From the NCBI RefSeq assembly GCF_009498525.1, contig NZ_QSNT01000002.1:868001-932000 (forward strand): DNA of 64,000 bases. Direction: 5' to 3'. Under the pieces are notes generated by a model. That model did no database searches and was not told where the DNA came from. It worked only from the letters and a program-made list of their open reading frames with translations. The position numbers were made by a program, and so were the translations under genes. This stretch comes from Rhizobium sp. ICMP 5592 (GTDB taxonomy: Bacteria > Pseudomonadota > Alphaproteobacteria > Rhizobiales > Rhizobiaceae). Shown one piece after another: positions 1 to 64,000 of this stretch (position 1 is the first letter of the stretch; each line of letters starts with the position of its first letter).

Positions 1-776
1 TCCACATCGCCGATCGGCGCGGGATCGCGCAGGGCGCCGATCAGGAAATCGATCTCCCCGCGTCTGAGTCCGGCCAGAAGATCGGCATAGGGGCCTTCCA
101 CGACCTGGATCGGTATTTTGGGGCGAAGCGCGCGGAAGTTGGCGATTGCCTGCGGCAGGACATAGGACCGCGACAATGGCATTGCGCCGATGACGATGCG
201 CCCGGCCTCTTCGGATACAGTTTCCGCAAGATCGGCTTCGGCCTGGCTGAGTTCGGCGAAGGCAAGTCTTGCCGCCTGGGCGAGCGTCTGCGCCGTCCGC
301 GTCGCGACGATGCCATAGGAGGTCCGTTCGAACAGGGGGCGGGCTGCCTCCTGTTCGAGTTGGGTGACAGCGCGATGCACGGTCGGCTGGGCAAGCCCGA
401 GGCGTCGCGCTGCGAGTGTAAAATTTTCCATTTCACGCACGGCAATCAGCGCCTGAAGCTGCGCCGTGGTCGCGGTGATACGCAGCCTGGGGCTGAGATC
501 GGACAGCGCCGGATCGAGATAGCCGAAGGCGCGGCGGACGCGTTTTGCAAGGACCTCGCCCTGCTTGTTGACGAACAGTCCCTGGGCGGTCCTCGTGAAG
601 AGCGCCATACCGACGCCGCGTTCGATTTTCGACAGGGCCTGGGTCACGGCCGGCTGCGACACATGACATAGTTCCGCAGCTTTCGTGACCGAGGCCGTAT
701 CCACGACCATCAGGAACACCCTGAGATGGCGAAGATTGTGCTGCAGCTCCGGCTCTGACGATTGTGCGGAATTCAA
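1..776 (-). CDS. LysR-type regulator with tandem HTH domains (C-terminus outside window)
   Basis: Transcriptional regulator, probably of the adjacent aromatic-acid genes. I read 258 codons in one open frame from a TTG at 776 to the window edge. A first LysR-type winged HTH covers about residues 14-75 (SVTKAAELCHVSQPAVTQAL). A second, independent one covers about 104-165 (FTLAARRLGLAQPTVHRAV). The effector-binding fold begins near residue 190 and is cut by the edge. The TTG overlaps the stop of the upstream dehydrogenase gene (773-775), which implies translational coupling. Later GTG or ATG starts would remove part of the first HTH. Duplicated HTH domains are unusual for the family, whose members normally have one. 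By context it is the counterpart of GalR of gallate clusters; that is inference. Confidence 0.85.
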   Translation of the reverse strand, partial: MNSAQSSEPELQHNLRHLRVFLMVVDTASVTKAAELCHVSQPAVTQALSKIERGVGMALFTRTAQGLFVNKQGEVLAKRVRRAFGYLDPALSDLSPRLRITATTAQLQALIAVREMENFTLAARRLGLAQPTVHRAVTQLEQEAARPLFERTSYGIVATRTAQTLAQAARLAFAELSQAEADLAETVSEEAGRIVIGAMPLSRSYVLPQAIANFRALRPKIPIQVVEGPYADLLAGLRRGEIDFLIGALRDPAPIGDV

Positions 777-1657
777 GACAGGAGGTGCTCCAATATCAGG
801 TCGACACGCTGGGTTAGCGAGAGATCTGCGGCGCTGAGGCCAAGCTTTCCGATTCGACGCTGCCAGTCGACGGCCGCCGATGCCATTCCGTCGGGAAGGC
901 CGAGATCGCGAAGCGTCACCGCCACTTCCTCCATCTCGGCTGCGCGCCGCGTTCCGTGCACCATCATCCGTTCGAGGTTGTAGGACGAACGGGCCGTCCA
1001 GTCGATCCCCGGATCGGAGGCCTGCAAGGAAGCCAGAACGGCATCCTCCACGCCCGCGCGCCGCGCCGCCAATACACATTCGGCTGTCAGCGCCTCGAAC
1101 CCCTTGATCATGACCGAGCGCAGCATCTTGATCGAGGATGCCTGCCCGATCTTGTCGCCGGCAATGCAGGCATTCATTCCAAGGCTTGTCAGCAAGGTCT
1201 CGGCTTCTGCTGCCTCGTTGCCGGCCAGAAGGAGAGGGGTGCGATGGCGGGCGGGATAGACCGGCGCCATCACCGCGACGTCGACATAACGGACGGCGGC
1301 TTCCTCGACGATCTTAGCGGCGGCGACCTTCGTCGATGGCGAGCAGGAATTGCAGTCGAGATAGAGCGCGCCCTTGTCGAGGTGGGCGGCCACCATCTTT
1401 GCGGCTTCGAGCGCGCGGTCAGCGGTCACGAGGCTGAAGATTGCGCCTTTGCCGTTCGTCGCGTCGCGCGGGCTTTCGCCACATGCAACGTCCAGCCGAG
1501 CACAGGCTTCAAGAAGGTCCCGGCGATGTTCTGTGCTTTTTATCTTGATGTCGAAGGTGGTGATGGGAGCTTTGATCGGGCTACCTTCGATAGTCTTCCA
1601 GCCGGCGACAAAGGCCTGTGCTGCTTCCCCAAATCCAATGAGTGCAATCGTCGACAT
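773..1657 (-). CDS. NAD(P)-dependent oxidoreductase, DUF1932 / 6-phosphogluconate dehydrogenase-like
   Basis: Predicted 294-residue dehydrogenase of the beta-hydroxyacid dehydrogenase superfamily. The N-terminal Rossmann motif GFGEAA is at residues 8-13. The mid-protein motif SSIKMLRS has the position of the catalytic lysine segment, and the all-helical C-terminal part fits DUF1932. I prefer the ATG at 1657 because GAGGAA precedes it and the Rossmann strand follows at once; an in-frame ATG at 1681 is possible. It lies between the importer genes and the LysR gene, with a LysR box 41 bases upstream of its start. Substrate unknown: context points to a hydroxy or oxo acid of the ring-cleavage pathway. 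A paralogue lies at 11837-12673. Confidence 0.85.
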   Translation of the reverse strand: MSTIALIGFGEAAQAFVAGWKTIEGSPIKAPITTFDIKIKSTEHRRDLLEACARLDVACGESPRDATNGKGAIFSLVTADRALEAAKMVAAHLDKGALYLDCNSCSPSTKVAAAKIVEEAAVRYVDVAVMAPVYPARHRTPLLLAGNEAAEAETLLTSLGMNACIAGDKIGQASSIKMLRSVMIKGFEALTAECVLAARRAGVEDAVLASLQASDPGIDWTARSSYNLERMMVHGTRRAAEMEEVAVTLRDLGLPDGMASAAVDWQRRIGKLGLSAADLSLTQRVDLILEHLLS

Positions 1658-1697
1658 GCTGCCGGTTCCTCGTGCGAACATTCAGCCAAACAAAGGT

Positions 1698-1712
1698 ATA
1701 GCGAAAACTTAT
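1698..1712. promoter_or_regulatory. Candidate LysR box (ATA-N9-TAT)
   Basis: ATAGCGAAAACTTAT is a T-N11-A dyad of the LysR type. It differs by one base from the box at 6611-6625 and shares half-sites with the box at 6558-6572. It sits upstream of the leftward dehydrogenase-LysR transcript, so it would serve both that unit and autoregulation. Confidence 0.6.
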
Positions 1713-1761
1713 CGTGAGGACCGCAGCATAGCCGCGATCCTCGTATCGTATGGTCCCTCGC

Positions 1762-2928
1762 TTAGTGGGCCGGATCCTTGACGTTGTCGTAGGTCTGGAA
1801 CTCGACGTTGTACAATTCTCCGCCGACCTTCTCGACCTTGCGCATGTAGATATCCTGGACGATATCCCGTGTTTGCGGATCGATCGAGATCGGGCCTCGC
1901 GGGCTCGGCAACTGCATGCCCTTGGCGGCGTCAACGAATGTCTGGCCGCTGGCGTCGCCCTTGGTCTTGTCGAGGGTCTTGTAGATCAGGTCGAGGGCAT
2001 CCCACGCGGCGACGGCGACCATGTTGGGGCGCATGCCGTCATTGGCCTTCTTGAAGGCTTCCACGAAAGCCTTGTTCTCCGGGGAATCATGGTTTGCGGA
2101 ATAGGGGCCGCCGGTGATGACGCCGATGGTCGGGTCGCCCATGTTGTTCAGCAGGTCGTCATCGGTGACGTCGGCCATGGCGATGACCTTGATGCCCGAC
2201 TTGTCGAGACCGCGCTCGACAAACTGCTTCATGAAGGCCGCACCCGCACCCGTCGGAACGAAGACGAAAAGCGCTTCCGGCTTTTCATCGGCGGCGCGCT
2301 GCAGGAAGGGCGCGAAGTCCGGATTGGCAAGCGGCACCTTCAGCTTCGAAACGACCGTGCCGCCATTGGCCTCGATCGTCTGCTGGAACCATTTTTCCGC
2401 GTCGGCGCCCGGACCGTAGTCTGAAACGATGCTGACGAATTTCTTCGCGCCGTTTTCCGGAGCCCACTTGCCGATGACGCTAGCCATTTGCGGGACAGTC
2501 CACGACGTTCGGAGAATGTAGGGCGAGGCATCCACGATCGAGGAGGTCGCGGCCACCATGATGACTTGCGGGATCTTGGCGCGCTTGGACAGTTGCGCCA
2601 CGGAAAGGGCTGCAGGCGTGTTGCCGAAGCCGGTCAGGATAGACACCTTGTCGTTGGTCACCAGTTCCTGCGAGAGACGCAGCGCGTTGTCGGCGGCGCT
2701 TCCGTCGTCCTTGACGATGAGCTCGACTTTCTTGCCGCCGGCGGTATCGCCCTTGGTGGCGACGTAGGTCTTGATCGCGGCGCTGATCTGGCGGCCGTTG
2801 GACTGGAACCCGCCGGTGAGCGGAATGACGACGCCAACCTTGACGGCGTCCTGCGCAAAACTCATTGTGGGAGCCCCGATCAGGGCGATTGCGGCGACGG
2901 CGCCTAGCGCCAGTTTCTTAATGCTCAT
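1762..2928 (-). CDS. ABC transporter substrate-binding protein, branched-chain/aromatic acid class
   Basis: Periplasmic binding protein of 388 residues in the LivJ-like (Peripla_BP_6) family. A Sec signal peptide is visible at residues 1-25 (MSIKKLALGAVAAIALIG..., cleavage after SFA). The mature part begins with KVGVVIPLTGGFQSNGR, the typical first strand of this family. RBS AGGAGGAGAG precedes the ATG. It is the last gene of a five-gene leftward importer unit, 78 bases after the second ATPase gene. Such binding proteins take up branched-chain amino acids but also aromatic acids. Because the divergent genes degrade a ring-cleavage product, an aromatic carboxylate is the likelier ligand; that is inference. 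Confidence 0.9.
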   Translation of the reverse strand: MSIKKLALGAVAAIALIGAPTMSFAQDAVKVGVVIPLTGGFQSNGRQISAAIKTYVATKGDTAGGKKVELIVKDDGSAADNALRLSQELVTNDKVSILTGFGNTPAALSVAQLSKRAKIPQVIMVAATSSIVDASPYILRTSWTVPQMASVIGKWAPENGAKKFVSIVSDYGPGADAEKWFQQTIEANGGTVVSKLKVPLANPDFAPFLQRAADEKPEALFVFVPTGAGAAFMKQFVERGLDKSGIKVIAMADVTDDDLLNNMGDPTIGVITGGPYSANHDSPENKAFVEAFKKANDGMRPNMVAVAAWDALDLIYKTLDKTKGDASGQTFVDAAKGMQLPSPRGPISIDPQTRDIVQDIYMRKVEKVGGELYNVEFQTYDNVKDPAH

Positions 2929-3006
2929 GTCTCTCCTCCTGTTGAAAAATCTATGTGCTGTGCATGCCGTTCAAGCCGGCCCTCTTTCCGGCGTAGACCT
3001 GGGCGA

Positions 3007-3756
3007 TCAGTGTTTTTGTTGCGCGGCGGCTGGCGTTGCGGTCGACGACGCCCCCGCGCCGACCCCAAGGAATTTGCCCAAGGTCGAGTTGTCCTGTGCC
3101 AAGGCAGCACTGCTTCCAGAATAGGCGACTGCGCCACGCTCTAGGATCACGGCCTTGTCGGTGATCGCCAGGATTTGCTGCGCGTGCTGCTCCACGATGA
3201 TGGCGGCCATTCCCTCGCCGCGGACGATGCGACGGATGGCAGTCAGCAATTCCTCTACAATGATCGGTGCGAGCCCCTCGGTCGGCTCATCGAGCAGCAG
3301 GATCTTCGGATTGAGAACCAGTGCCCGGGCGATCGAGAGCATCTGCTGTTCGCCGCCCGACAGTTGGTTGCCGTAGTTGTTGCGGCGTTCTTCCAGCCTC
3401 GGGAAGAGCAGGTAGACGGCCGGAAGGCTCCATTTCCCGGGGCGTGTAACCGCCGTGATATTTTCCTCGACCGTCAAAGACCTGAATATGCCGCGCTCCT
3501 GCGGCACCCAGCCGACACCGGCCTCGACGCGACGTTCCGGTGTCAGTCGTTCGATGCTCTGGCCGCCAACGGTGATTTTGCCACCGTGATAGCGCGTCAG
3601 GCCGACGATGCTGTTGAGCGTCGTCGTCTTGCCGACGCCGTTGCGGCCGAGGAGAGCGACTGCTTCGCCCGGACCCACGGAAAGGCTGACGCCGTGCAGG
3701 ACCACGGCTTTGCCATAGCCGGCCTTCAGGCCGTCCAGTGTCAAGAGTTCAGGCAT
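3007..3756 (-). CDS. ABC transporter ATP-binding protein, LivF type
   Basis: Cytoplasmic ATPase subunit of 249 residues that powers the importer with its LivG-type partner. Visible motifs are Walker A GRNGVGKTT near residue 37, signature LSGGEQQ and Walker B LLLDEPTEG. Start at 3756 is chosen because GGAGGGGCG lies just upstream and the fold begins with LLTLDGLKAGYGKA; the frame is open further upstream without family similarity. It overlaps the LivG-type gene by 8 bases. The C-terminus carries an Ala-rich tail of about 20 residues (GAGASSTATPAAAQQKH), which is longer than usual and probably unstructured. Confidence 0.9.
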   Translation of the reverse strand: MPELLTLDGLKAGYGKAVVLHGVSLSVGPGEAVALLGRNGVGKTTTLNSIVGLTRYHGGKITVGGQSIERLTPERRVEAGVGWVPQERGIFRSLTVEENITAVTRPGKWSLPAVYLLFPRLEERRNNYGNQLSGGEQQMLSIARALVLNPKILLLDEPTEGLAPIIVEELLTAIRRIVRGEGMAAIIVEQHAQQILAITDKAVILERGAVAYSGSSAALAQDNSTLGKFLGVGAGASSTATPAAAQQKH

Positions 3757-4504
3757 GGTGCGCCCCTCCGAGATAGACTTCCTTGACGCGGGGATCTGTC
3801 GAAATCTCATCGACGGTGCCTTCCGCGAAGAGCGCGCCCGCGACGAGAACCGAGATCCGGTCGGCGAAATTGAAGACCAGGTCCATGTCGTGTTCGATCA
3901 GCAGGATCGAGACATCGGCGGGTAGTGCCGTCAGCCTTGCCAGAACCTCGTGCCGGTCGGCTTCCGGCACGCCGGCCGCCGGCTCGTCGAGCAGCAGAAC
4001 CTTGGGCTTGCAGGCAATCGCCATGGCGATCTCGAGAAGCCGCTGCTTGCCATAGGGCAGGCCGGAGCAGGGTTGGTCGAGCACCGTGTCCAGACCGAAA
4101 TCCTGGACTAGCCCGGCAATCTCGTCCTCGATGCCTGGAAGCTTGCCGGCGAAACGGAACCAGTCCTTGCCGCGTCCCTGCCGTTCGCTGATGACGAGGC
4201 CCAGGCTTTCCACGACAGTCAGATCGCCGAAGAGCTGGTTGATCTGAAACGTCCGGACCAGGCCGCGCTGCACGCGCTTTTCGCGCTTGAGCGACGAGAT
4301 ATCCTCGCCATTCAGCAGGATCTGACCGCTTGAAGGCGTGAGCACGCCGGTCAGAAGGTTGATCAGCGTTGTCTTGCCCGCGCCGTTGGGTCCGATCAGC
4401 GCGTGGCGAGCGCCGCTTTTCAGGCGGAACGAGACATCTGTCGTGGCCCTCAGGGCGCCGAACATCTTGTTGAGCTGTCTGGTTTCGAGAACGGCGGTGG
4501 TCAT
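3749..4504 (-). CDS. ABC transporter ATP-binding protein, LivG type
   Basis: Cytoplasmic ATPase subunit of 251 residues. Walker A GPNGAGKTT is near residue 37, then signature GLPYGKQRLLEIAMA, a variant of LSGGQ that is normal for the LivG branch, and Walker B LLLDEPAAG. It has the LivG-type NPKXRxVQRGLVRTFQ-like region (KREKRVQRGLVRTFQ), which marks it as LivG rather than LivF. GGAGGG precedes the ATG at 4504. It overlaps livM-like by 4 bases and the LivF-type gene by 8, so the unit is tightly coupled. Confidence 0.9.
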   Translation of the reverse strand: MTTAVLETRQLNKMFGALRATTDVSFRLKSGARHALIGPNGAGKTTLINLLTGVLTPSSGQILLNGEDISSLKREKRVQRGLVRTFQINQLFGDLTVVESLGLVISERQGRGKDWFRFAGKLPGIEDEIAGLVQDFGLDTVLDQPCSGLPYGKQRLLEIAMAIACKPKVLLLDEPAAGVPEADRHEVLARLTALPADVSILLIEHDMDLVFNFADRISVLVAGALFAEGTVDEISTDPRVKEVYLGGAHHA

Positions 4505-5550
4505 GGTGCCCTCCGGGTCGACGCGCGGCCTCTGAAGAGGTTACCGCGGATGGCTGCGAGGCGGGCGGAAAGCGAAAGCATGAGCTGGCGCGGACGGTCG
4601 CGCCCGAAGAGAACGAAAGTGACCAGCAGCATGCCGAGCCAGAATTGCCAGTATTGCGGCGTGAGCGACGACAGTCCGTCCTGGATCAGCTCATAGACCA
4701 GGGCGCCGATGATACCGCCGTAGAGATAGCCTGTGCCGCCAATGACCAGGATCATCAGGCTATCGGCGGATTTCTGAAACGACAGCGCATCCAGCGAGAT
4801 GAATTGCTGCGTCTGGGCAAACAGCGCGCCGGCGATCCCGGCATAGGCGCCGGAGAGAGTGTATATGGCCACCAGGCGCGCGTTGACGGGAACGCCCACG
4901 GCTGAAGCGCGCAACGGATTGTCCCGGATCGCCTTCAACGAATAACCGAAAGGCGAAGAGACGATCAGCCGTGCCAGCAGGAACAGCAGGAACAGCACGG
5001 CAAGGCTGTAGGCGTAGCCGGTATGTCCATAGATATCGAAGTCGAAGACGCCGAAGAGCGGTTCGATGGTAATCCCTTGCAGGCCGTCGGCGCCACCGGT
5101 CAGCCAGTTCGCCTGATTGGCGATTTCGGCAAAGACGGCGGCAACGCCGAGCGTCACCATCAACCGTGTCAGGTCGCCGCCGCGCAGCAACAGGAAACTG
5201 GTCAGGAAGGCAACGATCGCGCCAGAGAGTGCGCCGACAACCAGTCCCGACAGCGGCTCGCCAGTGACGTGGATCGAGAAGAGGCCGCTTGCATAGGCGC
5301 CGACGCCATACATGGCCGCCTGACCGAGGGAGACGATGCCGGCATAGCCGAGGATCAGGTCGATCGAGAGAGCGAGAATGGCGAAACCGACGATCTCGGT
5401 CAGGATCAGATGCTGGTTGGGGAAGAGGAACCAGGAGGCGAGCGCGAGAGCCCAGAATGCCAGTTCAAGGACGCTCCAGCGCGCCGATCTCCTCATGACG
5501 TCTGATACCCGCTGCTTCAGAGCAGGGATTGCGGAATGGGATGTCTGCAT
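4501..5550 (-). CDS. ABC transporter permease, LivM type
   Basis: Inner-membrane permease of 349 residues. Around eight to ten hydrophobic segments are visible, with the family region LILGYAGIVSLGQAAMYGVGAY near residues 66-87 and the EAA-like loop SPFGYSLKAIRDNPLRASAVG that docks the ATPase. The start at 5550 shares a base with the stop of the LivH-type gene (TGATG). The Arg-rich tail after the last membrane segment (FRGRASTRRAP) is cytoplasmic. It pairs with the LivH-type permease to form the channel of the importer. Confidence 0.9.
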   Translation of the reverse strand: MQTSHSAIPALKQRVSDVMRRSARWSVLELAFWALALASWFLFPNQHLILTEIVGFAILALSIDLILGYAGIVSLGQAAMYGVGAYASGLFSIHVTGEPLSGLVVGALSGAIVAFLTSFLLLRGGDLTRLMVTLGVAAVFAEIANQANWLTGGADGLQGITIEPLFGVFDFDIYGHTGYAYSLAVLFLLFLLARLIVSSPFGYSLKAIRDNPLRASAVGVPVNARLVAIYTLSGAYAGIAGALFAQTQQFISLDALSFQKSADSLMILVIGGTGYLYGGIIGALVYELIQDGLSSLTPQYWQFWLGMLLVTFVLFGRDRPRQLMLSLSARLAAIRGNLFRGRASTRRAP

Positions 5551-6404
5551 CAGTTGGCCCTCGCGAAGAGACCCTGGGGTCGGACGACCAGCACCGCCAC
5601 GAGGATGATATAAATGATGAAGCCGCCGAGCGACGGCACGTAATATTTGCCGAGAACGTCGGCGACGCCGAGAAGGATGGAGGCACAGAGAGGGCCGTAC
5701 ATGCTCGACGTCCCGCCGACGGAAACGACGATCAGGAAGTAGACCATGAACTTCAGCGGGAATGTCGGATCGAGACCGAGGATCTCGGCGCCTAGCGCGC
5801 CACCAAGACCGGCGAGGCCGGATCCGACCGCGAATGTCACGGCGAAAATCGTGTTGACGTGAATACCGACGCCGCGAGCGACGCGCCGGTCATCCACGGA
5901 TGCGCGCAGCCGGCTCCCAAATCGCGTACGGGCGAGGATCATTTGCAGAGCAATGGCGAGCGCGCCGCAAACGAGGATGAGAAAGGCGCGATAGACGCCG
6001 ATGCCCACGCCCAGCACATCAACGCGGCCACGCAGAAAGTCCGGCAGGTTCAGGATCTGCTGCTGCGATCCCATGACGTAATCGATGCCGGCAACCGCCA
6101 TGAAGACGATGCCGATCGAAAACAGCACCTGGTCGAGCGGCGTCTTGTCGTAGAGGCGCGCATAGAGGGTCTTCTCGAGAATGACCCCGGCAATTGCCGT
6201 GGCAATGAAGGCGATCGGCAGCGTCAGCAGAAAGGGGACGCCCAATCGGTTCGTCAAAATGACGGTGACGTAGCCGCCAGCCATCGCGAAGGCGCCGTGC
6301 GCCAGGTTGATGAAATTCATCAATCCCAGGGTGACGGCCAGTCCGCAGGATAGCACGAACAGCAGCATGCCATAGGCGAGGCCATCGAATAAAAGGGTTA
6401 GCAT
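5550..6404 (-). CDS. ABC transporter permease, LivH type
   Basis: Inner-membrane permease of 284 residues, first gene of the leftward importer unit. Start at 6404 is chosen because GGGAGGAAAA precedes that ATG and the protein then opens with the typical first membrane helix and GLMNFINLAHGAFAMAGGYV. The longer frame to 6578 has no family similarity. The conserved cytoplasmic loop TRFGSRLRASVDDRRVARGVGI is at about residues 175-196. The 296 bases between this start and galB form the divergent control region with two candidate LysR boxes. Confidence 0.9.
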   Translation of the reverse strand: MLTLLFDGLAYGMLLFVLSCGLAVTLGLMNFINLAHGAFAMAGGYVTVILTNRLGVPFLLTLPIAFIATAIAGVILEKTLYARLYDKTPLDQVLFSIGIVFMAVAGIDYVMGSQQQILNLPDFLRGRVDVLGVGIGVYRAFLILVCGALAIALQMILARTRFGSRLRASVDDRRVARGVGIHVNTIFAVTFAVGSGLAGLGGALGAEILGLDPTFPLKFMVYFLIVVSVGGTSSMYGPLCASILLGVADVLGKYYVPSLGGFIIYIILVAVLVVRPQGLFARAN

Positions 6405-6557
6405 TTTTCCTCCCTGTCCCGGATAACGCTCCTCCGAGGCCGCCAGATCTGGCCGTTTCTCCCGAACGCATCTTTCGCAGGACCTTTTGGGTCTTGAATG
6501 GTGATTAGCCATGACGGGAAGCGGGGCGATTGCCCATTTCAAAATGGTCGCCGCCTC

Positions 6558-6572
6558 ATAAGAAAAAGCTAT
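6558..6572. promoter_or_regulatory. Candidate LysR box in the livH-galB control region
   Basis: ATAAGAAAAAGCTAT matches ATAAG-N5-GCTAT, the reverse complement layout of the boxes at 1698 and 6611. It is 53 bases from the neighbouring box, about five helical turns, so both could be on one DNA face. It lies nearer the leftward importer promoter. Confidence 0.5.
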
Positions 6573-6610
6573 AGGCACCTTGCCGGGAGCGCGCCTCCAT
6601 CGACGCGGCT

Positions 6611-6625
6611 ATAGCCAAAACTTAT
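6611..6625. promoter_or_regulatory. Candidate LysR box upstream of galB
   Basis: ATAGCCAAAACTTAT is a T-N11-A dyad differing at one base from the box at 1698-1712, and the similarity continues to the right (CGGTGAGG against CGTGAGG). It ends 75 bases before the galB start, a usual place for a LysR activator site. Confidence 0.6.
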
Positions 6626-6700
6626 CGGTGAGGCATCAAATCCAAATTGGCAAAGGACCCCCTCCGGCGTGAAATCACGCGCAATTCGGAAGGAGATCCC

Positions 6701-7435
6701 ATGTCGGAACAAAAGACTGCACTTGTCATCAGCGCACACGCGGCTGACTTCGTATGGCGCTGTGGCGGCGCGATCGCGCTGCATGCGGAGCTTGGTTATA
6801 AGGTGACCGTCGTTTGCCTGTCCTTCGGCGAACGCGGAGAATCCGCCAAGCTCTGGAAGCAGCCGGGCATCACGCTGGATCAGGTCAAGGCGGCGAGACG
6901 GGCGGAATCGGAAAAGGCGGCCAAGGCGCTCGGCGTCCATGATCTTATCAGCTTCGACCTCGGCGACTATCCACTTCGTCTCACGGACGAGGACAAGTAC
7001 CGGTTGGTCGATGTGATCAGGAAGGTACAGCCGGCCTTCATGCTCAGCCATTCGCAGTATGATCCCTATAATACCGACCATATGTATGCGACGCAGGTTG
7101 CGCTCGAGACGCGGATGATCGCGCAGGCCTGGGGTCATAATCCCGGCGAGAAGGTGCTCGGTGCACCGCAGCTTTACCTGTTCGAGCCGCATCAGACCGA
7201 GCAGATGGGCTGGAAGCCCGATGTCTTCCTCGACATCACCTCTGTCTGGGACAAGAAGCGCGCCGCCATCGAATGCATGGAGGGACAGGAGCATCTCTGG
7301 GAATTCTACACCCGCGTTGCCCAGAACCGCGCCAATCATTTCCAGCGCAATTCGGGCGGTCAGTCGGGCGGCCGTGCCTCGAAATATGCCGAGGGTTTCC
7401 AGTCGGTCTTTCCACGCACGGTCGATGAGCTCTAA
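6701..7435 (+). CDS. galB: 4-oxalomesaconate hydratase, PIG-L family (GalB-like)
   Basis: Predicted to hydrate the ring-cleavage product 4-oxalomesaconate to 4-carboxy-4-hydroxy-2-oxoadipate in the cytoplasm. The 244-residue protein has the PIG-L metal site in the form AHAAD (His13, Asp16) with the third ligand likely His127 (NTDHMYA). It keeps the GalB-type block TVVCLSFGERGESAKLW at residues 36-52, which separates GalB from the sugar deacetylases of this fold. Start at 6701 has GGAAGGAG in front. It is the first gene of a rightward operon with the dioxygenase, galC and galD; its stop overlaps an in-frame ATG of the next gene. Assignment rests on motif recall plus the galC/galD context. Confidence 0.8.
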   Translation: MSEQKTALVISAHAADFVWRCGGAIALHAELGYKVTVVCLSFGERGESAKLWKQPGITLDQVKAARRAESEKAAKALGVHDLISFDLGDYPLRLTDEDKYRLVDVIRKVQPAFMLSHSQYDPYNTDHMYATQVALETRMIAQAWGHNPGEKVLGAPQLYLFEPHQTEQMGWKPDVFLDITSVWDKKRAAIECMEGQEHLWEFYTRVAQNRANHFQRNSGGQSGGRASKYAEGFQSVFPRTVDEL

Positions 7436-7458
7436 TGAGCTCTCGAGAGGAGCGTGAC

Positions 7459-8412
7459 ATGGAACCCTGTTTCGATATCGCCCATCTGGCGCATGTGGAG
7501 ATGTATTCTGACAAGTTCGAGGAAAGCCTCGACTTCTTCGTGAACGTCTATGGACTGACGGTTGCTGGGCAGGACGAGCAGTCGGCCTATCTGCGGGCGT
7601 GGGACGATTACGAGTTCCACACGCTGAAGCTCACCCGGCATCACACCACGGGTGTCGGGCATATCGCCTATCGGGTGTCATCCGAGGCGGCATTGGAGCG
7701 GCGCGTCAAGGCGATCGAGGCGAGCGGCTTCAAGGTTCTCGGCTGGGTCGACGGCGATCTCGGCCATGGCCGCGCGTTCCGGTTCGAGGATCCGTTCGGC
7801 CATGTGTTCGAAATCTATTGGGACACTGTTCGCTATTCGCCGCCAGAGCAGGAAAAGCCGGCGCTGAAGAATGTCGCTCAGCGATATCATGCGCGCGGCT
7901 GCCATCCGCGTCGTCTTGATCATCTGAACTTGCTCGCCTCTGATGTTGCCGAGTTCAGGCGCTTCATGGAGACCTGCCTCGGTTCGCGCGTGACAGAGAT
8001 GATCCAGCTCGACAATGGCAGGCTCGGCGGATGCTGGTTCACCGTCAACAACAAGACCTATGATCTCGCCTGCACCGAAGAGCATGGTGGCGGAGGCGGG
8101 CGTCTTCATCATGTGACCTACGCCACCGACAGCCGCGAAGAGATATTGCGCGCCGCCGACATCTTTCTCGAAAACGGCGTGCACATCGAGACCGGTCCGC
8201 ACAAGCATGCGATCCAGGGCACTTTCTTCCTCTACGTCTGGGAGCCCGCCGGCAACCGTGTGGAACTCGCCAATTCCGGCGCACGCTTGATCCTGGCTCC
8301 CGATTGGAAGCCCGTGGTCTGGACGGAGACGGAGCGCAAGAAGGGGCAGGCCTGGGGATTGAAGACGATCGAGACTTTCCACACCCACGGGACGCCCCCG
8401 GTCAAAAAATAA
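7459..8412 (+). CDS. Type I extradiol dioxygenase-like protein, two VOC domains
   Basis: A 317-residue protein with the catechol 2,3-dioxygenase/homoprotocatechuate 2,3-dioxygenase (HPCD) architecture: a non-catalytic VOC domain at about 5-122 and a catalytic one at about 150-272. Iron ligands are present: His155 (LDHLN), His218 (LHHVT) and Glu269 (GNRVEL). So are the second-sphere residues His250 (GPHKH) and Tyr259 (FLYVWEP). The position of HPCD His200, the acid-base residue, is Tyr201 here (NNKTYDLA instead of VHDTA), followed by a Gly-rich insertion. ATG 7459 has GAGAGGAG upstream; ATG 7435 (overlapping the galB stop) would add eight residues. It occupies the slot of GalA, which is unrelated. 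The substrate is probably a trihydroxybenzoate or other carboxylated catechol; this is inference. Confidence 0.8.
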
Positions 8413-8423
8413 GGAGACGTGTA

Positions 8424-9095
8424 ATGGGTATTGTTGTGCAGGATGTTGCTCGGGTTTCGCAGGATGTGATCGACCGGTTGGCACATGCCGGGGTCGCGAC
8501 CGTGCACGAGGCACAGGGCCGCAAGGGCATGCTCGCCAGCTACATGCGTCCGATCTATGCCAGCGCCCAAATCGCCGGTTCGGCCGTGACCATATCGGCT
8601 CCTCCCGGAGACAACTGGATGCTGCATGTGGCTATCGAGCAGCTGAAGCAGGGTGATATTCTCGTTCTCGCGCCGACCTCACCCTGCGACAACGGCTATT
8701 TTGGCGATCTGCTTGCGACCTCGGCAATGGCGCGCGGATGCAAGGGCCTTATCATCGACGCCGGCGTCCGGGACATTCGCGATCTCACGCAGATGGGCTT
8801 TCCGGTCTGGTCGAAGGCGATATCGGCGCAGGGCACCGTCAAGGAGACGTTAGGCTCGGTCAACGTGCCGGTGGTCTGTGCGGGCGCCTATGTCGAGGCT
8901 GGCGATGTCATCATCGCCGATGATGACGGCGTCTGCGTCGTCAAGCGCGAGGAGGCGGAAGCCGTTATTGTCGCGGCGGAGACGCGCCTGGCCAACGAGG
9001 ATGCCAAGCGCAAGCGGCTTGCGGCCGGAGAACTCGGACTGGACATCTACGGAATGCGGCCGACGCTGCTCGCAAAGGGGCTGAAATATGTATGA
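8424..9095 (+). CDS. galC: 4-carboxy-4-hydroxy-2-oxoadipate aldolase / oxaloacetate decarboxylase (RraA fold)
   Basis: Class II aldolase of the RraA/HMG-CHA family, 223 residues, splitting 4-carboxy-4-hydroxy-2-oxoadipate to pyruvate and oxaloacetate. Visible family blocks are [19 protein letters not shown] near residue 74, [21 protein letters not shown] and the divalent-metal/substrate segment [18 protein letters not shown]. Start at 8424 has AAGGAGACGT directly upstream; the frame runs open back to 8304 inside the preceding gene. It overlaps galD by 8 bases. This enzyme joins the gallate and the protocatechuate 4,5-cleavage pathways, so by itself it does not fix the upper substrate. Confidence 0.87.
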
Positions 9096-10143
9096 GGACG
9101 GTATCCCTTGCCTGTGGATGCGAGGGGGTACCTCCAAGGGCGCGTATTTCCTCGCCGAGCATCTCGCTGCGGCCCCCGCCGAACGCGACACGCTGCTGCT
9201 GAAAATCATGGGTTCGCCTGATCCCCGCCAGATCGACGGAATCGGTGGGGCCGATCCGCTGACGTCGAAGGTCGCCGTCCTGTCGGCTTCGACGCGCGCT
9301 GACGCCGATGTGGACTATCTGTTCCTTCAGGTCTTCGTGGACCAAGCGCTCGTCAGCGATGCGCAGGGATGCGGCAACATTCTTGCTGGCGTCGGTCCGG
9401 CGGCGATTGAGCGTGGTCTCGTCAAGTCGATCGACGGCATCACCGAGGTTCGCATCCACATGCTGAATTCCGGCGAGGTGGCGGTCGCACGGATAGAGAC
9501 GCCGGGCGGTCGTGTGAACTATGCCGGCGCCACCGAAATTGCCGGTGTTCCCGGCAGCCATGCCGCTGTCCCTTTGCTGTTCATGAACATCGCCGGTTCG
9601 ATGTGCGGCGCGCTGCTGCCGACCGGAAACGAGGTCGATGTCATCGACGGGATAGAGGCGACTTTGATCGATAACGGCATGCCCTGCGTCATCATGCGGG
9701 CCGCCGACTTCGGGCTGACGGGGGAGGAGACCCGCGAGGCGATCGAAGCCAATGCCGAGCTGAAGTCGCGGATCGAGGCCATCCGCCTGAAAGCTGGCCC
9801 GATGATGAACCTCGGCGATGTCAAAGCCGCTTCTGTGCCGAAGATGACCCTGGTGTCGGCCCCAAAGCACGGTGGCGCGATCTCGACTCGGAGCTTCATC
9901 CCGCACCGGGTTCATGCGTCTGTCGGCGTTCTTGCCGCCGTTACGGTTGCGACCGCGACGCGCTTGGCAGGTAGCCCCGCCGCGCAATTGGCGACGGCCC
10001 CGTCGGATGGGCGTTATCTGATCGAGCATCCGACCGGCGCGATGGAGGTCTTTCTGGATATTGGCGATGATGGTTCGATCAAGGGAGCGGGGACGGTCAG
10101 GACGGCACGGAAGCTGTTTGATGGCCGGGTCTTCGCGGGATGA
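9088..10143 (+). CDS. galD: 4-oxalomesaconate tautomerase, PrpF family (GalD-like)
   Basis: A 351-residue PrpF-fold isomerase. It should convert the keto to the enol form of 4-oxalomesaconate ahead of the GalB hydratase. It opens with [16 protein letters not shown], the PrpF/GalD start, and has [18 protein letters not shown] at about residues 92-109, where the Cys is the family's general base, and [20 protein letters not shown] near 266-285. The ATG overlaps the end of galC. A strong hairpin 75 bases after the stop closes the operon. PrpF proper (aconitate isomerase) is the alternative, but no methylcitrate genes are nearby. Confidence 0.85.
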
Positions 10144-10218
10144 TCCAGGCGGGGTCGAGCAGACGACGCGCTGACGACTAGAGTTCGGAATATCCGATTT
10201 GGATCGGTGTAGGATGAG

Positions 10219-10246
10219 ATGCCGGCGACCGCGAGGTTGCCGGCAT
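10219..10246 (+). terminator. Hairpin terminator of the gal-type operon
   Basis: ATGCCGGCGACC and GGTTGCCGGCAT form a 12-bp stem (one G-T pair) closed by a GCGA loop, a GNRA tetraloop. The run after it is only moderately T-rich (TTCCGTTTCC), so it may be a stabilising 3' end as well as a terminator. Confidence 0.6.
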
Positions 10247-10642
10247 TTCCGTTTCCGAAGCAGCGCAGTGAACGCCAGCGCCAATTTTCACGGCGACCGG
10301 AGTTCGCGTTTATGCGTGATCGCTACTGCTTTGGAAATAAGACCGCTGGCTATGGAAATCTGGGGAAACAATCCCGTCGAAATTTTGCTCTATATTTGAA
10401 ATATTACATGAATACCGAAATCCAATGCGGCCGATACGAGTGCATGCTCGATAAAAGGTGTGATAAGTATGCATTATTATCTCTGCGGTTTTGATTTTAT
10501 AATTTAGCTTATTAAAAATCAGCGCAAACCTTCTTCAAGGATTGTTGCGTCCGCCGTGGTAATTGTGGCACGTTACACTTCGGACAGTATTCGTGCGCTA
10601 TCTCGACATGCGTTCTGCGATATAGTCTCTGGAAGGGTTTTG
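10247..10642. other. AT-richer intergenic stretch without a convincing gene
   Basis: About 400 bases between the galD terminator and the glycosyltransferase. From about 10320 the sequence is clearly more AT-rich than the rest of the window (for example around 10380-10520). A 91-codon open frame at 10219-10494 starts inside the terminator hairpin, has no RBS and no family features. I see no tRNA, repeat pair or integrase remnant. Confidence 0.5.
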
Positions 10643-11647
10643 ATGAAAAACATTGCTGCCATTATCCCTTTTTTTCAACGCAAAGGCGGCTTTCTGACTG
10701 CGGCTGTACAGTCCATTGTTGATCAAAGACTGCCGGATGACGTCAGGGTTCATATCCTGATCGTGAACGACGAATCCCCCATAGATCCGCTGTCTGAAAT
10801 TTCACATCTGGAGTTTCCGGCTAATGTCAGTTTTGAAATAATAGCGCAGCAGAATGCCGGCCCGGCAGCGGCCAGAAACAACGCGCTTGATGCTGTTCCG
10901 GCGGAGACGGAGTTTGTCGCCTTTCTTGATTCCGATGATGTCTGGTTTGAAGATCATCTCAGGACGGCCGTGCGGGCGCTTGGCGACGAAGGCGTGTTCT
11001 ACTTCAGCGACAATTATGAAGACAGGCCTGTCACGACTTTTGAGAAAACCAAGTATTTCAGCCGGGCCGCCAGTGCTGGCGATTGGGAGATTGTCGAGCC
11101 CGCTTTAAATATCTTCCAGTTCAAGCCGCGATTGGCGTTCAAGGCCTTTATCAGAGAATATATTTCGCAGACCTCCACCGTTGTTTACAGATTTTCCAAA
11201 TTCAAGGATCTGCGGTTCGATTCCGATCTGCGCTATTCCGGTGAGGATTATTTCTTCTGGCTTTTGATCGCCAATAGCGGATCGCCGGTGACGTTTTCGA
11301 GCAATGTGAACGGGGATCGGGACAAGGGCGTCTCCGTTTATCGCGACGCTTATTCCTGGGACAGCCCGAAGGTTCTGGTTCGCCTGCTTGGCAATCTCCT
11401 GTTCTGGAAAAGGGTAGCCGCCAGTTTCACGCTCGACGATGACGACAGGCAGATTCTGGACGAGCATATCAACAAGACGAGAATGGGTATCTCCTATCTC
11501 ATCATGCGCAACGGTCGCCGAGATCGTGCCAAGAGCGTCGGGGCCATCTTCAGCTTTTTGAAAATGGACCCGCTCGGCATCGCGCAAAGCCCGGCCTTGA
11601 TCATGAAGGCTATCGGCCTTGCCAGGAAGGGCCTTTTGGAGTTCTAG
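10643..11647 (+). CDS. Glycosyltransferase family 2
   Basis: A 334-residue GT-A fold enzyme, likely transferring a sugar from a nucleotide donor to a surface glycan at the inner membrane. The N-terminal strand AAIIPFFQRKGGFLTAAVQS, the VNDES segment, NAGPAAARNNALD and FLDSDDVW with the metal-binding DxD are the GT2 hallmarks, all in the first 115 residues. ATG 10643 follows GGAAGGG; an in-frame GTG at 10556 would add 29 unconserved residues. No other polysaccharide gene adjoins it and its base composition is a little more AT-rich than its neighbours, so it may be a recent arrival. The acceptor cannot be told. Confidence 0.85.
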   Translation: MKNIAAIIPFFQRKGGFLTAAVQSIVDQRLPDDVRVHILIVNDESPIDPLSEISHLEFPANVSFEIIAQQNAGPAAARNNALDAVPAETEFVAFLDSDDVWFEDHLRTAVRALGDEGVFYFSDNYEDRPVTTFEKTKYFSRAASAGDWEIVEPALNIFQFKPRLAFKAFIREYISQTSTVVYRFSKFKDLRFDSDLRYSGEDYFFWLLIANSGSPVTFSSNVNGDRDKGVSVYRDAYSWDSPKVLVRLLGNLLFWKRVAASFTLDDDDRQILDEHINKTRMGISYLIMRNGRRDRAKSVGAIFSFLKMDPLGIAQSPALIMKAIGLARKGLLEF

Positions 11648-11836
11648 GCCGGACCCTCACTCTCACGGCGCCGATCGGAGAAGCCTCTTCATCTCGCGAA
11701 GTTGACTTACATCCAGGGCCATTTTTATTTACGAATAGGCCCGAAGCTATCCGTCGTCGTTTCGCGCCTTGACCGCCATGCATTCCGCGAGGTCCCAGAT
11801 AGCCTTCATCTTTGAACAAGGGGAAGGAGATCGCTG

Positions 11837-12673
11837 ATGGATATCGGAGTCATTGGGGCCGGTGCGATGGGAAGCGCCATCGCGGGGCGGTTGGTCGAGG
11901 GTGGCGCTCACGTTCTCACTTATGTTGAAGGCCGCTCACCAGCGACCATAGAGCGGGCCAGGGCGGTGGGCATGAAGGCCGTCGGGCTGGATCGCCTTGT
12001 CGAGGCCGACATCATCCTCTCCATCGTTCCGCCCGCGGAGGCCATTGGCGTGGCCGAGCTTCTGTCCACCGCATTGCGACGCCTTGGCAGGACGACCACA
12101 TTCATAGACTGCAATGCGATCTCGCCGAAGACGATGGCGCAGGTTGCATCGGTCTTCGGTGCCGATCGTGGCGATGTGCTGGACGGATCCATCATTGGTG
12201 CGCCGCCGAAGCCCGGCCAGAAAGGTCCCAAGCTTTACATCAGCGGCGATGCCGCAAACAGGAGCGGCGTGCTTGCGGACCATGGGCTTCAGGTGCGCCG
12301 GATCGATGGAGGGATCGGGGCCTCGTCGGCACTGAAGATGTGCTATGCCGGCATCAACAAAGGCGTTACGGGCCTCGGCACCGCCATGCTGCTTGCCGCG
12401 ATCAGGTCCGGAGCGGATGAGGGCCTGAAACGGGAACTCGAAGAAAGTCAGTCCGACCTTGACCGCAAGTTTGCCCAGAGCATTCCGGACATGTATCCGA
12501 AAGCCTATCGCTGGGTTGCGGAAATGGAAGAGATCGCCGAGTTCCTGGGCGAGGACGATCCCGCCGCCTTGATCTTCAAGGGCATGGCCGGCCTCTATCG
12601 CAAGATGGCCGACGACCGCGAGGCCGGCGGTATGCTTGCCGGCGAATTGGATCGGCTCAACGGCGGTGCTTGA
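11837..12673 (+). CDS. NAD(P)-dependent oxidoreductase, DUF1932, second copy
   Basis: A 278-residue paralogue of the dehydrogenase at 773-1657. The Rossmann motif GAGAMGSAIAG is at residues 7-17, FIDCNAISPKT follows the same pattern as LDCNSCSPSTK in the first copy, and SSALKMCYAGINKG carries the presumed catalytic Lys. GGAAGGAG precedes the ATG. It stands alone between the glycosyltransferase and folA. An imperfect ATA-N10-TAT dyad at 11735-11750 lies about 87 bases upstream. A shared role with the gal-type island is plausible but unproven. Confidence 0.82.
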   Translation: MDIGVIGAGAMGSAIAGRLVEGGAHVLTYVEGRSPATIERARAVGMKAVGLDRLVEADIILSIVPPAEAIGVAELLSTALRRLGRTTTFIDCNAISPKTMAQVASVFGADRGDVLDGSIIGAPPKPGQKGPKLYISGDAANRSGVLADHGLQVRRIDGGIGASSALKMCYAGINKGVTGLGTAMLLAAIRSGADEGLKRELEESQSDLDRKFAQSIPDMYPKAYRWVAEMEEIAEFLGEDDPAALIFKGMAGLYRKMADDREAGGMLAGELDRLNGGA

Positions 12674-12781
12674 GGTTTTGGCAGAACCGACATTTTTGCC
12701 TGCATAGCCACGGATATCAGCTTGCAAGGCGGTGAGCCCGACGCGCATATGAGGCTGTCGATCGTCGAGCGAGGGAGAAGG

Positions 12782-13300
12782 ATGAGCGAACCAATCAAAA
12801 CCATCGTCGTTGCCGTATCGCGCAACGGCATTATCGGCCGCGACGGCGATATGCCCTGGCGGCTGTCGTCCGACCTCAAGCGCTTCAAGGTCCTTACGCT
12901 CGGTAAACCCGTTATCATGGGGCGCAAGACGTTTCAGTCGATCGGCAAGCCGTTGCCGGGCCGTCCGAACGTGGTGATCACGCGCGATAGCGGCTTTTCG
13001 GCCGAAGGCGTGACGGTCGTGCACTCGCTGGATGATGCCATCGATGTCGCGGCGCGTCTTGCCGCGGAAAGCGGCGTGGATGAGATCTGCATCCTCGGCG
13101 GCGGCGAGATCTATCGGCAGGCGATGGATTATGCCGACCGGTTGTTGATCACGCATGTCGAGGCCGATGTGGATGGCGATACCTCATTTCCGGCCATCGA
13201 TCCGGCCCTATGGCAGGTCGATAGCGAGCTTGCCGTGCCGGCGGGTGAGAGGGATAATTATCCGACACGCTTTGTCAGCTATTTCAGACGGAGAGCCTAA
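12782..13300 (+). CDS. folA: Dihydrofolate reductase
   Basis: Reduces dihydrofolate to tetrahydrofolate with NADPH. The 172-residue length is normal. MPWRLSSDLKRFK, with the catalytic acidic residue Asp in the LSSDL helix, VIMGRKTFQSIGKPLPGR for NADPH binding, and GGGEIYRQAMDYADRL are classic DHFR blocks. ATG 12782 follows GAGGGAGAAGG. In related genomes folA precedes hflK, as here. Its usual upstream partner thyA is not in the window; the DUF1932 gene occupies that place. Confidence 0.95.
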   Translation: MSEPIKTIVVAVSRNGIIGRDGDMPWRLSSDLKRFKVLTLGKPVIMGRKTFQSIGKPLPGRPNVVITRDSGFSAEGVTVVHSLDDAIDVAARLAAESGVDEICILGGGEIYRQAMDYADRLLITHVEADVDGDTSFPAIDPALWQVDSELAVPAGERDNYPTRFVSYFRRRA

Positions 13301-13358
13301 ATCCTTCAGGCGGAATTCAATTATTTTCCAATAAATCCGCCTAACTTCCTGAAGTTGC

Positions 13359-13387
13359 GTTGAAAGCAGGTGCGTCGATACCTATAA
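13359..13387 (+). promoter_or_regulatory. Promoter upstream of hflK
   Basis: GTTGAA at 13359-13364 and CTATAA at 13382-13387 are separated by 17 bases, matching the rhizobial vegetative form CTTGAC-N17-CTATAT. It would start transcription near 13394, about 83 bases before hflK. Confidence 0.55.
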
Positions 13388-13476
13388 CGGGGACAATCGC
13401 CGCAACTTGTGGATTTCGCACTGCGAATGACAAAGTTTAGCGCGATGACTGGGAGTCCACTAACAAAGAGGTTTTG

Positions 13477-14604
13477 ATGCCCTGGAGCAATCAGAATGGC
13501 GGCGGCGGCCCGTGGGGCGGCGGCGGCGGAGGCGGAGGAAATAATCAAGGGCCGTGGGGGCAGGGACCGAACCGGCCGCGTGGAAGCGGCAGCGGCGGAC
13601 CACCCGACCTTGAGGACATTATTCGTCGTGGCCAGGACCGGCTAAAGGGGCTCGTGCCCGGCGGTTTCAATGGCGGTGCTTTTCTTATTGTCGCGGCGGT
13701 CATTGCCGTTTTCTGGCTTATTCAGTGCGTCTATACGGTTCAGCCGGATGAACGTGGCGTTGAATTGCGGTTCGGCAAGCCGCGCGCCGAGGTGTCCATG
13801 CCTGGCCTGCATTTCCATTTCTGGCCGATGGATCGCGTCGAAATTGCCAAGGTTACCGAGCAGCAGCGCAACATCGGCGGGCGTTCGGGTTCCGGCTCCA
13901 ACGCCGGTCTGATGCTGACGGGCGACCAGAACATCGTCAATGTTCAGTTCTCGGTGCTCTATACCGTCACCAATCCGCAGGCCTATCTTTTCGAAGTTGA
14001 AAGCCCCGACGAGACGCTGCAGCAGGTCGCCGAAAGCGCCATGCGCGAAGTGGTCGGTCGTCGTCCCGCACAGGACATCTACCGCGACAATCGTCAGCAG
14101 GTCGCTGTCGAGGTGAGAAACATCATTCAGGACACGATGGATCGCTATAGTGCCGGCATTTCCATCAATGCCGTGCCGATCGAGGACGTGTCGCCGCCGC
14201 GCGAAGTGGCCGATGCCTTCGACGAAGTGCAGCGCGCCGAGCAGAACGAAGACCAGCAGGTACAAGAGGCGAACCAATACGCCAACCAGAAGCTGGGTCA
14301 GGCCCGTGGTGGTGCTGCCCAGATTCGCGAAGAGGCTGCCGCCTACAAGGATCGTGTCGTCAAGGAAGCTCAGGGTGAGGCGCAGCGTTTCATCTCGATC
14401 TACGACGAATACGTCAAGGCGCCGGATGTGACCCGCAAGCGGTTGTTCCTCGAAACCATGGAGTCCGTTATCGGCAATTCCAACAGCATCATCATCGATG
14501 ACAAGCAGAGCGTCTTGCCCTACTTGCCGCTGAATGATCTCGGCAAGTCCACGACGCAGACGGGCGGCAAGCCTGCGACTGCAGTTCAGCCGGAGGCCAA
14601 ATAA
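13477..14604 (+). CDS. hflK: Membrane protease regulator HflK
   Basis: Subunit of the HflKC complex that encloses and modulates the FtsH protease in the inner membrane. The 375-residue protein has a Gly/Asn/Pro-rich N-terminus (residues 4-48), one membrane helix near 63-83, then a SPFH/band 7 domain starting VQPDERGVELRFGK and a long charged helix at about 240-300. ATG 13477 is chosen with AAAGAGG upstream rather than the TTG three bases earlier. Its stop shares a base with hflC, as usual for this operon. Confidence 0.95.
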   Translation: MPWSNQNGGGGPWGGGGGGGGNNQGPWGQGPNRPRGSGSGGPPDLEDIIRRGQDRLKGLVPGGFNGGAFLIVAAVIAVFWLIQCVYTVQPDERGVELRFGKPRAEVSMPGLHFHFWPMDRVEIAKVTEQQRNIGGRSGSGSNAGLMLTGDQNIVNVQFSVLYTVTNPQAYLFEVESPDETLQQVAESAMREVVGRRPAQDIYRDNRQQVAVEVRNIIQDTMDRYSAGISINAVPIEDVSPPREVADAFDEVQRAEQNEDQQVQEANQYANQKLGQARGGAAQIREEAAAYKDRVVKEAQGEAQRFISIYDEYVKAPDVTRKRLFLETMESVIGNSNSIIIDDKQSVLPYLPLNDLGKSTTQTGGKPATAVQPEAK

Positions 14605-15518
14605 TGACGTCCAGCCGTTTGCCAACCATTCTCATCGCGCTCGCGGTGCTGCTGCTGATCGTTTATTCCTCGGTTTTCGTGGTCAATGCCCGCGAGCAGG
14701 CGATCGTTCTGCGCTTCGGCCAGATCCGTGAAGTCAAGACCGAGCCCGGCCTCTATTTCAAACTGCCCTTTGCCTTCATGGATGCCGATCGGGTGCAGTA
14801 TATCCAGGATCAGGAACTGCGCTTCGATCTGGACAATATCCGTGTCCAGGTTTCGGGCGGCAAGTTCTATGAAGTCGATGCCTTTGTCGTCTACAGGATC
14901 ACCGACGCGCGGAAATTCCGCGAGACGGTATCGGGTGATCGCGATGCGGCGGAATCACGCCTCAGAACCCGCCTCGATGCGTCGCTGCGCCGAGTCTACG
15001 GTCTGCGCGGTTTCGAAGCGGCTCTGTCCGAAGAGCGCGCCTCCATGATGACGGAAGTGCGTGACGACCTGCATCGCGATGCGGAGACCCTCGGTCTCAA
15101 CATCGAGGATGTTCGCATTCGCCGCACCGACCTGACCCAGGAAGTGTCGCAGCAGACCTACGACCGCATGAAGGCCGAACGTCTGGCGGAAGCAGAACTA
15201 ATCCGCGCCCGGGGTAACGAAGAAGGCCAGCGCCGCCGTGCCGTCGCCGACCGTCAGGTCGTCGAGATCCTCGCGGATGCGCAGAAGGATTCGGAAATCC
15301 TGCGCGGCGAAGGCGAAGCCGAACGCAACGGCATCTTTGCCGATGCTTCCACGCGCGATCCGAGCTTCTACGAGTTCTATCGCTCGATGGCGGCCTATCG
15401 GGCGTCGTTCGGCTCTGGCGGCAAGACGCTGGTGCTGCCGCCGAACCAGTCGGAATTCTTCAAGTATTTCGACAGTTCGACCGGCTCTGCTGCCACGTCG
15501 GCACCGGCCAAGCCGTGA
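14604..15518 (+). CDS. hflC: Membrane protease regulator HflC
   Basis: Partner of HflK in the FtsH-associated SPFH ring. The 304-residue protein has one N-terminal membrane helix (LPTILIALAVLLLIVYSSVF) and an SPFH domain starting NAREQAIVLRFGQI, then a helix rich in Ala, Arg and Glu near 195-250 (AERLAEAELIRARGNEEGQR). It starts at the hflK stop (TAATG), so translation is coupled. A strong terminator follows, separating it from the degP-like gene. Confidence 0.95.
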   Translation: MTSSRLPTILIALAVLLLIVYSSVFVVNAREQAIVLRFGQIREVKTEPGLYFKLPFAFMDADRVQYIQDQELRFDLDNIRVQVSGGKFYEVDAFVVYRITDARKFRETVSGDRDAAESRLRTRLDASLRRVYGLRGFEAALSEERASMMTEVRDDLHRDAETLGLNIEDVRIRRTDLTQEVSQQTYDRMKAERLAEAELIRARGNEEGQRRRAVADRQVVEILADAQKDSEILRGEGEAERNGIFADASTRDPSFYEFYRSMAAYRASFGSGGKTLVLPPNQSEFFKYFDSSTGSAATSAPAKP

Positions 15519-15564
15519 ACGGTGAAGCTCGCGAATTGGCGAGCGACATATAGCTGAAATTCGA

Positions 15565-15595
15565 GGGGCTGCCGGTTGGCGGCCCCTTGTTTTTT
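15565..15595 (+). terminator. Rho-independent terminator after hflC
   Basis: GGGGCTGCC, loop GGTT, GGCGGCCCC (one G-T pair) then TTGTTTTTT. Confidence 0.85.
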
Positions 15596-15735
15596 GTGGA
15601 ACCGTCTCGGCTTTACCATGATTGCAAAGGGTGGACCGAGGCACGGGGATATCGCAAAAAGGTGATTACACGCTTCATCATTCCGCCTTATGGTGATGCT
15701 TATACAAGATTTCCCTTTCTCGATGAGGATGCCTG

Positions 15736-17496
15736 ATGGCCTTGACCATTCGCCTGTCTTTCAGACGTTCGTTCGCTCTTCTGGCCAGCGTGGCTCTGAT
15801 TGCGGGTCCCGTTCTGGGCAATGTCGAACAGGCGCGTGCGCAGACGGCACAGACGCCCCCGACCGTCGATAATCAGGCGCCGGCGGCAGCGACCAATCCG
15901 GCTCAGGCCCCAACGGGCGGTTCGACCGCGCCGGCGACCAATCCAGCGGCGGCACCCGCCATTGCCGGAAACCCGGCGATGAATGCCGGTCCGGCTTCTG
16001 TTGCCGATCTCGCATCCGGCCTGCTCGATGCCGTGGTCAATATCTCGACCTCGCAGAAGGTCAAGGACCAGGGCGATGGTCCGGCAAACCCCAAGGTGCC
16101 CGACAATTCGCCGTTCCAGGATTTCTTCAACGACTTCTTCAAGAACCGCAACAACGACAACAGCAACCGCAAGGTCAGCTCGCTCGGTTCCGGCTTCGTC
16201 ATCGATCCCACGGGCTATATCGTCACCAACAATCACGTCATCGAAGGCGCAGATGATATCGAGGTGATCTTCCCGAACGGCAACAAGCTGAAGGCACGAC
16301 TGATCGGTACGGATACCAAGACCGACCTTTCCGTGCTCAAGGTGGAGTCGAAGCGGCCGCTAGTGTCAGTGAAGTTCGGCGATTCCGCCAAGATGCGGAT
16401 CGGCGATTGGGTGATGGCCATCGGCAATCCCTTCGGCCTCGGCGGCTCGGTGACGGTCGGCATCGTCTCGGCGCGCGGCCGCAACATCAATGCCGGACCC
16501 TATGACAATTTCATCCAGACGGATGCGGCGATCAACAAGGGCAACTCCGGTGGCCCGCTCTTCAACATGAAGGGCGAGGTGATCGGCATCAATACGGCGA
16601 TCATTTCACCGAGCGGCGGCTCTATCGGCATCGGCTTCGCCGTGCCGTCCGAGCTGGCCGAGGGCGTCGTCAAGCAGCTCATGGATTTCGGCGAAACCCG
16701 ACGCGGCTGGCTTGGCGTGCGTATTCAGCCGGTGACCGACGATGTTGCCAACAGTCTCGGCCTCGATGGTGCCAAGGGTGCGCTGGTGGCCGGTGTCATC
16801 AAGGGCGGTCCCGTCGACAACGGTTCGATCAAGGCCGGCGATGTCATCCTGAAATTCGACGGCAAGGACGTGGACGAGATGCGTGATCTTCCGCGCGTCG
16901 TCGCCGAAAGCCCGGTGGGTAAGGCCGTCGACGTGGTTATCATGCGCGATGGCAAGCAACAGACCGTCAAGGTCACGCTCGGCCGGCTCGAGGACAGCGA
17001 TCAGGCCGCCGCGGCAAGCAGCGACAAGAGCGGGGGCGACGAGAAGAACAAGACCCCGAAGCTCGCGCCGGACGACAATGGCAGCGGCAGCAATGATGGT
17101 GTCATCAATCCCGGCGGGGGTGACGATAGTGACGACGGCATGGACGGTCAGGACCAGGGCGGTGACCAGCAACCGCAGGCACCGCAGCAGCTGGCTGCCC
17201 AGAGCGTGCTTGGTATGAAGCTCGCAACGCTGAACGCCGAAAACCGCAAGAGCTTCGGCATCGCCGACAGTGTCGATGGTGTCGTCATCACCGAGGTTGC
17301 GTCGGGTTCGGCCGCGGCCGAGAAAGGGCTGAAGCCCGGCGATGTCGTCGTGGAAGTGGCGCAGGAGTTCGTGCAGACGCCGACCGCAGCCTCGGAAAAA
17401 GTCGCGTCCCTGAAGCGGGAAGGCCGGCGCAATGCGCAGTTGATGATCGCATCTCCGAGTGGCGACCTGCGTTTCATCGCCGTGGCGCTGGAATAG
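15736..17496 (+). CDS. Do-type periplasmic serine protease (DegP/MucD family)
   Basis: Periplasmic quality-control protease of 586 residues. The signal peptide covers about residues 1-36 (RRSFALLASVALIAGPVLG). A Pro/Ala-rich segment of about 50 residues follows, then the trypsin-like domain with His167 (NNHVIEG), Asp197 (TDLSVLKV) and Ser271 (GNSGGPLF). PDZ1 is at about 305-405. A linker rich in Gly, Asp and Gln, about 60 residues, precedes PDZ2 at about 490-580. The long acidic linker is the main departure from E. coli DegP. No stress-promoter could be assigned with confidence in the 140 bases upstream. Confidence 0.93.
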   Translation: MALTIRLSFRRSFALLASVALIAGPVLGNVEQARAQTAQTPPTVDNQAPAAATNPAQAPTGGSTAPATNPAAAPAIAGNPAMNAGPASVADLASGLLDAVVNISTSQKVKDQGDGPANPKVPDNSPFQDFFNDFFKNRNNDNSNRKVSSLGSGFVIDPTGYIVTNNHVIEGADDIEVIFPNGNKLKARLIGTDTKTDLSVLKVESKRPLVSVKFGDSAKMRIGDWVMAIGNPFGLGGSVTVGIVSARGRNINAGPYDNFIQTDAAINKGNSGGPLFNMKGEVIGINTAIISPSGGSIGIGFAVPSELAEGVVKQLMDFGETRRGWLGVRIQPVTDDVANSLGLDGAKGALVAGVIKGGPVDNGSIKAGDVILKFDGKDVDEMRDLPRVVAESPVGKAVDVVIMRDGKQQTVKVTLGRLEDSDQAAAASSDKSGGDEKNKTPKLAPDDNGSGSNDGVINPGGGDDSDDGMDGQDQGGDQQPQAPQQLAAQSVLGMKLATLNAENRKSFGIADSVDGVVITEVASGSAAAEKGLKPGDVVVEVAQEFVQTPTAASEKVASLKREGRRNAQLMIASPSGDLRFIAVALE

Positions 17497-17499
17497 TCG

Positions 17500-18075
17500 T
17501 CAGTTTTCCGGCGCTTGCCGCGCCCGCCATTCGGCGGCGGCCAGGCTATAGAGGACATGGCGCTTCAGGTGCGGATAGGTATCGGGAACGCCGGGATGAT
17601 CGAAATCGCCGCCCTCGACACGATGCATGCCGATCCGCTCCATCACGGACGTCGACCTGATGTTGTTGTGGACGGCGAAGGAAACGATCCGGTCGAGATT
17701 AAGCGTTTGGAAGCCATGGGCGAGCAATGCTCGCGCCGCTTCGCTCACAAACCCCTTGCCCCAGAACGGCGTCGCCAGCCGCCAGCCGATTTCGACCGTA
17801 CCCGTCGGAACGAACGGCTCCAGATGATCTGTCCGCATCAGCCCGCAATATCCGATGGCCTCACCACTGGCCCTGAGCTCCAACACATAAAGGCCAAGAC
17901 CGGTGTCGGCGATCATGGATCGCACGCGCTCAAAGAATGCATCGGCTTCTGCGCGACTGCGGCGAAAAGGAAAAAACTCCATCACCTTATCATCGGAATT
18001 GATCTCGTAGGCGAGATCGCGATCCTCATCGCGCCAGTTACGAATGATGAGGCGTTCGGTTTCGGTGATGATCAT
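17500..18075 (-). CDS. GNAT N-acetyltransferase, RimJ/RimL type
   Basis: A 191-residue acetyltransferase. ETERLIIRNWRDEDRD is the standard opening of the RimJ/RimL group, EIGWRLATPFWGKGFVSEA is the acetyl-CoA pyrophosphate-binding motif (Q/RxxGxG/A form), and NNIRSTSVMERIGM is the conserved C-terminal block. Ribosomal protein N-terminal acetylation is the classic role of the group, but many members modify small molecules. It converges on the degP-like gene with only three bases between stops and lies 35 bases after serB on the same strand. Confidence 0.87.
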   Translation of the reverse strand: MIITETERLIIRNWRDEDRDLAYEINSDDKVMEFFPFRRSRAEADAFFERVRSMIADTGLGLYVLELRASGEAIGYCGLMRTDHLEPFVPTGTVEIGWRLATPFWGKGFVSEAARALLAHGFQTLNLDRIVSFAVHNNIRSTSVMERIGMHRVEGGDFDHPGVPDTYPHLKRHVLYSLAAAEWRARQAPEN

Positions 18076-18110
18076 GATGGCATCCGATCCCTGAAGGGTT
18101 TCCGCCGAAA

Positions 18111-19001
18111 TTATGCTCTGACGAAATCACTCTTGCGATAGCCCTGAATGTAGAGCAGGGCGGTCAAGTCGCCGTGGTCGATACGCATCCTGGCCTCGGC
18201 GGCGACCGAAGGTTTGGCGTGGAGGGCAACGCCGGAGCCAGCGAGTTGCAGCATGCCGAGATCATTGGCGCCGTCGCCGACGGCAAGCGCGTCATCCGTA
18301 GAAATGCCGAGCTTTTCGGCGATATGGTTGAGCGCGTCGACCTTGGCCTGCTTGCCGAGGATCGGTTCGGCAACATGGCCGGTCAGAATGCCCTTGTCTT
18401 CCAGCAGGATATTGGCGTGGTCCTCATCGAAACCCAGGGTCGCGGCGATACGGCTCGTGAAGACGGTGAAGCCGCCGGAGACGAGGGCGGCGTGGTAGCC
18501 CTTCGCCTTCATCGTGGCGATCAGTTCAGCTCCGCCGGGGGTTAGGGTAATGCGCTTGGCAATGACCTCGTCGACAACCGAGATCGGCAGGCCCTTCAAG
18601 AGAGCGACGCGTTCGCGCAGCGCCGGTTCGAAGGCGATCTCGCCGTTCATGGCGCGGGCGGTAATCGTTGCGACCTTGTCCTTGAGACCGACTTCGGCCG
18701 CTAGCTCGTCGATGCATTCCTGGCCGATCATGGTCGAATCCATGTCGGCGATCAGCAGCTTCTTGCGGCGCGTTTCCGCATCCTGGATGACCAGATCGAT
18801 CGGCGCGTTGCCGATAACGGTGCGAATATCGGCTTCGGCGGTCTTGAGGTCGGTGCCGTCGCGCAATGCGATATCGCAGGCGATGCCGTCGGCCAGCCAA
18901 TAAAGTCCCGACGCTTTGACGGCGTCCGATGCGCGCTCGGCGATAGCCGGAGCGAGAACGGGGTTTGACGGATTGGCAATAAGCGTGGCAACGAAGGCCA
19001 T
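18111..19001 (-). CDS. serB: Phosphoserine phosphatase
   Basis: Final step of serine synthesis: hydrolyses O-phosphoserine. The 296-residue HAD enzyme has an N-terminal ACT-like extension (residues 1-80), then the nucleophile motif IADMDSTMIG (Asp86, Asp88), VSGGFTVF, and the metal-binding GDGANDLGML. ATG 19001 is chosen because the known N-terminus of alphaproteobacterial SerB (MAFVATLIANPSNPVL) starts there; the frame runs on without similarity. The start lies 13 bases or fewer from that of the divergent miaA. Confidence 0.95.
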   Translation of the reverse strand: MAFVATLIANPSNPVLAPAIAERASDAVKASGLYWLADGIACDIALRDGTDLKTAEADIRTVIGNAPIDLVIQDAETRRKKLLIADMDSTMIGQECIDELAAEVGLKDKVATITARAMNGEIAFEPALRERVALLKGLPISVVDEVIAKRITLTPGGAELIATMKAKGYHAALVSGGFTVFTSRIAATLGFDEDHANILLEDKGILTGHVAEPILGKQAKVDALNHIAEKLGISTDDALAVGDGANDLGMLQLAGSGVALHAKPSVAAEARMRIDHGDLTALLYIQGYRKSDFVRA

Positions 19002-19014
19002 GATCAGAAATCCT

Positions 19015-19896
19015 ATGAGCGATATCGACGCGATCCTGATAACCGGGCCGACCGCCAGCGGCAAGTCCGCGCTTGCGGTGGAATTGGCGCGGGCGCATGG
19101 CGGCGGTGTGGTCAATGCCGACAGCATGCAGGTTTATGACACGCTCAGCGTGCTGACGGCCCGTCCGTCTGAAGCCGACATGGAGGGCATTCCGCATCAT
19201 CTTTACGGCCATGTGCCGGCGGGGCAAGCTTATTCCACCGGCGTCTGGCTGCGGGAAGCGGCGGCATTGGTGGCGCAATTGCGCGAAGAAGGGCGGATGC
19301 CGGTTTTTGTCGGCGGCACCGGGCTCTATTTCAAGGCGCTGACCGGTGGGCTTTCCGATATGCCCACTATTCCCACTGAGATTCGCAGCCGCCTGCGCGA
19401 GCGGCTGCTGGCGGAGGGGACTGACGAGCTTTATCGCGAGCTCCTCACTCGCGATCCCACCGTGGCGCGAAGTCTCAATCCCCAGGATGGACAACGTATC
19501 GTGCGGGCTCTGGAGGTGATCGAGACGACGGGGCAATCCATCGCTGCTTTTCAGGGCAAGACAGGGCCTATCATCATTGACGCCGATCGCGCGCGGAAAA
19601 TTGTCGTGCTGCCGGATCGCGCCATCCTGCATCAGCGTATCAATGGCCGTTTTGAGAAGATGCTCGCCATGGGCGCCGAAGACGAGGTGAAAGCGCTGCT
19701 GGCGCTGGAGCTGTCACCGGAAATGCCCGTCATGAAGGCGATCGGCGTATCGCAGATCGCTGCGATGCTGCGGGGCGAGATGACGCGCGCGGAGGTTCTG
19801 GACACCGGCGCTGCCGCGACGCGGCAATATGCGAAGCGGCAAATGACCTGGTTTCGCAACCAGATGGATGAGAGTTGGGAGCGCGTCAGTCCATAA
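19015..19896 (+). CDS. miaA: tRNA dimethylallyltransferase
   Basis: Adds a dimethylallyl group to A37 of tRNAs that read UNN codons. The 293-residue protein has the P-loop GPTASGKS at residues 10-17, NADSMQVYDTLSVLTARPS, which contacts the tRNA and the catalytic Asp, and FVGGTGLYFKALTGGLS. Start at 19015 is set by family length; ATG 19000 would add five residues and overlap the serB start. Neither has a strong RBS. The promoter must lie inside serB. Confidence 0.93.
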   Translation: MSDIDAILITGPTASGKSALAVELARAHGGGVVNADSMQVYDTLSVLTARPSEADMEGIPHHLYGHVPAGQAYSTGVWLREAAALVAQLREEGRMPVFVGGTGLYFKALTGGLSDMPTIPTEIRSRLRERLLAEGTDELYRELLTRDPTVARSLNPQDGQRIVRALEVIETTGQSIAAFQGKTGPIIIDADRARKIVVLPDRAILHQRINGRFEKMLAMGAEDEVKALLALELSPEMPVMKAIGVSQIAAMLRGEMTRAEVLDTGAAATRQYAKRQMTWFRNQMDESWERVSP

Positions 19897-19902
19897 CCGG
19901 TG

Positions 19903-21942
19903 TCAGTCCTTGTTATAAAGACTGCTCAGCGGCTTCTTCAGAATGCTGTCGCGTAGGGACAGGCCGGGTTCGCGCCGCGGCGGCTGGGCGGCGTCTCTTG
20001 CCGGGGATGGCTGGTTGCCTGTGTTGTCATCGCCACGGTAGTCGCGACGCAGTTCGGCAAGCCGGCTGTCGATAGATGTCCGGGATGTAGCGTCGACGGC
20101 GGGTGCTGGCGCGCGCGGCAGCATGTCGGGCCGATAGGGTTCTATCGGCGGTGCGGCAATTCTTGTCGGCTGCGGTGGCGGTGCAGGCTGCTCGACATAG
20201 TCATTGCCGAAATCCTCGTCCACTTCGTCCGCGGCGTCGTGCACGGTCGCATAGCTCTGCTGGAAGGTGGAGATATCGGGGCTCGTGATCGAACGCATGC
20301 GGCTGACGATGGTGCGCAGATCGACGGTATCGGGCGTTTCCTCGCTCGTTCTTGCGACGCTGCCATTGGCTTTCGGCAGCAGATGTTCCTCGACGCGGGA
20401 AAAGCGCATTCGCATCGGCACGGCAATCGCCTCGCCGAAAGCAATGGCCTCGCCGTTGCCGATGGAGGAGAGGAAACTGGTCGTTGAGATCGAGGAGTTC
20501 GGAATGGCGGAGCGGATGATGTCCTGGTCGCGGTCGTTGGCGAGGCGCATGGCAAACACCGTCGAGCATTGCGACAGGATCGTCTGGTCGAGTTCGCCCG
20601 GGCGCTGGGTGATGATGCCGAGCGATACGCCGTATTTGCGGCCTTCCTTGGCAATGCGGGCGATCGCCTGGCGGGTCGGGAAGAAACCGAGCGTCGGGTC
20701 GGCGGGGATATAGCGATGTGCTTCCTCGCAGACGACAAGCATATGGATCGCGCCATCGCTCCAGAGCGTAAGTTCGAAAGCCATGCGGCAGAGGACGGAG
20801 GCGACGGAGTTGACGACCTCGGAGGGGATGCCGGCGAGCTGGAAGGTGCAGATCGGCTTGTCGTCGCCCGGAATGCGGAAGATCTGCGCGATCGTCTCCA
20901 TGATCGTGTCGCTGATCGTGTTGTTGGAGAACATGAAGTGGTAGCGCGGATCGTTGATCGCCGAGATGACGCGCATTTTCAGCGAGCGCAGATGTGGCTT
21001 TTCCTGACGGCCCTCGAGCCGGCCGATGCGCTCATCGATCAGCGCCAGGAGGTCGGCCATGCGATAGGGCACCGGCGTATCGGCGGTCACCGAGCTTTTC
21101 TCGGACTGGCGGCGCATCAGCGGTGAATCGCTGCCGCGAAAGGCGCGCTTCGCCTCTGGAATGATATCGCGCAGCATGTCTAGCTCGTCGGGGATCGGCA
21201 CGCGGCCGCGAAAGATGACCTCGGCAAATTCTTCCAACCGCATCAGCCAGAAGGGCAGGTCGAGCGTATCGGTATCGATGACGACGGAGTGCCTGGGGAA
21301 GGCCGCGGCGAATTCGTTGTGCGGGTCGAGGATCAGCACGCGCAGCTTGGGATCGGAGGCGATCGCCTTGTGCAGGAGCAGCGAGACGGCGGTCGATTTG
21401 CCGACGCCGGTGGAGCCGACCACGGCAAAATGCTTGGCCAGCATCGAGGGAATATGGATGGCGGCGTCGATGCTCTCGTCCTGCGTCAGCTTGCCGACGA
21501 CGCAACTGCTGTCCTTGCCGGCGTCGTAAATACGCATGAGGTCGGCGGCACGAATGCGGTGCGCGATGGCGCCGAGATAGGGATAGGCTGAAATACCGCT
21601 TGAAAACTCCTCGCGGCCGTTTGGTCCGATGCGGACTTCGCCCAGCAGCTCGACCTCGATGCGGAAAAGATTGTCCTCACCTTCACCCCAGCCGTTACTG
21701 CCGGTATTCATGGCGTAGACGAGGGCGGCGACGCGATTGCTGCCGACGCTGATCGAGATCAGTTTGCCGACCGACCAGAGCTCGGTCAGATCGGTGCCGC
21801 CATCCTCGGCGACCGCGGCAATGGTTGCCCTGGAACCAGTGCACGCGACAACGCGGCCGAGGAAACGATTTCCCGGCTTCAGCCCGTCACGGCGATCAAG
21901 GTCTCCAGCTTTGCCGGACGTCTGCAAGTCGTTGTTGAGCAA
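19903..21942 (-). CDS. HerA-like ATP-binding protein (HAS-barrel, DUF87)
   Basis: A 679-residue ATPase of the HerA/FtsK clade. The N-terminal HAS-barrel (about residues 20-110) is followed by Walker A GSTGVGKST at 176-184 and Walker B MLVVCEEAHR near 430. Then comes the arginine-finger region KEGRKYGVSLGIITQRP, and a Pro-rich low-complexity tail of about 140 residues. HerA proteins are hexameric DNA translocases that work with NurA nuclease or with antiphage partners. No NurA or Sir2-like gene adjoins, so a stand-alone housekeeping role is likelier. It is divergent from the ilvB leader. Confidence 0.85.
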   Translation of the reverse strand: MLNNDLQTSGKAGDLDRRDGLKPGNRFLGRVVACTGSRATIAAVAEDGGTDLTELWSVGKLISISVGSNRVAALVYAMNTGSNGWGEGEDNLFRIEVELLGEVRIGPNGREEFSSGISAYPYLGAIAHRIRAADLMRIYDAGKDSSCVVGKLTQDESIDAAIHIPSMLAKHFAVVGSTGVGKSTAVSLLLHKAIASDPKLRVLILDPHNEFAAAFPRHSVVIDTDTLDLPFWLMRLEEFAEVIFRGRVPIPDELDMLRDIIPEAKRAFRGSDSPLMRRQSEKSSVTADTPVPYRMADLLALIDERIGRLEGRQEKPHLRSLKMRVISAINDPRYHFMFSNNTISDTIMETIAQIFRIPGDDKPICTFQLAGIPSEVVNSVASVLCRMAFELTLWSDGAIHMLVVCEEAHRYIPADPTLGFFPTRQAIARIAKEGRKYGVSLGIITQRPGELDQTILSQCSTVFAMRLANDRDQDIIRSAIPNSSISTTSFLSSIGNGEAIAFGEAIAVPMRMRFSRVEEHLLPKANGSVARTSEETPDTVDLRTIVSRMRSITSPDISTFQQSYATVHDAADEVDEDFGNDYVEQPAPPPQPTRIAAPPIEPYRPDMLPRAPAPAVDATSRTSIDSRLAELRRDYRGDDNTGNQPSPARDAAQPPRREPGLSLRDSILKKPLSSLYNKD

Positions 21943-22060
21943 ACGGCTACTCCCAGCGTTAGGAAATGGAGCATAGGGAGGGCCGCTTAATAAAATCCTT
22001 TCGGGCGTCCCCGCTTTTTAAAGGGATCGGGATGGGGCGCGATTTTTTATTGCGGAATAC

Positions 22061-22089
22061 GTTGACGCTTGGAAATTTTCTGTCTATCA
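22061..22089 (+). promoter_or_regulatory. ilvB promoter
   Basis: GTTGAC at 22061-22066 and CTATCA at 22084-22089 with a 17-base spacer, close to the rhizobial CTTGAC-N17-CTATAT. The expected start is about 22095-22099, which places the leader-peptide ATG at or within a few bases of the transcript 5' end. Confidence 0.65.
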
Positions 22090-22098
22090 CTCCAGCCT

Positions 22099-22155
22099 AT
22101 GAAAAACTCGACACTTCTTATTGTGGTGGGACAGCGCATGGGCAGGATGGTGTAA
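22099..22155 (+). CDS. ilvB leader peptide
   Basis: An 18-codon open frame reading MKNSTLLIVVGQRMGRMV then TAA. Five consecutive Leu-Leu-Ile-Val-Val codons make ribosome progress depend on all three branched-chain amino acids, the products of the downstream pathway. No RBS is present and the promoter spacing suggests a leaderless start, as established for the Sinorhizobium trpL leader peptide. Too short for routine gene calling. Confidence 0.85.
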   Translation: MKNSTLLIVVGQRMGRMV

Positions 22156-22181
22156 CCATCCGGCGATAGCCACCCATGCGC
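22134..22181 (+). promoter_or_regulatory. Attenuator upstream stem in the ilvB leader
   Basis: GCGCATGGG at 22134-22142 pairs perfectly with CCCATGCGC at 22173-22181. An inner GGATGG/CCATCC stem spans the leader stop codon. The 5' arm lies within the leader reading frame, so ribosome position decides whether this stem forms. I could not define a single competing antiterminator helix by eye. Confidence 0.65.
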
Positions 22182-22189
22182 TAGATGAC

Positions 22190-22213
22190 AGGCTCCCCAA
22201 GGAGCCTTTTTTT
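22190..22213 (+). terminator. ilvB attenuator terminator
   Basis: AGGCTCC, loop CCAA, GGAGCCT followed by TTTTTT. It stands between the leader peptide and ilvB, so it is conditional. Confidence 0.85.
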
Positions 22214-22270
22214 ATGCCCGAAATCGAGATTTCATTTTTCCAAACCTCCAGCAGATAGCGGAACAAACGT

Positions 22271-24064
22271 ATGACCGGCACAGATAATCAGGCGAGCAGC
22301 AATCAGATGACAGGCGCGGAGATCGTGTTGCGGGCGCTTAAGGACAATGGCGTCGAACACATCTTTGGTTATCCGGGCGGCGCTGTTCTTCCGATCTATG
22401 ACGAGATCTTCCAGCAGGACGATATCCAGCACATTCTCGTTCGCCATGAGCAGGGCGCGGGCCATGCGGCCGAAGGCTATGCCCGCTCGACCGGCAAGGT
22501 CGGCGTTATGCTGGTTACCTCCGGTCCCGGCGCGACGAATGCGGTCACGCCGCTGCAGGACGCGCTGATGGATTCCATCCCGCTGGTCTGCCTGACGGGT
22601 CAGGTTCCCACTTCGCTGATTGGCTCGGACGCGTTCCAGGAATGCGACACGGTCGGCATCACCCGGCCCTGCACCAAGCACAACTGGCTGGTCAAAGACG
22701 TCAACCAGCTCGCCGCCGTCATTCACGAGGCCTTCCGCATTGCCCAGTCCGGCCGTCCGGGTCCGGTCGTCGTCGACATTCCGAAGGATGTCCAGTTCGC
22801 CACCGGCACCTATACGCCGCCGGAAGCGCATGATGTCCAGAAGAGCTATCAGCCCAAGCTTCAGGGCGATCTCAACAAGATCAAGCAGGCCATCGAGCTG
22901 ATGGCGAATGCACGCCAGCCCGTCATCTATTCCGGCGGGGGTGTCGTCAATTCCGGTCCCGAAGCTTCCAAGCTGCTGCGCGAGCTGGTCGAGCTGACCG
23001 GTTTCCCGATTACTTCGACGCTGATGGGCCTCGGCGCCTATCCGGCATCGGGCAAGAACTGGCTCGGCATGCTCGGCATGCACGGTTCCTACGAGGCCAA
23101 TATGGCGATGCATGATTGCGACGTCATGGTCTGCATCGGCGCGCGATTCGACGACCGTATTACCGGCCGTCTGAATGCCTTTTCGCCGAATTCGAAGAAG
23201 ATCCACATCGACATCGACCCGTCGTCGATCAACAAGAACGTTCACGTCGATATCGGCATTCTCGGTGATGTCGGCAATGTTCTGGAAGACATGGTCCGCC
23301 TGTGGCGGGCCTTGCCGCAAAAGCCGGCTGCCGATCGCCTCGGCGGCTGGTGGGAGAACATCACCCGTTGGCGCGCCCGCAATTCCTTCGCCTACAAGCA
23401 GAGCGGCGATGTCATCATGCCGCAATATGCCATCCAGCGCCTCTATGAGCTGACCAAGCATCGCGATACCTACATCACGACCGAAGTCGGCCAGCATCAG
23501 ATGTGGGCGGCGCAGTTCTTCGGCTTCGAGGAGCCGAACCGCTGGATGACCTCGGGTGGCCTCGGCACCATGGGCTACGGCCTGCCGGCGGCTCTCGGCG
23601 TGCAGATCGCCCATCCGGAAAGCCTGGTCATCGATATCGCCGGCGATGCCTCGATCCAGATGTGCATTCAGGAAATGTCGGCGGCGATCCAGCACAATGC
23701 GCCGATCAAGATCTTCATCCTAAACAACCAGTATATGGGTATGGTGCGCCAGTGGCAGCAGCTGCTGCACGGCAACCGCCTGTCGAACTCCTATACGGAA
23801 GCCATGCCTGATTTCGTCAAGCTGGCGGAAGCCTATGGCGCCGTTGGCCTGCGCTGCGAGAAGCCGGGCGATCTCGACGCCGCCATCCAGGAGATGATCG
23901 ATGTCAACAAGCCGGTCATCTTCGATTGCCGCGTCGCTAACCTCGCCAACTGCTTCCCGATGATCCCCTCGGGCAAGGCGCATAACGAGATGCTGCTGCC
24001 GGACGAAGCCACCGACGAAGCCGTCGCCAACGCAATCGACGCCAAGGGCCGGCAGCTGGTTTGA
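22271..24064 (+). CDS. ilvB: Acetolactate synthase large (catalytic) subunit
   Basis: Thiamine-diphosphate and FAD enzyme that makes 2-acetolactate and 2-aceto-2-hydroxybutyrate, first common step to Val, Leu and Ile. The 597-residue chain carries the catalytic Glu60 (RHEQGAGHAAEGYAR), GQVPTSLIGSDAFQE with Pro at the sulfonylurea-sensitivity position, and the ThDP motif GDASIQMCIQEMSAAIQHNA...LNN near 458-487. It lies behind the leader-peptide attenuator and is followed after 117 bases by the regulatory subunit. The RBS is weak (AGCGGA). Confidence 0.96.
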   Translation: MTGTDNQASSNQMTGAEIVLRALKDNGVEHIFGYPGGAVLPIYDEIFQQDDIQHILVRHEQGAGHAAEGYARSTGKVGVMLVTSGPGATNAVTPLQDALMDSIPLVCLTGQVPTSLIGSDAFQECDTVGITRPCTKHNWLVKDVNQLAAVIHEAFRIAQSGRPGPVVVDIPKDVQFATGTYTPPEAHDVQKSYQPKLQGDLNKIKQAIELMANARQPVIYSGGGVVNSGPEASKLLRELVELTGFPITSTLMGLGAYPASGKNWLGMLGMHGSYEANMAMHDCDVMVCIGARFDDRITGRLNAFSPNSKKIHIDIDPSSINKNVHVDIGILGDVGNVLEDMVRLWRALPQKPAADRLGGWWENITRWRARNSFAYKQSGDVIMPQYAIQRLYELTKHRDTYITTEVGQHQMWAAQFFGFEEPNRWMTSGGLGTMGYGLPAALGVQIAHPESLVIDIAGDASIQMCIQEMSAAIQHNAPIKIFILNNQYMGMVRQWQQLLHGNRLSNSYTEAMPDFVKLAEAYGAVGLRCEKPGDLDAAIQEMIDVNKPVIFDCRVANLANCFPMIPSGKAHNEMLLPDEATDEAVANAIDAKGRQLV

Positions 24065-24181
24065 TCGGATCGGCCGGGACCCGGGGAGTTTCCCAGATCC
24101 CGGACCTTTCGATTGACGGCTATATTGTAGACGCCCTGCTGACTTCCCGAAGATAAGAACCGAGGAAACGGAACAAGGACA

Positions 24182-24754
24182 ATGAACGCACACCTTCAAC
24201 CCACGGGCTCCGCCTATTTCATTTCGCCGGAAACGGCGGCGGTCGAGAGCCATACGCTATCGGTTCTCGTCGACAACGAACCCGGCGTGCTTGCCCGCGT
24301 CATCGGCCTTTTCTCCGGTCGCGGCTACAACATCGAAAGCCTGACCGTTTCGGAGACCGAACACCAGGCGCATCTGTCGCGCATCACCGTTGTTACGCGC
24401 GGTACGCCGCAGGTGCTGGAACAGATCAAGGCACAGCTCGAGCGCATCGTGCCTGTTCATCGCGTCGTCGATCTGACGGTGCGCGCCCGCGAACTCGGCC
24501 AGGAACGGCCGATCGAGCGCGAAGTGGCGCTGCTGAAGGTTACCGGAAATGGCGAAACCCGCGCCGAGACACTGCGTTTGGCCGACGCCTTCCATGCCAA
24601 GGTGGTGGATGCCACCGTCGAGCATTTCATTTTCGAAATCACTGGCAAGTCCTCCAAGATCGACCAATTTGTGGCCATCGTGAAGCCGCTCGGCCTGATC
24701 GAAGTTTGCCGTACCGGCATCGCGGCGATGAACCGCGGCCCGCAGGGGATGTAA
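24182..24754 (+). CDS. ilvH: Acetolactate synthase small (regulatory) subunit
   Basis: Binds valine and feedback-regulates the large subunit. The 190-residue protein has the ACT domain at about 24-98 (HTLSVLVDNEPGVLARVIGLFSGRGYNIESL, shown here only by its ends HTLSVLV and GYNIESL) and the C-terminal ALS_ss_C domain. The gap to ilvB contains an imperfect GC-rich hairpin near 24073-24102 that may tune the ratio of the two subunits. AAGGAC precedes the ATG. Confidence 0.95.
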   Translation: MNAHLQPTGSAYFISPETAAVESHTLSVLVDNEPGVLARVIGLFSGRGYNIESLTVSETEHQAHLSRITVVTRGTPQVLEQIKAQLERIVPVHRVVDLTVRARELGQERPIEREVALLKVTGNGETRAETLRLADAFHAKVVDATVEHFIFEITGKSSKIDQFVAIVKPLGLIEVCRTGIAAMNRGPQGM

Positions 24755-24845
24755 GAGAGCCCCATCGTTGACCGATCTCCGGACGTCGCATAGGTTTCGC
24801 GGCGTTCGGGGCGTGACTGGCCCTATCTCAGGCGGGGTAGCATAG

Positions 24846-25886
24846 GTGGGGTTTTCAACCGGGGATCATTTACCGGAAGCCGGTGAAAAGAGCTGGTATC
24901 CGCCAGCGGGCATGCGCCTCGGCGCTACCTTCTATGTCCGCAATGCCTTTCCCTGGCTTGGTCACTATTTCGGAGCACAGAAGATCGCGACAACCCTGTC
25001 GCCCGGCATTGGCGGCGTGTTGTCCTGGGGTGGCCGCGTACCGGCAAAGACGGCGGCAGCGATTTCACGGTGGCGCGGCCTGCCGCGCTGGAATCTCGAA
25101 GACGGCTTTCTGCGCTCGGTCGGATTGGGGAAGGCGGGTGCGATACCGCTTTCCATCGTGGTTGACGATCTCGGCCTGCCGGTGGATGCAAGCCGGCCTT
25201 CGCGCCTCGAGCGGCTGATTGCCGGCGCGGACGAGGCAGGCGCGCTAGGCAAGGCTATCCGCGAACAGATTGTTCATCACAGGCTCTCTAAATACAATCA
25301 TTTGCCGCATAAGCTTCCCGCCATCGAGCGCACGGCGAAGCGCCGCATTCTGCTGGTCGATCAGGTCGTTGGCGATATCTCCGTCGACAAGGCGCTCGGC
25401 TCGCGTGCCTCGTTCGAGCGAATGCTGGCCGATTCGCTGGCAAATGGGGCGCAATGCCTGATCCGGACGCATCCGGACGTCATGGCCGGCCACGCCAAGG
25501 GGTATCTGACTACTGAGGCCGCCGCAAAGGGCGGGGCAATATTTCTTAATGATGAAGTATCGGTAGCGTCGCTTCTTGATGTCGTGGATGAGGTCTGGAC
25601 GGTGTCCAGCCAGTTCGGTTTCGATGCGCTGCTGCGTGGCATTCCGGTCCGCTGCTATGCCGCGCCCTTCTATGCCGGCTGGGGCGTGACGGAAGATCAT
25701 TTTGGCGTGCTTGCGAAGGTGACGCTTGCCGGAAACAGAACGAAGTTGCGCACGGTCGACCAGATCGCAGCGGCAGCCTTTTCGTTCTATCCGACTTATC
25801 GCGATCCCGCCGATTGGCGGTTGCTCGATGTTTTCCAGGCGATCAATCTGATCGTTGCGCAGCAGCGCACCGAGGCGCGTGGTTAG
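24846..25886 (+). CDS. Capsule polysaccharide export/Kdo transferase-like protein, single KpsC/LpsZ module
   Basis: A 346-residue protein of the Capsule_synth (KpsC/KpsS/LpsZ) family. KpsC makes the beta-Kdo linker on which group 2 capsules are built. The family motifs are clear: [14 protein letters not shown] near 87-100, RTHPD near 208, and [15 protein letters not shown] near 275-289. KpsC proper has two such modules; this protein has one, as in LpsZ-type or stand-alone forms. GTG 24846 is the farthest plausible start; an ATG at 24912 is an alternative. No kps transport genes adjoin. Its stop overlaps that of the converging aldo/keto reductase gene (TTAG). Confidence 0.8.
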
Positions 25887-26728
25887 AGCATTTCCAGCGG
25901 CTTCCTCCGCGATGGCGGCGGGAAGGCGGCGTCGAGCGTGGCCCAGTCCTCATCGCTGATATCAAGCGAAACGGCGCCGCGATTTTCCTCGACGCGCTGC
26001 GGATTGGCGCTCTTGGGAATGGCGATCACGCCGTCGCGCTCCAGCAGGAAAGCGAGCGCCACCTGGGCCGGGGTCGCCTGATAGGTCTTGGCGATATGGA
26101 TCAGGTCGGGATGATGCAGCAACCGGCCCTGTTCGATCGGCGAATAGGCCATGATCGGAATGTTGCGCTCCTGGCACCAGGGCAGCACATCATATTCGAT
26201 GCCGCGCCGCGCGAGATTATACAGCACCTGGTTGGCGGCGACGTTGCCGCCAGCTGGAACCGCAAGCAGTTCCTCCATATCGTCGACATCGAAATTCGAT
26301 ACGCCCCAGGCGCCGATTTTTCCCGAAGCCTTCAGGCTTTCGAAAGCCGCCACTGTCTCCGCCAGTGGATATTCGCCGCGCCAGTGCAGCAGATAGAGGT
26401 CGATGTGATCGGTCTTCATCCGCTTCAGGCTGCGCTCGCAGGCCTCGATCGTACCCTTGCGGCTGGCATTATGGGGATAGACCTTGCTGACCAGAAACAC
26501 CTCGTCACGCTGCCCTTCGATAGCTCTGCCGACAATTTCTTCCGAGCCGCCATTGGCATACATCTCGGCGGTATCCAGCAGCGTCATGCCGAGGTCGAGA
26601 CCGGCCTTCAGGCTGGCGATCTCATCCTTGGCGCGGGCGGCATTCTCTCCCATATTCCATGTGCCCTGGCCGAGCGCCGGAACCGTGATGCCGGAGGGAA
26701 GGGTGACTGTAGGGATGGGATCGTGCAT
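25883..26728 (-). CDS. Aldo/keto reductase, 2,5-diketogluconate reductase-like group
   Basis: NADPH-dependent carbonyl reductase with a TIM barrel, 281 residues. The catalytic tetrad is complete: Asp52 and Tyr57 ([10 protein letters not shown]), Lys82 (SKVYP) and His115 (LLHW). [13 protein letters not shown] near the C-terminus binds the NADP 2'-phosphate. Substrate unknown. The gene is divergent from the LysE exporter with about 210 bases between starts. Confidence 0.9.
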
Positions 26729-26939
26729 GGCCTGTCCTCGTTGCGAACCGGAGCAAGGATAAGTCCGTTTATCGGGATTTCAATCAGGAGCATTCATGTC
26801 ACTGTGACAATCGTCCTGTGGCATTCGAATCCAGGGCGAATTAGGGATGTGCCAGATATGCGCCGCTATGATCCGGGCGCGTCGCAATGAATGAAATGGA
26901 CACCGCCTGTTGTAACGGAGCGGCGTCCGAGGAGGCTTT

Positions 26940-27533
26940 ATGGCGCTGGATACGTTTCTGGCTCTTCTTGTGTTCGCTTTCACGACCTCGATCACGCCGG
27001 GGCCGAACAATATGATGCTGTTCGCGTCGGGCGTGAATTTCGGTTTCCGCCGCACGATCCCGCATATGCTCGGCATCGGTGTCGGCTTCTTCGTGCTGCT
27101 GCTCGGTGTCGGGCTGGGATTGGGCGCGCTGCTGCATACCGTGCCGCTCCTCTATACCGCCCTGAAGTTCGCCGGCGGCGCCTATCTCGTCTGGATCGCC
27201 TGGAAGATCGCGACGTCGCGCAGCATTGCCGAAAAGGAAAGCGGTGCGCAGCCGATGAGCTTTCTGAGTGCTGCGGCCTTTCAATGGGTCAATCCCAAGG
27301 CCTGGGTGATGGCTGTCACCGCCATGGCGACCTATACCAATCCGCAGCTCTATCTCATCAGCGTCCTGCTTGTCGGTTTCGCTTTCGCGGCCGTCAACGT
27401 GCCGAGCGTCTCGACCTGGGCAGGCTTCGGCTCGGCCCTGCGCGATTGGTTGTCCGACCCCGTTCGGCTGAAATGGTTTAACATCACCATGGCGGTCCTG
27501 CTGGTGCTCAGCCTTTGGCCGATGCTAAAATAG
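26940..27533 (+). CDS. LysE/RhtB family amino acid exporter
   Basis: Inner-membrane exporter of 197 residues with five or six hydrophobic helices. TTSITPGPNNMMLFASGVNFGFRR is abbreviated by its core ITPGPNNMML (residues 18-27), the signature of the family. FQWVNPKAWVMAV near 118-130 is the second conserved block. GAGGAGG precedes the ATG. Its end overlaps the converging DUF2269 gene by nine bases. The exported compound cannot be inferred. Confidence 0.9.
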   Translation: MALDTFLALLVFAFTTSITPGPNNMMLFASGVNFGFRRTIPHMLGIGVGFFVLLLGVGLGLGALLHTVPLLYTALKFAGGAYLVWIAWKIATSRSIAEKESGAQPMSFLSAAAFQWVNPKAWVMAVTAMATYTNPQLYLISVLLVGFAFAAVNVPSVSTWAGFGSALRDWLSDPVRLKWFNITMAVLLVLSLWPMLK

Positions 27534-28004
27534 CGTAATCGGCGGCTTGTTGAGCATCAGCCAGATTATGCCGAGTACGGCGAAAAATGCGGGAAAGCCG
27601 CAGGCAAACCAGATGCTATAGAGCCGGTGATAGACCGCAGGCAGCGGCAATCCCGACGCTGCTGCCGTGCGGGCGAGATTACGCAGCCGGATCTGTATCC
27701 AGACCACCGGCAGCCAGAAGACGCCGGTCAAAACGTAAAGCAGCAAGGAGAGGGCGATCCATCCCTCCTGCAGCGACCAGCCGATCGATTGAGCCAGAAG
27801 ATAGCCCGTTACCGGCTGGAGAATGGCAGCGGTCGCGGTAAAGATCGTATCGGCGATGACGACGGTTCCGGCGACATGCGCAATGAGTTTGGGGTCGCCG
27901 GTGCGATGCGCCATGACCATGAAGAAGGCGATGCCCGCGCCGGTCCCGAACAACACGGTGGCGCCGATGACATGCAACAGGCGAAGAAGCTCTTCCGCCA
28001 GCAT
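27525..28004 (-). CDS. DUF2269-family integral membrane protein
   Basis: A 159-residue protein with four predicted membrane helices. LLRLLHVIGATVLFGTGAGIAFFM and the following HRTGD fit the DUF2269 pattern; a His in helix 1 (residue 11) recalls haem-binding membrane proteins but this is not established. Start at 28004 has GGAGGAACG upstream and overlaps the stop of the SDR-DoxX gene (TGATG), so the two are co-translated. The frame continues upstream to 28379 only as a shadow of that gene. Confidence 0.8.
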   Translation of the reverse strand: MLAEELLRLLHVIGATVLFGTGAGIAFFMVMAHRTGDPKLIAHVAGTVVIADTIFTATAAILQPVTGYLLAQSIGWSLQEGWIALSLLLYVLTGVFWLPVVWIQIRLRNLARTAAASGLPLPAVYHRLYSIWFACGFPAFFAVLGIIWLMLNKPPITLF

Positions 28005-29293
28005 CAGCGTTCCTCCAATATCGCGAGTGTCGCAACCGTCAACAGGATCGACGGCAGGGCTTTGACGAGCGGCCCGAGCGGATCGAGCCAAAGGGACGGT
28101 TCGAGCAAGGTGCCGCCGGCGAGATAGGCGAGGGTGACGCCAAGCATTCCATAGAGTGCCGCGCGTGCGAAAGGCCGCGCCAACACGAGCGCGCCGAGGG
28201 CGATATCGAGAAAACAGGTGGCGATCGTCAACGTCGTCGCCATGCTCGACGATATGAAGGGCAGGAAATGCCGGCTTGCCTCGACCGGGGCGAGCAGAGG
28301 CACAATTCCGGACAGCATCCAGAATAGCGCCAGACCGGTGATCAGCAGCGGTTTCAGCAGATAGAGGCGGGCAGACCACAAATCCTGAATGCCGGAAGGA
28401 TTGGCATCGAGGATTTCAGCCGCCTTTGCCAAAGGCTGGCCGGGACGCTGTTGCTCATCCCGTCGGCTCAGGACCCCTTCGGACATCACCGCCATCGCAG
28501 TCGAGCGAAGCGGTGAACGCCATCCGAGCCGACCGGCGATATCGGCCGCCCATGTGATGGGTCTTGCCAGCACGGCTGGTATCGGCATCACCCGTGCCGG
28601 CGGAAGGCCGAGCCAGTTTCGATGAAGTGTGACCAGATCGCGGAGCGTCAGCACATCGTCGCCGGCGAGATCGATATCCGCATCGGTTGGAAATTGCCCG
28701 GTGACTGCGTTTGAAACAGTCGTGGCGACATCATCGACCGAAACCGTTTCGATCGGGCTTTGCGCATGGATGAGCGGCAGGACAAAGGGCATGGCGGCAA
28801 GAGCGCGTAGCAGCGCCGTACCGCCATGTGCATTGCGGCCGAGAACGAGTGCGGGCCTGAGGATCGCATGATTGAGCCCGCTTACCGCCAGTGCTTCGTC
28901 GGCGCCGCGTTTTGTTGCCAGGAACGGCTGCTCCCCGCCGCCGCCGTCGGTACGCGCCGAAATCTGCACGATAAGTTCAGTCGCCGATTGTGAAGCAGCG
29001 GCGTAGAGGGCGAGCATCGCTCTTTCCTGCGTGGCGGCCAGATCGTCCGAAAGCCCGTCCTGAAGCGCGCCGGCGCAATTGACGACGGCCTGATGGGCGC
29101 CCAGCAACGCCAGCCAGGCTGACGGATCGGTCATTGTCGCCAGATCGGCTTTGATCCAGGTGGTCGAGGGATGCTTGATGCGCGCACGATCGGGATTGCG
29201 GGCAAGGCCCGTGACCACATGCCCGTCCGCGCGCAATCGCGCCGCGACCACGGAGCCGATGAAACCAGTTGCGCCGAGAATCAAAATCTTCAT
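28004..29293 (-). CDS. SDR-type NAD(P)-binding protein fused to a DoxX-like membrane domain
   Basis: A 429-residue two-part protein. Residues 1-290 are an atypical short-chain dehydrogenase (GATGFIGSVVAARL at 7-20, NmrA/complex-I 39-kDa-like). Residues 300-429 hold four hydrophobic helices of the DoxX-like type (LLKPLLITGLALFWMLSG...). The fusion is a known architecture and suggests membrane-linked redox chemistry with quinones; the substrate is unknown. It is coupled to the DUF2269 gene and divergent from the nitrile hydratase genes. Confidence 0.83.
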   Translation of the reverse strand: MKILILGATGFIGSVVAARLRADGHVVTGLARNPDRARIKHPSTTWIKADLATMTDPSAWLALLGAHQAVVNCAGALQDGLSDDLAATQERAMLALYAAASQSATELIVQISARTDGGGGEQPFLATKRGADEALAVSGLNHAILRPALVLGRNAHGGTALLRALAAMPFVLPLIHAQSPIETVSVDDVATTVSNAVTGQFPTDADIDLAGDDVLTLRDLVTLHRNWLGLPPARVMPIPAVLARPITWAADIAGRLGWRSPLRSTAMAVMSEGVLSRRDEQQRPGQPLAKAAEILDANPSGIQDLWSARLYLLKPLLITGLALFWMLSGIVPLLAPVEASRHFLPFISSSMATTLTIATCFLDIALGALVLARPFARAALYGMLGVTLAYLAGGTLLEPSLWLDPLGPLVKALPSILLTVATLAILEER

Positions 29294-29426
29294 GCAGGCA
29301 GACTAGCCAAAAGCGCCAGCAAAGGCAGTGGGTTGCGGCGTCTAAGCGCGGTTGAAACAATGAAGAAGGTGCTTGGCGACCGTCTGGCCAGGGCTTAGAC
29401 TTGAGTCTCATTCGACAGGGAGATCC

Positions 29427-30059
29427 ATGATGCACGATCATGACGACCATCATCACCATGATCACGACAATCACTATTCCAATATGCAGGCGCGCGTGAA
29501 GGCGCTGGAGACCTTGCTGACGGAAAAGGGGCTGATCGATCCCTTGGCGATCGATGCCATCGTGGAGACCTACGAGACCAATGTCGGGCCGCGCAACGGT
29601 GCGCAGGTAGTGGCGAAGGCCTGGAGCGATCCGGAATTTGCCGACTGGCTGAAGCGCGATGCGACGGCGGCGATTGCCAGCCTTGGATTTACCGGCCGGC
29701 AGGGCGAGCATATGCGCGCGGTGTTCAATACGCCGGAGACGCATAACCTCGTCGTCTGCACGCTTTGCTCCTGCTATCCCTGGGCCGTGCTTGGTCTGCC
29801 GCCGGTCTGGTACAAGGCGCCGGCGTATCGCTCTCGTGCCGTCATCGATCCGCGTGGCGTATTGGCGGAATTCGGCCTGACGCTGCCGGAGGGCCAGAAA
29901 ATCCGCGTCTGGGATTCGACGGCGGAACTGCGCTATCTGGTCATTCCGGAACGTCCGGATGGTACGGAAGGTATGGATGAGGCGGCGCTCGCCGATCTCG
30001 TCAGCCGCGATGCGATGATCGGCACGGCGATCGCCAGGGCACCGGAGGCGGCGCTATGA
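29427..30059 (+). CDS. nthA: Nitrile hydratase alpha subunit, cobalt type
   Basis: Metal-binding subunit of nitrile hydratase, which converts nitriles to amides. The claw motif is VCTLCSC with Cys111, Cys114 and Cys116; Thr in the second position is the cobalt-type signature (Fe-type has Ser). The N-terminus is strikingly His/Asp-rich ([14 protein letters not shown], residues 3-16), a likely metal-binding tail. ATG 29427 is preferred (AGGGAG upstream); ATG 29430 adjoins it. It overlaps the beta gene by four bases. No NhlF-type cobalt permease is nearby. Confidence 0.94.
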
Positions 30060-30715
30060 ACGGGCCGCATGATCTTGGCGGGCAGATGGGCTTCGGCCCG
30101 GTCGCGCCGGAGCCGAATGAGCCCTATTTCCATGCCGAATGGGAAAAGCGCGCGCTCGGCATCACGCTATCCTGTGGCGCTTTCGGCGCCTGGACCATCG
30201 ATGAAAGCCGGCATGCGCGGGAAAGCATCCCGCCTGCAAAATACCTTGCCGCCAGCTATTACGAGGTTTGGACGCGCGGTATCGAGATGCTGCTGGAGCG
30301 GCATGGCTTTGCAACGGGCGAGGAATTGCAGGCCGGCCATTCGTCGCAGCAAGGCACTGTGCCTAAGCGTGTGCTAAAGGCCGATATGGTTGCCGGCGTT
30401 CTCGCCAAGGGCGGACCTTGCGACCGGCCGGTCGAGACAGCGGCGATCTTTGCGGTCGGCGATCGCGTGCAGACGAAGAATTTCAACTCGACGGGGCATA
30501 CCCGCCTGCCGCGCTATGCCCGCGCCAAGACGGGAGTGGTAGAGGCCGTGCAGGGCTCGTTCGTCTTCCCCGACGACAACGCCCATGGCAAAGGCGAGAA
30601 CCCGCAATGGGTCTACACCGTCGTCTTCGACGCTTCCGAAATATGGGGCGAGGGCGCCGATCCTTCGCTCACTATCTCCATCGATGCCTGGGAGAGCTAT
30701 CTTGAGCGCGTGTGA
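30056..30715 (+). CDS. nthB: Nitrile hydratase beta subunit
   Basis: Second structural subunit, 219 residues. It starts with [16 protein letters not shown], the conserved opening of beta subunits; the N-terminal arm wraps the alpha subunit and contributes arginines to the active site. The C-terminal SH3-like domain ([13 protein letters not shown] onwards, near residue 139) is complete. Start overlaps the alpha stop (ATGA) and its end overlaps the activator gene. Confidence 0.94.
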
Positions 30716-31073
30716 AGCCACGTCGCCCTTGGTGCAATCGCCGCAATTGCCGAAATCCGCCGATGGCGAGCCGGTCTTCCCTGAACCCTGGGCTGCGGAG
30801 GCCTTTGCCATGACCGTGCATCTGCATGCGCAGGGGCTCTTCAGTTGGGGCGAGTGGGCGGAGCGGCTTTCGTCCGAGCTGCATAAACCGGGCCGTGCCG
30901 AAGACGGCAGCGATTATTTCGATTGCTGGGTGGCAGCACTTTCCGGCCTGCTGATCAGCCACGGTGTTGCCGATGCCGGCGCGATCCTCGATCTGCAGAA
31001 AAGTTGGCAGCGCGCGGCGGAGGCAACGCCGCACGGCAAGCCGATCCTGCTGGAAAACGATCCGCAGCGCTGA
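30702..31073 (+). CDS. Nitrile hydratase accessory/activator protein (P14K-like)
   Basis: A 123-residue protein of the nitrile hydratase accessory family, which inserts cobalt and swaps subunits during maturation. The core PVFPEPWAAEAFAMTVHLHA at about residues 26-45 and GLFSWGEWAERLSSEL fit the family. The TTG at 30702 is proposed as start: GGGAGAG lies five bases ahead and the position overlaps the beta stop as in the rest of the operon. The longer frame to 30585 is inside the beta gene and is rejected. Confidence 0.85.
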   Translation: MSACEATSPLVQSPQLPKSADGEPVFPEPWAAEAFAMTVHLHAQGLFSWGEWAERLSSELHKPGRAEDGSDYFDCWVAALSGLLISHGVADAGAILDLQKSWQRAAEATPHGKPILLENDPQR

Positions 31074-31122
31074 GTGGCTTTTACCGCTTGCGTCCACGGG
31101 CCGAATCCTGCCAAGTCGGGCC

Positions 31123-32250
31123 ATGCAATTCGCGCCGCAACAAGATGAAGCGCTCAAGGCTGTTGCCAAATGGCTGAAAGAGGGGCGCTCGCCGCTGTTT
31201 CGTCTGTTCGGCTATGCCGGCACGGGCAAGACGACGCTTGCGCGGCATTTTGCCGAGCATGTCGATGGCGACGTGCTGTTTGCCGCTTTCACCGGCAAGG
31301 CGGCGCAGGTGCTGCGCTCGCGCGGCGCCAGCAACGCCAAGACCATTCATTCGCTGATCTATCGCCCGCGCGGCGAGGAGGCCGTCGAAGATGAGGAGAC
31401 AGGCAAGACCTCGATTGCGCCGATGTTCACCATCAACCGGCAGAGCCCGGTCGCCAAGGCGGCGCTGATCATCGTCGACGAATGCTCGATGGTGGACGAG
31501 GCGCTCGGCAAGGATCTGATGAGCTTCGGCACGCCGATCCTCGTACTTGGCGATCCCGGCCAGCTGCCGCCGATTTCGGGCGGTGGCTTCTTCACCAATG
31601 AAGAGCCGGACTATCTGTTGACGGATATTCACCGCCAGGCCCGCGACAATCCGATCATCCAGCTCGCCATGCATGTGCGCGAAGGCAAGGAGATCATGCA
31701 CGGCGACTACGGCACCGCGCAGGTGATTTCGAAGAACGAGGTGACGCAGCCCTTGGTGATGGACGCGGACCAGGTGCTGGTCGGCACCAACCGTACGCGC
31801 AAGCGCTACAATCAGCGTCTGCGCGAGCTCAAGGGTTTTGCGACCGAATATCCGCAATCCGGCGACAAGCTGGTCTGCCTGCGCAACGATCCTGCCAAGG
31901 GTCTGCTTAATGGTTCGCTCTGGCAGGTGATGACCTCTTCCAAGGAAACGACGAAGCCCGGCATCAACCTGCTTATCCGGCCGGAAGATGACGACATGGA
32001 TCGGGGTGCGGCGAAGATCAAGCTGCTGAAGCAGGCCTTCGAGGATGTCGAGGGCGAGATCCCCTGGTCGACGCGCAAGCGCTATGATGAGTTCGATTAC
32101 GGCTATGCGCTGACCGTGCATAAGGCGCAGGGTTCGCAATGGAACAATGTGGTGCTGTTCGATGAAAGCTGGGCGTTCCGCGACACGCGCGAGCGCTGGC
32201 TCTATACGGCGATCACGCGCGCTGCCGAGACGCTGACGATCGTCCGATAG
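31123..32250 (+). CDS. RecD/PIF1-like ATP-dependent DNA helicase
   Basis: Superfamily 1 helicase-like ATPase of 375 residues. Walker A GYAGTGKTT near residue 30, Walker B IIVDECSMVDE, motif III LGDPGQLPPI and the C-terminal UvrD_C_2 box YALTVHKAQGSQW are all present. It lacks the N-terminal RecB-interacting region of true RecD, so it resembles the small stand-alone helicases of phages and proteobacteria. ATG 31123 is chosen by the start of similarity (FAPQQDEALKAV). It follows the nitrile hydratase operon by 49 bases but has no evident link to it. Confidence 0.87.
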   Translation: MQFAPQQDEALKAVAKWLKEGRSPLFRLFGYAGTGKTTLARHFAEHVDGDVLFAAFTGKAAQVLRSRGASNAKTIHSLIYRPRGEEAVEDEETGKTSIAPMFTINRQSPVAKAALIIVDECSMVDEALGKDLMSFGTPILVLGDPGQLPPISGGGFFTNEEPDYLLTDIHRQARDNPIIQLAMHVREGKEIMHGDYGTAQVISKNEVTQPLVMDADQVLVGTNRTRKRYNQRLRELKGFATEYPQSGDKLVCLRNDPAKGLLNGSLWQVMTSSKETTKPGINLLIRPEDDDMDRGAAKIKLLKQAFEDVEGEIPWSTRKRYDEFDYGYALTVHKAQGSQWNNVVLFDESWAFRDTRERWLYTAITRAAETLTIVR

Positions 32251-32388
32251 CGGCTTTCCTCGTTCGCAGCGTCGAGCGGAAGATCATCAATCTTTTGCAT
32301 GGATCGATGTTCGAATCTCGTTGGTCTTGCGGCGCGCAATGGCATAAAACGACGCTATTATCCTCTTTGAAAATCATGGATTTCGATC

Positions 32389-33141
32389 ATGCCTGCCAAG
32401 CTTTCCGTGAACCTCAACGCCATCGCGATGCTGCGCAACCGGCGTGATCTACCCTGGCCGAGCGTTACGGGGCTTGGACGAATTGCGCTGGCTGCCGGTG
32501 CCAGTGGCTTGACGGTGCACCCACGGCCCGATCAGCGACATGTCCGCTTTTCCGATCTGCCGGAGATCCGGGCACTGATCGACGACGAATTTCCGCAAGC
32601 CGAGTTCAATATCGAGGGCTATCCGAGCGACGAGTTCTTCGATCTCTGTGCTTCGGCGGAGCCCGAGCAGGTGACACTGGTGCCCGATGATCCCGCGCAG
32701 GCGACATCCGATCACGGCTGGGATTTTCGCAAGAACCGCGAGCTGCTGGTCGATGTCGTCGCCAAATATAAGACGATCGGCTGCCGCGTTTCGCTGTTTG
32801 CCGACGGCGACGGCGATGCCGACGCGGTGAGGATCGCCAAGGAGGTCGGTGCCGACCGCATTGAGCTCTACACCGGTCCCTATGGCGGCTGCTATGACGC
32901 GCCGGAGCGGGCGGCTGTCATTCTCGAGGCGCTGGGCAAGACGGCCGATGCCGCGTTTGCCAATGGCCTTGACGTCAATGCCGGTCACGACCTGACAGTC
33001 GCCAACCTGCCGGCGCTGCTCAAGCGCATTCCGAAGCTTGCAGAGACCTCGATCGGTCACGGGCTGACCGCCGATGCGTTGGAATACGGCATGGCCGAAA
33101 CGGTGCGCCGCTTCTGCCGGGCTTGTGGGCAGGCGGTTTAA
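32389..33141 (+). CDS. pdxJ: Pyridoxine 5'-phosphate synthase
   Basis: Closes the pyridoxine ring from 1-deoxyxylulose 5-phosphate and 3-amino-2-oxopropyl phosphate. The 250-residue TIM-barrel has [15 protein letters not shown] at the N-terminus, [13 protein letters not shown] near 40-52 with the active-site His, and [11 protein letters not shown] near 197-207. Preceded by 138 bases without a gene after the helicase; probably its own unit. Confidence 0.95.
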
Positions 33142-33211
33142 AAGAGGAGAGGGCGGGACTGCGGCGTAGATACCTCATGTAACCGATGCCATGCCGCAGC
33201 TCTGAGCTGAC

Positions 33212-33637
33212 TCAGCTGTCGGTGGCCGCATTGTTGAGGATGCCCATACGGATCACGGTGACCCCACCATCGGCAAGCTCCGGCAGGTGCGCGAACCAAG
33301 ACTGCACATGCGGCGTTTGGTTATGCGCTTCGAAATCGGCCGGGCTGGCGAAGATCTCATAAAAGATGAAATGTCCGGGCGCCTCGCGGCTCTCTTGAAG
33401 GAAGTAGATCAAGTTATTCGGTTCGGCGCGGACCTGCGGTACGAGCGATAGCGTGACGGCGCGTAGCGCATCCTCCTTGCCGGGCTTGGCGCGAATTTGC
33501 GCGACGACGGCGTAAGCATCGGCGGGAATATCGGCGTAGCGCAAGCCGCCAGCGTTGCGGGCGATCGCCGAAGATGCTGCGCAAGCCGCCGCGGCCGGCT
33601 CTGCCGGCGTGACATGGGATGAGAAGCTCGGTGACAT
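33212..33637 (-). CDS. ABM-domain (antibiotic biosynthesis/quinol monooxygenase-like) protein
   Basis: A 141-residue protein with a ferredoxin-like ABM domain in its second half: YAVVAQIRAKPGKEDALRAV, then YFLQESREAPGHFIFYEIFASPADFEAH. These are small cofactor-free monooxygenases or binding proteins. The first 40 residues are Ala-rich and may be a linker. AAGGAGATAG gives an excellent RBS. It is downstream, on the same strand, of the VOC gene at 33859, so the two may be one unit answering to the divergent AraC regulator. Confidence 0.8.
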   Translation of the reverse strand: MSPSFSSHVTPAEPAAAACAASSAIARNAGGLRYADIPADAYAVVAQIRAKPGKEDALRAVTLSLVPQVRAEPNNLIYFLQESREAPGHFIFYEIFASPADFEAHNQTPHVQSWFAHLPELADGGVTVIRMGILNNAATDS

Positions 33638-33653
33638 TGCCTATCTCCTTCCT

Positions 33654-33758
33654 TCACTTGCTTGCTCCTCGCGCTTCGGTCTGGCGCTGGAGCTGCGTCA
33701 TGGGGTTCGAATTGAGCGCAAAACGGCCCTCAAATACCGGAGGTATCTCGCCGTTCAT
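33654..33758 (-). CDS. Possible 34-residue peptide gene
   Basis: An ATG at 33758 with GAGGAA eight bases ahead opens a 34-codon frame (begins MNGEIPPVFEGRF). Its ATG overlaps the TGA of another short frame that reads from an ATG near 33832. No similarity is recognised and no membrane segment is seen. It may equally be residue of a decayed gene between the VOC and ABM genes; the 220 bases here hold nothing else. Confidence 0.25.
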   Translation of the reverse strand: MNGEIPPVFEGRFALNSNPMTQLQRQTEARGASK

Positions 33759-33858
33759 GCTATTTCCTCGATCGCGAGTTCGGCCTTCATCGGTGTATGC
33801 ACACCTCTGGGGAAGAGGTTGGCGAGCGACATCGCAGTGGCGGCACCCTGTCCCCCGC

Positions 33859-34695
33859 TCAGCGCGATGCGGCAACCATTTTACGCCGTGTTTCGAACGC
33901 ATCGTCGAACGTTTGCTTGACCGGGCCTAGCGCCTGCACGAATTCGAGCTGCTCGCCTTCCGAGCCGGTGCAGTAGATTAGCCGCCACCCATCCGACTTG
34001 CCCTCGGTGATCGGGTTGGAATTGGCGTCGAGTGGGGCCGCGCTGCGTTCCGCTTCGCTCGTCACGGTCACGATGCGGTTCGCGCGGACATGCGTCATGC
34101 CACGTCGCGCCGATTCCGCTTCAAGGTCGGCGATGAACTGGTTGAAATCGACATCATCGCGAATATGGAAGCAGATGTGCATCATCCGCGGAAAGGCAGG
34201 GCTCATATGATCGAGCGGCTCGGCGAAGGCTCGCGGTCCACCCATCGGCTGATCGGCGTCGCGATATTGCAGAAGTTCGATCACGACATTGTCGAACTGG
34301 ATGAAGCGTACATCGAGCCGCTGTGCGCCGCTGCGAAGGTCAGGAATTCCCATCGCGCGCGGATTGATACCGCGTGCACGGGCTTCGATTTCCTGACCGG
34401 TCAGCAGTGTGTTGTGAATACGCTCGCCCTGAAAATCGCCGTCGCGCATCACTTCGGTGCCGCCGAGAACCTCGGTATAGAAGGTAAAGGCCCGCTCCAT
34501 GTTCTGGACCGTCAGGCCGAAATGTTGGACGCCTTGCAATCGGTGGCCGATGGGTTGCTCCGGCTTGGCTGAGGATGCCGTCTGTCGTGCCTGCGCCCCG
34601 GTCGGCGGTGCCATTCCGGCCAGCACCGCGCCCGTGCTTTTCAGCTCGTCTCGGCGATTGAAACTGCCTGAAATCTGCCCATGATCTTCTGCCAT
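33859..34695 (-). CDS. VOC-family protein with a putative Tat signal
   Basis: A 278-residue vicinal-oxygen-chelate protein. The VOC opening GVQHFGLTVQNMERAFTFYTEV is at about residues 56-77 (LQGVQHFGLTV shown). A second half begins with MMHICFHIRDDVDFNQF. The N-terminus reads NRRDELKSTGAVLAGMAPPTGAQA: a twin-arginine motif followed by a weakly hydrophobic stretch and an Ala-x-Ala site, suggesting export or an evolved relic. Function not assigned. It is divergent from an AraC regulator with 268 bases between starts. Confidence 0.75.
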   Translation of the reverse strand: MAEDHGQISGSFNRRDELKSTGAVLAGMAPPTGAQARQTASSAKPEQPIGHRLQGVQHFGLTVQNMERAFTFYTEVLGGTEVMRDGDFQGERIHNTLLTGQEIEARARGINPRAMGIPDLRSGAQRLDVRFIQFDNVVIELLQYRDADQPMGGPRAFAEPLDHMSPAFPRMMHICFHIRDDVDFNQFIADLEAESARRGMTHVRANRIVTVTSEAERSAAPLDANSNPITEGKSDGWRLIYCTGSEGEQLEFVQALGPVKQTFDDAFETRRKMVAASR

Positions 34696-34963
34696 ATTTT
34701 GTCCCCCTGAACTTGCGCGAGCGCTCGGCGACCTGACTTGTTTCGTGGCGCGGCATCACATTGCATCTCGCCCGGAAAAATTGCCGTGCATTCCGACGGT
34801 TTCGTCATTCCCGCCATGTCGGGCCAATGCCGATGTCCGACGTCAGATAGAGCGTTGCGGCTGGCGCGTATTTCAAAATCTTGCTATTTTGCCACAGTGG
34901 GCGTTTCGGTGGTTCGCGTAACTTTGCGCCACCAAAAGCGTCCGGCGGCCTGGGGGCGGGCGG

Positions 34964-35899
34964 ATGAAATTCGAAGAGGCCTGGAAGGGGATTGGCCACA
35001 GCGGAGTGCGGGATGGCGAGGGCGCTGGCCTTGCATCCTGCAGGGCAGGTTACGCTTCTGGCGCGCCGCGATACTGGAGAGATCATCTGATCGCACCGGT
35101 ACGAACGATCGGCGCCGAAACGGCGTCGCTAAAGCTGAGCTATTGGTTCTCGACGGTTGAAGATTCCCCCCAAGAGGGTGATCCGGACTTTGTCAGTGCC
35201 TCACTCCGAACAAGCCCAGCGACGGCCTGGCGTGATGCGTCGTCGTCGGGCTTGGTGTCCATGTTGCCGTTCGAAGGCGCCCAATGGCGCTTCGAGCAGC
35301 CGGTGAGCTTCATGCAATTCCACATTCCATTCGGCCTGATGGGGATGGTGTGTGCTTCGCTGTTCGGAAAGGAGCTCACGCACGATCATGTCCGGATGCC
35401 CGCCGACGTGCCAGACGCCCAGCTACACCATAGCCTGGAACGCATTCGGTGTATCGCCTCGTCGATCGAGCCTACCAATCTTCTTCTCGATAGTTGGGCA
35501 TTGATCCTTGCCGAAACATTCCTGCTGCGGCTATCGAGTCACGGCGAGCGAAACGGGCATGGACCATTCGGTAAGCTTTCGGCCCGGGGTGTCGCACGCG
35601 TCGTCGATTACATCGAAGATGGCATCGACCATGACCTGCGGCTGTCATCGCTCGCCGCCGTCGCAGGCATGAGCACCTATCATTTTGCCCATCGCTTCCA
35701 GGGGACGATTGGTATGTCGCCCCATTCCTATGTGCTGGCACGGCGGATAGAACGGGCTCAGGCCCTGCTGCGCCGGGGGGATGAGCCGCTCGTTGCTATC
35801 GCGCTCGCTTGCGGTTTTTCCAGCCAGTCCCATTTGACGACGGTGTTCCGCCGTTGTCTCGGTGTCACACCCGGAGAATATCGCCGGCGCGTGCAATGA
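34964..35899 (+). CDS. AraC-family transcriptional regulator
   Basis: A 311-residue regulator with an N-terminal sensor domain and the C-terminal pair of HTH motifs at about 210-308: LSSLAAVAGMSTYHFAHRFQ and IALACGFSSQSHLTTVFRR, ending in GVTPGEYRRR. It likely controls the divergent VOC gene and the ABM gene after it. The start at 34964 has GGGCGGGCGG upstream, a poor RBS; the sensor region is divergent so the start is uncertain. Confidence 0.87.
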   Translation: MKFEEAWKGIGHSGVRDGEGAGLASCRAGYASGAPRYWRDHLIAPVRTIGAETASLKLSYWFSTVEDSPQEGDPDFVSASLRTSPATAWRDASSSGLVSMLPFEGAQWRFEQPVSFMQFHIPFGLMGMVCASLFGKELTHDHVRMPADVPDAQLHHSLERIRCIASSIEPTNLLLDSWALILAETFLLRLSSHGERNGHGPFGKLSARGVARVVDYIEDGIDHDLRLSSLAAVAGMSTYHFAHRFQGTIGMSPHSYVLARRIERAQALLRRGDEPLVAIALACGFSSQSHLTTVFRRCLGVTPGEYRRRVQ

Positions 35900-35956
35900 T
35901 CAAAGATGCCGTGAATGCCGAATTGCGCAGAATGGCGATGCATCAGCGTGAAAGTT

Positions 35957-35982
35957 CCCTTTCCCCGCTTGGCGGGGAAGGG
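35957..35982. terminator. Hairpin between converging araC-type and qorB-type genes
   Basis: CCCTTTCCCCGC and GCGGGGAAGGG form an 11-bp stem with one bulged T. It has no clear U-run on either strand. Sequences of this shape recur between rhizobial genes, so it may be a dispersed repeat unit serving as a 3' end. Confidence 0.5.
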
Positions 35983-36029
35983 CATGTTCGAGGAGGTGGT
36001 AAAGAAAGTCTTGCCTGATCCTTTAACGC

Positions 36030-36917
36030 TCAAACCAGCAAGGCGGCCTTGTGCGCTTCGAAGAAGGCGCGCACGGTCTGCGGTTCCTTGCCGGTCAGCT
36101 TGTTGAAATCATTGGTGAGGATGTCGAATTTGCCGGCGCGGGCGTTGGCGTCGGCGGAGACGAGCATGTCGACCACGAATTTCGGCAGGCCGGCGCCGGT
36201 TAGGCCAGCGGCGAACTGTTCGTCGTTCACCTGCACGACCTCAAGCGGACGGTCGGTGACCTTGCTGACGACGGATGCCACATCTTCGATCGTCAGCGAT
36301 GTGGAGCCGGTCAGGGTATAGGTCGCGCTTTCCGTGGCGTCGGAGGCCAGTGCTGCGGCAATGGCGAGTGCGCAATCGTCGCGGCTGATGTTGCTGGTAC
36401 GGCCGCCGCCGGTTGCGGTGTACCATTTGCCGGTTGCGAGGCTATGCGGCAGGCCCATCAGGAAATTGTCGAAATACCAGGCGTCGCGCAGGATGGTGTA
36501 GCCGATGCCGCTCGCCTTGATGGCGTTTTCGGTGCCGAGATGGTCAGGCGCGAAGCTGACGAGCGAATCGTCCGGAGCCGGCATGGAGGTGTAGAGGATG
36601 TGCTTGACGCCGGCTTTCTTCGCAGCGTCGACGGCGGTCGTTTGTTGCTTCAGGCGCAGACCGGGAACGGCAAGCGCGTCGGTGCTGATGATCAGCAGGT
36701 GATCGATGCCGGCGAAGGCGGCAGGAAGAGTTGCGGCATCGTCGAAATCGGCCTTGCGGGTGATGACGCCCTTGGCGGCGAGCTCAGCGAGCTTCTCGGG
36801 GCTGCGGGTGGCGGCGATGATACGGCCGGGCGCAACCTTGTAGGTTTCCAGCAGGTGATGAATGACGCGCTGGCCGAGCTGGCCGGCGGCGCCGGTAACG
36901 AGGAGGGTGCTGCTCAT
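36030..36917 (-). CDS. NAD(P)H:quinone oxidoreductase, QorB/YtfG-like SDR
   Basis: A 295-residue atypical SDR of the NmrA/QOR2 type. VTGAAGQLGQRVIHHLL at residues 7-23 is the NADPH-binding start; ATRSPEKL sets NADP preference; the internal block HLGTENAIKASGIGYTILRDAWYFDN is typical of YtfG. ATG 36917 has AAGGA upstream. It is divergent from an HxlR regulator, the same layout as qorB/qorR (ytfG/ytfH) of E. coli, so quinone or aldehyde stress response is the likely role. Confidence 0.87.
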   Translation of the reverse strand: MSSTLLVTGAAGQLGQRVIHHLLETYKVAPGRIIAATRSPEKLAELAAKGVITRKADFDDAATLPAAFAGIDHLLIISTDALAVPGLRLKQQTTAVDAAKKAGVKHILYTSMPAPDDSLVSFAPDHLGTENAIKASGIGYTILRDAWYFDNFLMGLPHSLATGKWYTATGGGRTSNISRDDCALAIAAALASDATESATYTLTGSTSLTIEDVASVVSKVTDRPLEVVQVNDEQFAAGLTGAGLPKFVVDMLVSADANARAGKFDILTNDFNKLTGKEPQTVRAFFEAHKAALLV

Positions 36918-37054
36918 GTCTTTATCCTTGTTTGACCGCCGCAAGCTTGCAGGGGTTAGTTGCTCTCAAAAAGAGACTAGCACTACATTGGGATTTGACT
37001 TCGATCTGTAAAGGAGGCAGTTTTTCGGCTCTACGTTACTAAAAGGGAACCGTC

Positions 37055-37471
37055 TTGAGCACTAGCGCCGTCATCACTCTGCGTAGCACGAAAGCACCCT
37101 TGCGTGCCGTCGATATCAGCAAGGTCACATTTACTGATTGCCCGGTACGGGATCTGGTCTCGCAGATCGGCGGCAAGTGGTCTGTGCTGTTGCTGGAGGC
37201 CCTGGCGCAACGGCCCTATCGCTTCGGCGAGCTGCGTCGCATGGTGCCCGATATTTCGCAACGCATGCTGACGCAGACGCTGCGGGAACTCCAGCGCGAC
37301 GGCTATGTCGGCCGCGAGGTTTTCCCGACCAAGCCGCCAAGCGTCGAATATCGCATGACCGATCTCGGCTACTCCCTCTATGAGCCGCTGGCACAGCTTT
37401 TGAACTGGGCCGAAGCCAATCATGAGGCGGTGCGCGCCGCGCGCGCTCATTTCGATCAATCCCCGGACTGA
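37055..37471 (+). CDS. HxlR-family transcriptional regulator
   Basis: Winged-helix redox or aldehyde sensor, 138 residues. [21 protein letters not shown] at about residues 27-47 contains the conserved Cys29 and the GGKW motif. [19 protein letters not shown] is the recognition region. The start is a TTG at 37055 with AAGGGA eight bases ahead. The 137-base gap to the divergent quinone oxidoreductase gene must hold its operator. The FAD monooxygenase gene follows 10 bases after its stop. Confidence 0.88.
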
Positions 37472-37481
37472 GTACGATCCC

Positions 37482-38729
37482 GTGAAATCCCTGAGAATCG
37501 CCATTGTCGGCGCCGGACCTGCCGGGCTTGCCGCTGCCCTGTTTCTGTCGCGTGCTGGTCATGCGACGGAGATTATCGAACGTTTCGACAATCCCGCGCC
37601 GGTGGGATCCGCGCTGATGCTGCAGCCGACCGGTCTGACCGTGTTGGAGTCGCTCGGCCTTGGCCCCGCCATTCACGCGGCTGGCAATCGTATCGACCGG
37701 TTGTTCGGCACCGAGACGAAGCGCGGCTGCACCGTTCTCGACGTGCGTTATGACGCGCTGGCCGGCGGACGCTATGGGCTCGCGGTTCATCGCGCCGCAC
37801 TGTTCGACACGCTCTACCATGAAGTCTCCGCCCGGAGACATTTGATTTTCACTGGACGGCGGGTGGTCTCGTCGCTGGAAGAGGGCGATCAGACCTATCT
37901 TGTGGTCGAGGGCAATGAGCGGCTGGGACCCTATGACCTTGTCATTGACGCCAGCGGCGCGCGTTCCGAACTGGTCACGGCTTCGCCGGTAGCGCCGGGG
38001 GCACGTAACCTCGCCTATGGCGCCTTTTGGGCGACGCTGGATTGTCCGGATGGACTGGTGGATGAGAGGGCGCTGACGCAGCGCTACGATCAGGCAAAGG
38101 TGATGATCGGCGTGCTGCCGATCGGGCGGCGGAGGCCGGATATGCCGAAGCAGGCGGCGTTGTTCTGGAGCCTGAAAGTTGCGGATGTCGACGAGGTGCG
38201 CCGGCAGGGGCTCGATCGCTGGAAGGTGGCGATCCGTGGCTATTGGCCGGAATGCCAGCCCTTGCTCGATCAGATCACGGATTGGGAGCAGTTGACGCTG
38301 GCGCGATACGCCCATCGAACCATGGCCACGCCCTGTAGCGGCCGCACGGTCTTTGTGGGCGATGCCGCGCATTCCACCAGCCCGCAGCTCGGGCAGGGCG
38401 CCAATATGGCGCTGCTGGATGTGGCGGCACTTGCGCATGCCTTGGCGAGCAACGAGGATATCGGGACGGCGCTTGCCGCCTATGCGCAGGCGCGGCGGCT
38501 GCATGTGCGGCTGTTCCAGCTGCTGTCGCTGGCGTTTACGCCGTTCTATCAATCGGATTCGGTAGCCCTTGCCTGGGTTCGCGACCGGCTGGTCGCCATC
38601 ATCGCCAAGATACCGCCGGGGCCGCAGATACTGGCGTCGATTGTTTCCGGCACTCTGGTCGACCCCTTCGCTGCGGCCGGCCTTAGCGAATGCGATTGGC
38701 TGCGGAACGTTGTTCCGCAGCCATCCTGA
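37482..38729 (+). CDS. FAD-dependent monooxygenase (PHBH fold)
   Basis: A 415-residue flavoprotein hydroxylase. It has the FAD Rossmann motif IVGAGPAGLAAALFLSRAG at residues 8-26 and GDAAHSTSPQLGQGANMALLD near 288-308, the second FAD motif. The DG motif of the group appears as DLVIDASGARS. The start is a GTG at 37482; upstream sequence belongs to the HxlR gene. Likely co-transcribed with it. Substrate unknown. The gene ends with a hairpin inside its last codons and abuts the converging MFS gene. Confidence 0.85.
   Translation: MKSLRIAIVGAGPAGLAAALFLSRAGHATEIIERFDNPAPVGSALMLQPTGLTVLESLGLGPAIHAAGNRIDRLFGTETKRGCTVLDVRYDALAGGRYGLAVHRAALFDTLYHEVSARRHLIFTGRRVVSSLEEGDQTYLVVEGNERLGPYDLVIDASGARSELVTASPVAPGARNLAYGAFWATLDCPDGLVDERALTQRYDQAKVMIGVLPIGRRRPDMPKQAALFWSLKVADVDEVRRQGLDRWKVAIRGYWPECQPLLDQITDWEQLTLARYAHRTMATPCSGRTVFVGDAAHSTSPQLGQGANMALLDVAALAHALASNEDIGTALAAYAQARRLHVRLFQLLSLAFTPFYQSDSVALAWVRDRLVAIIAKIPPGPQILASIVSGTLVDPFAAAGLSECDWLRNVVPQPS
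38698..38722. terminator. Coding-embedded hairpin at the end of the monooxygenase gene
   Basis: GGCTGCGGAAC and GTTCCGCAGCC form a perfect 11-bp stem with a three-base loop, ending five bases before the stop codon. The stops of this gene and the converging MFS gene directly adjoin, so a terminator had to be placed within coding sequence. There is no long T-run. Confidence 0.5.
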
Positions 38730-39944
38730 TTATTTCTGCCGTTCGGTCAGGAAGATAAGAAGCGCAATCACAGGGAACGCGACGCCGATCCACGAGGTAA
38801 GGTTCCAGCCGCCGGTGGCATAGGCCCAGCCGCCGAGCGCGGAGCCGATTGCGCCGCCGCCAAAGAATGTCGCCATGTAGAGACCGTTCAGGCGGCTGCG
38901 ATGTTCAGCGCTCAGCGCATAGATGGCGCGCTGGCCGACCACGAGATTGGTCTGCACGCCGAAATCGAGCATGATGCCCGAGAGCGTCAGGGTGAGGAGC
39001 GCCACCAGGGAGCCGCTGCCAGAAGCATGGCCGATGAGGAAAGCGACGATGGCGAGCACCATGGCAGAGCCGGTGGCGAGCTTCGTCAGGCCACGATCGG
39101 CAAGGCGTCCGGCGATCGGCGAAGCGATAGCCCCTGCGGCACCAGCCAGAGCGAAGAGCGCAATACCGTTCTGCGTCAGGCCGAAGGCCGGGCTTGCCAG
39201 CAGTAACGGCGTCGTCGTCCAGAACAGGCTGAAGGCGCCGAACATGCAGGCCTGATAGAGGGCACGGCGTTGCAAGACCGGCTCATGCAGAGCGAGATGA
39301 CCCATTGATGAGAGCAACTGGCCATAATGCAGCTTGGTATGCGGAAGGCGGGTCGGCAGGACGATGCGCAGGATGACGGCAAGGCAGATCATGACTCCGG
39401 CGGAGAGCATGTAGACCGCATGCCAGGACAGCAGTTCCGACAGGAAGCTTGCTGCCGGGCGGGCCAGCATGATGCCGACGAGCAGGCCGCTCATGACATT
39501 GCCGACAACCGCGCCACGGCTGGCATCCGGCGCCATATGGGCGGCGAAGGGCACCAAGACTTGAACGGCGACGGAGGCAAGGCCAATACAGAGCGAGGCC
39601 AGCAGGAAGAGCGACGGCGACCATGCGAAGGCAGCGCCGACGAGCGCCACGGCTGCAAGCGCGACCAGCGTCAGAACCAGCCGGCGATTCTCGAGGAGAT
39701 CGCCGAGCGGCACGATCAGTAGCAGGCCAAGGCCATAACCGATCTGCGTCAGCGTTACGATCAGGCCTGTTGCCGCCGGCGTGAAGCCGAGCGCCTGGCT
39801 GATCGGGCCGGCCAGCGGCTGGCCGTAATAGAGATTGGCGGCCACCAGCCCGCAGGCGGCTGCGAACATGAAGGTCATCAATGGCGAAATGGTCTTTGCG
39901 GGGAGCGGTGTGCTCTCCCGCGTGGCGGCAGTGGTGGCGGGCAT
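38730..39944 (-). CDS. MFS transporter, drug/efflux type
   Basis: Inner-membrane transporter of 404 residues with about twelve helices. The motif A-like loop GDLLENRRLVLTL (about 101-113) follows helix 2, and a central loop of moderate length separates the halves. The N-terminal 20 residues are polar. It lies 55 bases downstream of a TetR regulator on the same strand, the common layout for an inducible exporter under its own repressor. The substrate is unknown. Confidence 0.9.
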   Translation of the reverse strand: MPATTAATRESTPLPAKTISPLMTFMFAAACGLVAANLYYGQPLAGPISQALGFTPAATGLIVTLTQIGYGLGLLLIVPLGDLLENRRLVLTLVALAAVALVGAAFAWSPSLFLLASLCIGLASVAVQVLVPFAAHMAPDASRGAVVGNVMSGLLVGIMLARPAASFLSELLSWHAVYMLSAGVMICLAVILRIVLPTRLPHTKLHYGQLLSSMGHLALHEPVLQRRALYQACMFGAFSLFWTTTPLLLASPAFGLTQNGIALFALAGAAGAIASPIAGRLADRGLTKLATGSAMVLAIVAFLIGHASGSGSLVALLTLTLSGIMLDFGVQTNLVVGQRAIYALSAEHRSRLNGLYMATFFGGGAIGSALGGWAYATGGWNLTSWIGVAFPVIALLIFLTERQK

Positions 39945-39999
39945 GTCTTGATCCTTGATGCGGGCTAGGGGAGTATGCTCCCCGAAAATTCGATGAAAA

Positions 40000-40617
40000 T
40001 CAGTCCAGTAATTTCATGGCCACTTCGGCGACGGCGAGCATCTGCTCGTCTCCCCGGCCGGTTTTTCCGATCACGCGCATGCCCTTGGTGAGGCAGAGCA
40101 GCGTGCAGGCGGTGCTTTCGGCGTCGATATGCTTGGGTATGGAGCCATCGCTCTGTCCGAGGCGGATCAGATCCAGGATGCGGCGCTCGTCGAAATCGAA
40201 AGCCACACCGACGCGGCCGGCGACTTCCTCGTCGAAAAGCGCGAGTTCGGTCGCGCTGCCAACGACGAGGCAACCTCTTCGACCGACCTCGCCGCAGGAC
40301 GCCTCGGCAAAGAATCTCACCAATATCCGCAGCTTTTCGTAGCCGCTATCCGCCGTCGATAAGGCTTCGTCGATCAAATGCTGCCGCACATGGCGATATC
40401 GGCCAAAAGCGGCGAGGAATATGCCACGCTTGTCTCCGAACGCCTTGTAGACGCTGCCGGCCGTCAGCCCCATGGCCTCGGTCAATTCGCTGATCGAGGC
40501 GGCATAATAGCCGCGCTCGGAAAAGACACGCAGCGCCTCGTCGAGAGCGGCGTCCATATCGAATTCACGCGGGCGGCCGCGCAGCTTCGGTGAAATGTCC
40601 AATGAGTCCGTTGTCAT
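40000..40617 (-). CDS. TetR/AcrR-family repressor of the MFS exporter
   Basis: A 205-residue regulator. The HTH lies at about residues 22-68: ALDEALRVFSERGYYAASIS then ELTEAMGLTAGSVYKAFGDK. The C-terminal part keeps the CGEVGRRGCLVVGSATE block of the AcrR-type group. A 16-base dyad lies 13 bases upstream of its start. The unit TetR-MFS appears autoregulated. Confidence 0.9.
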   Translation of the reverse strand: MTTDSLDISPKLRGRPREFDMDAALDEALRVFSERGYYAASISELTEAMGLTAGSVYKAFGDKRGIFLAAFGRYRHVRQHLIDEALSTADSGYEKLRILVRFFAEASCGEVGRRGCLVVGSATELALFDEEVAGRVGVAFDFDERRILDLIRLGQSDGSIPKHIDAESTACTLLCLTKGMRVIGKTGRGDEQMLAVAEVAMKLLD

Positions 40618-40629
40618 GTGGCATGTTTA

Positions 40630-40645
40630 GGAAATGATCGTTTCC
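40630..40645. promoter_or_regulatory. TetR operator candidate
   Basis: GGAAATGATCGTTTCC is a 16-base dyad, symmetrical except for one base pair (GGAAA-N-GATC-N-TTTCC). Thirteen bases before the TetR start, overlapping the expected promoter. Confidence 0.6.
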
Positions 40646-40727
40646 AAATCAAGCGGAATTTTGCATCGCAACAAAATCGTGATGCGTATTGCTCGGTTTT
40701 CGGAGATCTTAACGATCTCTGGCAGGT

Positions 40728-41234
40728 CTATTCGTAGAGGATCGCCATATTGATGGTGTCGATATAGCGCCCATCGATGCAGGCGGATTTGCGCGCAATG
40801 CCCTCCCGGACAAAGCCGACCCTCTCATAAAGGACGATGGCGCGGGCATTATCGGCGTGCACGCTCAGTTCCACGCGCACGAAGCCGGCGTCGCGTGCCG
40901 CCTGCAGGGTCGCCTCTATCAGCCGCTGTCCCAGGCCTTGGCCGCGATAGGCCGGAATGAGCCCCATGCCGAGTTTGCCGCCATGGGCATGCGAGGGGAA
41001 GAAATGACGGCTGATGTCGCACCAGCCGACCACCGTTTCTCCGTCCAAGGCGACGAATTGCGGATTGCCGTTCCTGATCATGCCGAGCACGAAGGTGCGT
41101 GTTTCCTCCAGCGGAAATGCTTCTAGCAGGGACAGATATTTTCGTTCACGCGCGACGGTATCAAGAGCCTTGTGAAAGCCCTCGATATGCTCGCTTGCTA
41201 CCGGCAGTATCCGGATCTCGGTCGTGCTGGTCAT
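40728..41234 (-). CDS. GNAT N-acetyltransferase
   Basis: A 168-residue acetyltransferase with the acetyl-CoA motif MGLIPAYRGQGLGQRLIEATLQ (core RGQGLGQRL) and the C-terminal block NARAIVLYERVGFVREG. This resembles the small-molecule GNAT group. Start choice is uncertain: ATG 41234 fits family length, ATG 41252 and 41261 are also in frame and none has a good RBS. Separated by 110 bases from the TetR gene. Confidence 0.85.
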   Translation of the reverse strand: MTSTTEIRILPVASEHIEGFHKALDTVARERKYLSLLEAFPLEETRTFVLGMIRNGNPQFVALDGETVVGWCDISRHFFPSHAHGGKLGMGLIPAYRGQGLGQRLIEATLQAARDAGFVRVELSVHADNARAIVLYERVGFVREGIARKSACIDGRYIDTINMAILYE

Positions 41235-41323
41235 GGATGTCGATATCCCCATGCAAATCAAGGCTATATCGACATTATTGATCGATCTGGCGGCTGTCCA
41301 TATTCACCTCCGCCAATGACAGG

Positions 41324-42259
41324 TCACAAATCCAGCACCCAGGTCTGGCCGTTCAATTCCGGACCGAACATCCGGTGCTTCTCCTCCGAGACAAGCCGGA
41401 AACCTGCCTTGATATAGATGGCTCGGGCGGCGTCGAGGATGTCGTTGGTCCAGAGCGAGAGTTGCCGGTAACCGGCGTCCCGCGAGAAGCGGATGCATTC
41501 GTCGACCAGCAATTTGCCGAGGCCGAGACCGCGCGCCGTCTTGTCGATGTAAAGTAGCCGGAGCTTTGCAATGCCCTCGCCACCGTCGGTAATCATGACG
41601 GAGCCGATATTCTGGCCACCGCGTTCGGCGATCCAGCATCGTTCCTTATCCGGGTTGAACTTGGACAGGAAGTCGCCCCCGACCTTCGCGACCAGTCCTT
41701 CAAAACGGTCATCCCAACCGAATTCTTCCGTGTAGAAGCGGGCCTGACTTTGCACGACCCAGCCGATGTCGCCCGGACGGTGGGCTCGAATGACGAGGGG
41801 CGGCGGTGCATTGTGGTCCGATCCGAGCGTGGTCTGGATCGTCCGCATCGCTTCGACGATGCGCTCGGATTCACCGGGGGCAAGCGCGTCGAAATGCCCG
41901 GCGAGCTGGGCGCGGGAACGGCGGACAAATTCGAGAAACTGCGCCTGTCCCTTGTCGGTGACAGTGATGATCTGGCTGCGCAGATCGCTAGGATCGGGCT
42001 TGGTCTCGATCAGGCCGTCTTCGCGGAAACGCTTCAGGATGCGGCTGAGGTAGGCGGGATCGAGGTGCAGATCGCGGGTAAGCGTCGAGGCGGCGATGCC
42101 GCCGTGGGAGCCGATTTCGAACAGCACGCGGGCGTCGGTCAACGTGTAAGAGCTGTCGAGATAGGCTTTGTTCAGAACGCCGAGGAAATTCGTGTAAAAA
42201 CGGTTGAAGTCGCGGACCGCGTCGATGGTCGCGAGTTCCGTGGTAACAGACATGGACAT
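41324..42259 (-). CDS. MarR-type HTH fused to a GNAT acetyltransferase
   Basis: A 311-residue fusion. Residues 1-145 are a MarR-like winged helix (ARVLFEIGSHGGIAASTLTR, LSRILKRFREDGLIE). Residues 155-311 are a GNAT domain with RLLYIDKTARGLGLGKLLVD (core RGLGLGKLL) and ARAIYIKAGFRLV. The fusion is a recognised architecture in proteobacteria, in which the acetyltransferase may sense acetyl-CoA or modify its ligand. GGGAG precedes the ATG at 42259. Target genes are unknown; its neighbours are unrelated enzymes. Confidence 0.87.
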   Translation of the reverse strand: MSMSVTTELATIDAVRDFNRFYTNFLGVLNKAYLDSSYTLTDARVLFEIGSHGGIAASTLTRDLHLDPAYLSRILKRFREDGLIETKPDPSDLRSQIITVTDKGQAQFLEFVRRSRAQLAGHFDALAPGESERIVEAMRTIQTTLGSDHNAPPPLVIRAHRPGDIGWVVQSQARFYTEEFGWDDRFEGLVAKVGGDFLSKFNPDKERCWIAERGGQNIGSVMITDGGEGIAKLRLLYIDKTARGLGLGKLLVDECIRFSRDAGYRQLSLWTNDILDAARAIYIKAGFRLVSEEKHRMFGPELNGQTWVLDL

Positions 42260-42327
42260 CGTCTCCCTGCAATATGGGAAACGATGTCCATTATTTATTG
42301 GACCCAGTCAAGTAAATTCGATTTGAT

Positions 42328-43047
42328 TCATGCCGCCTGGCTGGCGCGTGTCTTTTCCGCGCCGAGAGCAAAATCGACGGCGGTTTGCGCGTGGATCGTG
42401 GTGGAATCAAAGCCCGGCAGAGCGAGCCCGTTCGGATCGAGGATCAGGCAGATCTCGGTGCATCCGAGGATGACGCTGTCGGCGCCCGCAGCCTTGGCGC
42501 GTTCGATGATCTCTACCAGTGTCTTGCGCGACTCGTCCCTGACGATGCCGGCGCAGAGCTCGTTGAAGATGATGTCGTGGACGCTGGTGCGGTCTTCGGC
42601 GCTTGGCACCATGATGGAAACGCCGTTGCGGGCCATGCGATCGGCGTAGAAGCCGTGCTCCATCGTGTAGCGGGTGGCGAGCAGCAGCGGCTTGACGCGG
42701 CCTGCGGCCTTCAGCGCGGCCGCCGTCTCGTCGATGATGTTGATCAGCGGCACGGAAATGCGCGCGGCAACCTCCGGAGCGATCAGGTGCATGGTGTTGG
42801 TGCAGATCAGCACGCATTCGGCGCCGGCGGCCTGCAGGCGGTGTGCGACATCGCCGAGGCGGGTCGCGGCGGCATCCCAGCGTCCGGCCTTTTGGAGCGA
42901 AACGATCTCTTCGAAATTGACGGAGTACATCAATACCTCGGCGGAGGCGAGGCCTCCCAGGCGATCGCGAACCATCTCGTTGATCAGGCGATAATAGACC
43001 GCTGAACTTTCGAAACTCATTCCGCCGATCAGGCCGATGATACGCAT
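42328..43047 (-). CDS. Aspartate/glutamate racemase family protein
   Basis: PLP-independent amino acid racemase of 239 residues. It opens IIGLIGGMSFESSAVYYRLIN. The two catalytic cysteines are visible in LICTNTMH (about residue 82) and ILGCTEICLI (about residue 193). ATG 43047 has GGAGAG upstream; the longer frame to 43158 lies in the intergenic region. It is divergent from an Lrp/AsnC regulator with 159 bases between, including a strong dyad, so amino-acid-responsive control is likely. Confidence 0.9.
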   Translation of the reverse strand: MRIIGLIGGMSFESSAVYYRLINEMVRDRLGGLASAEVLMYSVNFEEIVSLQKAGRWDAAATRLGDVAHRLQAAGAECVLICTNTMHLIAPEVAARISVPLINIIDETAAALKAAGRVKPLLLATRYTMEHGFYADRMARNGVSIMVPSAEDRTSVHDIIFNELCAGIVRDESRKTLVEIIERAKAAGADSVILGCTEICLILDPNGLALPGFDSTTIHAQTAVDFALGAEKTRASQAA

Positions 43048-43147
43048 GATGCTGCTCTCCGTTCTTGTTTTGAGTGGTGGAATAGTGCGGCATGTCAGCC
43101 GCCTTGTGTTTGCAATCTTTGTCGCGAGAGCATTTTCTTCTGCAGTT

Positions 43148-43177
43148 TTTTGCGCCATTATGTCAAATGACGCAAAA
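43148..43177. promoter_or_regulatory. Lrp/AsnC operator candidate
   Basis: A 30-base inverted repeat: TTTTGCG-C-CATT, six-base centre, AATG-A-CGCAAAA. Eleven of twelve arm positions pair. It lies 29 bases before the Lrp-type gene and 100 bases from the divergent racemase start. Confidence 0.65.
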
Positions 43178-43206
43178 GTACAGCGTCACCATGGAGATTG
43201 CCGCGC

Positions 43207-43671
43207 ATGCTGGACGAACGCGACCGGAAGATTCTCGACCTCCTGCAGACGGATGCCGGTATCTCGGTGACCGATCTTGCCGATCGGGTGGCGTTGTCGG
43301 TCTCGGCCTGCTCGCGGCGCATCCAGCGGCTGGAGGAGAGCGGTCATATCGCGCGGCGTATCGTCGTCCTCGACCGAGAGAAAATGGGCGTGCCGACAAC
43401 GGTCTATGCGCTGATCAAGACCGCTCATCATGCCGACGAATGGATCGAAAGGTTTCGCAAGGCGATCGGCGATATTCCTGAGATCGTCGAGGCGCACCGG
43501 CTGACGGGCAATTACGATTACATCCTGAAGATCGTGCTGCCGCGCGTCGAGCAGTATGATGTCATCTACAAGAAGATCGTTCGCAAGGTGGAACTGTTCG
43601 ATGTATCCGCCTCGATCTCGATGGAGGAGCTGAAAAGCGGCGCCTCCATTCCCGTTGGCTATGCGCAATAG
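43207..43671 (+). CDS. Lrp/AsnC-family transcriptional regulator
   Basis: A 154-residue regulator with HTH at about 5-60 (DERDRKILDLLQTDAGISVT, LSVSACSRRIQRLEESG) and a RAM ligand-binding domain (VYALIKTAHHADEWIERF onwards). ATG 43207 follows GGAG at ten bases. A TTG at 43198 is also in frame but too close to that RBS. It is expected to bind the dyad at 43148 and control both itself and the racemase gene. Confidence 0.9.
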   Translation: MLDERDRKILDLLQTDAGISVTDLADRVALSVSACSRRIQRLEESGHIARRIVVLDREKMGVPTTVYALIKTAHHADEWIERFRKAIGDIPEIVEAHRLTGNYDYILKIVLPRVEQYDVIYKKIVRKVELFDVSASISMEELKSGASIPVGYAQ

Positions 43672-43763
43672 GTCCATAGAGTCGCAGGCTGGTTTTGCAT
43701 ATTATCTCGGTGAATTCTCTCCGCTAAGGTGTCATGGCATGTGTGCTTTAGAGGCAATTTGTC

Positions 43764-44318
43764 ATGAGCAATGCTGACATTCAGAGCTATGCCGTGCCAG
43801 GCGAAAAGTTGTTGTGGCTGGGCCGGCCGAAACAAGGCCTTATGTTTAGCAGGAAGGACCTGCTTCTGGTGCCATTCTCGCTGATGTGGGGTGGCTTTGC
43901 GATCTTTTGGGAAAGCATGGCTGCGCGCCAAGCCAATGCACCGTTGTTTTTCAAGCTGTGGGGTCTGCCTTTCATTCTGATCGGCTTGTACCTCATCATC
44001 GGTCGTTTCGCGCTGGACGCATTTGTCCGCGCCAGAACACAGTATGCAGTCAGCGATCAGCGTATCATGATCTTGCGTGAAGGCTGGTTTTCCAAGTTTC
44101 TGACCGTACCGCTGGAGCAGTTGCAGACCTTGGATCTGGATCAGAATGGCAATGGAACGGGTACGATCAGCTTCGGAAACGATGTCCAGATCGGCTATGG
44201 CCGCCGTGGGGGCGGCATCGGCCTTTGGACGCCCGCGCTTTCGAACACCCCTAAATTTCTCGGTATCGCCGATGTGCGGGAGACGTTCGATCTGATCCAG
44301 CGAGCGCGAAATCGCTGA
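43764..44318 (+). CDS. PH-domain (bPH-type) membrane protein
   Basis: A 184-residue protein with two membrane helices at about 34-52 and 64-82, then a bacterial PH-like domain starting TQYAVSDQRIMILREGW and SVPLEQL-like FLTVPLEQLQTLDLD. Proteins of this kind are membrane-anchored and their role is mostly unknown. Monocistronic by position, with no strong RBS. I do not recognise a specific function. Confidence 0.75.
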   Translation: MSNADIQSYAVPGEKLLWLGRPKQGLMFSRKDLLLVPFSLMWGGFAIFWESMAARQANAPLFFKLWGLPFILIGLYLIIGRFALDAFVRARTQYAVSDQRIMILREGWFSKFLTVPLEQLQTLDLDQNGNGTGTISFGNDVQIGYGRRGGGIGLWTPALSNTPKFLGIADVRETFDLIQRARNR

Positions 44319-44438
44319 TGACATTTTCGATTATGCCGTAAGAATCACGTCCGCACAGGTGCCATGCATAAAAGGCGGTTGCTGGCCGTCGCCCTCAACT
44401 CTACGTTTGCGGCGATGTAATAGACGCGGGGTGTCGTT

Positions 44439-45701
44439 ATGCAGAATCATCATGTCGTGGTCGTCGGGGGCGGTTTTGGTGGATTGCAGCTCGCCAATGA
44501 TCTGAAAGGCGCACCCGTCCGCATCACTTTAATTGATCGGCGTAACCATCATCTGTTCCAGCCGTTGCTCTATCAGGTCGCGACCACCTTGCTTGCGACG
44601 TCCGAGATCGCCTGGCCGATCCGCAACTTTTTCCGGGACCGGCCGGAGGTGACGACGCTGTTGGCGGAAGTCGCGGGTGTCGACAGCCAGGCACATACGG
44701 TGATGCTGAAGAATGGCGACACGATCGGCTACGATACGCTGGTGCTGGCGACGGGGGCGACCCATGCCTATTTCGGTCATGACGAATGGGAACCGGTGGC
44801 ACCGGGGTTGAAGACGCTCGAGGATGCGACGACTATCCGCCGCCGCGTGCTTCTGGCTTTCGAGCAGGCCGAACTGGAAAAAGATCCGGCCATTCGCGAG
44901 GCACTCCTGACCTTCACGATCGTCGGCGCCGGGCCGACCGGGGTCGAGCTTGCCGGCATTATCGCCGAGCTCGCCCGAAAGACGTTGCCGAAGGAGTTCC
45001 GCAATATCGATACCAGCAAGGCGAGGATCATCCTAGTCGAAGCCGGCCCGCGCGTTCTCGCAAGTTTTGTCGAGGAGTTGTCGGACTATGCCCAAAAGGC
45101 GTTGGAAAGGCTGGGTGTCGAGATCCACTTCGGCAAGCCTGTCACGTCCTGCACTGCCGAAGGCGTGACGATCGGGGATACCTTCGTGCCATGCCGCACC
45201 ATCGTCTGGGCTGCGGGCGTTCAGGCGTCGCCAGCCGCGGAATGGCTCGATGTTCCCGCTGATCGCGCCGGCCGTGTCGTGGTCGACAAGGAATTGCACG
45301 CGCCGGGCCAGCCGGATATTTTCGTCATCGGCGATACGGCGGCGGTGACGCGCGAGGACGGTAGTCCCGTGCCCGGTATCGCGCCGGCCGCCAAGCAGCA
45401 GGGGGCCTATGTCGCCAAGGTGATCAGGGCGAAGCTGGCGGGCCAGCCGGCTCCGGGACCGTTTCACTATAAGCACCAGGGAAGTCTTGCCACTATCGGC
45501 AAGAGTGCCGCGATCATCGATTTCGGCCGGATCAAGCTCAAGGGCTGGCTCGCCTGGTGGGTCTGGGGCCTTGCCCATATCTACTTCCTGATCGGTACTC
45601 GCTGGCGCATCGCCGTCGCGTGGAGCTGGCTGTGGATCTATATCAGCCGCCAGCACAGCGCCCGGCTGATCACGCAAAGGGAAACCATGCGAGAGGAATG
45701 A
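44439..45701 (+). CDS. ndh: Type II NADH dehydrogenase (NDH-2)
   Basis: Membrane-bound, non-proton-pumping NADH:quinone oxidoreductase, 420 residues. FAD motif VVVVGGGFGGLQLANDL is at residues 6-22, and the NADH motif TIVGAGPTGVELAG near 165-178. IPAAKQQG-like IAPAAKQQGAYVAKVI and the C-terminal amphipathic and hydrophobic region (WLAWWVWGLAHIYFLIG) anchor it to the membrane. A bidirectional terminator follows immediately. Confidence 0.93.
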   Translation: MQNHHVVVVGGGFGGLQLANDLKGAPVRITLIDRRNHHLFQPLLYQVATTLLATSEIAWPIRNFFRDRPEVTTLLAEVAGVDSQAHTVMLKNGDTIGYDTLVLATGATHAYFGHDEWEPVAPGLKTLEDATTIRRRVLLAFEQAELEKDPAIREALLTFTIVGAGPTGVELAGIIAELARKTLPKEFRNIDTSKARIILVEAGPRVLASFVEELSDYAQKALERLGVEIHFGKPVTSCTAEGVTIGDTFVPCRTIVWAAGVQASPAAEWLDVPADRAGRVVVDKELHAPGQPDIFVIGDTAAVTREDGSPVPGIAPAAKQQGAYVAKVIRAKLAGQPAPGPFHYKHQGSLATIGKSAAIIDFGRIKLKGWLAWWVWGLAHIYFLIGTRWRIAVAWSWLWIYISRQHSARLITQRETMREE

Positions 45702-45702
45702 A

Positions 45703-45730
45703 AAAAGGGCAGCCAAGCGGCTGCCCTTTT
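45703..45730. terminator. Bidirectional terminator between ndh and the alcohol dehydrogenase gene
   Basis: AAAAGGGCAGCC, loop AAGC, GGCTGCCCTTTT: a 12-bp perfect stem with A-run and T-run at the ends, so it works on both converging transcripts. Confidence 0.85.
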
Positions 45731-45755
45731 CCTGTCGGTCTTTACGCGGTGACGC

Positions 45756-46799
45756 TTAGGCCAGCGATGCGATGTCGATGACGAAGCGGTAGCGGACGTC
45801 GCTCTTCAGAACGCGTTCATAGGCTTCGTTGATCTTGTCGATGTTGATCAGCTCAATTTCCGAGACAATGTTGTGCTCGCCGCAGAAGTCCAGCATTTCC
45901 TGGGTTTCCTTGATCGAACCGATCATCGAGCCGGAGAGGCTGCGGCGGCCGGGGATCAGCGAGAAGGCATGGACCGGAACGGCATGTTCCGGAACGCCGA
46001 GCAGCACCATGCTGCCGTCGTACTTCAGCAGGTTCAGGTAGGCATTCCAGTCGATGGCGGTGCCGACTGTGTTGAGGATCAGGTCAAAGCTGCCTGCGAG
46101 CTTGGTGAAGGTTTCGGCATCGCTGGTGGCGTAATAGTGATCGGCACCGAGCTTGAGGCCATCTTCCTTCTTCGACAGCGTCTGGCTGAGAACCGTCACT
46201 TCGGCGCCCATGGCGTGCGCCAGCTTGACGCCCATGTGGCCGAGGCCACCCATGCCGACAACCGCGACCTTCTTGCCGGGACCGGCATTCCAATGGCGCA
46301 GTGGCGAGTAGAGCGTAATGCCGGCGCACAGCAGCGGCGCGCCTGCGTCGAGTGGAATATTGTCCGGGAAGGAGAGGACATAGCCTTCCTTGACGACGAT
46401 CGAATCGGAATAGCCACCATAGGTCGGCGTCTCGCCGTCGGCTTCGACGTCGTTGTAGGTCTGAACGAGGCCCGGCATGTAATGTTCGTAGTCGAGGTCG
46501 CGCGTGGCGCAGGTCGTGCAGGAATTGACGAAGCAGCCGACGCCAACGCGGTCGCCGACCTTGAACTTGGTCACTTTCGAGCCGACGGCGGTGACGATGC
46601 CGGCGACTTCATGGCCCGGCACCATCGGGTACTTGGAGAAGCCCCATTCGTTGCGGGCCTGATGGATGTCGGAATGGCAGACGCCGCAATATTTGACGGA
46701 GATGGCGACATCATCGTCATTCGGCGCACGGCGTTCAAAGGTGAAGGGGGTGAGCGGCTTGGACGCGTCGGTGGCGGCGTAGCCCTTTGCAATAGCCAT
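45756..46799 (-). CDS. NAD(P)-dependent zinc alcohol dehydrogenase, YahK/CAD-like
   Basis: A 347-residue medium-chain dehydrogenase reducing aldehydes. Catalytic zinc ligands Cys41 and His63 ([16 protein letters not shown]) and the Rossmann motif [15 protein letters not shown] are intact. The structural-zinc lobe is altered: Cys94 and Cys97 remain, but the third and fourth Cys of CxxCxxC-x7-C are Arg100 and Met108 ([15 protein letters not shown]). Divergent from an AraC regulator with about 105 bases between starts. Confidence 0.9.
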
Positions 46800-46904
46800 G
46801 GGGAGTTCCTCTTTGGTAGGATTGGCTTCAGGTAAAGTCGAAATTCTGATGACTGACTATGCGTCGGAAACAGGCGACAGCGTTAGAGCGATCCTGCAAG
46901 CTTT

Positions 46905-47912
46905 ATGTACGATTCTCTGAATCTGGATGAGCTGCGCTCTTTCGAAACAGCAAGCGGAGACCTAGATAGGTCTCGACAAACCCTCGAAAATAATTGGTTG
47001 CGCATGACCCTGCCTTTCAACCCCAATCAGGAACTTGCTTCCATCATCGCCCGTTTCGCGACGGGGGATGGGGAGCATCGCACACCGATAGAAGGGCTCA
47101 ATCTCTATCGGCAATCGGCCGCGACCGTCTGGCAGCATGGGGCTTATCGGCCCTGTTTCGCCATTGTGGTCCAAGGGCGCAAAACCCTGACTGTGGGTGC
47201 CGATATATACCACTACGGCGTTGGCGAGTACATCTTGACCGCCCTCGACCTTCCCGTATCGACGCAGGTCACCAATGTCGGCAGCGAGACGCCCTATCTT
47301 TGTTTCGGCATGGCGCTCGACAGCGAACGGCTGAAGGAGCTGCTGTCGCGCGTCAGTATTCCACGCGAGGCGGTGGCGGCGGAACCCGTGCGTGGGTTGG
47401 CGGTCAATCCTGCATCGCCGGAGCTGCTCGATGCCTCGTTGCGGTTGCTCCGATTGCTCGACCGGCCGGAGGATATTCCGGCCATGGCGCCGTTGATCGA
47501 GCAGGAAATCCTCTATCGCCTGCTGACCGGCCCGAATGGTCCCCGGCTGCTGCAGGTCGCCATGGCCGAGAGCCAGAGCAACAGGGTGGCGCGCGCCATT
47601 GCGTGGATTCGCGGCAATTTCGCCCAGCCGCTGCGCATCGAGGAACTGGCCGAGCGTGCCGGCATGAGCGTTTCCTCGCTGCATCATCATTTCAAGGCCG
47701 TCACGGCGATGACGCCGATACAATATCAGAAGCAGCTTCGACTGCATGAGGCTCGACGGCTGATGATCGTGGAGCAGCTCGATGTCGGCTCCGCCGGTCA
47801 TCGAGTCGGCTATCAGAGCCCTTCGCAGTTCAGCCGCGAATATAGTCGCCTCTACGGCCTGTCGCCGCTCCGCGACGTTGAAGGCATGCGCAGTCCGGTC
47901 GCCGCGGAATAG
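46905..47912 (+). CDS. AraC-family regulator (AraC_N type)
   Basis: A 335-residue regulator with the AraC_N sensor domain (LNLYRQSAATVWQHGAYRPC near 65, abbreviated) and two HTH motifs near 250-325: IEELAERAGMSVSSLHHHFK and HRVGYQSPSQFSREYSRLYG. It is a typical divergent partner of YahK-type alcohol dehydrogenases. The start at 46905 lacks an RBS; an ATG at 47004 is possible and still leaves the sensor domain intact. Confidence 0.87.
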   Translation: MYDSLNLDELRSFETASGDLDRSRQTLENNWLRMTLPFNPNQELASIIARFATGDGEHRTPIEGLNLYRQSAATVWQHGAYRPCFAIVVQGRKTLTVGADIYHYGVGEYILTALDLPVSTQVTNVGSETPYLCFGMALDSERLKELLSRVSIPREAVAAEPVRGLAVNPASPELLDASLRLLRLLDRPEDIPAMAPLIEQEILYRLLTGPNGPRLLQVAMAESQSNRVARAIAWIRGNFAQPLRIEELAERAGMSVSSLHHHFKAVTAMTPIQYQKQLRLHEARRLMIVEQLDVGSAGHRVGYQSPSQFSREYSRLYGLSPLRDVEGMRSPVAAE

Positions 47913-47952
47913 TTTCGCGTGCTTTATTGATGCGATGCAGCGACGATTTTCG

Positions 47953-48008
47953 CTTGACGCTCGCTCTGCTCTACGCCATAACGCGCCACGAACCGTACCG
48001 TACGGTAC
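47953..48008 (+). promoter_or_regulatory. Promoter with overlapping palindromic operator, TetR gene upstream of ilvC
   Basis: CTTGAC at 47953-47958 and CCATAA at 47976-47981 with a 17-base spacer form a rhizobial-type promoter. GTACCGTACGGTAC at 47995-48008 is a perfect 14-base palindrome just after the expected start site, well placed for autorepression. Confidence 0.6.
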
Positions 48009-48027
48009 TCATTTGAGGGTGGCCATC

Positions 48028-49748
<1,721 letters not shown>

Positions 49749-49773
49749 GCTTTTCGGCTATTGCTGGAATGGG

Positions 49774-49803
49774 AAAGGCCGGAGTGAAAGCTCCGGCCTT
49801 TTT
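49774..49803. terminator. Terminator after ilvC
   Basis: AAAGGCCGGAG, loop TGAAAG, CTCCGGCCTTT followed by TT. It is also usable by the converging methyltransferase gene, whose stop adjoins it. Confidence 0.85.
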
Positions 49804-50394
49804 CTATTTCCGCGCTTTGACGTAGAGCCACTTCGTCGGCTTGCCGTCGAAACCGCCGCCGTCTGCTTCCGTCATCTCTATATCTCTCCAGCCGCCATTG
49901 CCGAGGAGAGCCGTCAGCCATGCGGCTGAAGGGTAGTTGTAGTATCGGCCGAACGTATCATGCCCTTCCGCCTCGCCGGCTTTGAAGGTGGCATGGAAGA
50001 TACCGTTGTCTTTCAGTGCGCGGTGGGTCCGATCCAGAATATCGGGCAGAGCAGCGCGAGGCACATGCAGCAGGCTGGCTTCGGCCCATATGCCGTCGTG
50101 AGCGTCTTCGATATCGAGCGTTTCGAACCGCAATATCTGCACGGGCTTGCCGATCAGGGCTTCCGCCTGTTTGGCAAGCTCGGTCGAGCCATCGGTCGGC
50201 GTCACGTCGAAGCCGCGTGAGATCATATAGGCTGAGTCCTGCCCACCGCCGCAGCCAAGTTCGAGGATCGATGCGCCTGCGGGCAGGGCCGCGAGAAAGG
50301 CATCGAGCCGGTTTCGCGGCAGATTGCGTTCGCGTGTGGCGTAGACGGCGGCGTTGTCGTTGTAGAAAGAGGAAGTGGGGTCGTCGTTTGTCAT
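49804..50394 (-). CDS. Class I SAM-dependent methyltransferase
   Basis: A 196-residue methyltransferase. Motif I is ILELGCGGGQDSAYMISRG near 43-61 with motif II VTPTDGS and a conserved AEASLLHVPRAALPDIL block typical of the Methyltransf_11/25 group. Tellurite-resistance TehB-like proteins and small-molecule methyltransferases share this pattern; the substrate cannot be told. It reads towards ilvC and shares its terminator region. Confidence 0.83.
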   Translation of the reverse strand: MTNDDPTSSFYNDNAAVYATRERNLPRNRLDAFLAALPAGASILELGCGGGQDSAYMISRGFDVTPTDGSTELAKQAEALIGKPVQILRFETLDIEDAHDGIWAEASLLHVPRAALPDILDRTHRALKDNGIFHATFKAGEAEGHDTFGRYYNYPSAAWLTALLGNGGWRDIEMTEADGGGFDGKPTKWLYVKARK

Positions 50395-50479
50395 GCGTGT
50401 TCCAATTCAGTCATCAACTTCACTATCGTCGCGGCATTGTTGTCCGGCAAGTTCGATCTTGAATTGCGCAAGAAGAATA

Positions 50480-50497
50480 ACTAGTCTGTAAACTAGT
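50480..50497. promoter_or_regulatory. Toxin-antitoxin operator candidate
   Basis: Two ACTAGT hexamers (each self-complementary) six bases apart, giving both direct and inverted symmetry, 15 bases before the antitoxin start. Such paired sites are usual for autoregulating Phd-type antitoxins. Confidence 0.55.
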
Positions 50498-50512
50498 CAG
50501 ATGGAGGATGCC

Positions 50513-50773
50513 ATGCGCCAATGGCCGGTTCAGGATGCCAAAGCGAAATTCAGTGAAATGCTTGATGCTTCACTGGAGGAGGGACCGCAGCTCGTTTCAA
50601 AGAGGGGCGAACCCAAAGCTGTGCTTGTGTCGGTCTCTGAGTGGGAAGCGCTAAACAAGCGGGCCAAACCGTCGGCCAAGGATGTGCTTCTTGCGCCAGA
50701 GCCGAGATTCGAACTCGATATTCCATCTCGCAAGGAATGGGTCTGGCGGGACATCAGTCTGGGTGAGAGCTGA
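50513..50773 (+). CDS. Phd/YefM-type antitoxin
   Basis: An 86-residue antitoxin. The N-terminal DNA-binding part WPVQDAKAKFSEMLDASLEE and VSKRGEPKAVLVSVSEWEAL are the classic Phd/YefM fold; the C-terminal part (residues 55-86) should cover the toxin. ATG 50513 has GGAGG five bases ahead; ATG 50501 is the alternative. Its end overlaps or adjoins the toxin gene. Confidence 0.9.
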   Translation: MRQWPVQDAKAKFSEMLDASLEEGPQLVSKRGEPKAVLVSVSEWEALNKRAKPSAKDVLLAPEPRFELDIPSRKEWVWRDISLGES

Positions 50774-50777
50774 CATC

Positions 50778-51191
50778 TTGTATTTGCTTGATACGAACGT
50801 GGTATCTGAGTTGCGCAGAGTAAAGCCCCATGGCGCGGTACTTGCCTGGATAAATGGCGTCAGGAGCGATGACCTTTCGATTTCAGCCATTACGATCGGC
50901 GAGATCCAGCGCGGTATCGAATTGACCGCGGAAACCGATCCGCAAAAGGCAAAAGAACTTACGCGCTGGCTGGATGGTTTGCTGGTTGGGATCCGGGTCA
51001 TCCCTTTGGACGCGGAATGTATGATCCAATGGGCGCAATTCATGCATCGCAAATCGCCGGCGCTGATTGCCGATGCAATGATAGCGGCAACTGCATCCGT
51101 CCATAATCTCATGATCGTTACGCGGGACATCGTCGATTTTTCGGTGTTCCCCGTTACCGTCTTCAACCCCTTCGATTACAAATCTCCTTGA
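50778..51191 (+). CDS. PIN-domain toxin, VapC/FitB-like
   Basis: Predicted Mg-dependent RNase of 137 residues. PIN acidic residues are present: Asp5 in YLLDTNVVSELRR, Glu in TIGEIQRG, Asp in LIADAMIAATA and Asp in VTRDIVDF. No ATG is available: a TTG at 50778 gives the normal VapC start and lies four bases after the antitoxin stop. A GTG at 50763 (overlapping the antitoxin) is the alternative. A low-efficiency start would keep toxin below antitoxin. Confidence 0.88.
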   Translation: MYLLDTNVVSELRRVKPHGAVLAWINGVRSDDLSISAITIGEIQRGIELTAETDPQKAKELTRWLDGLLVGIRVIPLDAECMIQWAQFMHRKSPALIADAMIAATASVHNLMIVTRDIVDFSVFPVTVFNPFDYKSP

Positions 51192-51213
51192 GAATGTCAC
51201 CATCACAAACAAA

Positions 51214-51236
51214 ATAGGTCAGCATTATTGACTTAT
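51214..51236. promoter_or_regulatory. Dyad upstream of the aminotransferase gene
   Basis: ATA-G-GTCA, seven-base centre, TGAC-T-TAT: all positions pair except one. It is 53 bases before the aminotransferase ATG in an AT-rich gap and could be an Lrp- or GntR-type site. The regulator is not identified. Confidence 0.45.
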
Positions 51237-51288
51237 ATTTTATTGCGTGATTTTGTGCTGCAAAGAACAAAAATTACGAGGAAGCCCC

Positions 51289-52518
51289 ATGTTGAATTGG
51301 GAAAACATCTTTGCGACGCGTTCCAGCCGGATGCGCGCCTCCGAAATCCGCGAATTGCTGAAGCTCCTGGAGCGGCCTGATATCATCTCCTTTGCCGGCG
51401 GTATTCCCGATCCGGCGCTGTTTCCGGATCAGGAATTCAAGCAGGCTTATGCGGACATTTTTTCCGGTCCGGCGGTCAACGCGGCGCTGCAATATTCGGT
51501 CAGCGAGGGCTATAAGCCGCTGCGCGAATGGCTTGTAGGACAGATGGCGGCGCTTGGGGTTCCCTGTGAGCTCGAGAACGTATTCATTGTCTCCGGCTCG
51601 CAGCAAGGGCTGGATTATCTCGGCAAGCTGTTCCTCTCGCCCAAGGATACGGCGCTGGTGACTGCGCCAACCTATCTCGGCGCGCTGCAGGCCTTCAATG
51701 CCTATGAGCCGACCTACGATCAGCTCACGCCCGGCGGCAACCGCACACCGGCCTCCTATCGCGCTGCGGCAGAGCAGGCTGGCGGCAGGGTGAAGTTTGC
51801 CTATCTCTCCGCCGATTTTGCCAATCCGACCGGCGAAACGGTCGATCTTGCCTCGCGTGAAAAGCTGATCGATCTCGGCGACGAGTTGGACATCGCCCTC
51901 ATCGAGGATGCTGCCTATCAGTCGCTGCGTTACGACGGCGAGCCGGTCCCGCCGATCCTGGCGCTGGAAATCGCCCGCAAGGGCCATATAAACGACACGC
52001 GTACGATCTATTGCGGCAGCTTTTCCAAGACCTTGGCGCCGGGTCTTCGCGTGGGCTTCGTCGTTGCCAACGCGCCTGTTATCCGCAAGCTGGTGCTGAT
52101 GAAGCAGGCGGCTGACCTGCATTCCTCGACCATCAACCAGATTGCCATCCATCAGGTCGCCGAGCGCGGCTTCGATGCGCAGGTCGCCAAGGTCCGCAAG
52201 GCCTACAGCCACCGCCGCGACTGCATGTTGGCCGCGCTCGCGAAATACATGCCGGCGGGCACGAGCTGGACCAAGCCGGAAGGCGGCATGTTCGTCTGGG
52301 TCACCCTGCCGAAGGGCATGGACGGTGCCAAGCTGCTGGCGAAATCGCTGGAGACCGTCAAGGTTGCCTTTGTGCCCGGCCAAGCCTTCTTCGCCGACGG
52401 CTCTGGCCCGAACACCTTCCGCCTCAGCTTTTCCTGCGCCAACGAGCAGATGATCGAGGAGGGGATTTCACGTCTCGGCAAATTGGTTGCGAGTGAGATC
52501 GGGGCGATGGCGGCGTAA
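51289..52518 (+). CDS. PLP-dependent aminotransferase, 2-aminoadipate/LysN-like class I
   Basis: A 409-residue fold-type I aminotransferase. The PLP lysine is Lys247 (GSFSKTLAPGLRVG), with IEDAAYQSLRYDGE and DFANPTGE (Asn-Pro-x-Gly) contacts upstream. ISFAGGIPDPALFP near 33-46 marks the MocR-like/LysN group of stand-alone aminotransferases acting on aminoadipate or aromatic and branched-chain 2-oxo acids. GAGGAAG precedes the ATG. It has no partner gene. Confidence 0.9.
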   Translation: MLNWENIFATRSSRMRASEIRELLKLLERPDIISFAGGIPDPALFPDQEFKQAYADIFSGPAVNAALQYSVSEGYKPLREWLVGQMAALGVPCELENVFIVSGSQQGLDYLGKLFLSPKDTALVTAPTYLGALQAFNAYEPTYDQLTPGGNRTPASYRAAAEQAGGRVKFAYLSADFANPTGETVDLASREKLIDLGDELDIALIEDAAYQSLRYDGEPVPPILALEIARKGHINDTRTIYCGSFSKTLAPGLRVGFVVANAPVIRKLVLMKQAADLHSSTINQIAIHQVAERGFDAQVAKVRKAYSHRRDCMLAALAKYMPAGTSWTKPEGGMFVWVTLPKGMDGAKLLAKSLETVKVAFVPGQAFFADGSGPNTFRLSFSCANEQMIEEGISRLGKLVASEIGAMAA

Positions 52519-52539
52519 GCCGCCACGCCATTTTCATGC

Positions 52540-53598
52540 TTACTTCGCCAAATGCGGCGCGATCAGTGATAGGTCTGCCTCGCTTAGGCGATCGCTGGCG
52601 GTATTGGCCTGGTGCCAATATGGGTAGAGCAGCGGCAGCAGGCTGACATCGTCGAGGCGCTTGCGCTCTTCGTCGGTCAGCTTCAGCTCGGCGCTGGCAA
52701 GGTTGTCCTTGAACTGCGCGTCCGTGCGGCCGCCGATGATGACGGAGGTGACACCCTTGCGGCCGATCAGCCAGGCGAGCGCCACTTGCGCTGCCGAGAC
52801 GCTACGGCTGTCGGCAATCTCCACCAGCGTATCGACGATGTTCCACAGGCGGTTCTCGTCGCGGATCGGCGGTTCGGTCCAGCCGGCGAACTGGCGCGTG
52901 CCTTCCGGCGTTGCCTGGTTGCGGCGGTGCTTGCCGGAGAGAAGGCCGCCGGCGATCGGGCTCCAGACCAGCACGCCGAGACCCTGATCGATACTGACCG
53001 GGAGCAGTTCGTATTCGGCTTCGCGGGCTTCCAGCGTGTAATGGATCTGCTGGCTGACGAAACGCTGGTACTTGTCGCGCTCGCTGATGCTGAGCGCCTT
53101 CATGATGTGCCAGGCGGAAAAATTCGAGCAGCCGATATAGCGCACCTTGCCCTGGCGGACGAGCGTGTCGAGGGCTTCCAACGTCTCTTCGAGCGGCGTC
53201 TGACCATCCCATTGATGCAGCTGGTAGAGATCGATGACGTCTGTCTTCATGCGCTTCAGGCTGGCCTCGCAGGCCTGGATCAGGTGCTGGCGCGAGGAGC
53301 CGACGTCGTTGACGCCAGGTCCCATTGGAAAGCGCGCCTTGGTGGCGATCAGCACGCCGTTTTTACGCGGACCGCCGATGATCTCGCCGAGGATTTCCTC
53401 CGAAACGCCCTGCGAGTAGACATCGGCCGTGTCGATCAGGTTGACGCCGGCGTCCAGACACATGTCGACTAGCCGCTTCGCCTCGCTGACGCCGAGATCG
53501 CCGACGGTCTTGGCCCAACCGACGCCGCCGAAAGTCATCGTCCCCATGGTGATGGTGGAAACCTTGAGGCCGGAACGGCCAAGCAGACGATATTCCAT
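52540..53598 (-). CDS. Aldo/keto reductase, YajO/Tas-like
   Basis: A 352-residue aldo/keto reductase. The tetrad is Asp56 and Tyr61 (IDTADVYSQG), Lys87 (ATKARF) and His128 (QLHQWDG). SVIIGGRTDAQFKDNLAS binds NADP. It is longer than the reductase at 25883 and belongs to the general-stress-protein/oxidoreductase branch of the superfamily. TTGGAGGAT precedes the ATG. It converges on the aminotransferase gene. Confidence 0.9.
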   Translation of the reverse strand: MEYRLLGRSGLKVSTITMGTMTFGGVGWAKTVGDLGVSEAKRLVDMCLDAGVNLIDTADVYSQGVSEEILGEIIGGPRKNGVLIATKARFPMGPGVNDVGSSRQHLIQACEASLKRMKTDVIDLYQLHQWDGQTPLEETLEALDTLVRQGKVRYIGCSNFSAWHIMKALSISERDKYQRFVSQQIHYTLEAREAEYELLPVSIDQGLGVLVWSPIAGGLLSGKHRRNQATPEGTRQFAGWTEPPIRDENRLWNIVDTLVEIADSRSVSAAQVALAWLIGRKGVTSVIIGGRTDAQFKDNLASAELKLTDEERKRLDDVSLLPLLYPYWHQANTASDRLSEADLSLIAPHLAK

Positions 53599-53710
53599 AA
53601 GATTTATCCTCCAAAAATCAGATCTGAAATTCGTGCGCTAGGAAATAGGGCGGGGCGCGGATGGTCAAGGTCGAATGATAGTATGAACGACACTGACACT
53701 CTAAATTGAA

Positions 53711-53728
53711 CTGTCACAATCATGTTAA
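53711..53728 (+). promoter_or_regulatory. Weak Pho-box-like sequence upstream of the importer
   Basis: CTGTCAC-AATC-ATGTTAA matches the direct-repeat form CTGTCAT-N4-CTGTCAT at 10 of 14 positions. It lies 48 bases before the binding-protein ATG. The match is partial and could be chance. Confidence 0.3.
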
Positions 53729-53775
53729 GCCATACGTCTAAGCAACCCTCCTGATCACCCAGTCGAGGACGCTCC

Positions 53776-54756
53776 ATGAAGACGCTTGTTTCCGCTTTTG
53801 CCGGCCTCCTGGCCGTCGCGCTTTTCTCCGGTTCCGCCATTGCCGCCGACCTCGTCCTCTATACCAGCCAGCCGAATGCCGATGCGCAGGCGACTGTCGA
53901 CGGTTTCATGGCCGCCAATCCCGGCATCAAGGTCGACTGGGTTCGCGACGGTACGCCGCAGATCATTGCCAAGCTCCAGGCTGAAATCCAGGCCGGAGCT
54001 CCGGTCGCCGATGTCCTGCTGATCGCCGACACGGTCACGCTGGAGCGCCTGAAGGAAGCTGGCAAGCTGCTGGCCTATAAGTCACCGGAAGCGGTGAACT
54101 ATGATGCGGCGCTCTATGATGCCGACGGTTATTATTACTCGACCAAGCTGATCACCACCGGCATCGTCTACAACACTGCCGCTTCGATGAAGCCGACGAG
54201 CTGGCAGGATCTGACCAAGCCGGAAGCCAAGGGTCTGGTCGCCATGCCGAGCCCGCTTGCTTCAGGTGCTGCTCTGATTCACGCGCAGACGCTTGCCGGT
54301 GTCGGCAGCCTCGGCTGGGACTTCTATAAGAACCTTGCCGCCAATGGCGCGGTCGCTGCAGGCGGCAACGGCGCGGTGCTGAAGTCGGTCGCCTCGGGCG
54401 AGAAGGCTTACGGCATGGTCGTCGACTACATGCCGATCCGCGAAAAGGCCAAGGGTGCGCCGCTGGAGTTCGTGTTCCCGTCCGAGGGCGTTTCGGCTGT
54501 GACCGAGCCGGTCGGCATTCTCGCCAGCGCCAAGCACGCCGATGCCGCCAAGAAGTTCGTCGATTATGTTCTTTCCGAAAAAGGTCAGGAAGGTTTTCTG
54601 AAGCTCGGCTATATCCCGGCTCGTAACGGCATGGCGCTGCCTGCCGGTTTCCCGGCGCGTGATAGCATCAAGGTTTTGCCATTGAATGCTGCCGCGGCCC
54701 TGAAAAACACCGATCAGGACCTGAAAACCTTCTCCTCCTATTACGGATCGAAGTGA
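53776..54756 (+). CDS. ABC transporter substrate-binding protein, Fbp/Afu type
   Basis: A 326-residue periplasmic binding protein. The signal peptide covers residues 1-23 (LVSAFAGLLAVALFSGSAIA). The mature start ADLVLYTSQPNADAQATVDG is characteristic of the FbpA/AfuA/AepX branch, which binds Fe3+, phosphorylated sugars, aminoethylphosphonate or thiamine. I do not see the adjacent Tyr pair near residue 195 of FbpA iron sites (the region reads YGMVVDYMP), so ferric iron is not favoured. First gene of a three-gene importer. Confidence 0.88.
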   Translation: MKTLVSAFAGLLAVALFSGSAIAADLVLYTSQPNADAQATVDGFMAANPGIKVDWVRDGTPQIIAKLQAEIQAGAPVADVLLIADTVTLERLKEAGKLLAYKSPEAVNYDAALYDADGYYYSTKLITTGIVYNTAASMKPTSWQDLTKPEAKGLVAMPSPLASGAALIHAQTLAGVGSLGWDFYKNLAANGAVAAGGNGAVLKSVASGEKAYGMVVDYMPIREKAKGAPLEFVFPSEGVSAVTEPVGILASAKHADAAKKFVDYVLSEKGQEGFLKLGYIPARNGMALPAGFPARDSIKVLPLNAAAALKNTDQDLKTFSSYYGSK

Positions 54757-56468
54757 TCCGGCCTGGACTGTCGATGTACGGATATATGCGTAAGGGAAAC
54801 AGCCAGCCAGCCTGGCTGTTTCCTTTTGTCGTCACCATCGTGATGCTTTTGAGCGTGCTGCCGCTGGCGCGGCTGGCGGAGGCCGGCATCGTGGCGCTGT
54901 TGCGTGGCGGCGCCTATGAGCTGGTCACCGATCCCGCCCTCTGGCGTTCGGCCTGGTACACGATCGAGACCGCTGTGCTCGGCACGGTGATTTCCGTGCT
55001 GCTCGGCTGCCTCTTCGCTTTCCTGCTGACTTTGACCGACATGCCGGGCAGGGGGGCGCTCGGCTTCCTTTTCGTCCTGCCGATGATGATCCCACCGCAG
55101 GTGACGGCACTGGCATGGGTGCAGATGTCCGGCCCGTCGAGCCCGCTATTGAAGGCACTGCATATCGCCCCGCCGCTCGGCTCGCCACAGCCGCTCTATT
55201 CGGTCGGCGGTATTGCGCTGCTTTACGGCGTGCAGCATGCGCCGTTGGTCTATCTGGCGCTTCGGGCCGGGTTGATGGCGCTGCCGCGCGATGGTGTCGA
55301 GGCGGCGAGATTGTCGGGCGCTTCTGGCCTGCGCGTCTTCCGCGATATCATCCTGCCGCTGTCGCTGCCCGGTGTCATCGCGGGCGCTGCCATCGCCTTC
55401 GTCTCCTCGGTCGGCAATTTCGGCATTCCGGCTATTCTTGGAATACCGGCCTCGATCTTCACGCTGTCGACGCTGATCTTCACCAAGTTCTCCACCTTCG
55501 GCCCGCGTACCTTCGGCGATATCGCCCTGTTGTCGGCGATGATCGCGGTGATCTCGGTCGCTGGCCTTGCGGTTCAGGGCAGGGCGCTGAAGGGTCGGGA
55601 TTATCGGGTGATCGGCCTGTCCGGTGCATCCGCCGCCTTTTCGCTCGGCAACTGGCGCTTTGCTGCCCTGCCGCTGCTCTGGGCGATCCTGTTCATCATG
55701 CTGGTCGCGCCCTTCTTCGCCCTGGTCGCCGGGGCGCTGGTGCCGGCCTATGGCGTGCCGCTGAGTTTCAAGACGGCATCTTTGAATGCCTTCTCCGAAA
55801 TCCTGTTCCGCCAGACGGTGACGCGCACCGCTTTTTCCAATTCCCTGTTTCTCGCCGGGACGACGGCGCTTGGTCTCCTGGTGGTGACAGTCCTTGCGGC
55901 CTACGCACTGACAAAGCGCAAGGACATGCTGAGCCGGATCGTCGGCGGCCTGATCGAGATCCCTTATTCGCTGCCGGGGATCATTATCGCCGTCTGCTTC
56001 ATTCTTGTTTTCGCGGCTCCCTTGCCGGTTCTCAACGTCACGCTCTACGGCACGATCTGGATCATCCTGCTCGCCTATTTCTCCGCCTATTTCGCCGTCA
56101 GTCTCAAGCCGGTGATGAGCGCCTTCCTGCAGCTTGATCCGGCGCTGGAAGAGGCCGCGCGTCTGTCGGGAGCCGGCTTCTTCCGGCGTCTCTTTGATAT
56201 CATCGTGCCGCTGATCGCGCCGGCGGCGGGGGCTTCGGTGATTCTGGTCTTCCTCATTGCCTGCAACGAGTTGACGGTCTCGGCCCTACTCTGGTCGGCG
56301 GGCACACAGACGCTCGGCGTCGTCATCTATAATCTCGATGATGGCGGCAGCTCCGATCTTGCCTCCGCCATGTCGGTCATCGTCATCGCCATGGTCGTTG
56401 CCATGATGCTGCTGCTGGAAATCCTGGCCAAGCGCCTGCCGAAAGGGGTGGTGCCGTGGCGAAGCTGA
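54753..56468 (+). CDS. ABC transporter permease, fused two-domain FbpB type
   Basis: Inner-membrane permease of 571 residues made of two fused halves with about twelve helices. Two EAA loops are visible: DGVEAARLSGASGLRVFRDI near 185 and PALEEAARLSGAGFFRRLFD near 467. The GTG at 54753 overlaps the stop of the binding-protein gene (GTGA); ATGs at 54774 and 54786 are alternatives. It forms the channel with the ATPase encoded next. Confidence 0.9.
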   Translation: MIRPGLSMYGYMRKGNSQPAWLFPFVVTIVMLLSVLPLARLAEAGIVALLRGGAYELVTDPALWRSAWYTIETAVLGTVISVLLGCLFAFLLTLTDMPGRGALGFLFVLPMMIPPQVTALAWVQMSGPSSPLLKALHIAPPLGSPQPLYSVGGIALLYGVQHAPLVYLALRAGLMALPRDGVEAARLSGASGLRVFRDIILPLSLPGVIAGAAIAFVSSVGNFGIPAILGIPASIFTLSTLIFTKFSTFGPRTFGDIALLSAMIAVISVAGLAVQGRALKGRDYRVIGLSGASAAFSLGNWRFAALPLLWAILFIMLVAPFFALVAGALVPAYGVPLSFKTASLNAFSEILFRQTVTRTAFSNSLFLAGTTALGLLVVTVLAAYALTKRKDMLSRIVGGLIEIPYSLPGIIIAVCFILVFAAPLPVLNVTLYGTIWIILLAYFSAYFAVSLKPVMSAFLQLDPALEEAARLSGAGFFRRLFDIIVPLIAPAAGASVILVFLIACNELTVSALLWSAGTQTLGVVIYNLDDGGSSDLASAMSVIVIAMVVAMMLLLEILAKRLPKGVVPWRS

Positions 56469-57487
56469 TCCTCAATCATGTCAGCAAGGATTTCGGAACG
56501 GGCGGCCGCGCCGCTGTCCATGCGCTATCGCTGGATGTTCGCGAGGGCGGCTTCCTGGCACTGCTGGGGCCGTCCGGCTGCGGCAAGACGACCGTGCTTC
56601 GAATGATCGCCGGCTTCGAGCAGCCGACGGACGGTTCGATCCATCTTGGCGAACGCCTGCTTGCCGATGCGGCCCATACGTTGCCACCCGAGCGGCGCAA
56701 TATGGCGATGGTGTTCCAGTCCTATGCGCTCTGGCCGCATATGAATGTTGCCGACAATGTCGGCTATCCGTTGAAGGTGCGTGGCATTTCCGGCGAGCGA
56801 TATCGTCAGAAGGTGCGCGAGGCGCTGTCGACGGTGCGGCTGGAGGATTATGCCGAACGCCGGCCCGCCGATCTCTCCGGCGGCCAGCGGCAGCGCGTGG
56901 CGCTGGCGCGCTGCCTGGTGACATCGCCCGATGTCGTGTTGCTCGATGAGCCCCTCGCCAATCTCGACCGCCACCTGAAGAAGGAGATGGAAGAGACGTT
57001 CCGCGAGTTTCATCAGCGGTCCGGCGCCACCATGGTTTACGTCACCCATGATCAGAGCGAGGCTATGGCGCTGGCGACCGATGTTGCCGTGATGTCTGAG
57101 GGACGTTTGCTGCAGGTCGCGGCGCCGGCAGAGATCTATGCGCGGCCGGAGGGGCGACTGGTCGGCGGATTGGTCGGGCAGGGCGCGATCCTGTCGCTCG
57201 CCATTCCGGATGGTAGGCCGCGGCTGATCGATTGGCCGGCACTGAAAGCGATCTGGAGCGAGCGGGAAGAGGAGATCCCGCGCACCGATATTCTCGTCCG
57301 GCCAGAGGATGTTGTCGCCGATGCGGAGGGTATTGGATGCCGGGTAGACTCTGTCCTCTATGAGGGCGAGCGTTATGCGCTGCGTCTGTCGCTGCCAGAT
57401 GGGCAGGTGTTGCGCGCCTATAGCCGCGACGCGGTGAAGCCGGGCGATGCCTATGCCGTCGCCATCCGTTCGGCTTGGCAGCTCTGA
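56456..57487 (+). CDS. ABC transporter ATP-binding protein, FbpC/PotA type
   Basis: A 343-residue ATPase. Walker A GPSGCGKTT near 38, Q-loop VFQSYALWPH, signature LSGGQRQRVALARCL, Walker B VVLLDEPLANLD and switch VTHDQSEAM are complete. A C-terminal TOBE-like regulatory part covers 240-343. The GTG at 56456 overlaps the permease stop by 13 bases. Completes the importer. Confidence 0.93.
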   Translation: MAKLILNHVSKDFGTGGRAAVHALSLDVREGGFLALLGPSGCGKTTVLRMIAGFEQPTDGSIHLGERLLADAAHTLPPERRNMAMVFQSYALWPHMNVADNVGYPLKVRGISGERYRQKVREALSTVRLEDYAERRPADLSGGQRQRVALARCLVTSPDVVLLDEPLANLDRHLKKEMEETFREFHQRSGATMVYVTHDQSEAMALATDVAVMSEGRLLQVAAPAEIYARPEGRLVGGLVGQGAILSLAIPDGRPRLIDWPALKAIWSEREEEIPRTDILVRPEDVVADAEGIGCRVDSVLYEGERYALRLSLPDGQVLRAYSRDAVKPGDAYAVAIRSAWQL

Positions 57488-57631
57488 TCGATGCGACGGC
57501 GCGGAAAGACAAGATGGTTGTTCGCTGTCCCCACCTGTGCTTGATTTGCCTGATGTAACGAATGGGAGTCGCGCCGTACTGGATCAGAGTTTCCCGATCG
57601 TCGGTCTCGGCGCCATAAATTGGAATGCCTC

Positions 57632-58744
57632 ATGTCCCTGCGTCTTGCGACCTTCAATGTCGAAAACCTGTTGACCCGTTTCGATTACACCGGTTTTCGC
57701 AATCAGTTGCGGCAGGACCGCGTGCTGAAGCTGTTCGATGTGAAGAACGAGAACATCTACCAGCAGCTTGAAGCCGCCCGCGTGGTGGCCGCAACAGACG
57801 ATACGCGGCAGATGACGGCGCTCGCAATAGCCGATGCGGATGCCGATATCATCTGCCTGCAGGAAGTCGACAGCATGGCGGCGCTGCAGGCTTTCGAATA
57901 CGGCTATCTCTACCGCATGGTCGGCAATGGCTATCGGCAGAAATTCCTGATCGAGGGCAATGATTCCAGGGGTATCGATGTCGCCGTAATGATGCGCGAG
58001 GAGACGCGCGACGGGCAGCCGATCGTGCTGAAGGATATCAAGAGTCACGCCATGGTGACGTATCGCGAGTTCGATCTGTTCACCGACGAACTGGCGGCGC
58101 TCGGCCTTCACGAGGACGACAAGATCTTCAAGCGCGACTGCCTGGAGCTCGACCTCACCGTCGGCGGCGTGCCGTTTTCGCTCTATGTCGTGCATCTGAA
58201 ATCGATGGGGCCGGCGCGAGAGGGTGTCGATGGCCGCCAATCGACCATGCCGGTGCGCCGTGCGGAGACGCTGGCGGTGCGCCACATCATCGAGAGTCGT
58301 TTCGGCGCTGGTCATACGGCTGCCAAGAATTTCGCCATCTGCGGCGACATGAATGACTATCAGGAGCGCGTCGACGTCATCGGCACGCGCCATACCGGCT
58401 ATCGCTTCGAGCACCGGGATGAGGATGCGAGCGCGCTTGATGTCTTCAGCGAGGACGGCTTTGTCGAAAACGTCATGCGGCGGCGTGACGAGCTCGACCG
58501 CTGGACGCTCTACCACGCGCGCGGGCCGCAGGAGCAGTGGCTCTGCCAGCTCGACTATATCTGGCTGTCTCCGGCCCTGGCGCGCGCCAATGCGGCGCGG
58601 TTGCCCGATGTCGTGCGCTCGGGCCAGCCTTTCCGCACCATCTTTCCGTCCGGCCAGGAGGTGGAACGCTATCCGCGCACGGGCTGGGACAGGCCGAAGG
58701 CCTCCGATCATTGCCCCGTCGTCATCACATTGGATCTTTTATGA
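57632..58744 (+). CDS. Endonuclease/exonuclease/phosphatase family protein
   Basis: A 370-residue EEP-fold metalloenzyme. It opens SLRLATFNVENLLTRFD, with DIICLQEVDS (metal-binding Glu), ICGDMNDYQERVD near 235 and the terminal KASDHCPVVITL with the catalytic Asp-His. The group includes nucleases and phosphodiesterases; cytoplasmic since no signal peptide is seen. ATG 57632 is taken over the TTG at 57620. It is coupled to the NUDIX gene (stop and start overlap) and lies 144 bases behind the importer. Confidence 0.87.
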   Translation: MSLRLATFNVENLLTRFDYTGFRNQLRQDRVLKLFDVKNENIYQQLEAARVVAATDDTRQMTALAIADADADIICLQEVDSMAALQAFEYGYLYRMVGNGYRQKFLIEGNDSRGIDVAVMMREETRDGQPIVLKDIKSHAMVTYREFDLFTDELAALGLHEDDKIFKRDCLELDLTVGGVPFSLYVVHLKSMGPAREGVDGRQSTMPVRRAETLAVRHIIESRFGAGHTAAKNFAICGDMNDYQERVDVIGTRHTGYRFEHRDEDASALDVFSEDGFVENVMRRRDELDRWTLYHARGPQEQWLCQLDYIWLSPALARANAARLPDVVRSGQPFRTIFPSGQEVERYPRTGWDRPKASDHCPVVITLDLL

Positions 58745-59487
58745 ACTCCGCTTTCAAACCGCAAAACGACACGGCCGGCTGGCCGCCGGAACATACTGTG
58801 TTTCCGGTCGCTCGCATCGATCTCAAGGTGATTGCCGGCGATCATCCCTTTCACCTCAACGCAGTAGAGGCGGCGCGGGAAAACTGGAAGAAGGAGATTG
58901 CCTCCAATCCGGCGCTATACGACGGTCGTATGATCTTTCAGCATCGTCTCGAGGTCAGCGAGAAAGCCGTGGCTGGCGAGGGCTATCTAACGCCGTTCTC
59001 TACATTTATGTGGTGGCGCAAGCACAGGGAGCGCGGCGGCGGTTTTCATGTCTTCGCCTTTCCGATTGCCGTTTCCTCCGATGGCGCGATCATTGCCATT
59101 CGCATGGCGCAGCACACGGCCAACCCCGGCCAGGTCTATTGTGCTGCGGGTTCGATGGACGAAAACGACATTGTCGACGGTCGTTGCGATGTCGAGGGCA
59201 ACATGCGGCGCGAGGTTTTGGAGGAGACCGGCCTCGATCTTGGCGTGGCCCTTGCGGAGCCCGGCTATTATGCGACGCATGCCAGCCGCTCTGTCACCCT
59301 GTTCCGCGTCTTTCGCTTCCCCTGGACTGCCGACGAGATGCTCGAAAAGATCAGGGCGCACATGCTGGTGGACGAGGAAAAGGAGATTGACGGCGCGGTC
59401 GCCATCCGCTCCGCCGATCCGACGGCCCATCGCTACAGCTCGGCGATGCCGCCCATCCTGGCATGGTTCTTCGCTGGTGCGGAATAG
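58741..59487 (+). CDS. NUDIX hydrolase
   Basis: A 248-residue protein whose NUDIX core lies at about 105-215. The catalytic helix NMRREVLEETGLDLG matches REUxEExGU, but the segment between the leading Gly (AAGSMDENDI) and the helix is longer than the canonical GX5EX7, with DGRCDVEG inserted. Similar spacing occurs in several rhizobial NUDIX proteins I recall only in general terms. Coupled to the EEP gene by ATGA overlap. Confidence 0.83.
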   Translation: MNSAFKPQNDTAGWPPEHTVFPVARIDLKVIAGDHPFHLNAVEAARENWKKEIASNPALYDGRMIFQHRLEVSEKAVAGEGYLTPFSTFMWWRKHRERGGGFHVFAFPIAVSSDGAIIAIRMAQHTANPGQVYCAAGSMDENDIVDGRCDVEGNMRREVLEETGLDLGVALAEPGYYATHASRSVTLFRVFRFPWTADEMLEKIRAHMLVDEEKEIDGAVAIRSADPTAHRYSSAMPPILAWFFAGAE

Positions 59488-59572
59488 CTTTAGCTTGCGC
59501 TGAAAGGTGTTGCCGTTATGTATGGGGAAGCCGGGTGGCTATGCAGTCTAAAGTCATGTGAGGGAGGCAGGG

Positions 59573-60490
59573 GTGGCCCGCAGCTTCAGTGTCTATGATG
59601 TGTTCACCGACAGCAGGCTTGCGGGCAATCCGCTGGCCGTGATCTTCGATGCCGAAGGCCTGAGCGACGAGGCGATGCAGGCGATCGCCAAGGAGATGAA
59701 CCTTTCCGAGACGGTGTTTGTCCTGCCGCCGCAGAATGCGGCGCATACGGCAAGCCTGCGCATCTTCACTCCGGGACGTGAACTACCCTTCGCCGGCCAT
59801 CCAACGGTCGGCACCGCGATCGCGCTTGCCGAGCGGACGCATGCCAATCATGGCGGTGATATCGATCTGGTTTCGGTGCTCGACGAACGGGTAGGGCCGG
59901 TGCGCTGTGCCGTCAGGCTGCGGCAGCAGAAGGCAAGCTTTGCCGAGTTCGATCTGCCGCGTAAATCGCAGCAAATCCACCTGCCGCTCGACAAGGCCGA
60001 TATCGCCAACGCGCTCAGCCTGAAGATCACCGAGGTCGGCTTCGAGAATCACGTCCCATCGATCTGGAGCGCTGGCGTACCGTTCCTGCTGGTGCCTGTG
60101 CATGATGTCGGAGCAGCTGAACGCTTGGAATTCGACCTGCAGCTTTGGGAGAAGATGGTGCCCTTCGTCGACGGTGCGCTTGCCTCCGCCTTCATCTATT
60201 GTCGCGGCGGCGTCAATCACAACGCGAAATTCCACGCCCGCGTGTTTCCGGTTGGTATGGGTATCGTCGAAGACCCGGCGACGGGCTCGGCCGCAGCCGC
60301 ACTCTCCGGCGCTATCCATAAGTTCGATCAACTGCCGGATGGACATCATCCAATCATCATCGAGCAGGGAGTCGAGATGGGTCGCCCGTCCTTTATCCAC
60401 CTTCATATCGATGTCGATGGCGGCGAGATCGCCAATGCACGAATTGGCGGCCAAGCGGTGCGTGTTGCGACCGGAATTCTTGAGCTTTGA
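59573..60490 (+). CDS. PhzF-family isomerase-like protein
   Basis: A 305-residue protein with the diaminopimelate-epimerase-like double fold. It opens SFSVYDVFTDSRLAGNPLAV; the catalytic Glu is in MNLSETVFVLP (about residue 46), and GIVEDPATGSAAAAL near 233-247 is the second signature. GTG 59573 has GGGAGG five bases ahead; GTG 59558 would add five residues. Most PhzF homologues outside phenazine producers have no known substrate. Confidence 0.88.
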   Translation: MARSFSVYDVFTDSRLAGNPLAVIFDAEGLSDEAMQAIAKEMNLSETVFVLPPQNAAHTASLRIFTPGRELPFAGHPTVGTAIALAERTHANHGGDIDLVSVLDERVGPVRCAVRLRQQKASFAEFDLPRKSQQIHLPLDKADIANALSLKITEVGFENHVPSIWSAGVPFLLVPVHDVGAAERLEFDLQLWEKMVPFVDGALASAFIYCRGGVNHNAKFHARVFPVGMGIVEDPATGSAAAALSGAIHKFDQLPDGHHPIIIEQGVEMGRPSFIHLHIDVDGGEIANARIGGQAVRVATGILEL

Positions 60491-60557
60491 TTTCTTTGAG
60501 TTTTTTCCGTTCTTCGAAATTTTTTTGACGAATTACCAAAGAAAATTGATCTGGCCG

Positions 60558-60586
60558 CTGGACAATCAAACCGATCCTATTTATAT
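60558..60586 (+). promoter_or_regulatory. tRNA-Lys promoter
   Basis: CTGGAC and TTATAT with a 17-base spacer match CTTGAC-N17-CTATAT at ten of twelve positions. The expected start is about 22 bases before the mature tRNA. Confidence 0.65.
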
Positions 60587-60615
60587 GCCCGTTCACACCG
60601 CCAGCGAGCGGTTAC

Positions 60616-60691
<76 letters not shown>

Positions 60692-61014
60692 AATTCTCTT
60701 AGATTACATAGGGATAAAGGCGTTAGTTAAAGCTGGCAGCCTTCCCTTTCGGAATTTGGTTTTGTTTGCGGGATCTCAGGACCACAAGGCTATAGGCATC
60801 GTCAGCTTGCGGATCGGCTTGAGGAAGTCGATCTGATGATCACGGATGAGTGGCCTCGTCCGTATGGACGCCAATTGGCGCACTTTTTTCAAAGCAGAAT
60901 CAGAGTTGGGAAATTTCGCAGGGAAAACGCGGAAATCCGACCGACCGTACGCGCCAGGCGTTCAACCAATCGACATTGGCTTTCCAGGTATCTGACATTC
61001 GTGTCAGCGCTTAC
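60692..61014. other. Intergenic stretch after tRNA-Lys without a recognised gene
   Basis: About 320 bases. Open frames at 60836-61018 and 60850-61218 have no RBS or family features. Near the right end, CTGACA-TTCG-TGTCAG at 60992-61007 is a small hairpin that could end the leftward small gene at 61015. Confidence 0.5.
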
Positions 61015-61122
61015 CTAATGCCTTTTATGTCCGCCGCCTTCCATTACGCTGAAGATGAAGATCACCACCAGGAGCAGGATCAGCGTATAGTCGAAGGCGG
61101 ACAGCATGCGGAGCAGTTCCAT
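61015..61122 (-). CDS. Small single-pass membrane protein, 35 residues
   Basis: Short frame reading MELLRMLSAFDYTLILLLVV and on to GGGHKRH, with one membrane helix at about residues 12-28 and a basic His-containing tail. GGGAGGAG lies eight bases before the ATG, one of the best RBS in the window. No family is recognised. An imperfect inverted repeat (GAACAT...ATGTTC, 61139-61173) is in its upstream region. Small membrane proteins of this size often modulate transporters or sensors; no partner is identified. Confidence 0.65.
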   Translation of the reverse strand: MELLRMLSAFDYTLILLLVVIFIFSVMEGGGHKRH

Positions 61123-61421
61123 GATGTTTCTCCTCCCAGAGAACATGAACCAGAACGATCATTAGTATGTTCTTTTATTGGGTGTATGCCAAGGTTTTTA
61201 CATCCTGCGGTGCAATAGAGCCGTTGTGCAGAGCACAAGGAAGTATTTGTTCGTAAAGGCGAAGTCGGTTTTCGACGCCATTGCGTCTGATCATGGGAAC
61301 CATTCAGCTTGCCATGGCATTCTATTGTCAATAAAATTTATGGAGTATATTGCTGTGGAGGAGGCGCGATTGGCGGCGCCAAGATCGTCCGCGCGATCGA
61401 TCGGACTGGAAGGATTTGGCG

Positions 61422-62885
61422 ATGACCACTTATTCTCACGATTCGTCGCGTGATCGGCCAGTCATTGCAATTATCGGCGGCGGCGTTTCCGGCGCGGCGG
61501 TTGCCTTTCATCTGCTGCAACGCCAGCGGCTGCAGCCCGGCCAGCTTTTCATCTTCGAGCCACGCGCCAGGCTGGGGGCGGGGCTTGCCTATGATACCCA
61601 GGATCCCGCGCACCGTATCAATGTGCCGGCGGCGAAGATGAGCCTGCTGCCTGATGATCTCGAGCATTTTCAACGCTGGATCGAAGAGAATCATGCGCTG
61701 GCCGGCGACGAGACGGCCGTGGCGGCGAATGGCAGCCTGTTTCCACGGCGCGAGGTTTTCGGACGTTATATCAATGACATGGTGCAGCCTTTCATCGATG
61801 ATGGCCGCATCACCCATGTGGCCGAGAAGACTGCCGACGTGCGGCGGTTGGATGGTCGCTGGGTGATCACGGACGAGGTGGGCCGGCGGCTGGAAGTGGA
61901 TATCCTCGTTATCGCCACGAGCCACCCGTCGCCGTTGCCGCCGGAGCCGTTGCGGAGCGCGCTGGCCGGCCATCCTCGTTTTGTCGTTGATCCGACGCGG
62001 CCGGATGCACTCGTCGCCATCCGTACTGACGATCGTGTGTTGGTGGTTGGCAACGGCCTAACCTCTGCCGACGTCATCGCCTCCCTTACCCTGCGCGGTC
62101 ACAGGGGGCCGATCACCGCCATCTCCAGGCGTGGCTTGCGGTCGCGCGGCCATGCGCCGGTGCGGCAGGAATTGTTTGGCGATTTCGTCAGTCGTCCGTC
62201 GCGCACCGCGCTCGACCTGTTGCAGCATGTACGCGCCACCATTCGCGAGGCGGAGGCCGAAGGGCGGAGCTGGCATGCCGTCATCGATCAGGTGCGTGCG
62301 CAAGGACAGGATTTGTGGCGGGCGATGCCGCTTGGAGAGCGGCGGCGCGTGGTGCGGCATTTGCGGCCCTTCTGGGATGTGCACCGTTTCCGTGTCGCAC
62401 CGCAGGTGGAGGCCGTCAGTGAGGAAGCGATTCGGAGCGGCAGGCTGGAGGTGCTCGCAGCCTCCGTCGCGTCCGTGGAGGCAAAGGATGCGGCGATTGA
62501 TTGTCGGCTCGATCTTAGCCATTCGGCCGGCAGCATCGATCGTCAGTTCGATGCGGTCGTGGTAACGACCGGGCCGGGCCATCGCGGTATATTGGAAACG
62601 CAAGGCTGGATCGGTGCACTTGCCGATGCAGGCTATCTCGCCATCGACGCGACGCGCCTCGGCCTTGCTTGCAATACGACATCCCAGGCACAGGGGCCGG
62701 ATGGCGCGGTGTCGCCGTCGCTGTTCATTTCCGGGCCGTTGGCGCGGGGAACTTTCGGCGAGCTCATGGGGCTGCCGGAAGTGGTCGAGCATGGCGTCTT
62801 CGTCGCGGGGCAAGTGGCGTCGGCAATCGGCGACTATGAAAACCGCAGGCACGATAGGCCGCATTTCGATATCAGCGCCGCGTAA
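61422..62885 (+). CDS. FAD/NAD(P)-binding protein (NAD_binding_9 type)
   Basis: A 487-residue flavoprotein-like protein. AIIGGGVSGAAVAFHLLQRQ at about 16-35 is the first dinucleotide motif; AYDTQDPAHRINVPAAKMSL is the conserved block of this family; VLVVGNGLTSADVIASL near 206-222 is the second dinucleotide site. ATG 61422 follows GGAAGGA. Hydroxyacylglutathione- or sulfur-linked roles have been suggested for family members by context only. Here it precedes an Rrf2 regulator and an SfnB-like gene. Confidence 0.85.
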   Translation: MTTYSHDSSRDRPVIAIIGGGVSGAAVAFHLLQRQRLQPGQLFIFEPRARLGAGLAYDTQDPAHRINVPAAKMSLLPDDLEHFQRWIEENHALAGDETAVAANGSLFPRREVFGRYINDMVQPFIDDGRITHVAEKTADVRRLDGRWVITDEVGRRLEVDILVIATSHPSPLPPEPLRSALAGHPRFVVDPTRPDALVAIRTDDRVLVVGNGLTSADVIASLTLRGHRGPITAISRRGLRSRGHAPVRQELFGDFVSRPSRTALDLLQHVRATIREAEAEGRSWHAVIDQVRAQGQDLWRAMPLGERRRVVRHLRPFWDVHRFRVAPQVEAVSEEAIRSGRLEVLAASVASVEAKDAAIDCRLDLSHSAGSIDRQFDAVVVTTGPGHRGILETQGWIGALADAGYLAIDATRLGLACNTTSQAQGPDGAVSPSLFISGPLARGTFGELMGLPEVVEHGVFVAGQVASAIGDYENRRHDRPHFDISAA

Positions 62886-63088
62886 AGGCAAGAAAAACTG
62901 CAAAATCGTTGCTTCGGCGATACAATTGCCTAAATTTACTCATATAAACTATACAATTTGTGAGTTATTGTCTTGTTCGTTAAAGGTAGCGGGATTACTT
63001 CCGTGGCTAATAATGACAGGATCGGCGGCCGAGTCTCGACCGGTTAGCCGGGCTCCCAACAACCGAACTTGTAGTAAAGCGGACAGCG

Positions 63089-63559
63089 ATGCTCACGAAA
63101 AAAGGAAAATACGGGTTGAAGGCGCTGGTGGATCTGGCACGCCTCGCGCCGGGCGAGACTGCGTTCATCAACGACATTGCTTCGCGTAACAATATCCCGA
63201 AGAAATTCCTGGACACCATCCTGCTGGAATTGCGCAATGCCGGCGTGCTGCGTTCGAAGAAGGGGCCGGGCGGCGGCTATTCGCTGTCACGTCTCGCTTC
63301 CGAGATTCGCATCGGCCATGTCATCCGCACGCTCGACGGCCCGCTCGCGCCGATCCGCTGTGCCAGCCGCACCGCCTACGAGGCCTGCGACGATTGCGCC
63401 GATCCGGAGCGCTGTCATGTGCGGCGCTCCATGACGGAAGTCCGTGATGCGATCGCCGACATTCTCGACAACATGACGCTGGAGCAGTTCGTCGCCGGCG
63501 GTGGGCCGGGGATCGATACCGACGAGCGGGAAGACTATCGCGCTTCGAATGTCGGCTGA
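63089..63559 (+). CDS. Rrf2-family transcriptional regulator
   Basis: A 156-residue regulator. The winged helix is at about 8-60 (YGLKALVDLARLAPGE, NNIPKKFLDTILLELRNAG) with the wing GPGGGYSLSR. Four cysteines, Cys91, Cys100, Cys103 and Cys109 (RCASRTAYEACDDCADPERC), lie where IscR-type members bind an Fe-S cluster, though the spacing differs. It could sense iron-sulfur status or, like CymR, cysteine supply. The neighbouring SfnB-like gene favours sulfur. Confidence 0.88.
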   Translation: MLTKKGKYGLKALVDLARLAPGETAFINDIASRNNIPKKFLDTILLELRNAGVLRSKKGPGGGYSLSRLASEIRIGHVIRTLDGPLAPIRCASRTAYEACDDCADPERCHVRRSMTEVRDAIADILDNMTLEQFVAGGGPGIDTDEREDYRASNVG

Positions 63560-63587
63560 GATATCAGCCCGAACATTTTAGATATCT

Positions 63588-63608
63588 CCGCCGGCTCTAA
63601 GCCGGCGG
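63588..63608. terminator. Terminator between rrf2-type and sfnB-like genes
   Basis: CCGCCGGC, loop TCTAA, GCCGGCGG followed by TTTGCGTTT. Placed between converging genes. Confidence 0.7.
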
Positions 63609-63616
63609 TTTGCGTT

Positions 63617-64000
63617 TCAAGGCGACCAGTTCTTTGGTGGCGTGACGCCGTTCAGATAATAATTGCCGACGAGATGATATTTCCAGCGGGTGGGATCCTG
63701 CAGCGTGTGGGTTCGGGCATTGCGCCAATGACGGTCGAGATTGAGGCCGATGCGCGTGGATGCGGTGCCGGCGAGTTCGAACAGCGTGTTCGAGGCTTCG
63801 ATGGCGATTTCCGTCGTCAGCGTCGTTGCGGCCGCCACGGCAAGCGTGGCGTCGATCACATGGTCTTCGGTCGGATTGATCTGAGCGATATCGATTTTCC
63901 GGCCCGCGCGCTCCAGCAATGCCGCCGCCGCCTCAATGCGGATGGCGATCTGGCCGATCTTCGCGATGGTCAGCGGATCGTCCGCCGCGCGCTCGACGCC
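63617..64000 (-). CDS. SfnB/DszC-like acyl-CoA dehydrogenase-fold flavin enzyme (C-terminal part)
   Basis: The last 127 residues of a protein running in from the right edge. The helical C-terminal domain includes TSTRIGLNLDRHWRNARTHT and ends RWKYHLVGNYYLNGVTPP, the conserved end of the SfnB/DszC group, which uses reduced flavin to desulfurise sulfones or sulfides or similar compounds. The start and catalytic N-terminal part are outside the window. Confidence 0.83.
   Translation of the reverse strand, partial: GVERAADDPLTIAKIGQIAIRIEAAAALLERAGRKIDIAQINPTEDHVIDATLAVAAATTLTTEIAIEASNTLFELAGTASTRIGLNLDRHWRNARTHTLQDPTRWKYHLVGNYYLNGVTPPKNWSP

Follow-up and report, generated by a model that had tools for sequence, protein, structure and literature searches.

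The reaction that we propose here for a rhizobial enzyme, ring opening of gallate to 4-oxalomesaconate, is also that of GalA from Pseudomonas putida and DesB from Sphingobium SYK-6, with GalD, GalB, and GalC as partners (PMC12314914, PMC3962378, PMC9942251). In P. putida the ring-opening product of GalA is processed by these three proteins (PMC12314914, PMC9942251). DesB is a type II enzyme in which OH(3) and OH(4) of gallate bind the iron and Glu377' holds OH(5). Its His192 is called essential and is matched in position by His194 of the type I enzyme BphC (PMC3962378), and an enzyme that lacks this histidine is therefore notable. Ring opening of gallate has so far been credited to the type II family, which is unrelated to type I. 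In a review database, gallate dioxygenases are assigned to the LigB superfamily, and the portion of its type I list considered here names catechol, dihydroxybiphenyl, homoprotocatechuate, and other dioxygenases and has no gallate entry (PMC4250580). The type I enzyme BLC23O was inactive on pyrogallol (PMC8671467), and one paper reports a phenol-loss assay in which gallic acid was among the phenolics treated with it (PMC9925492). Among the open-licence PMC papers listed by full-text searches, no title or abstract opening describes a type I gallate dioxygenase.

In a window of 64,000 nucleotides from Rhizobium sp. ICMP 5592 we identified a gal operon that encodes GalB, GalC, and GalD together with a dioxygenase of another fold. 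We conclude that this protein is probably a gallate dioxygenase of the type I (VOC) fold, with the task that GalA and DesB carry out on the unrelated type II (LigB) fold. Its substrate and product are inferred from gene context; the clade, the residue pattern, the neighborhood, and the co-occurrence with gal genes are observed. The gene order is galB-VOC-galC-galD, all on the forward strand. galB (6701-7435), for a 4-oxalomesaconate hydratase of the PIG-L fold, was recognized by PF02585 on a longer ORF and by its best PDB match, 5cgz ("4-oxalmesaconate hydratase", E 2.8e-94). galC (8424-9095), for 4-carboxy-4-hydroxy-2-oxoadipate aldolase, scores 371.7 bits against TIGR02798 (cut-off 304.5), and galD (9088-10143), for 4-oxalomesaconate tautomerase, scores 498.7 bits against NF033377 (cut-off 440). 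Between galB and galC, the dioxygenase gene (7459-8412, +) is an open reading frame with a product of 317 aa. The longest ORF begins at 7435, whereas the ATG at 7459 is closely preceded by a ribosome-site-like GGAG sequence, and the alignments of 80 named relatives begin at query residues 1 to 6, mostly 1 or 2. The gene is under purifying selection: relative to locus L003, its 317 codons show 55 synonymous against 5 nonsynonymous changes.

The protein is a type I extradiol dioxygenase, as defined by the VOC fold and a 2-His-1-Glu iron site, that lacks the acid-base histidine of the class. Glyoxalase/VOC domains are present, with PF00903 above its cut-off, and PF02900 (LigB) has no match at E 0.001. 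The best NCBIfam match is TIGR03211 (catechol 2,3-dioxygenase; 309.8 bits, under the curated cut-off of 320.2), and TIGR02295 (homoprotocatechuate 2,3-dioxygenase HpaD) gives 203.8 bits, under its curated cut-off of 321.4. An AlphaFold2 model, built on an alignment of 37 sequences of which the other 36 are 81-93% identical to the query, has a pLDDT of 82.1 and a pTM of 0.85, with low confidence at residues 298-317. Almost the full length of the model matches solved type I dioxygenases. The nearest solved folds are an RHA1 dioxygenase (3lm4; Z 37.3, rmsd 2.6 Å, 308 residues) and AphC (7q2a; Z 36.7); XylE gives Z 35.2, and homoprotocatechuate 2,3-dioxygenase (HPCD, 1f1x) matches with Z 31.2 and an rmsd of 3.0 Å over 292 residues.

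The residues of the active site were assigned in an alignment of 124 sequences. HPCD residues H155, N157, W192, H200, H214, H248, Y257, and E267 correspond to H155, N157, W193, Y201, H218, H250, Y259, and E269 of the query, so that all but His200 are kept. The iron ligands H155, H218, and E269 are invariant in all 124 rows. The alignment thus bears out the original prediction in its iron ligands, in the second-sphere residues His250 and Tyr259, and in the central claim that Tyr201 (codon TAT, 8059-8061, +) takes the position of HPCD His200. The same prediction saw a Gly-rich insertion (HGGGGGR) after this tyrosine, and here it was mistaken: the loop at 206-217 has 12 residues in 113/113 Tyr rows and in 8 of the 11 His rows, its glycines vary, and it is HPCD that is shorter. 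The equal loop length in these eight His relatives rules out a special insertion. DesB is a type II enzyme that keeps its catalytic His192 (PMC3962378), whereas the query is a VOC-fold protein that PF02900 does not match and that carries Tyr in the acid-base position.

Other pocket positions have changed as well. Thr245, Gln253, Ala271, and Ala275 of the query fall on HPCD positions 243, 251, 269, and 272, which line the substrate pocket. HPCD has the carboxylate-binding Arg243, Tyr269, and Asp272 where the query has Thr245, Ala271, and Ala275. Given these differences, Tyr201, whose placement in the pocket is predicted from the alignment, would be one part of a remodelled pocket. All 113 Tyr rows share Tyr51, Glu52, Asn198, and Lys199, and 112 of them have Arg276, at a position where His rows have Phe or Tyr. 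Two histidines, His209 (107/113) and His248 (111/113), are also enriched in the Tyr clade, and either could possibly stand in as the acid-base residue.

Among solved structures, the tyrosine is already present in one, PDB 9wgj ("Catechol 1,2-dioxygenase"), which is the closest solved sequence (362.5 bits) and belongs to the Tyr clade. It lacks Arg276, Thr245, and His248, which most other Tyr members have, and may therefore have another substrate. The code 9wgj was found in no open-licence PMC paper, and the entry is absent among the fold matches listed for the model. The 50 fold entries listed include HPCD variants H200E, H200N, H200Q, H200C, and others, and none with Tyr at position 200. The two nearest folds both have His at the Tyr201 position; 3lm4 has the same 206-217 loop length as the query but falls outside the Tyr clade.

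The original prediction rested on one sequence, and a survey of position 201 across homologues gives its tyrosine a much wider base. Tyr was found at 96 of the 97 loci of our first collections, the exception being a 35% identical paralogue with His (L002), and in 113 of the 124 aligned sequences, the other 11 having His; a sequencing error or a one-strain oddity is ruled out by these counts. A tree was built from 53 reduced sequences, 42 with Tyr and 11 with His; although HPCD, 3hpv, L002, and 3lm4 form long branches in it, the Tyr rows lie on one side of a single branch with support of 98/97. Among the relatives in which the residue was read, a set of retrieved loci, all those at least 52% identical to the query have Tyr and all those below 48% have His. 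Within this set, L166-L169 (26-30% identical) have His and L176-L179 have Tyr. Carriers of the Tyr enzyme include Rhizobium, Agrobacterium, Rhodobacteraceae, Pantoea and other enterobacteria, Thermus oshimai, Roseomonas, Nonomuraea, and Methylobacterium currus. Family f35 contributes ten genomes with a close relative, and the nine in which the residue was read (L120 being counted for G093) all have Tyr. The gene is accessory, the Tyr enzyme being present in 16 of 100 relatives and, within the window's genus, in 12 of 60 genomes. The Rhizobium genome also encodes the His-type paralogue (L002; L114 7296-8297, contig C22), with a small LigA/LigB-like pair some 10 kb away from it.

The tyrosine marks a clade tied to gallate-type catabolism. 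We collected 80 related loci from named genomes with 8-kb flanks, 15 of them shorter than 16.9 kb; all three gal genes are present in 58, at least one in 64, and the exact order galB-VOC-galC-galD in 40. Across the collections as a whole, some loci represent one genome reached by two routes (L014/L088, L006/L123). The 16 genomes without a nearby gal gene all carry galC above the cut-off elsewhere. A further 24 Tyr loci with long flanks, some from the same genomes, include 17 with a gal gene detected by probe (L098, L100, L103, L117-L119, L122-L124, L155-L160, L163, and L165). No gal gene was detected by probe in the extended flanks of the other seven (L099, L102, L120, L121, L161, L162, and L164); at L099 an annotated aldolase is cut at the locus edge. 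The actinomycete Nonomuraea has a contiguous galB-galC-galD-VOC set. Homologues with His in the same gene context, which would have counted against the original prediction, were sought among seven His-clade loci with long flanks, and none of these has gal genes nearby.

Co-occurrence across genomes points the same way. galD was rejected as a marker of the gallate route when taken alone, as its cut-off is passed by 22 of the 84 relatives that lack the Tyr enzyme and by 1 of 14 control genomes; the statistics are therefore based on galC, whose cut-off is passed by none of the 14 controls. Among the 100 relatives, galC is above the cut-off in 15 of the 16 that have the Tyr enzyme versus 8 of 84 others (Fisher p = 2.8e-11, relatedness ignored), and within the genus the counts are 11/12 versus 4/48 (p = 4.4e-8, relatedness again ignored). 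In the phylum sample, galD is above the cut-off in 10 of 19 Tyr genomes, and the other nine all belong to family f35. The gal genes are imperfect markers: G017, G051, and G058 have galC above the cut-off but lack both the Tyr enzyme and any match to NF009904, the model of GalA/DesB-class gallate dioxygenases, and galD-like genes in the Rhizobium genome itself (G000:C1:672929) and in G058 stand next to a different ABC system, with galB and galC absent. The most distant Tyr member (52% identity, G038) is in a genome with no galC above the cut-off and no gal genes nearby, and probably acts on another substrate. Its gene is flanked by Amidohydro_2 and HpcH/HpaI aldolase genes (L121 8295-10941). 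A second galD-like lineage (L173 8929-9978 and L174 8063-9145), 46-50% identical to galD, passes the 4-oxalomesaconate tautomerase cut-off; its neighbors are a LysR-like gene and a further ABC importer, while galB and galC are missing.

We searched 80 of the 90 sampled genomes that have galD above its cut-off with NF009904 (type II; cut-off 412), and 10 of these 80 pass. None of the 22 with both the Tyr enzyme and galD above the cut-off has a GalA/DesB-class enzyme above the model's cut-off, and 15 of them have no match at E 1e-3. LigB-type matches reach 270-330 bits in six of the remaining seven, but 92.7 and 79.4 bits in the Rhizobium genome. The latter are two of its three LigB-type genes, the third being closest to 4,5-DOPA dioxygenase, and all three were rejected as gallate dioxygenases. 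The broad LigB domain PF02900 has no match in 6 of 16 Tyr genomes, G039 among them. The Tyr enzyme is thus the sole ring-opening candidate seen for the gal route in a number of genomes. A LigB-type enzyme shares the cluster with the Tyr gene at L117 and L099, where labor could thus be divided differently.

By context gallate is the leading substrate candidate, with protocatechuate and 3-O-methylgallate as possible others. It is unlikely that the enzyme is a type I protocatechuate 4,5-dioxygenase, whose product would be oxidized to 2-pyrone-4,6-dicarboxylate and, after LigI-like hydrolysis, enter the GalD/GalB/GalC steps. The oxidation could perhaps be assigned to a cluster partner, a 6PGDH-like oxidoreductase with DUF1932 (773-1681, -; PF09130 and PF03446), whose probe matches 44 of the 80 loci. 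Amidohydrolase genes occur near the Tyr gene in some f35 genomes and, with an annotated ligK, in Methylobacterium currus; in G654 galB, galC, and the Tyr gene adjoin an amidohydrolase that is LigI-like and scores 301.5 bits against NF042924, below the cut-off; and in Thermus oshimai a 4-hydroxybenzoate 3-monooxygenase is nearby. No amidohydrolase, however, is among the genes scanned in the window from 773 to 10143, and rhizobia usually degrade protocatechuate by 3,4-cleavage. NF042924, which models a related hydrolase, was used for the LigI-like search, and no genome passes its cut-off of 500. The Rhizobium genome reaches 238.5 bits, so the protocatechuate route stays conceivable there; of 12 comparison genomes, 11 lie at 175-267 bits and G073 at 135.4. 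Against this route, 9 of 27 Tyr genomes (G021, G028, G036, G038, G042, G082, G754, G288, and G744) have no LigI-like match above 130 bits. Six of these (G021, G028, G036, G042, G082, and G754) have no match to the type II model either, which disfavors protocatechuate in those genomes. A tannase gene (PF07519, 437.9 bits) directly after galD on plasmid pAt of Agrobacterium tumefaciens 186, from walnut (L103 10887-12617), points instead to gallate. A LigM-like O-demethylase, matched by probe at 14 of the 80 loci, is a second sign of gallate supply.

A role in 3-O-methylgallate or syringate breakdown, with gallate cleaved by another enzyme, appears still more improbable. A probe for the O-demethylase LigM matches 14 of the 80 loci, and the two loci scanned both exceed the LigM cut-off of 580 (L074, one of the 14, with 609.9 bits, and L117, a further locus, with 659.5), but 66 of the 80 have no LigM in their flanks. 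The LigA/LigB pair and hydrolase at L117 recall the MgaAB/MgaC set described for Pseudomonas NGC7 (PMC12314914); where present, such a set provides better candidates for that step than the Tyr enzyme. That we are dealing with an ordinary catechol or alkylcatechol 2,3-dioxygenase, the name used in a number of records, in an incidental gal neighborhood seems very doubtful. Its best NCBIfam match and its fold neighbors are indeed catechol dioxygenases, but the score falls below the TIGR03211 cut-off, the acid-base His is missing, and the gal linkage is strong. Moreover, a lower pathway of the dmpG type is annotated in none of the eight Tyr regions read, whereas one adjoins the His-type enzyme of Thermus thermophilus.

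In the mechanism that we propose for gallate, H155, H218, and E269 would hold Fe(II), which would bind two neighboring hydroxyls of the substrate, plus O2, and the ring would open between two hydroxyl-bearing carbons to give 4-oxalomesaconate. This product would be tautomerized by GalD, hydrated by GalB, and split by GalC to pyruvate and oxaloacetate. Tyr201 would take the place of the usual acid-base His, with the third hydroxyl of gallate in the O2 pocket where that His normally works. A hydrogen bond between the two might let Tyr201 and the hydroxyl share proton transfers, and Arg276 may bind the gallate carboxylate; these roles are suggested by sequence comparison. The original prediction of a more electron-rich substrate agrees with the context as far as it goes, gallate having one more hydroxyl than homoprotocatechuate; gallate itself is what we infer beyond it. 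A more radical version, to which we give little credence, is a separate ring-cleaving chemistry on the VOC fold in which the His is dispensable and the third hydroxyl, held by Tyr201, does the proton work, perhaps even with intradiol cleavage by Fe(II). Intradiol cleavage is conceivable since the cleaved bond would join two hydroxyl-bearing carbons, and the name given to 9wgj would fit it. The H200F variant of HPCD is capable of intradiol cleavage.

We consider it most likely that this is a gallate dioxygenase of independent origin. If so, gallate breakdown arose two times over, on folds that are unrelated, and the second version is found in scattered bacteria that include 12 of 60 genomes of the genus, Agrobacterium plasmids, Rhodobacteraceae, and some enterobacteria. 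The enzyme would also be a natural test of oxygen chemistry with the second-sphere His replaced, a long-studied question hitherto addressed with laboratory-made HPCD variants. Numerous database records name the Tyr-type relatives "catechol 2,3-dioxygenase" or "VOC family protein," and the gallate pathway has thus probably been missed in genome annotation.

Several neighboring features deserve mention. The tannase gene was sought in the other loci and in the window and found in none, which rules it out as a common neighbor. The walnut-associated plasmid that carries it is typed as conjugative, and the region is possibly a tannin-use island. At L117 (8816-18016, G014), one cluster unites the Tyr dioxygenase and galBCD with LigM, a LigA/LigB pair, and an alpha/beta hydrolase, and so resembles a joint island for converting vanillate/syringate to gallate. 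The DUF1932 oxidoreductase, despite its probe matches in 44/80 loci, has no step assigned to it in the gallate route described here, and a second DUF1932 protein is encoded in the window at 11837-12673 (+). Upstream of galB, Pfam matches identify a branched-chain-type ABC uptake system (1762-6578, -) with a binding protein (1762-2928), two ATPases (3007-3810 and 3749-4504), and two permeases (4501-5550 and 5550-6578), all on the reverse strand. It possibly takes up the aromatic acid; probes for its binding protein and LivM match 15 and 14 of the 80 loci, respectively. A LysR-like gene (3-776, -) is cut by the left end of the window; its end at about 776 is an estimate within an open-ended ORF (3-1079, -) whose sequence was judged LysR-like by eye. 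The LysR probe matches 52 of the 80 related loci, and this gene is a candidate GalR-like regulator.
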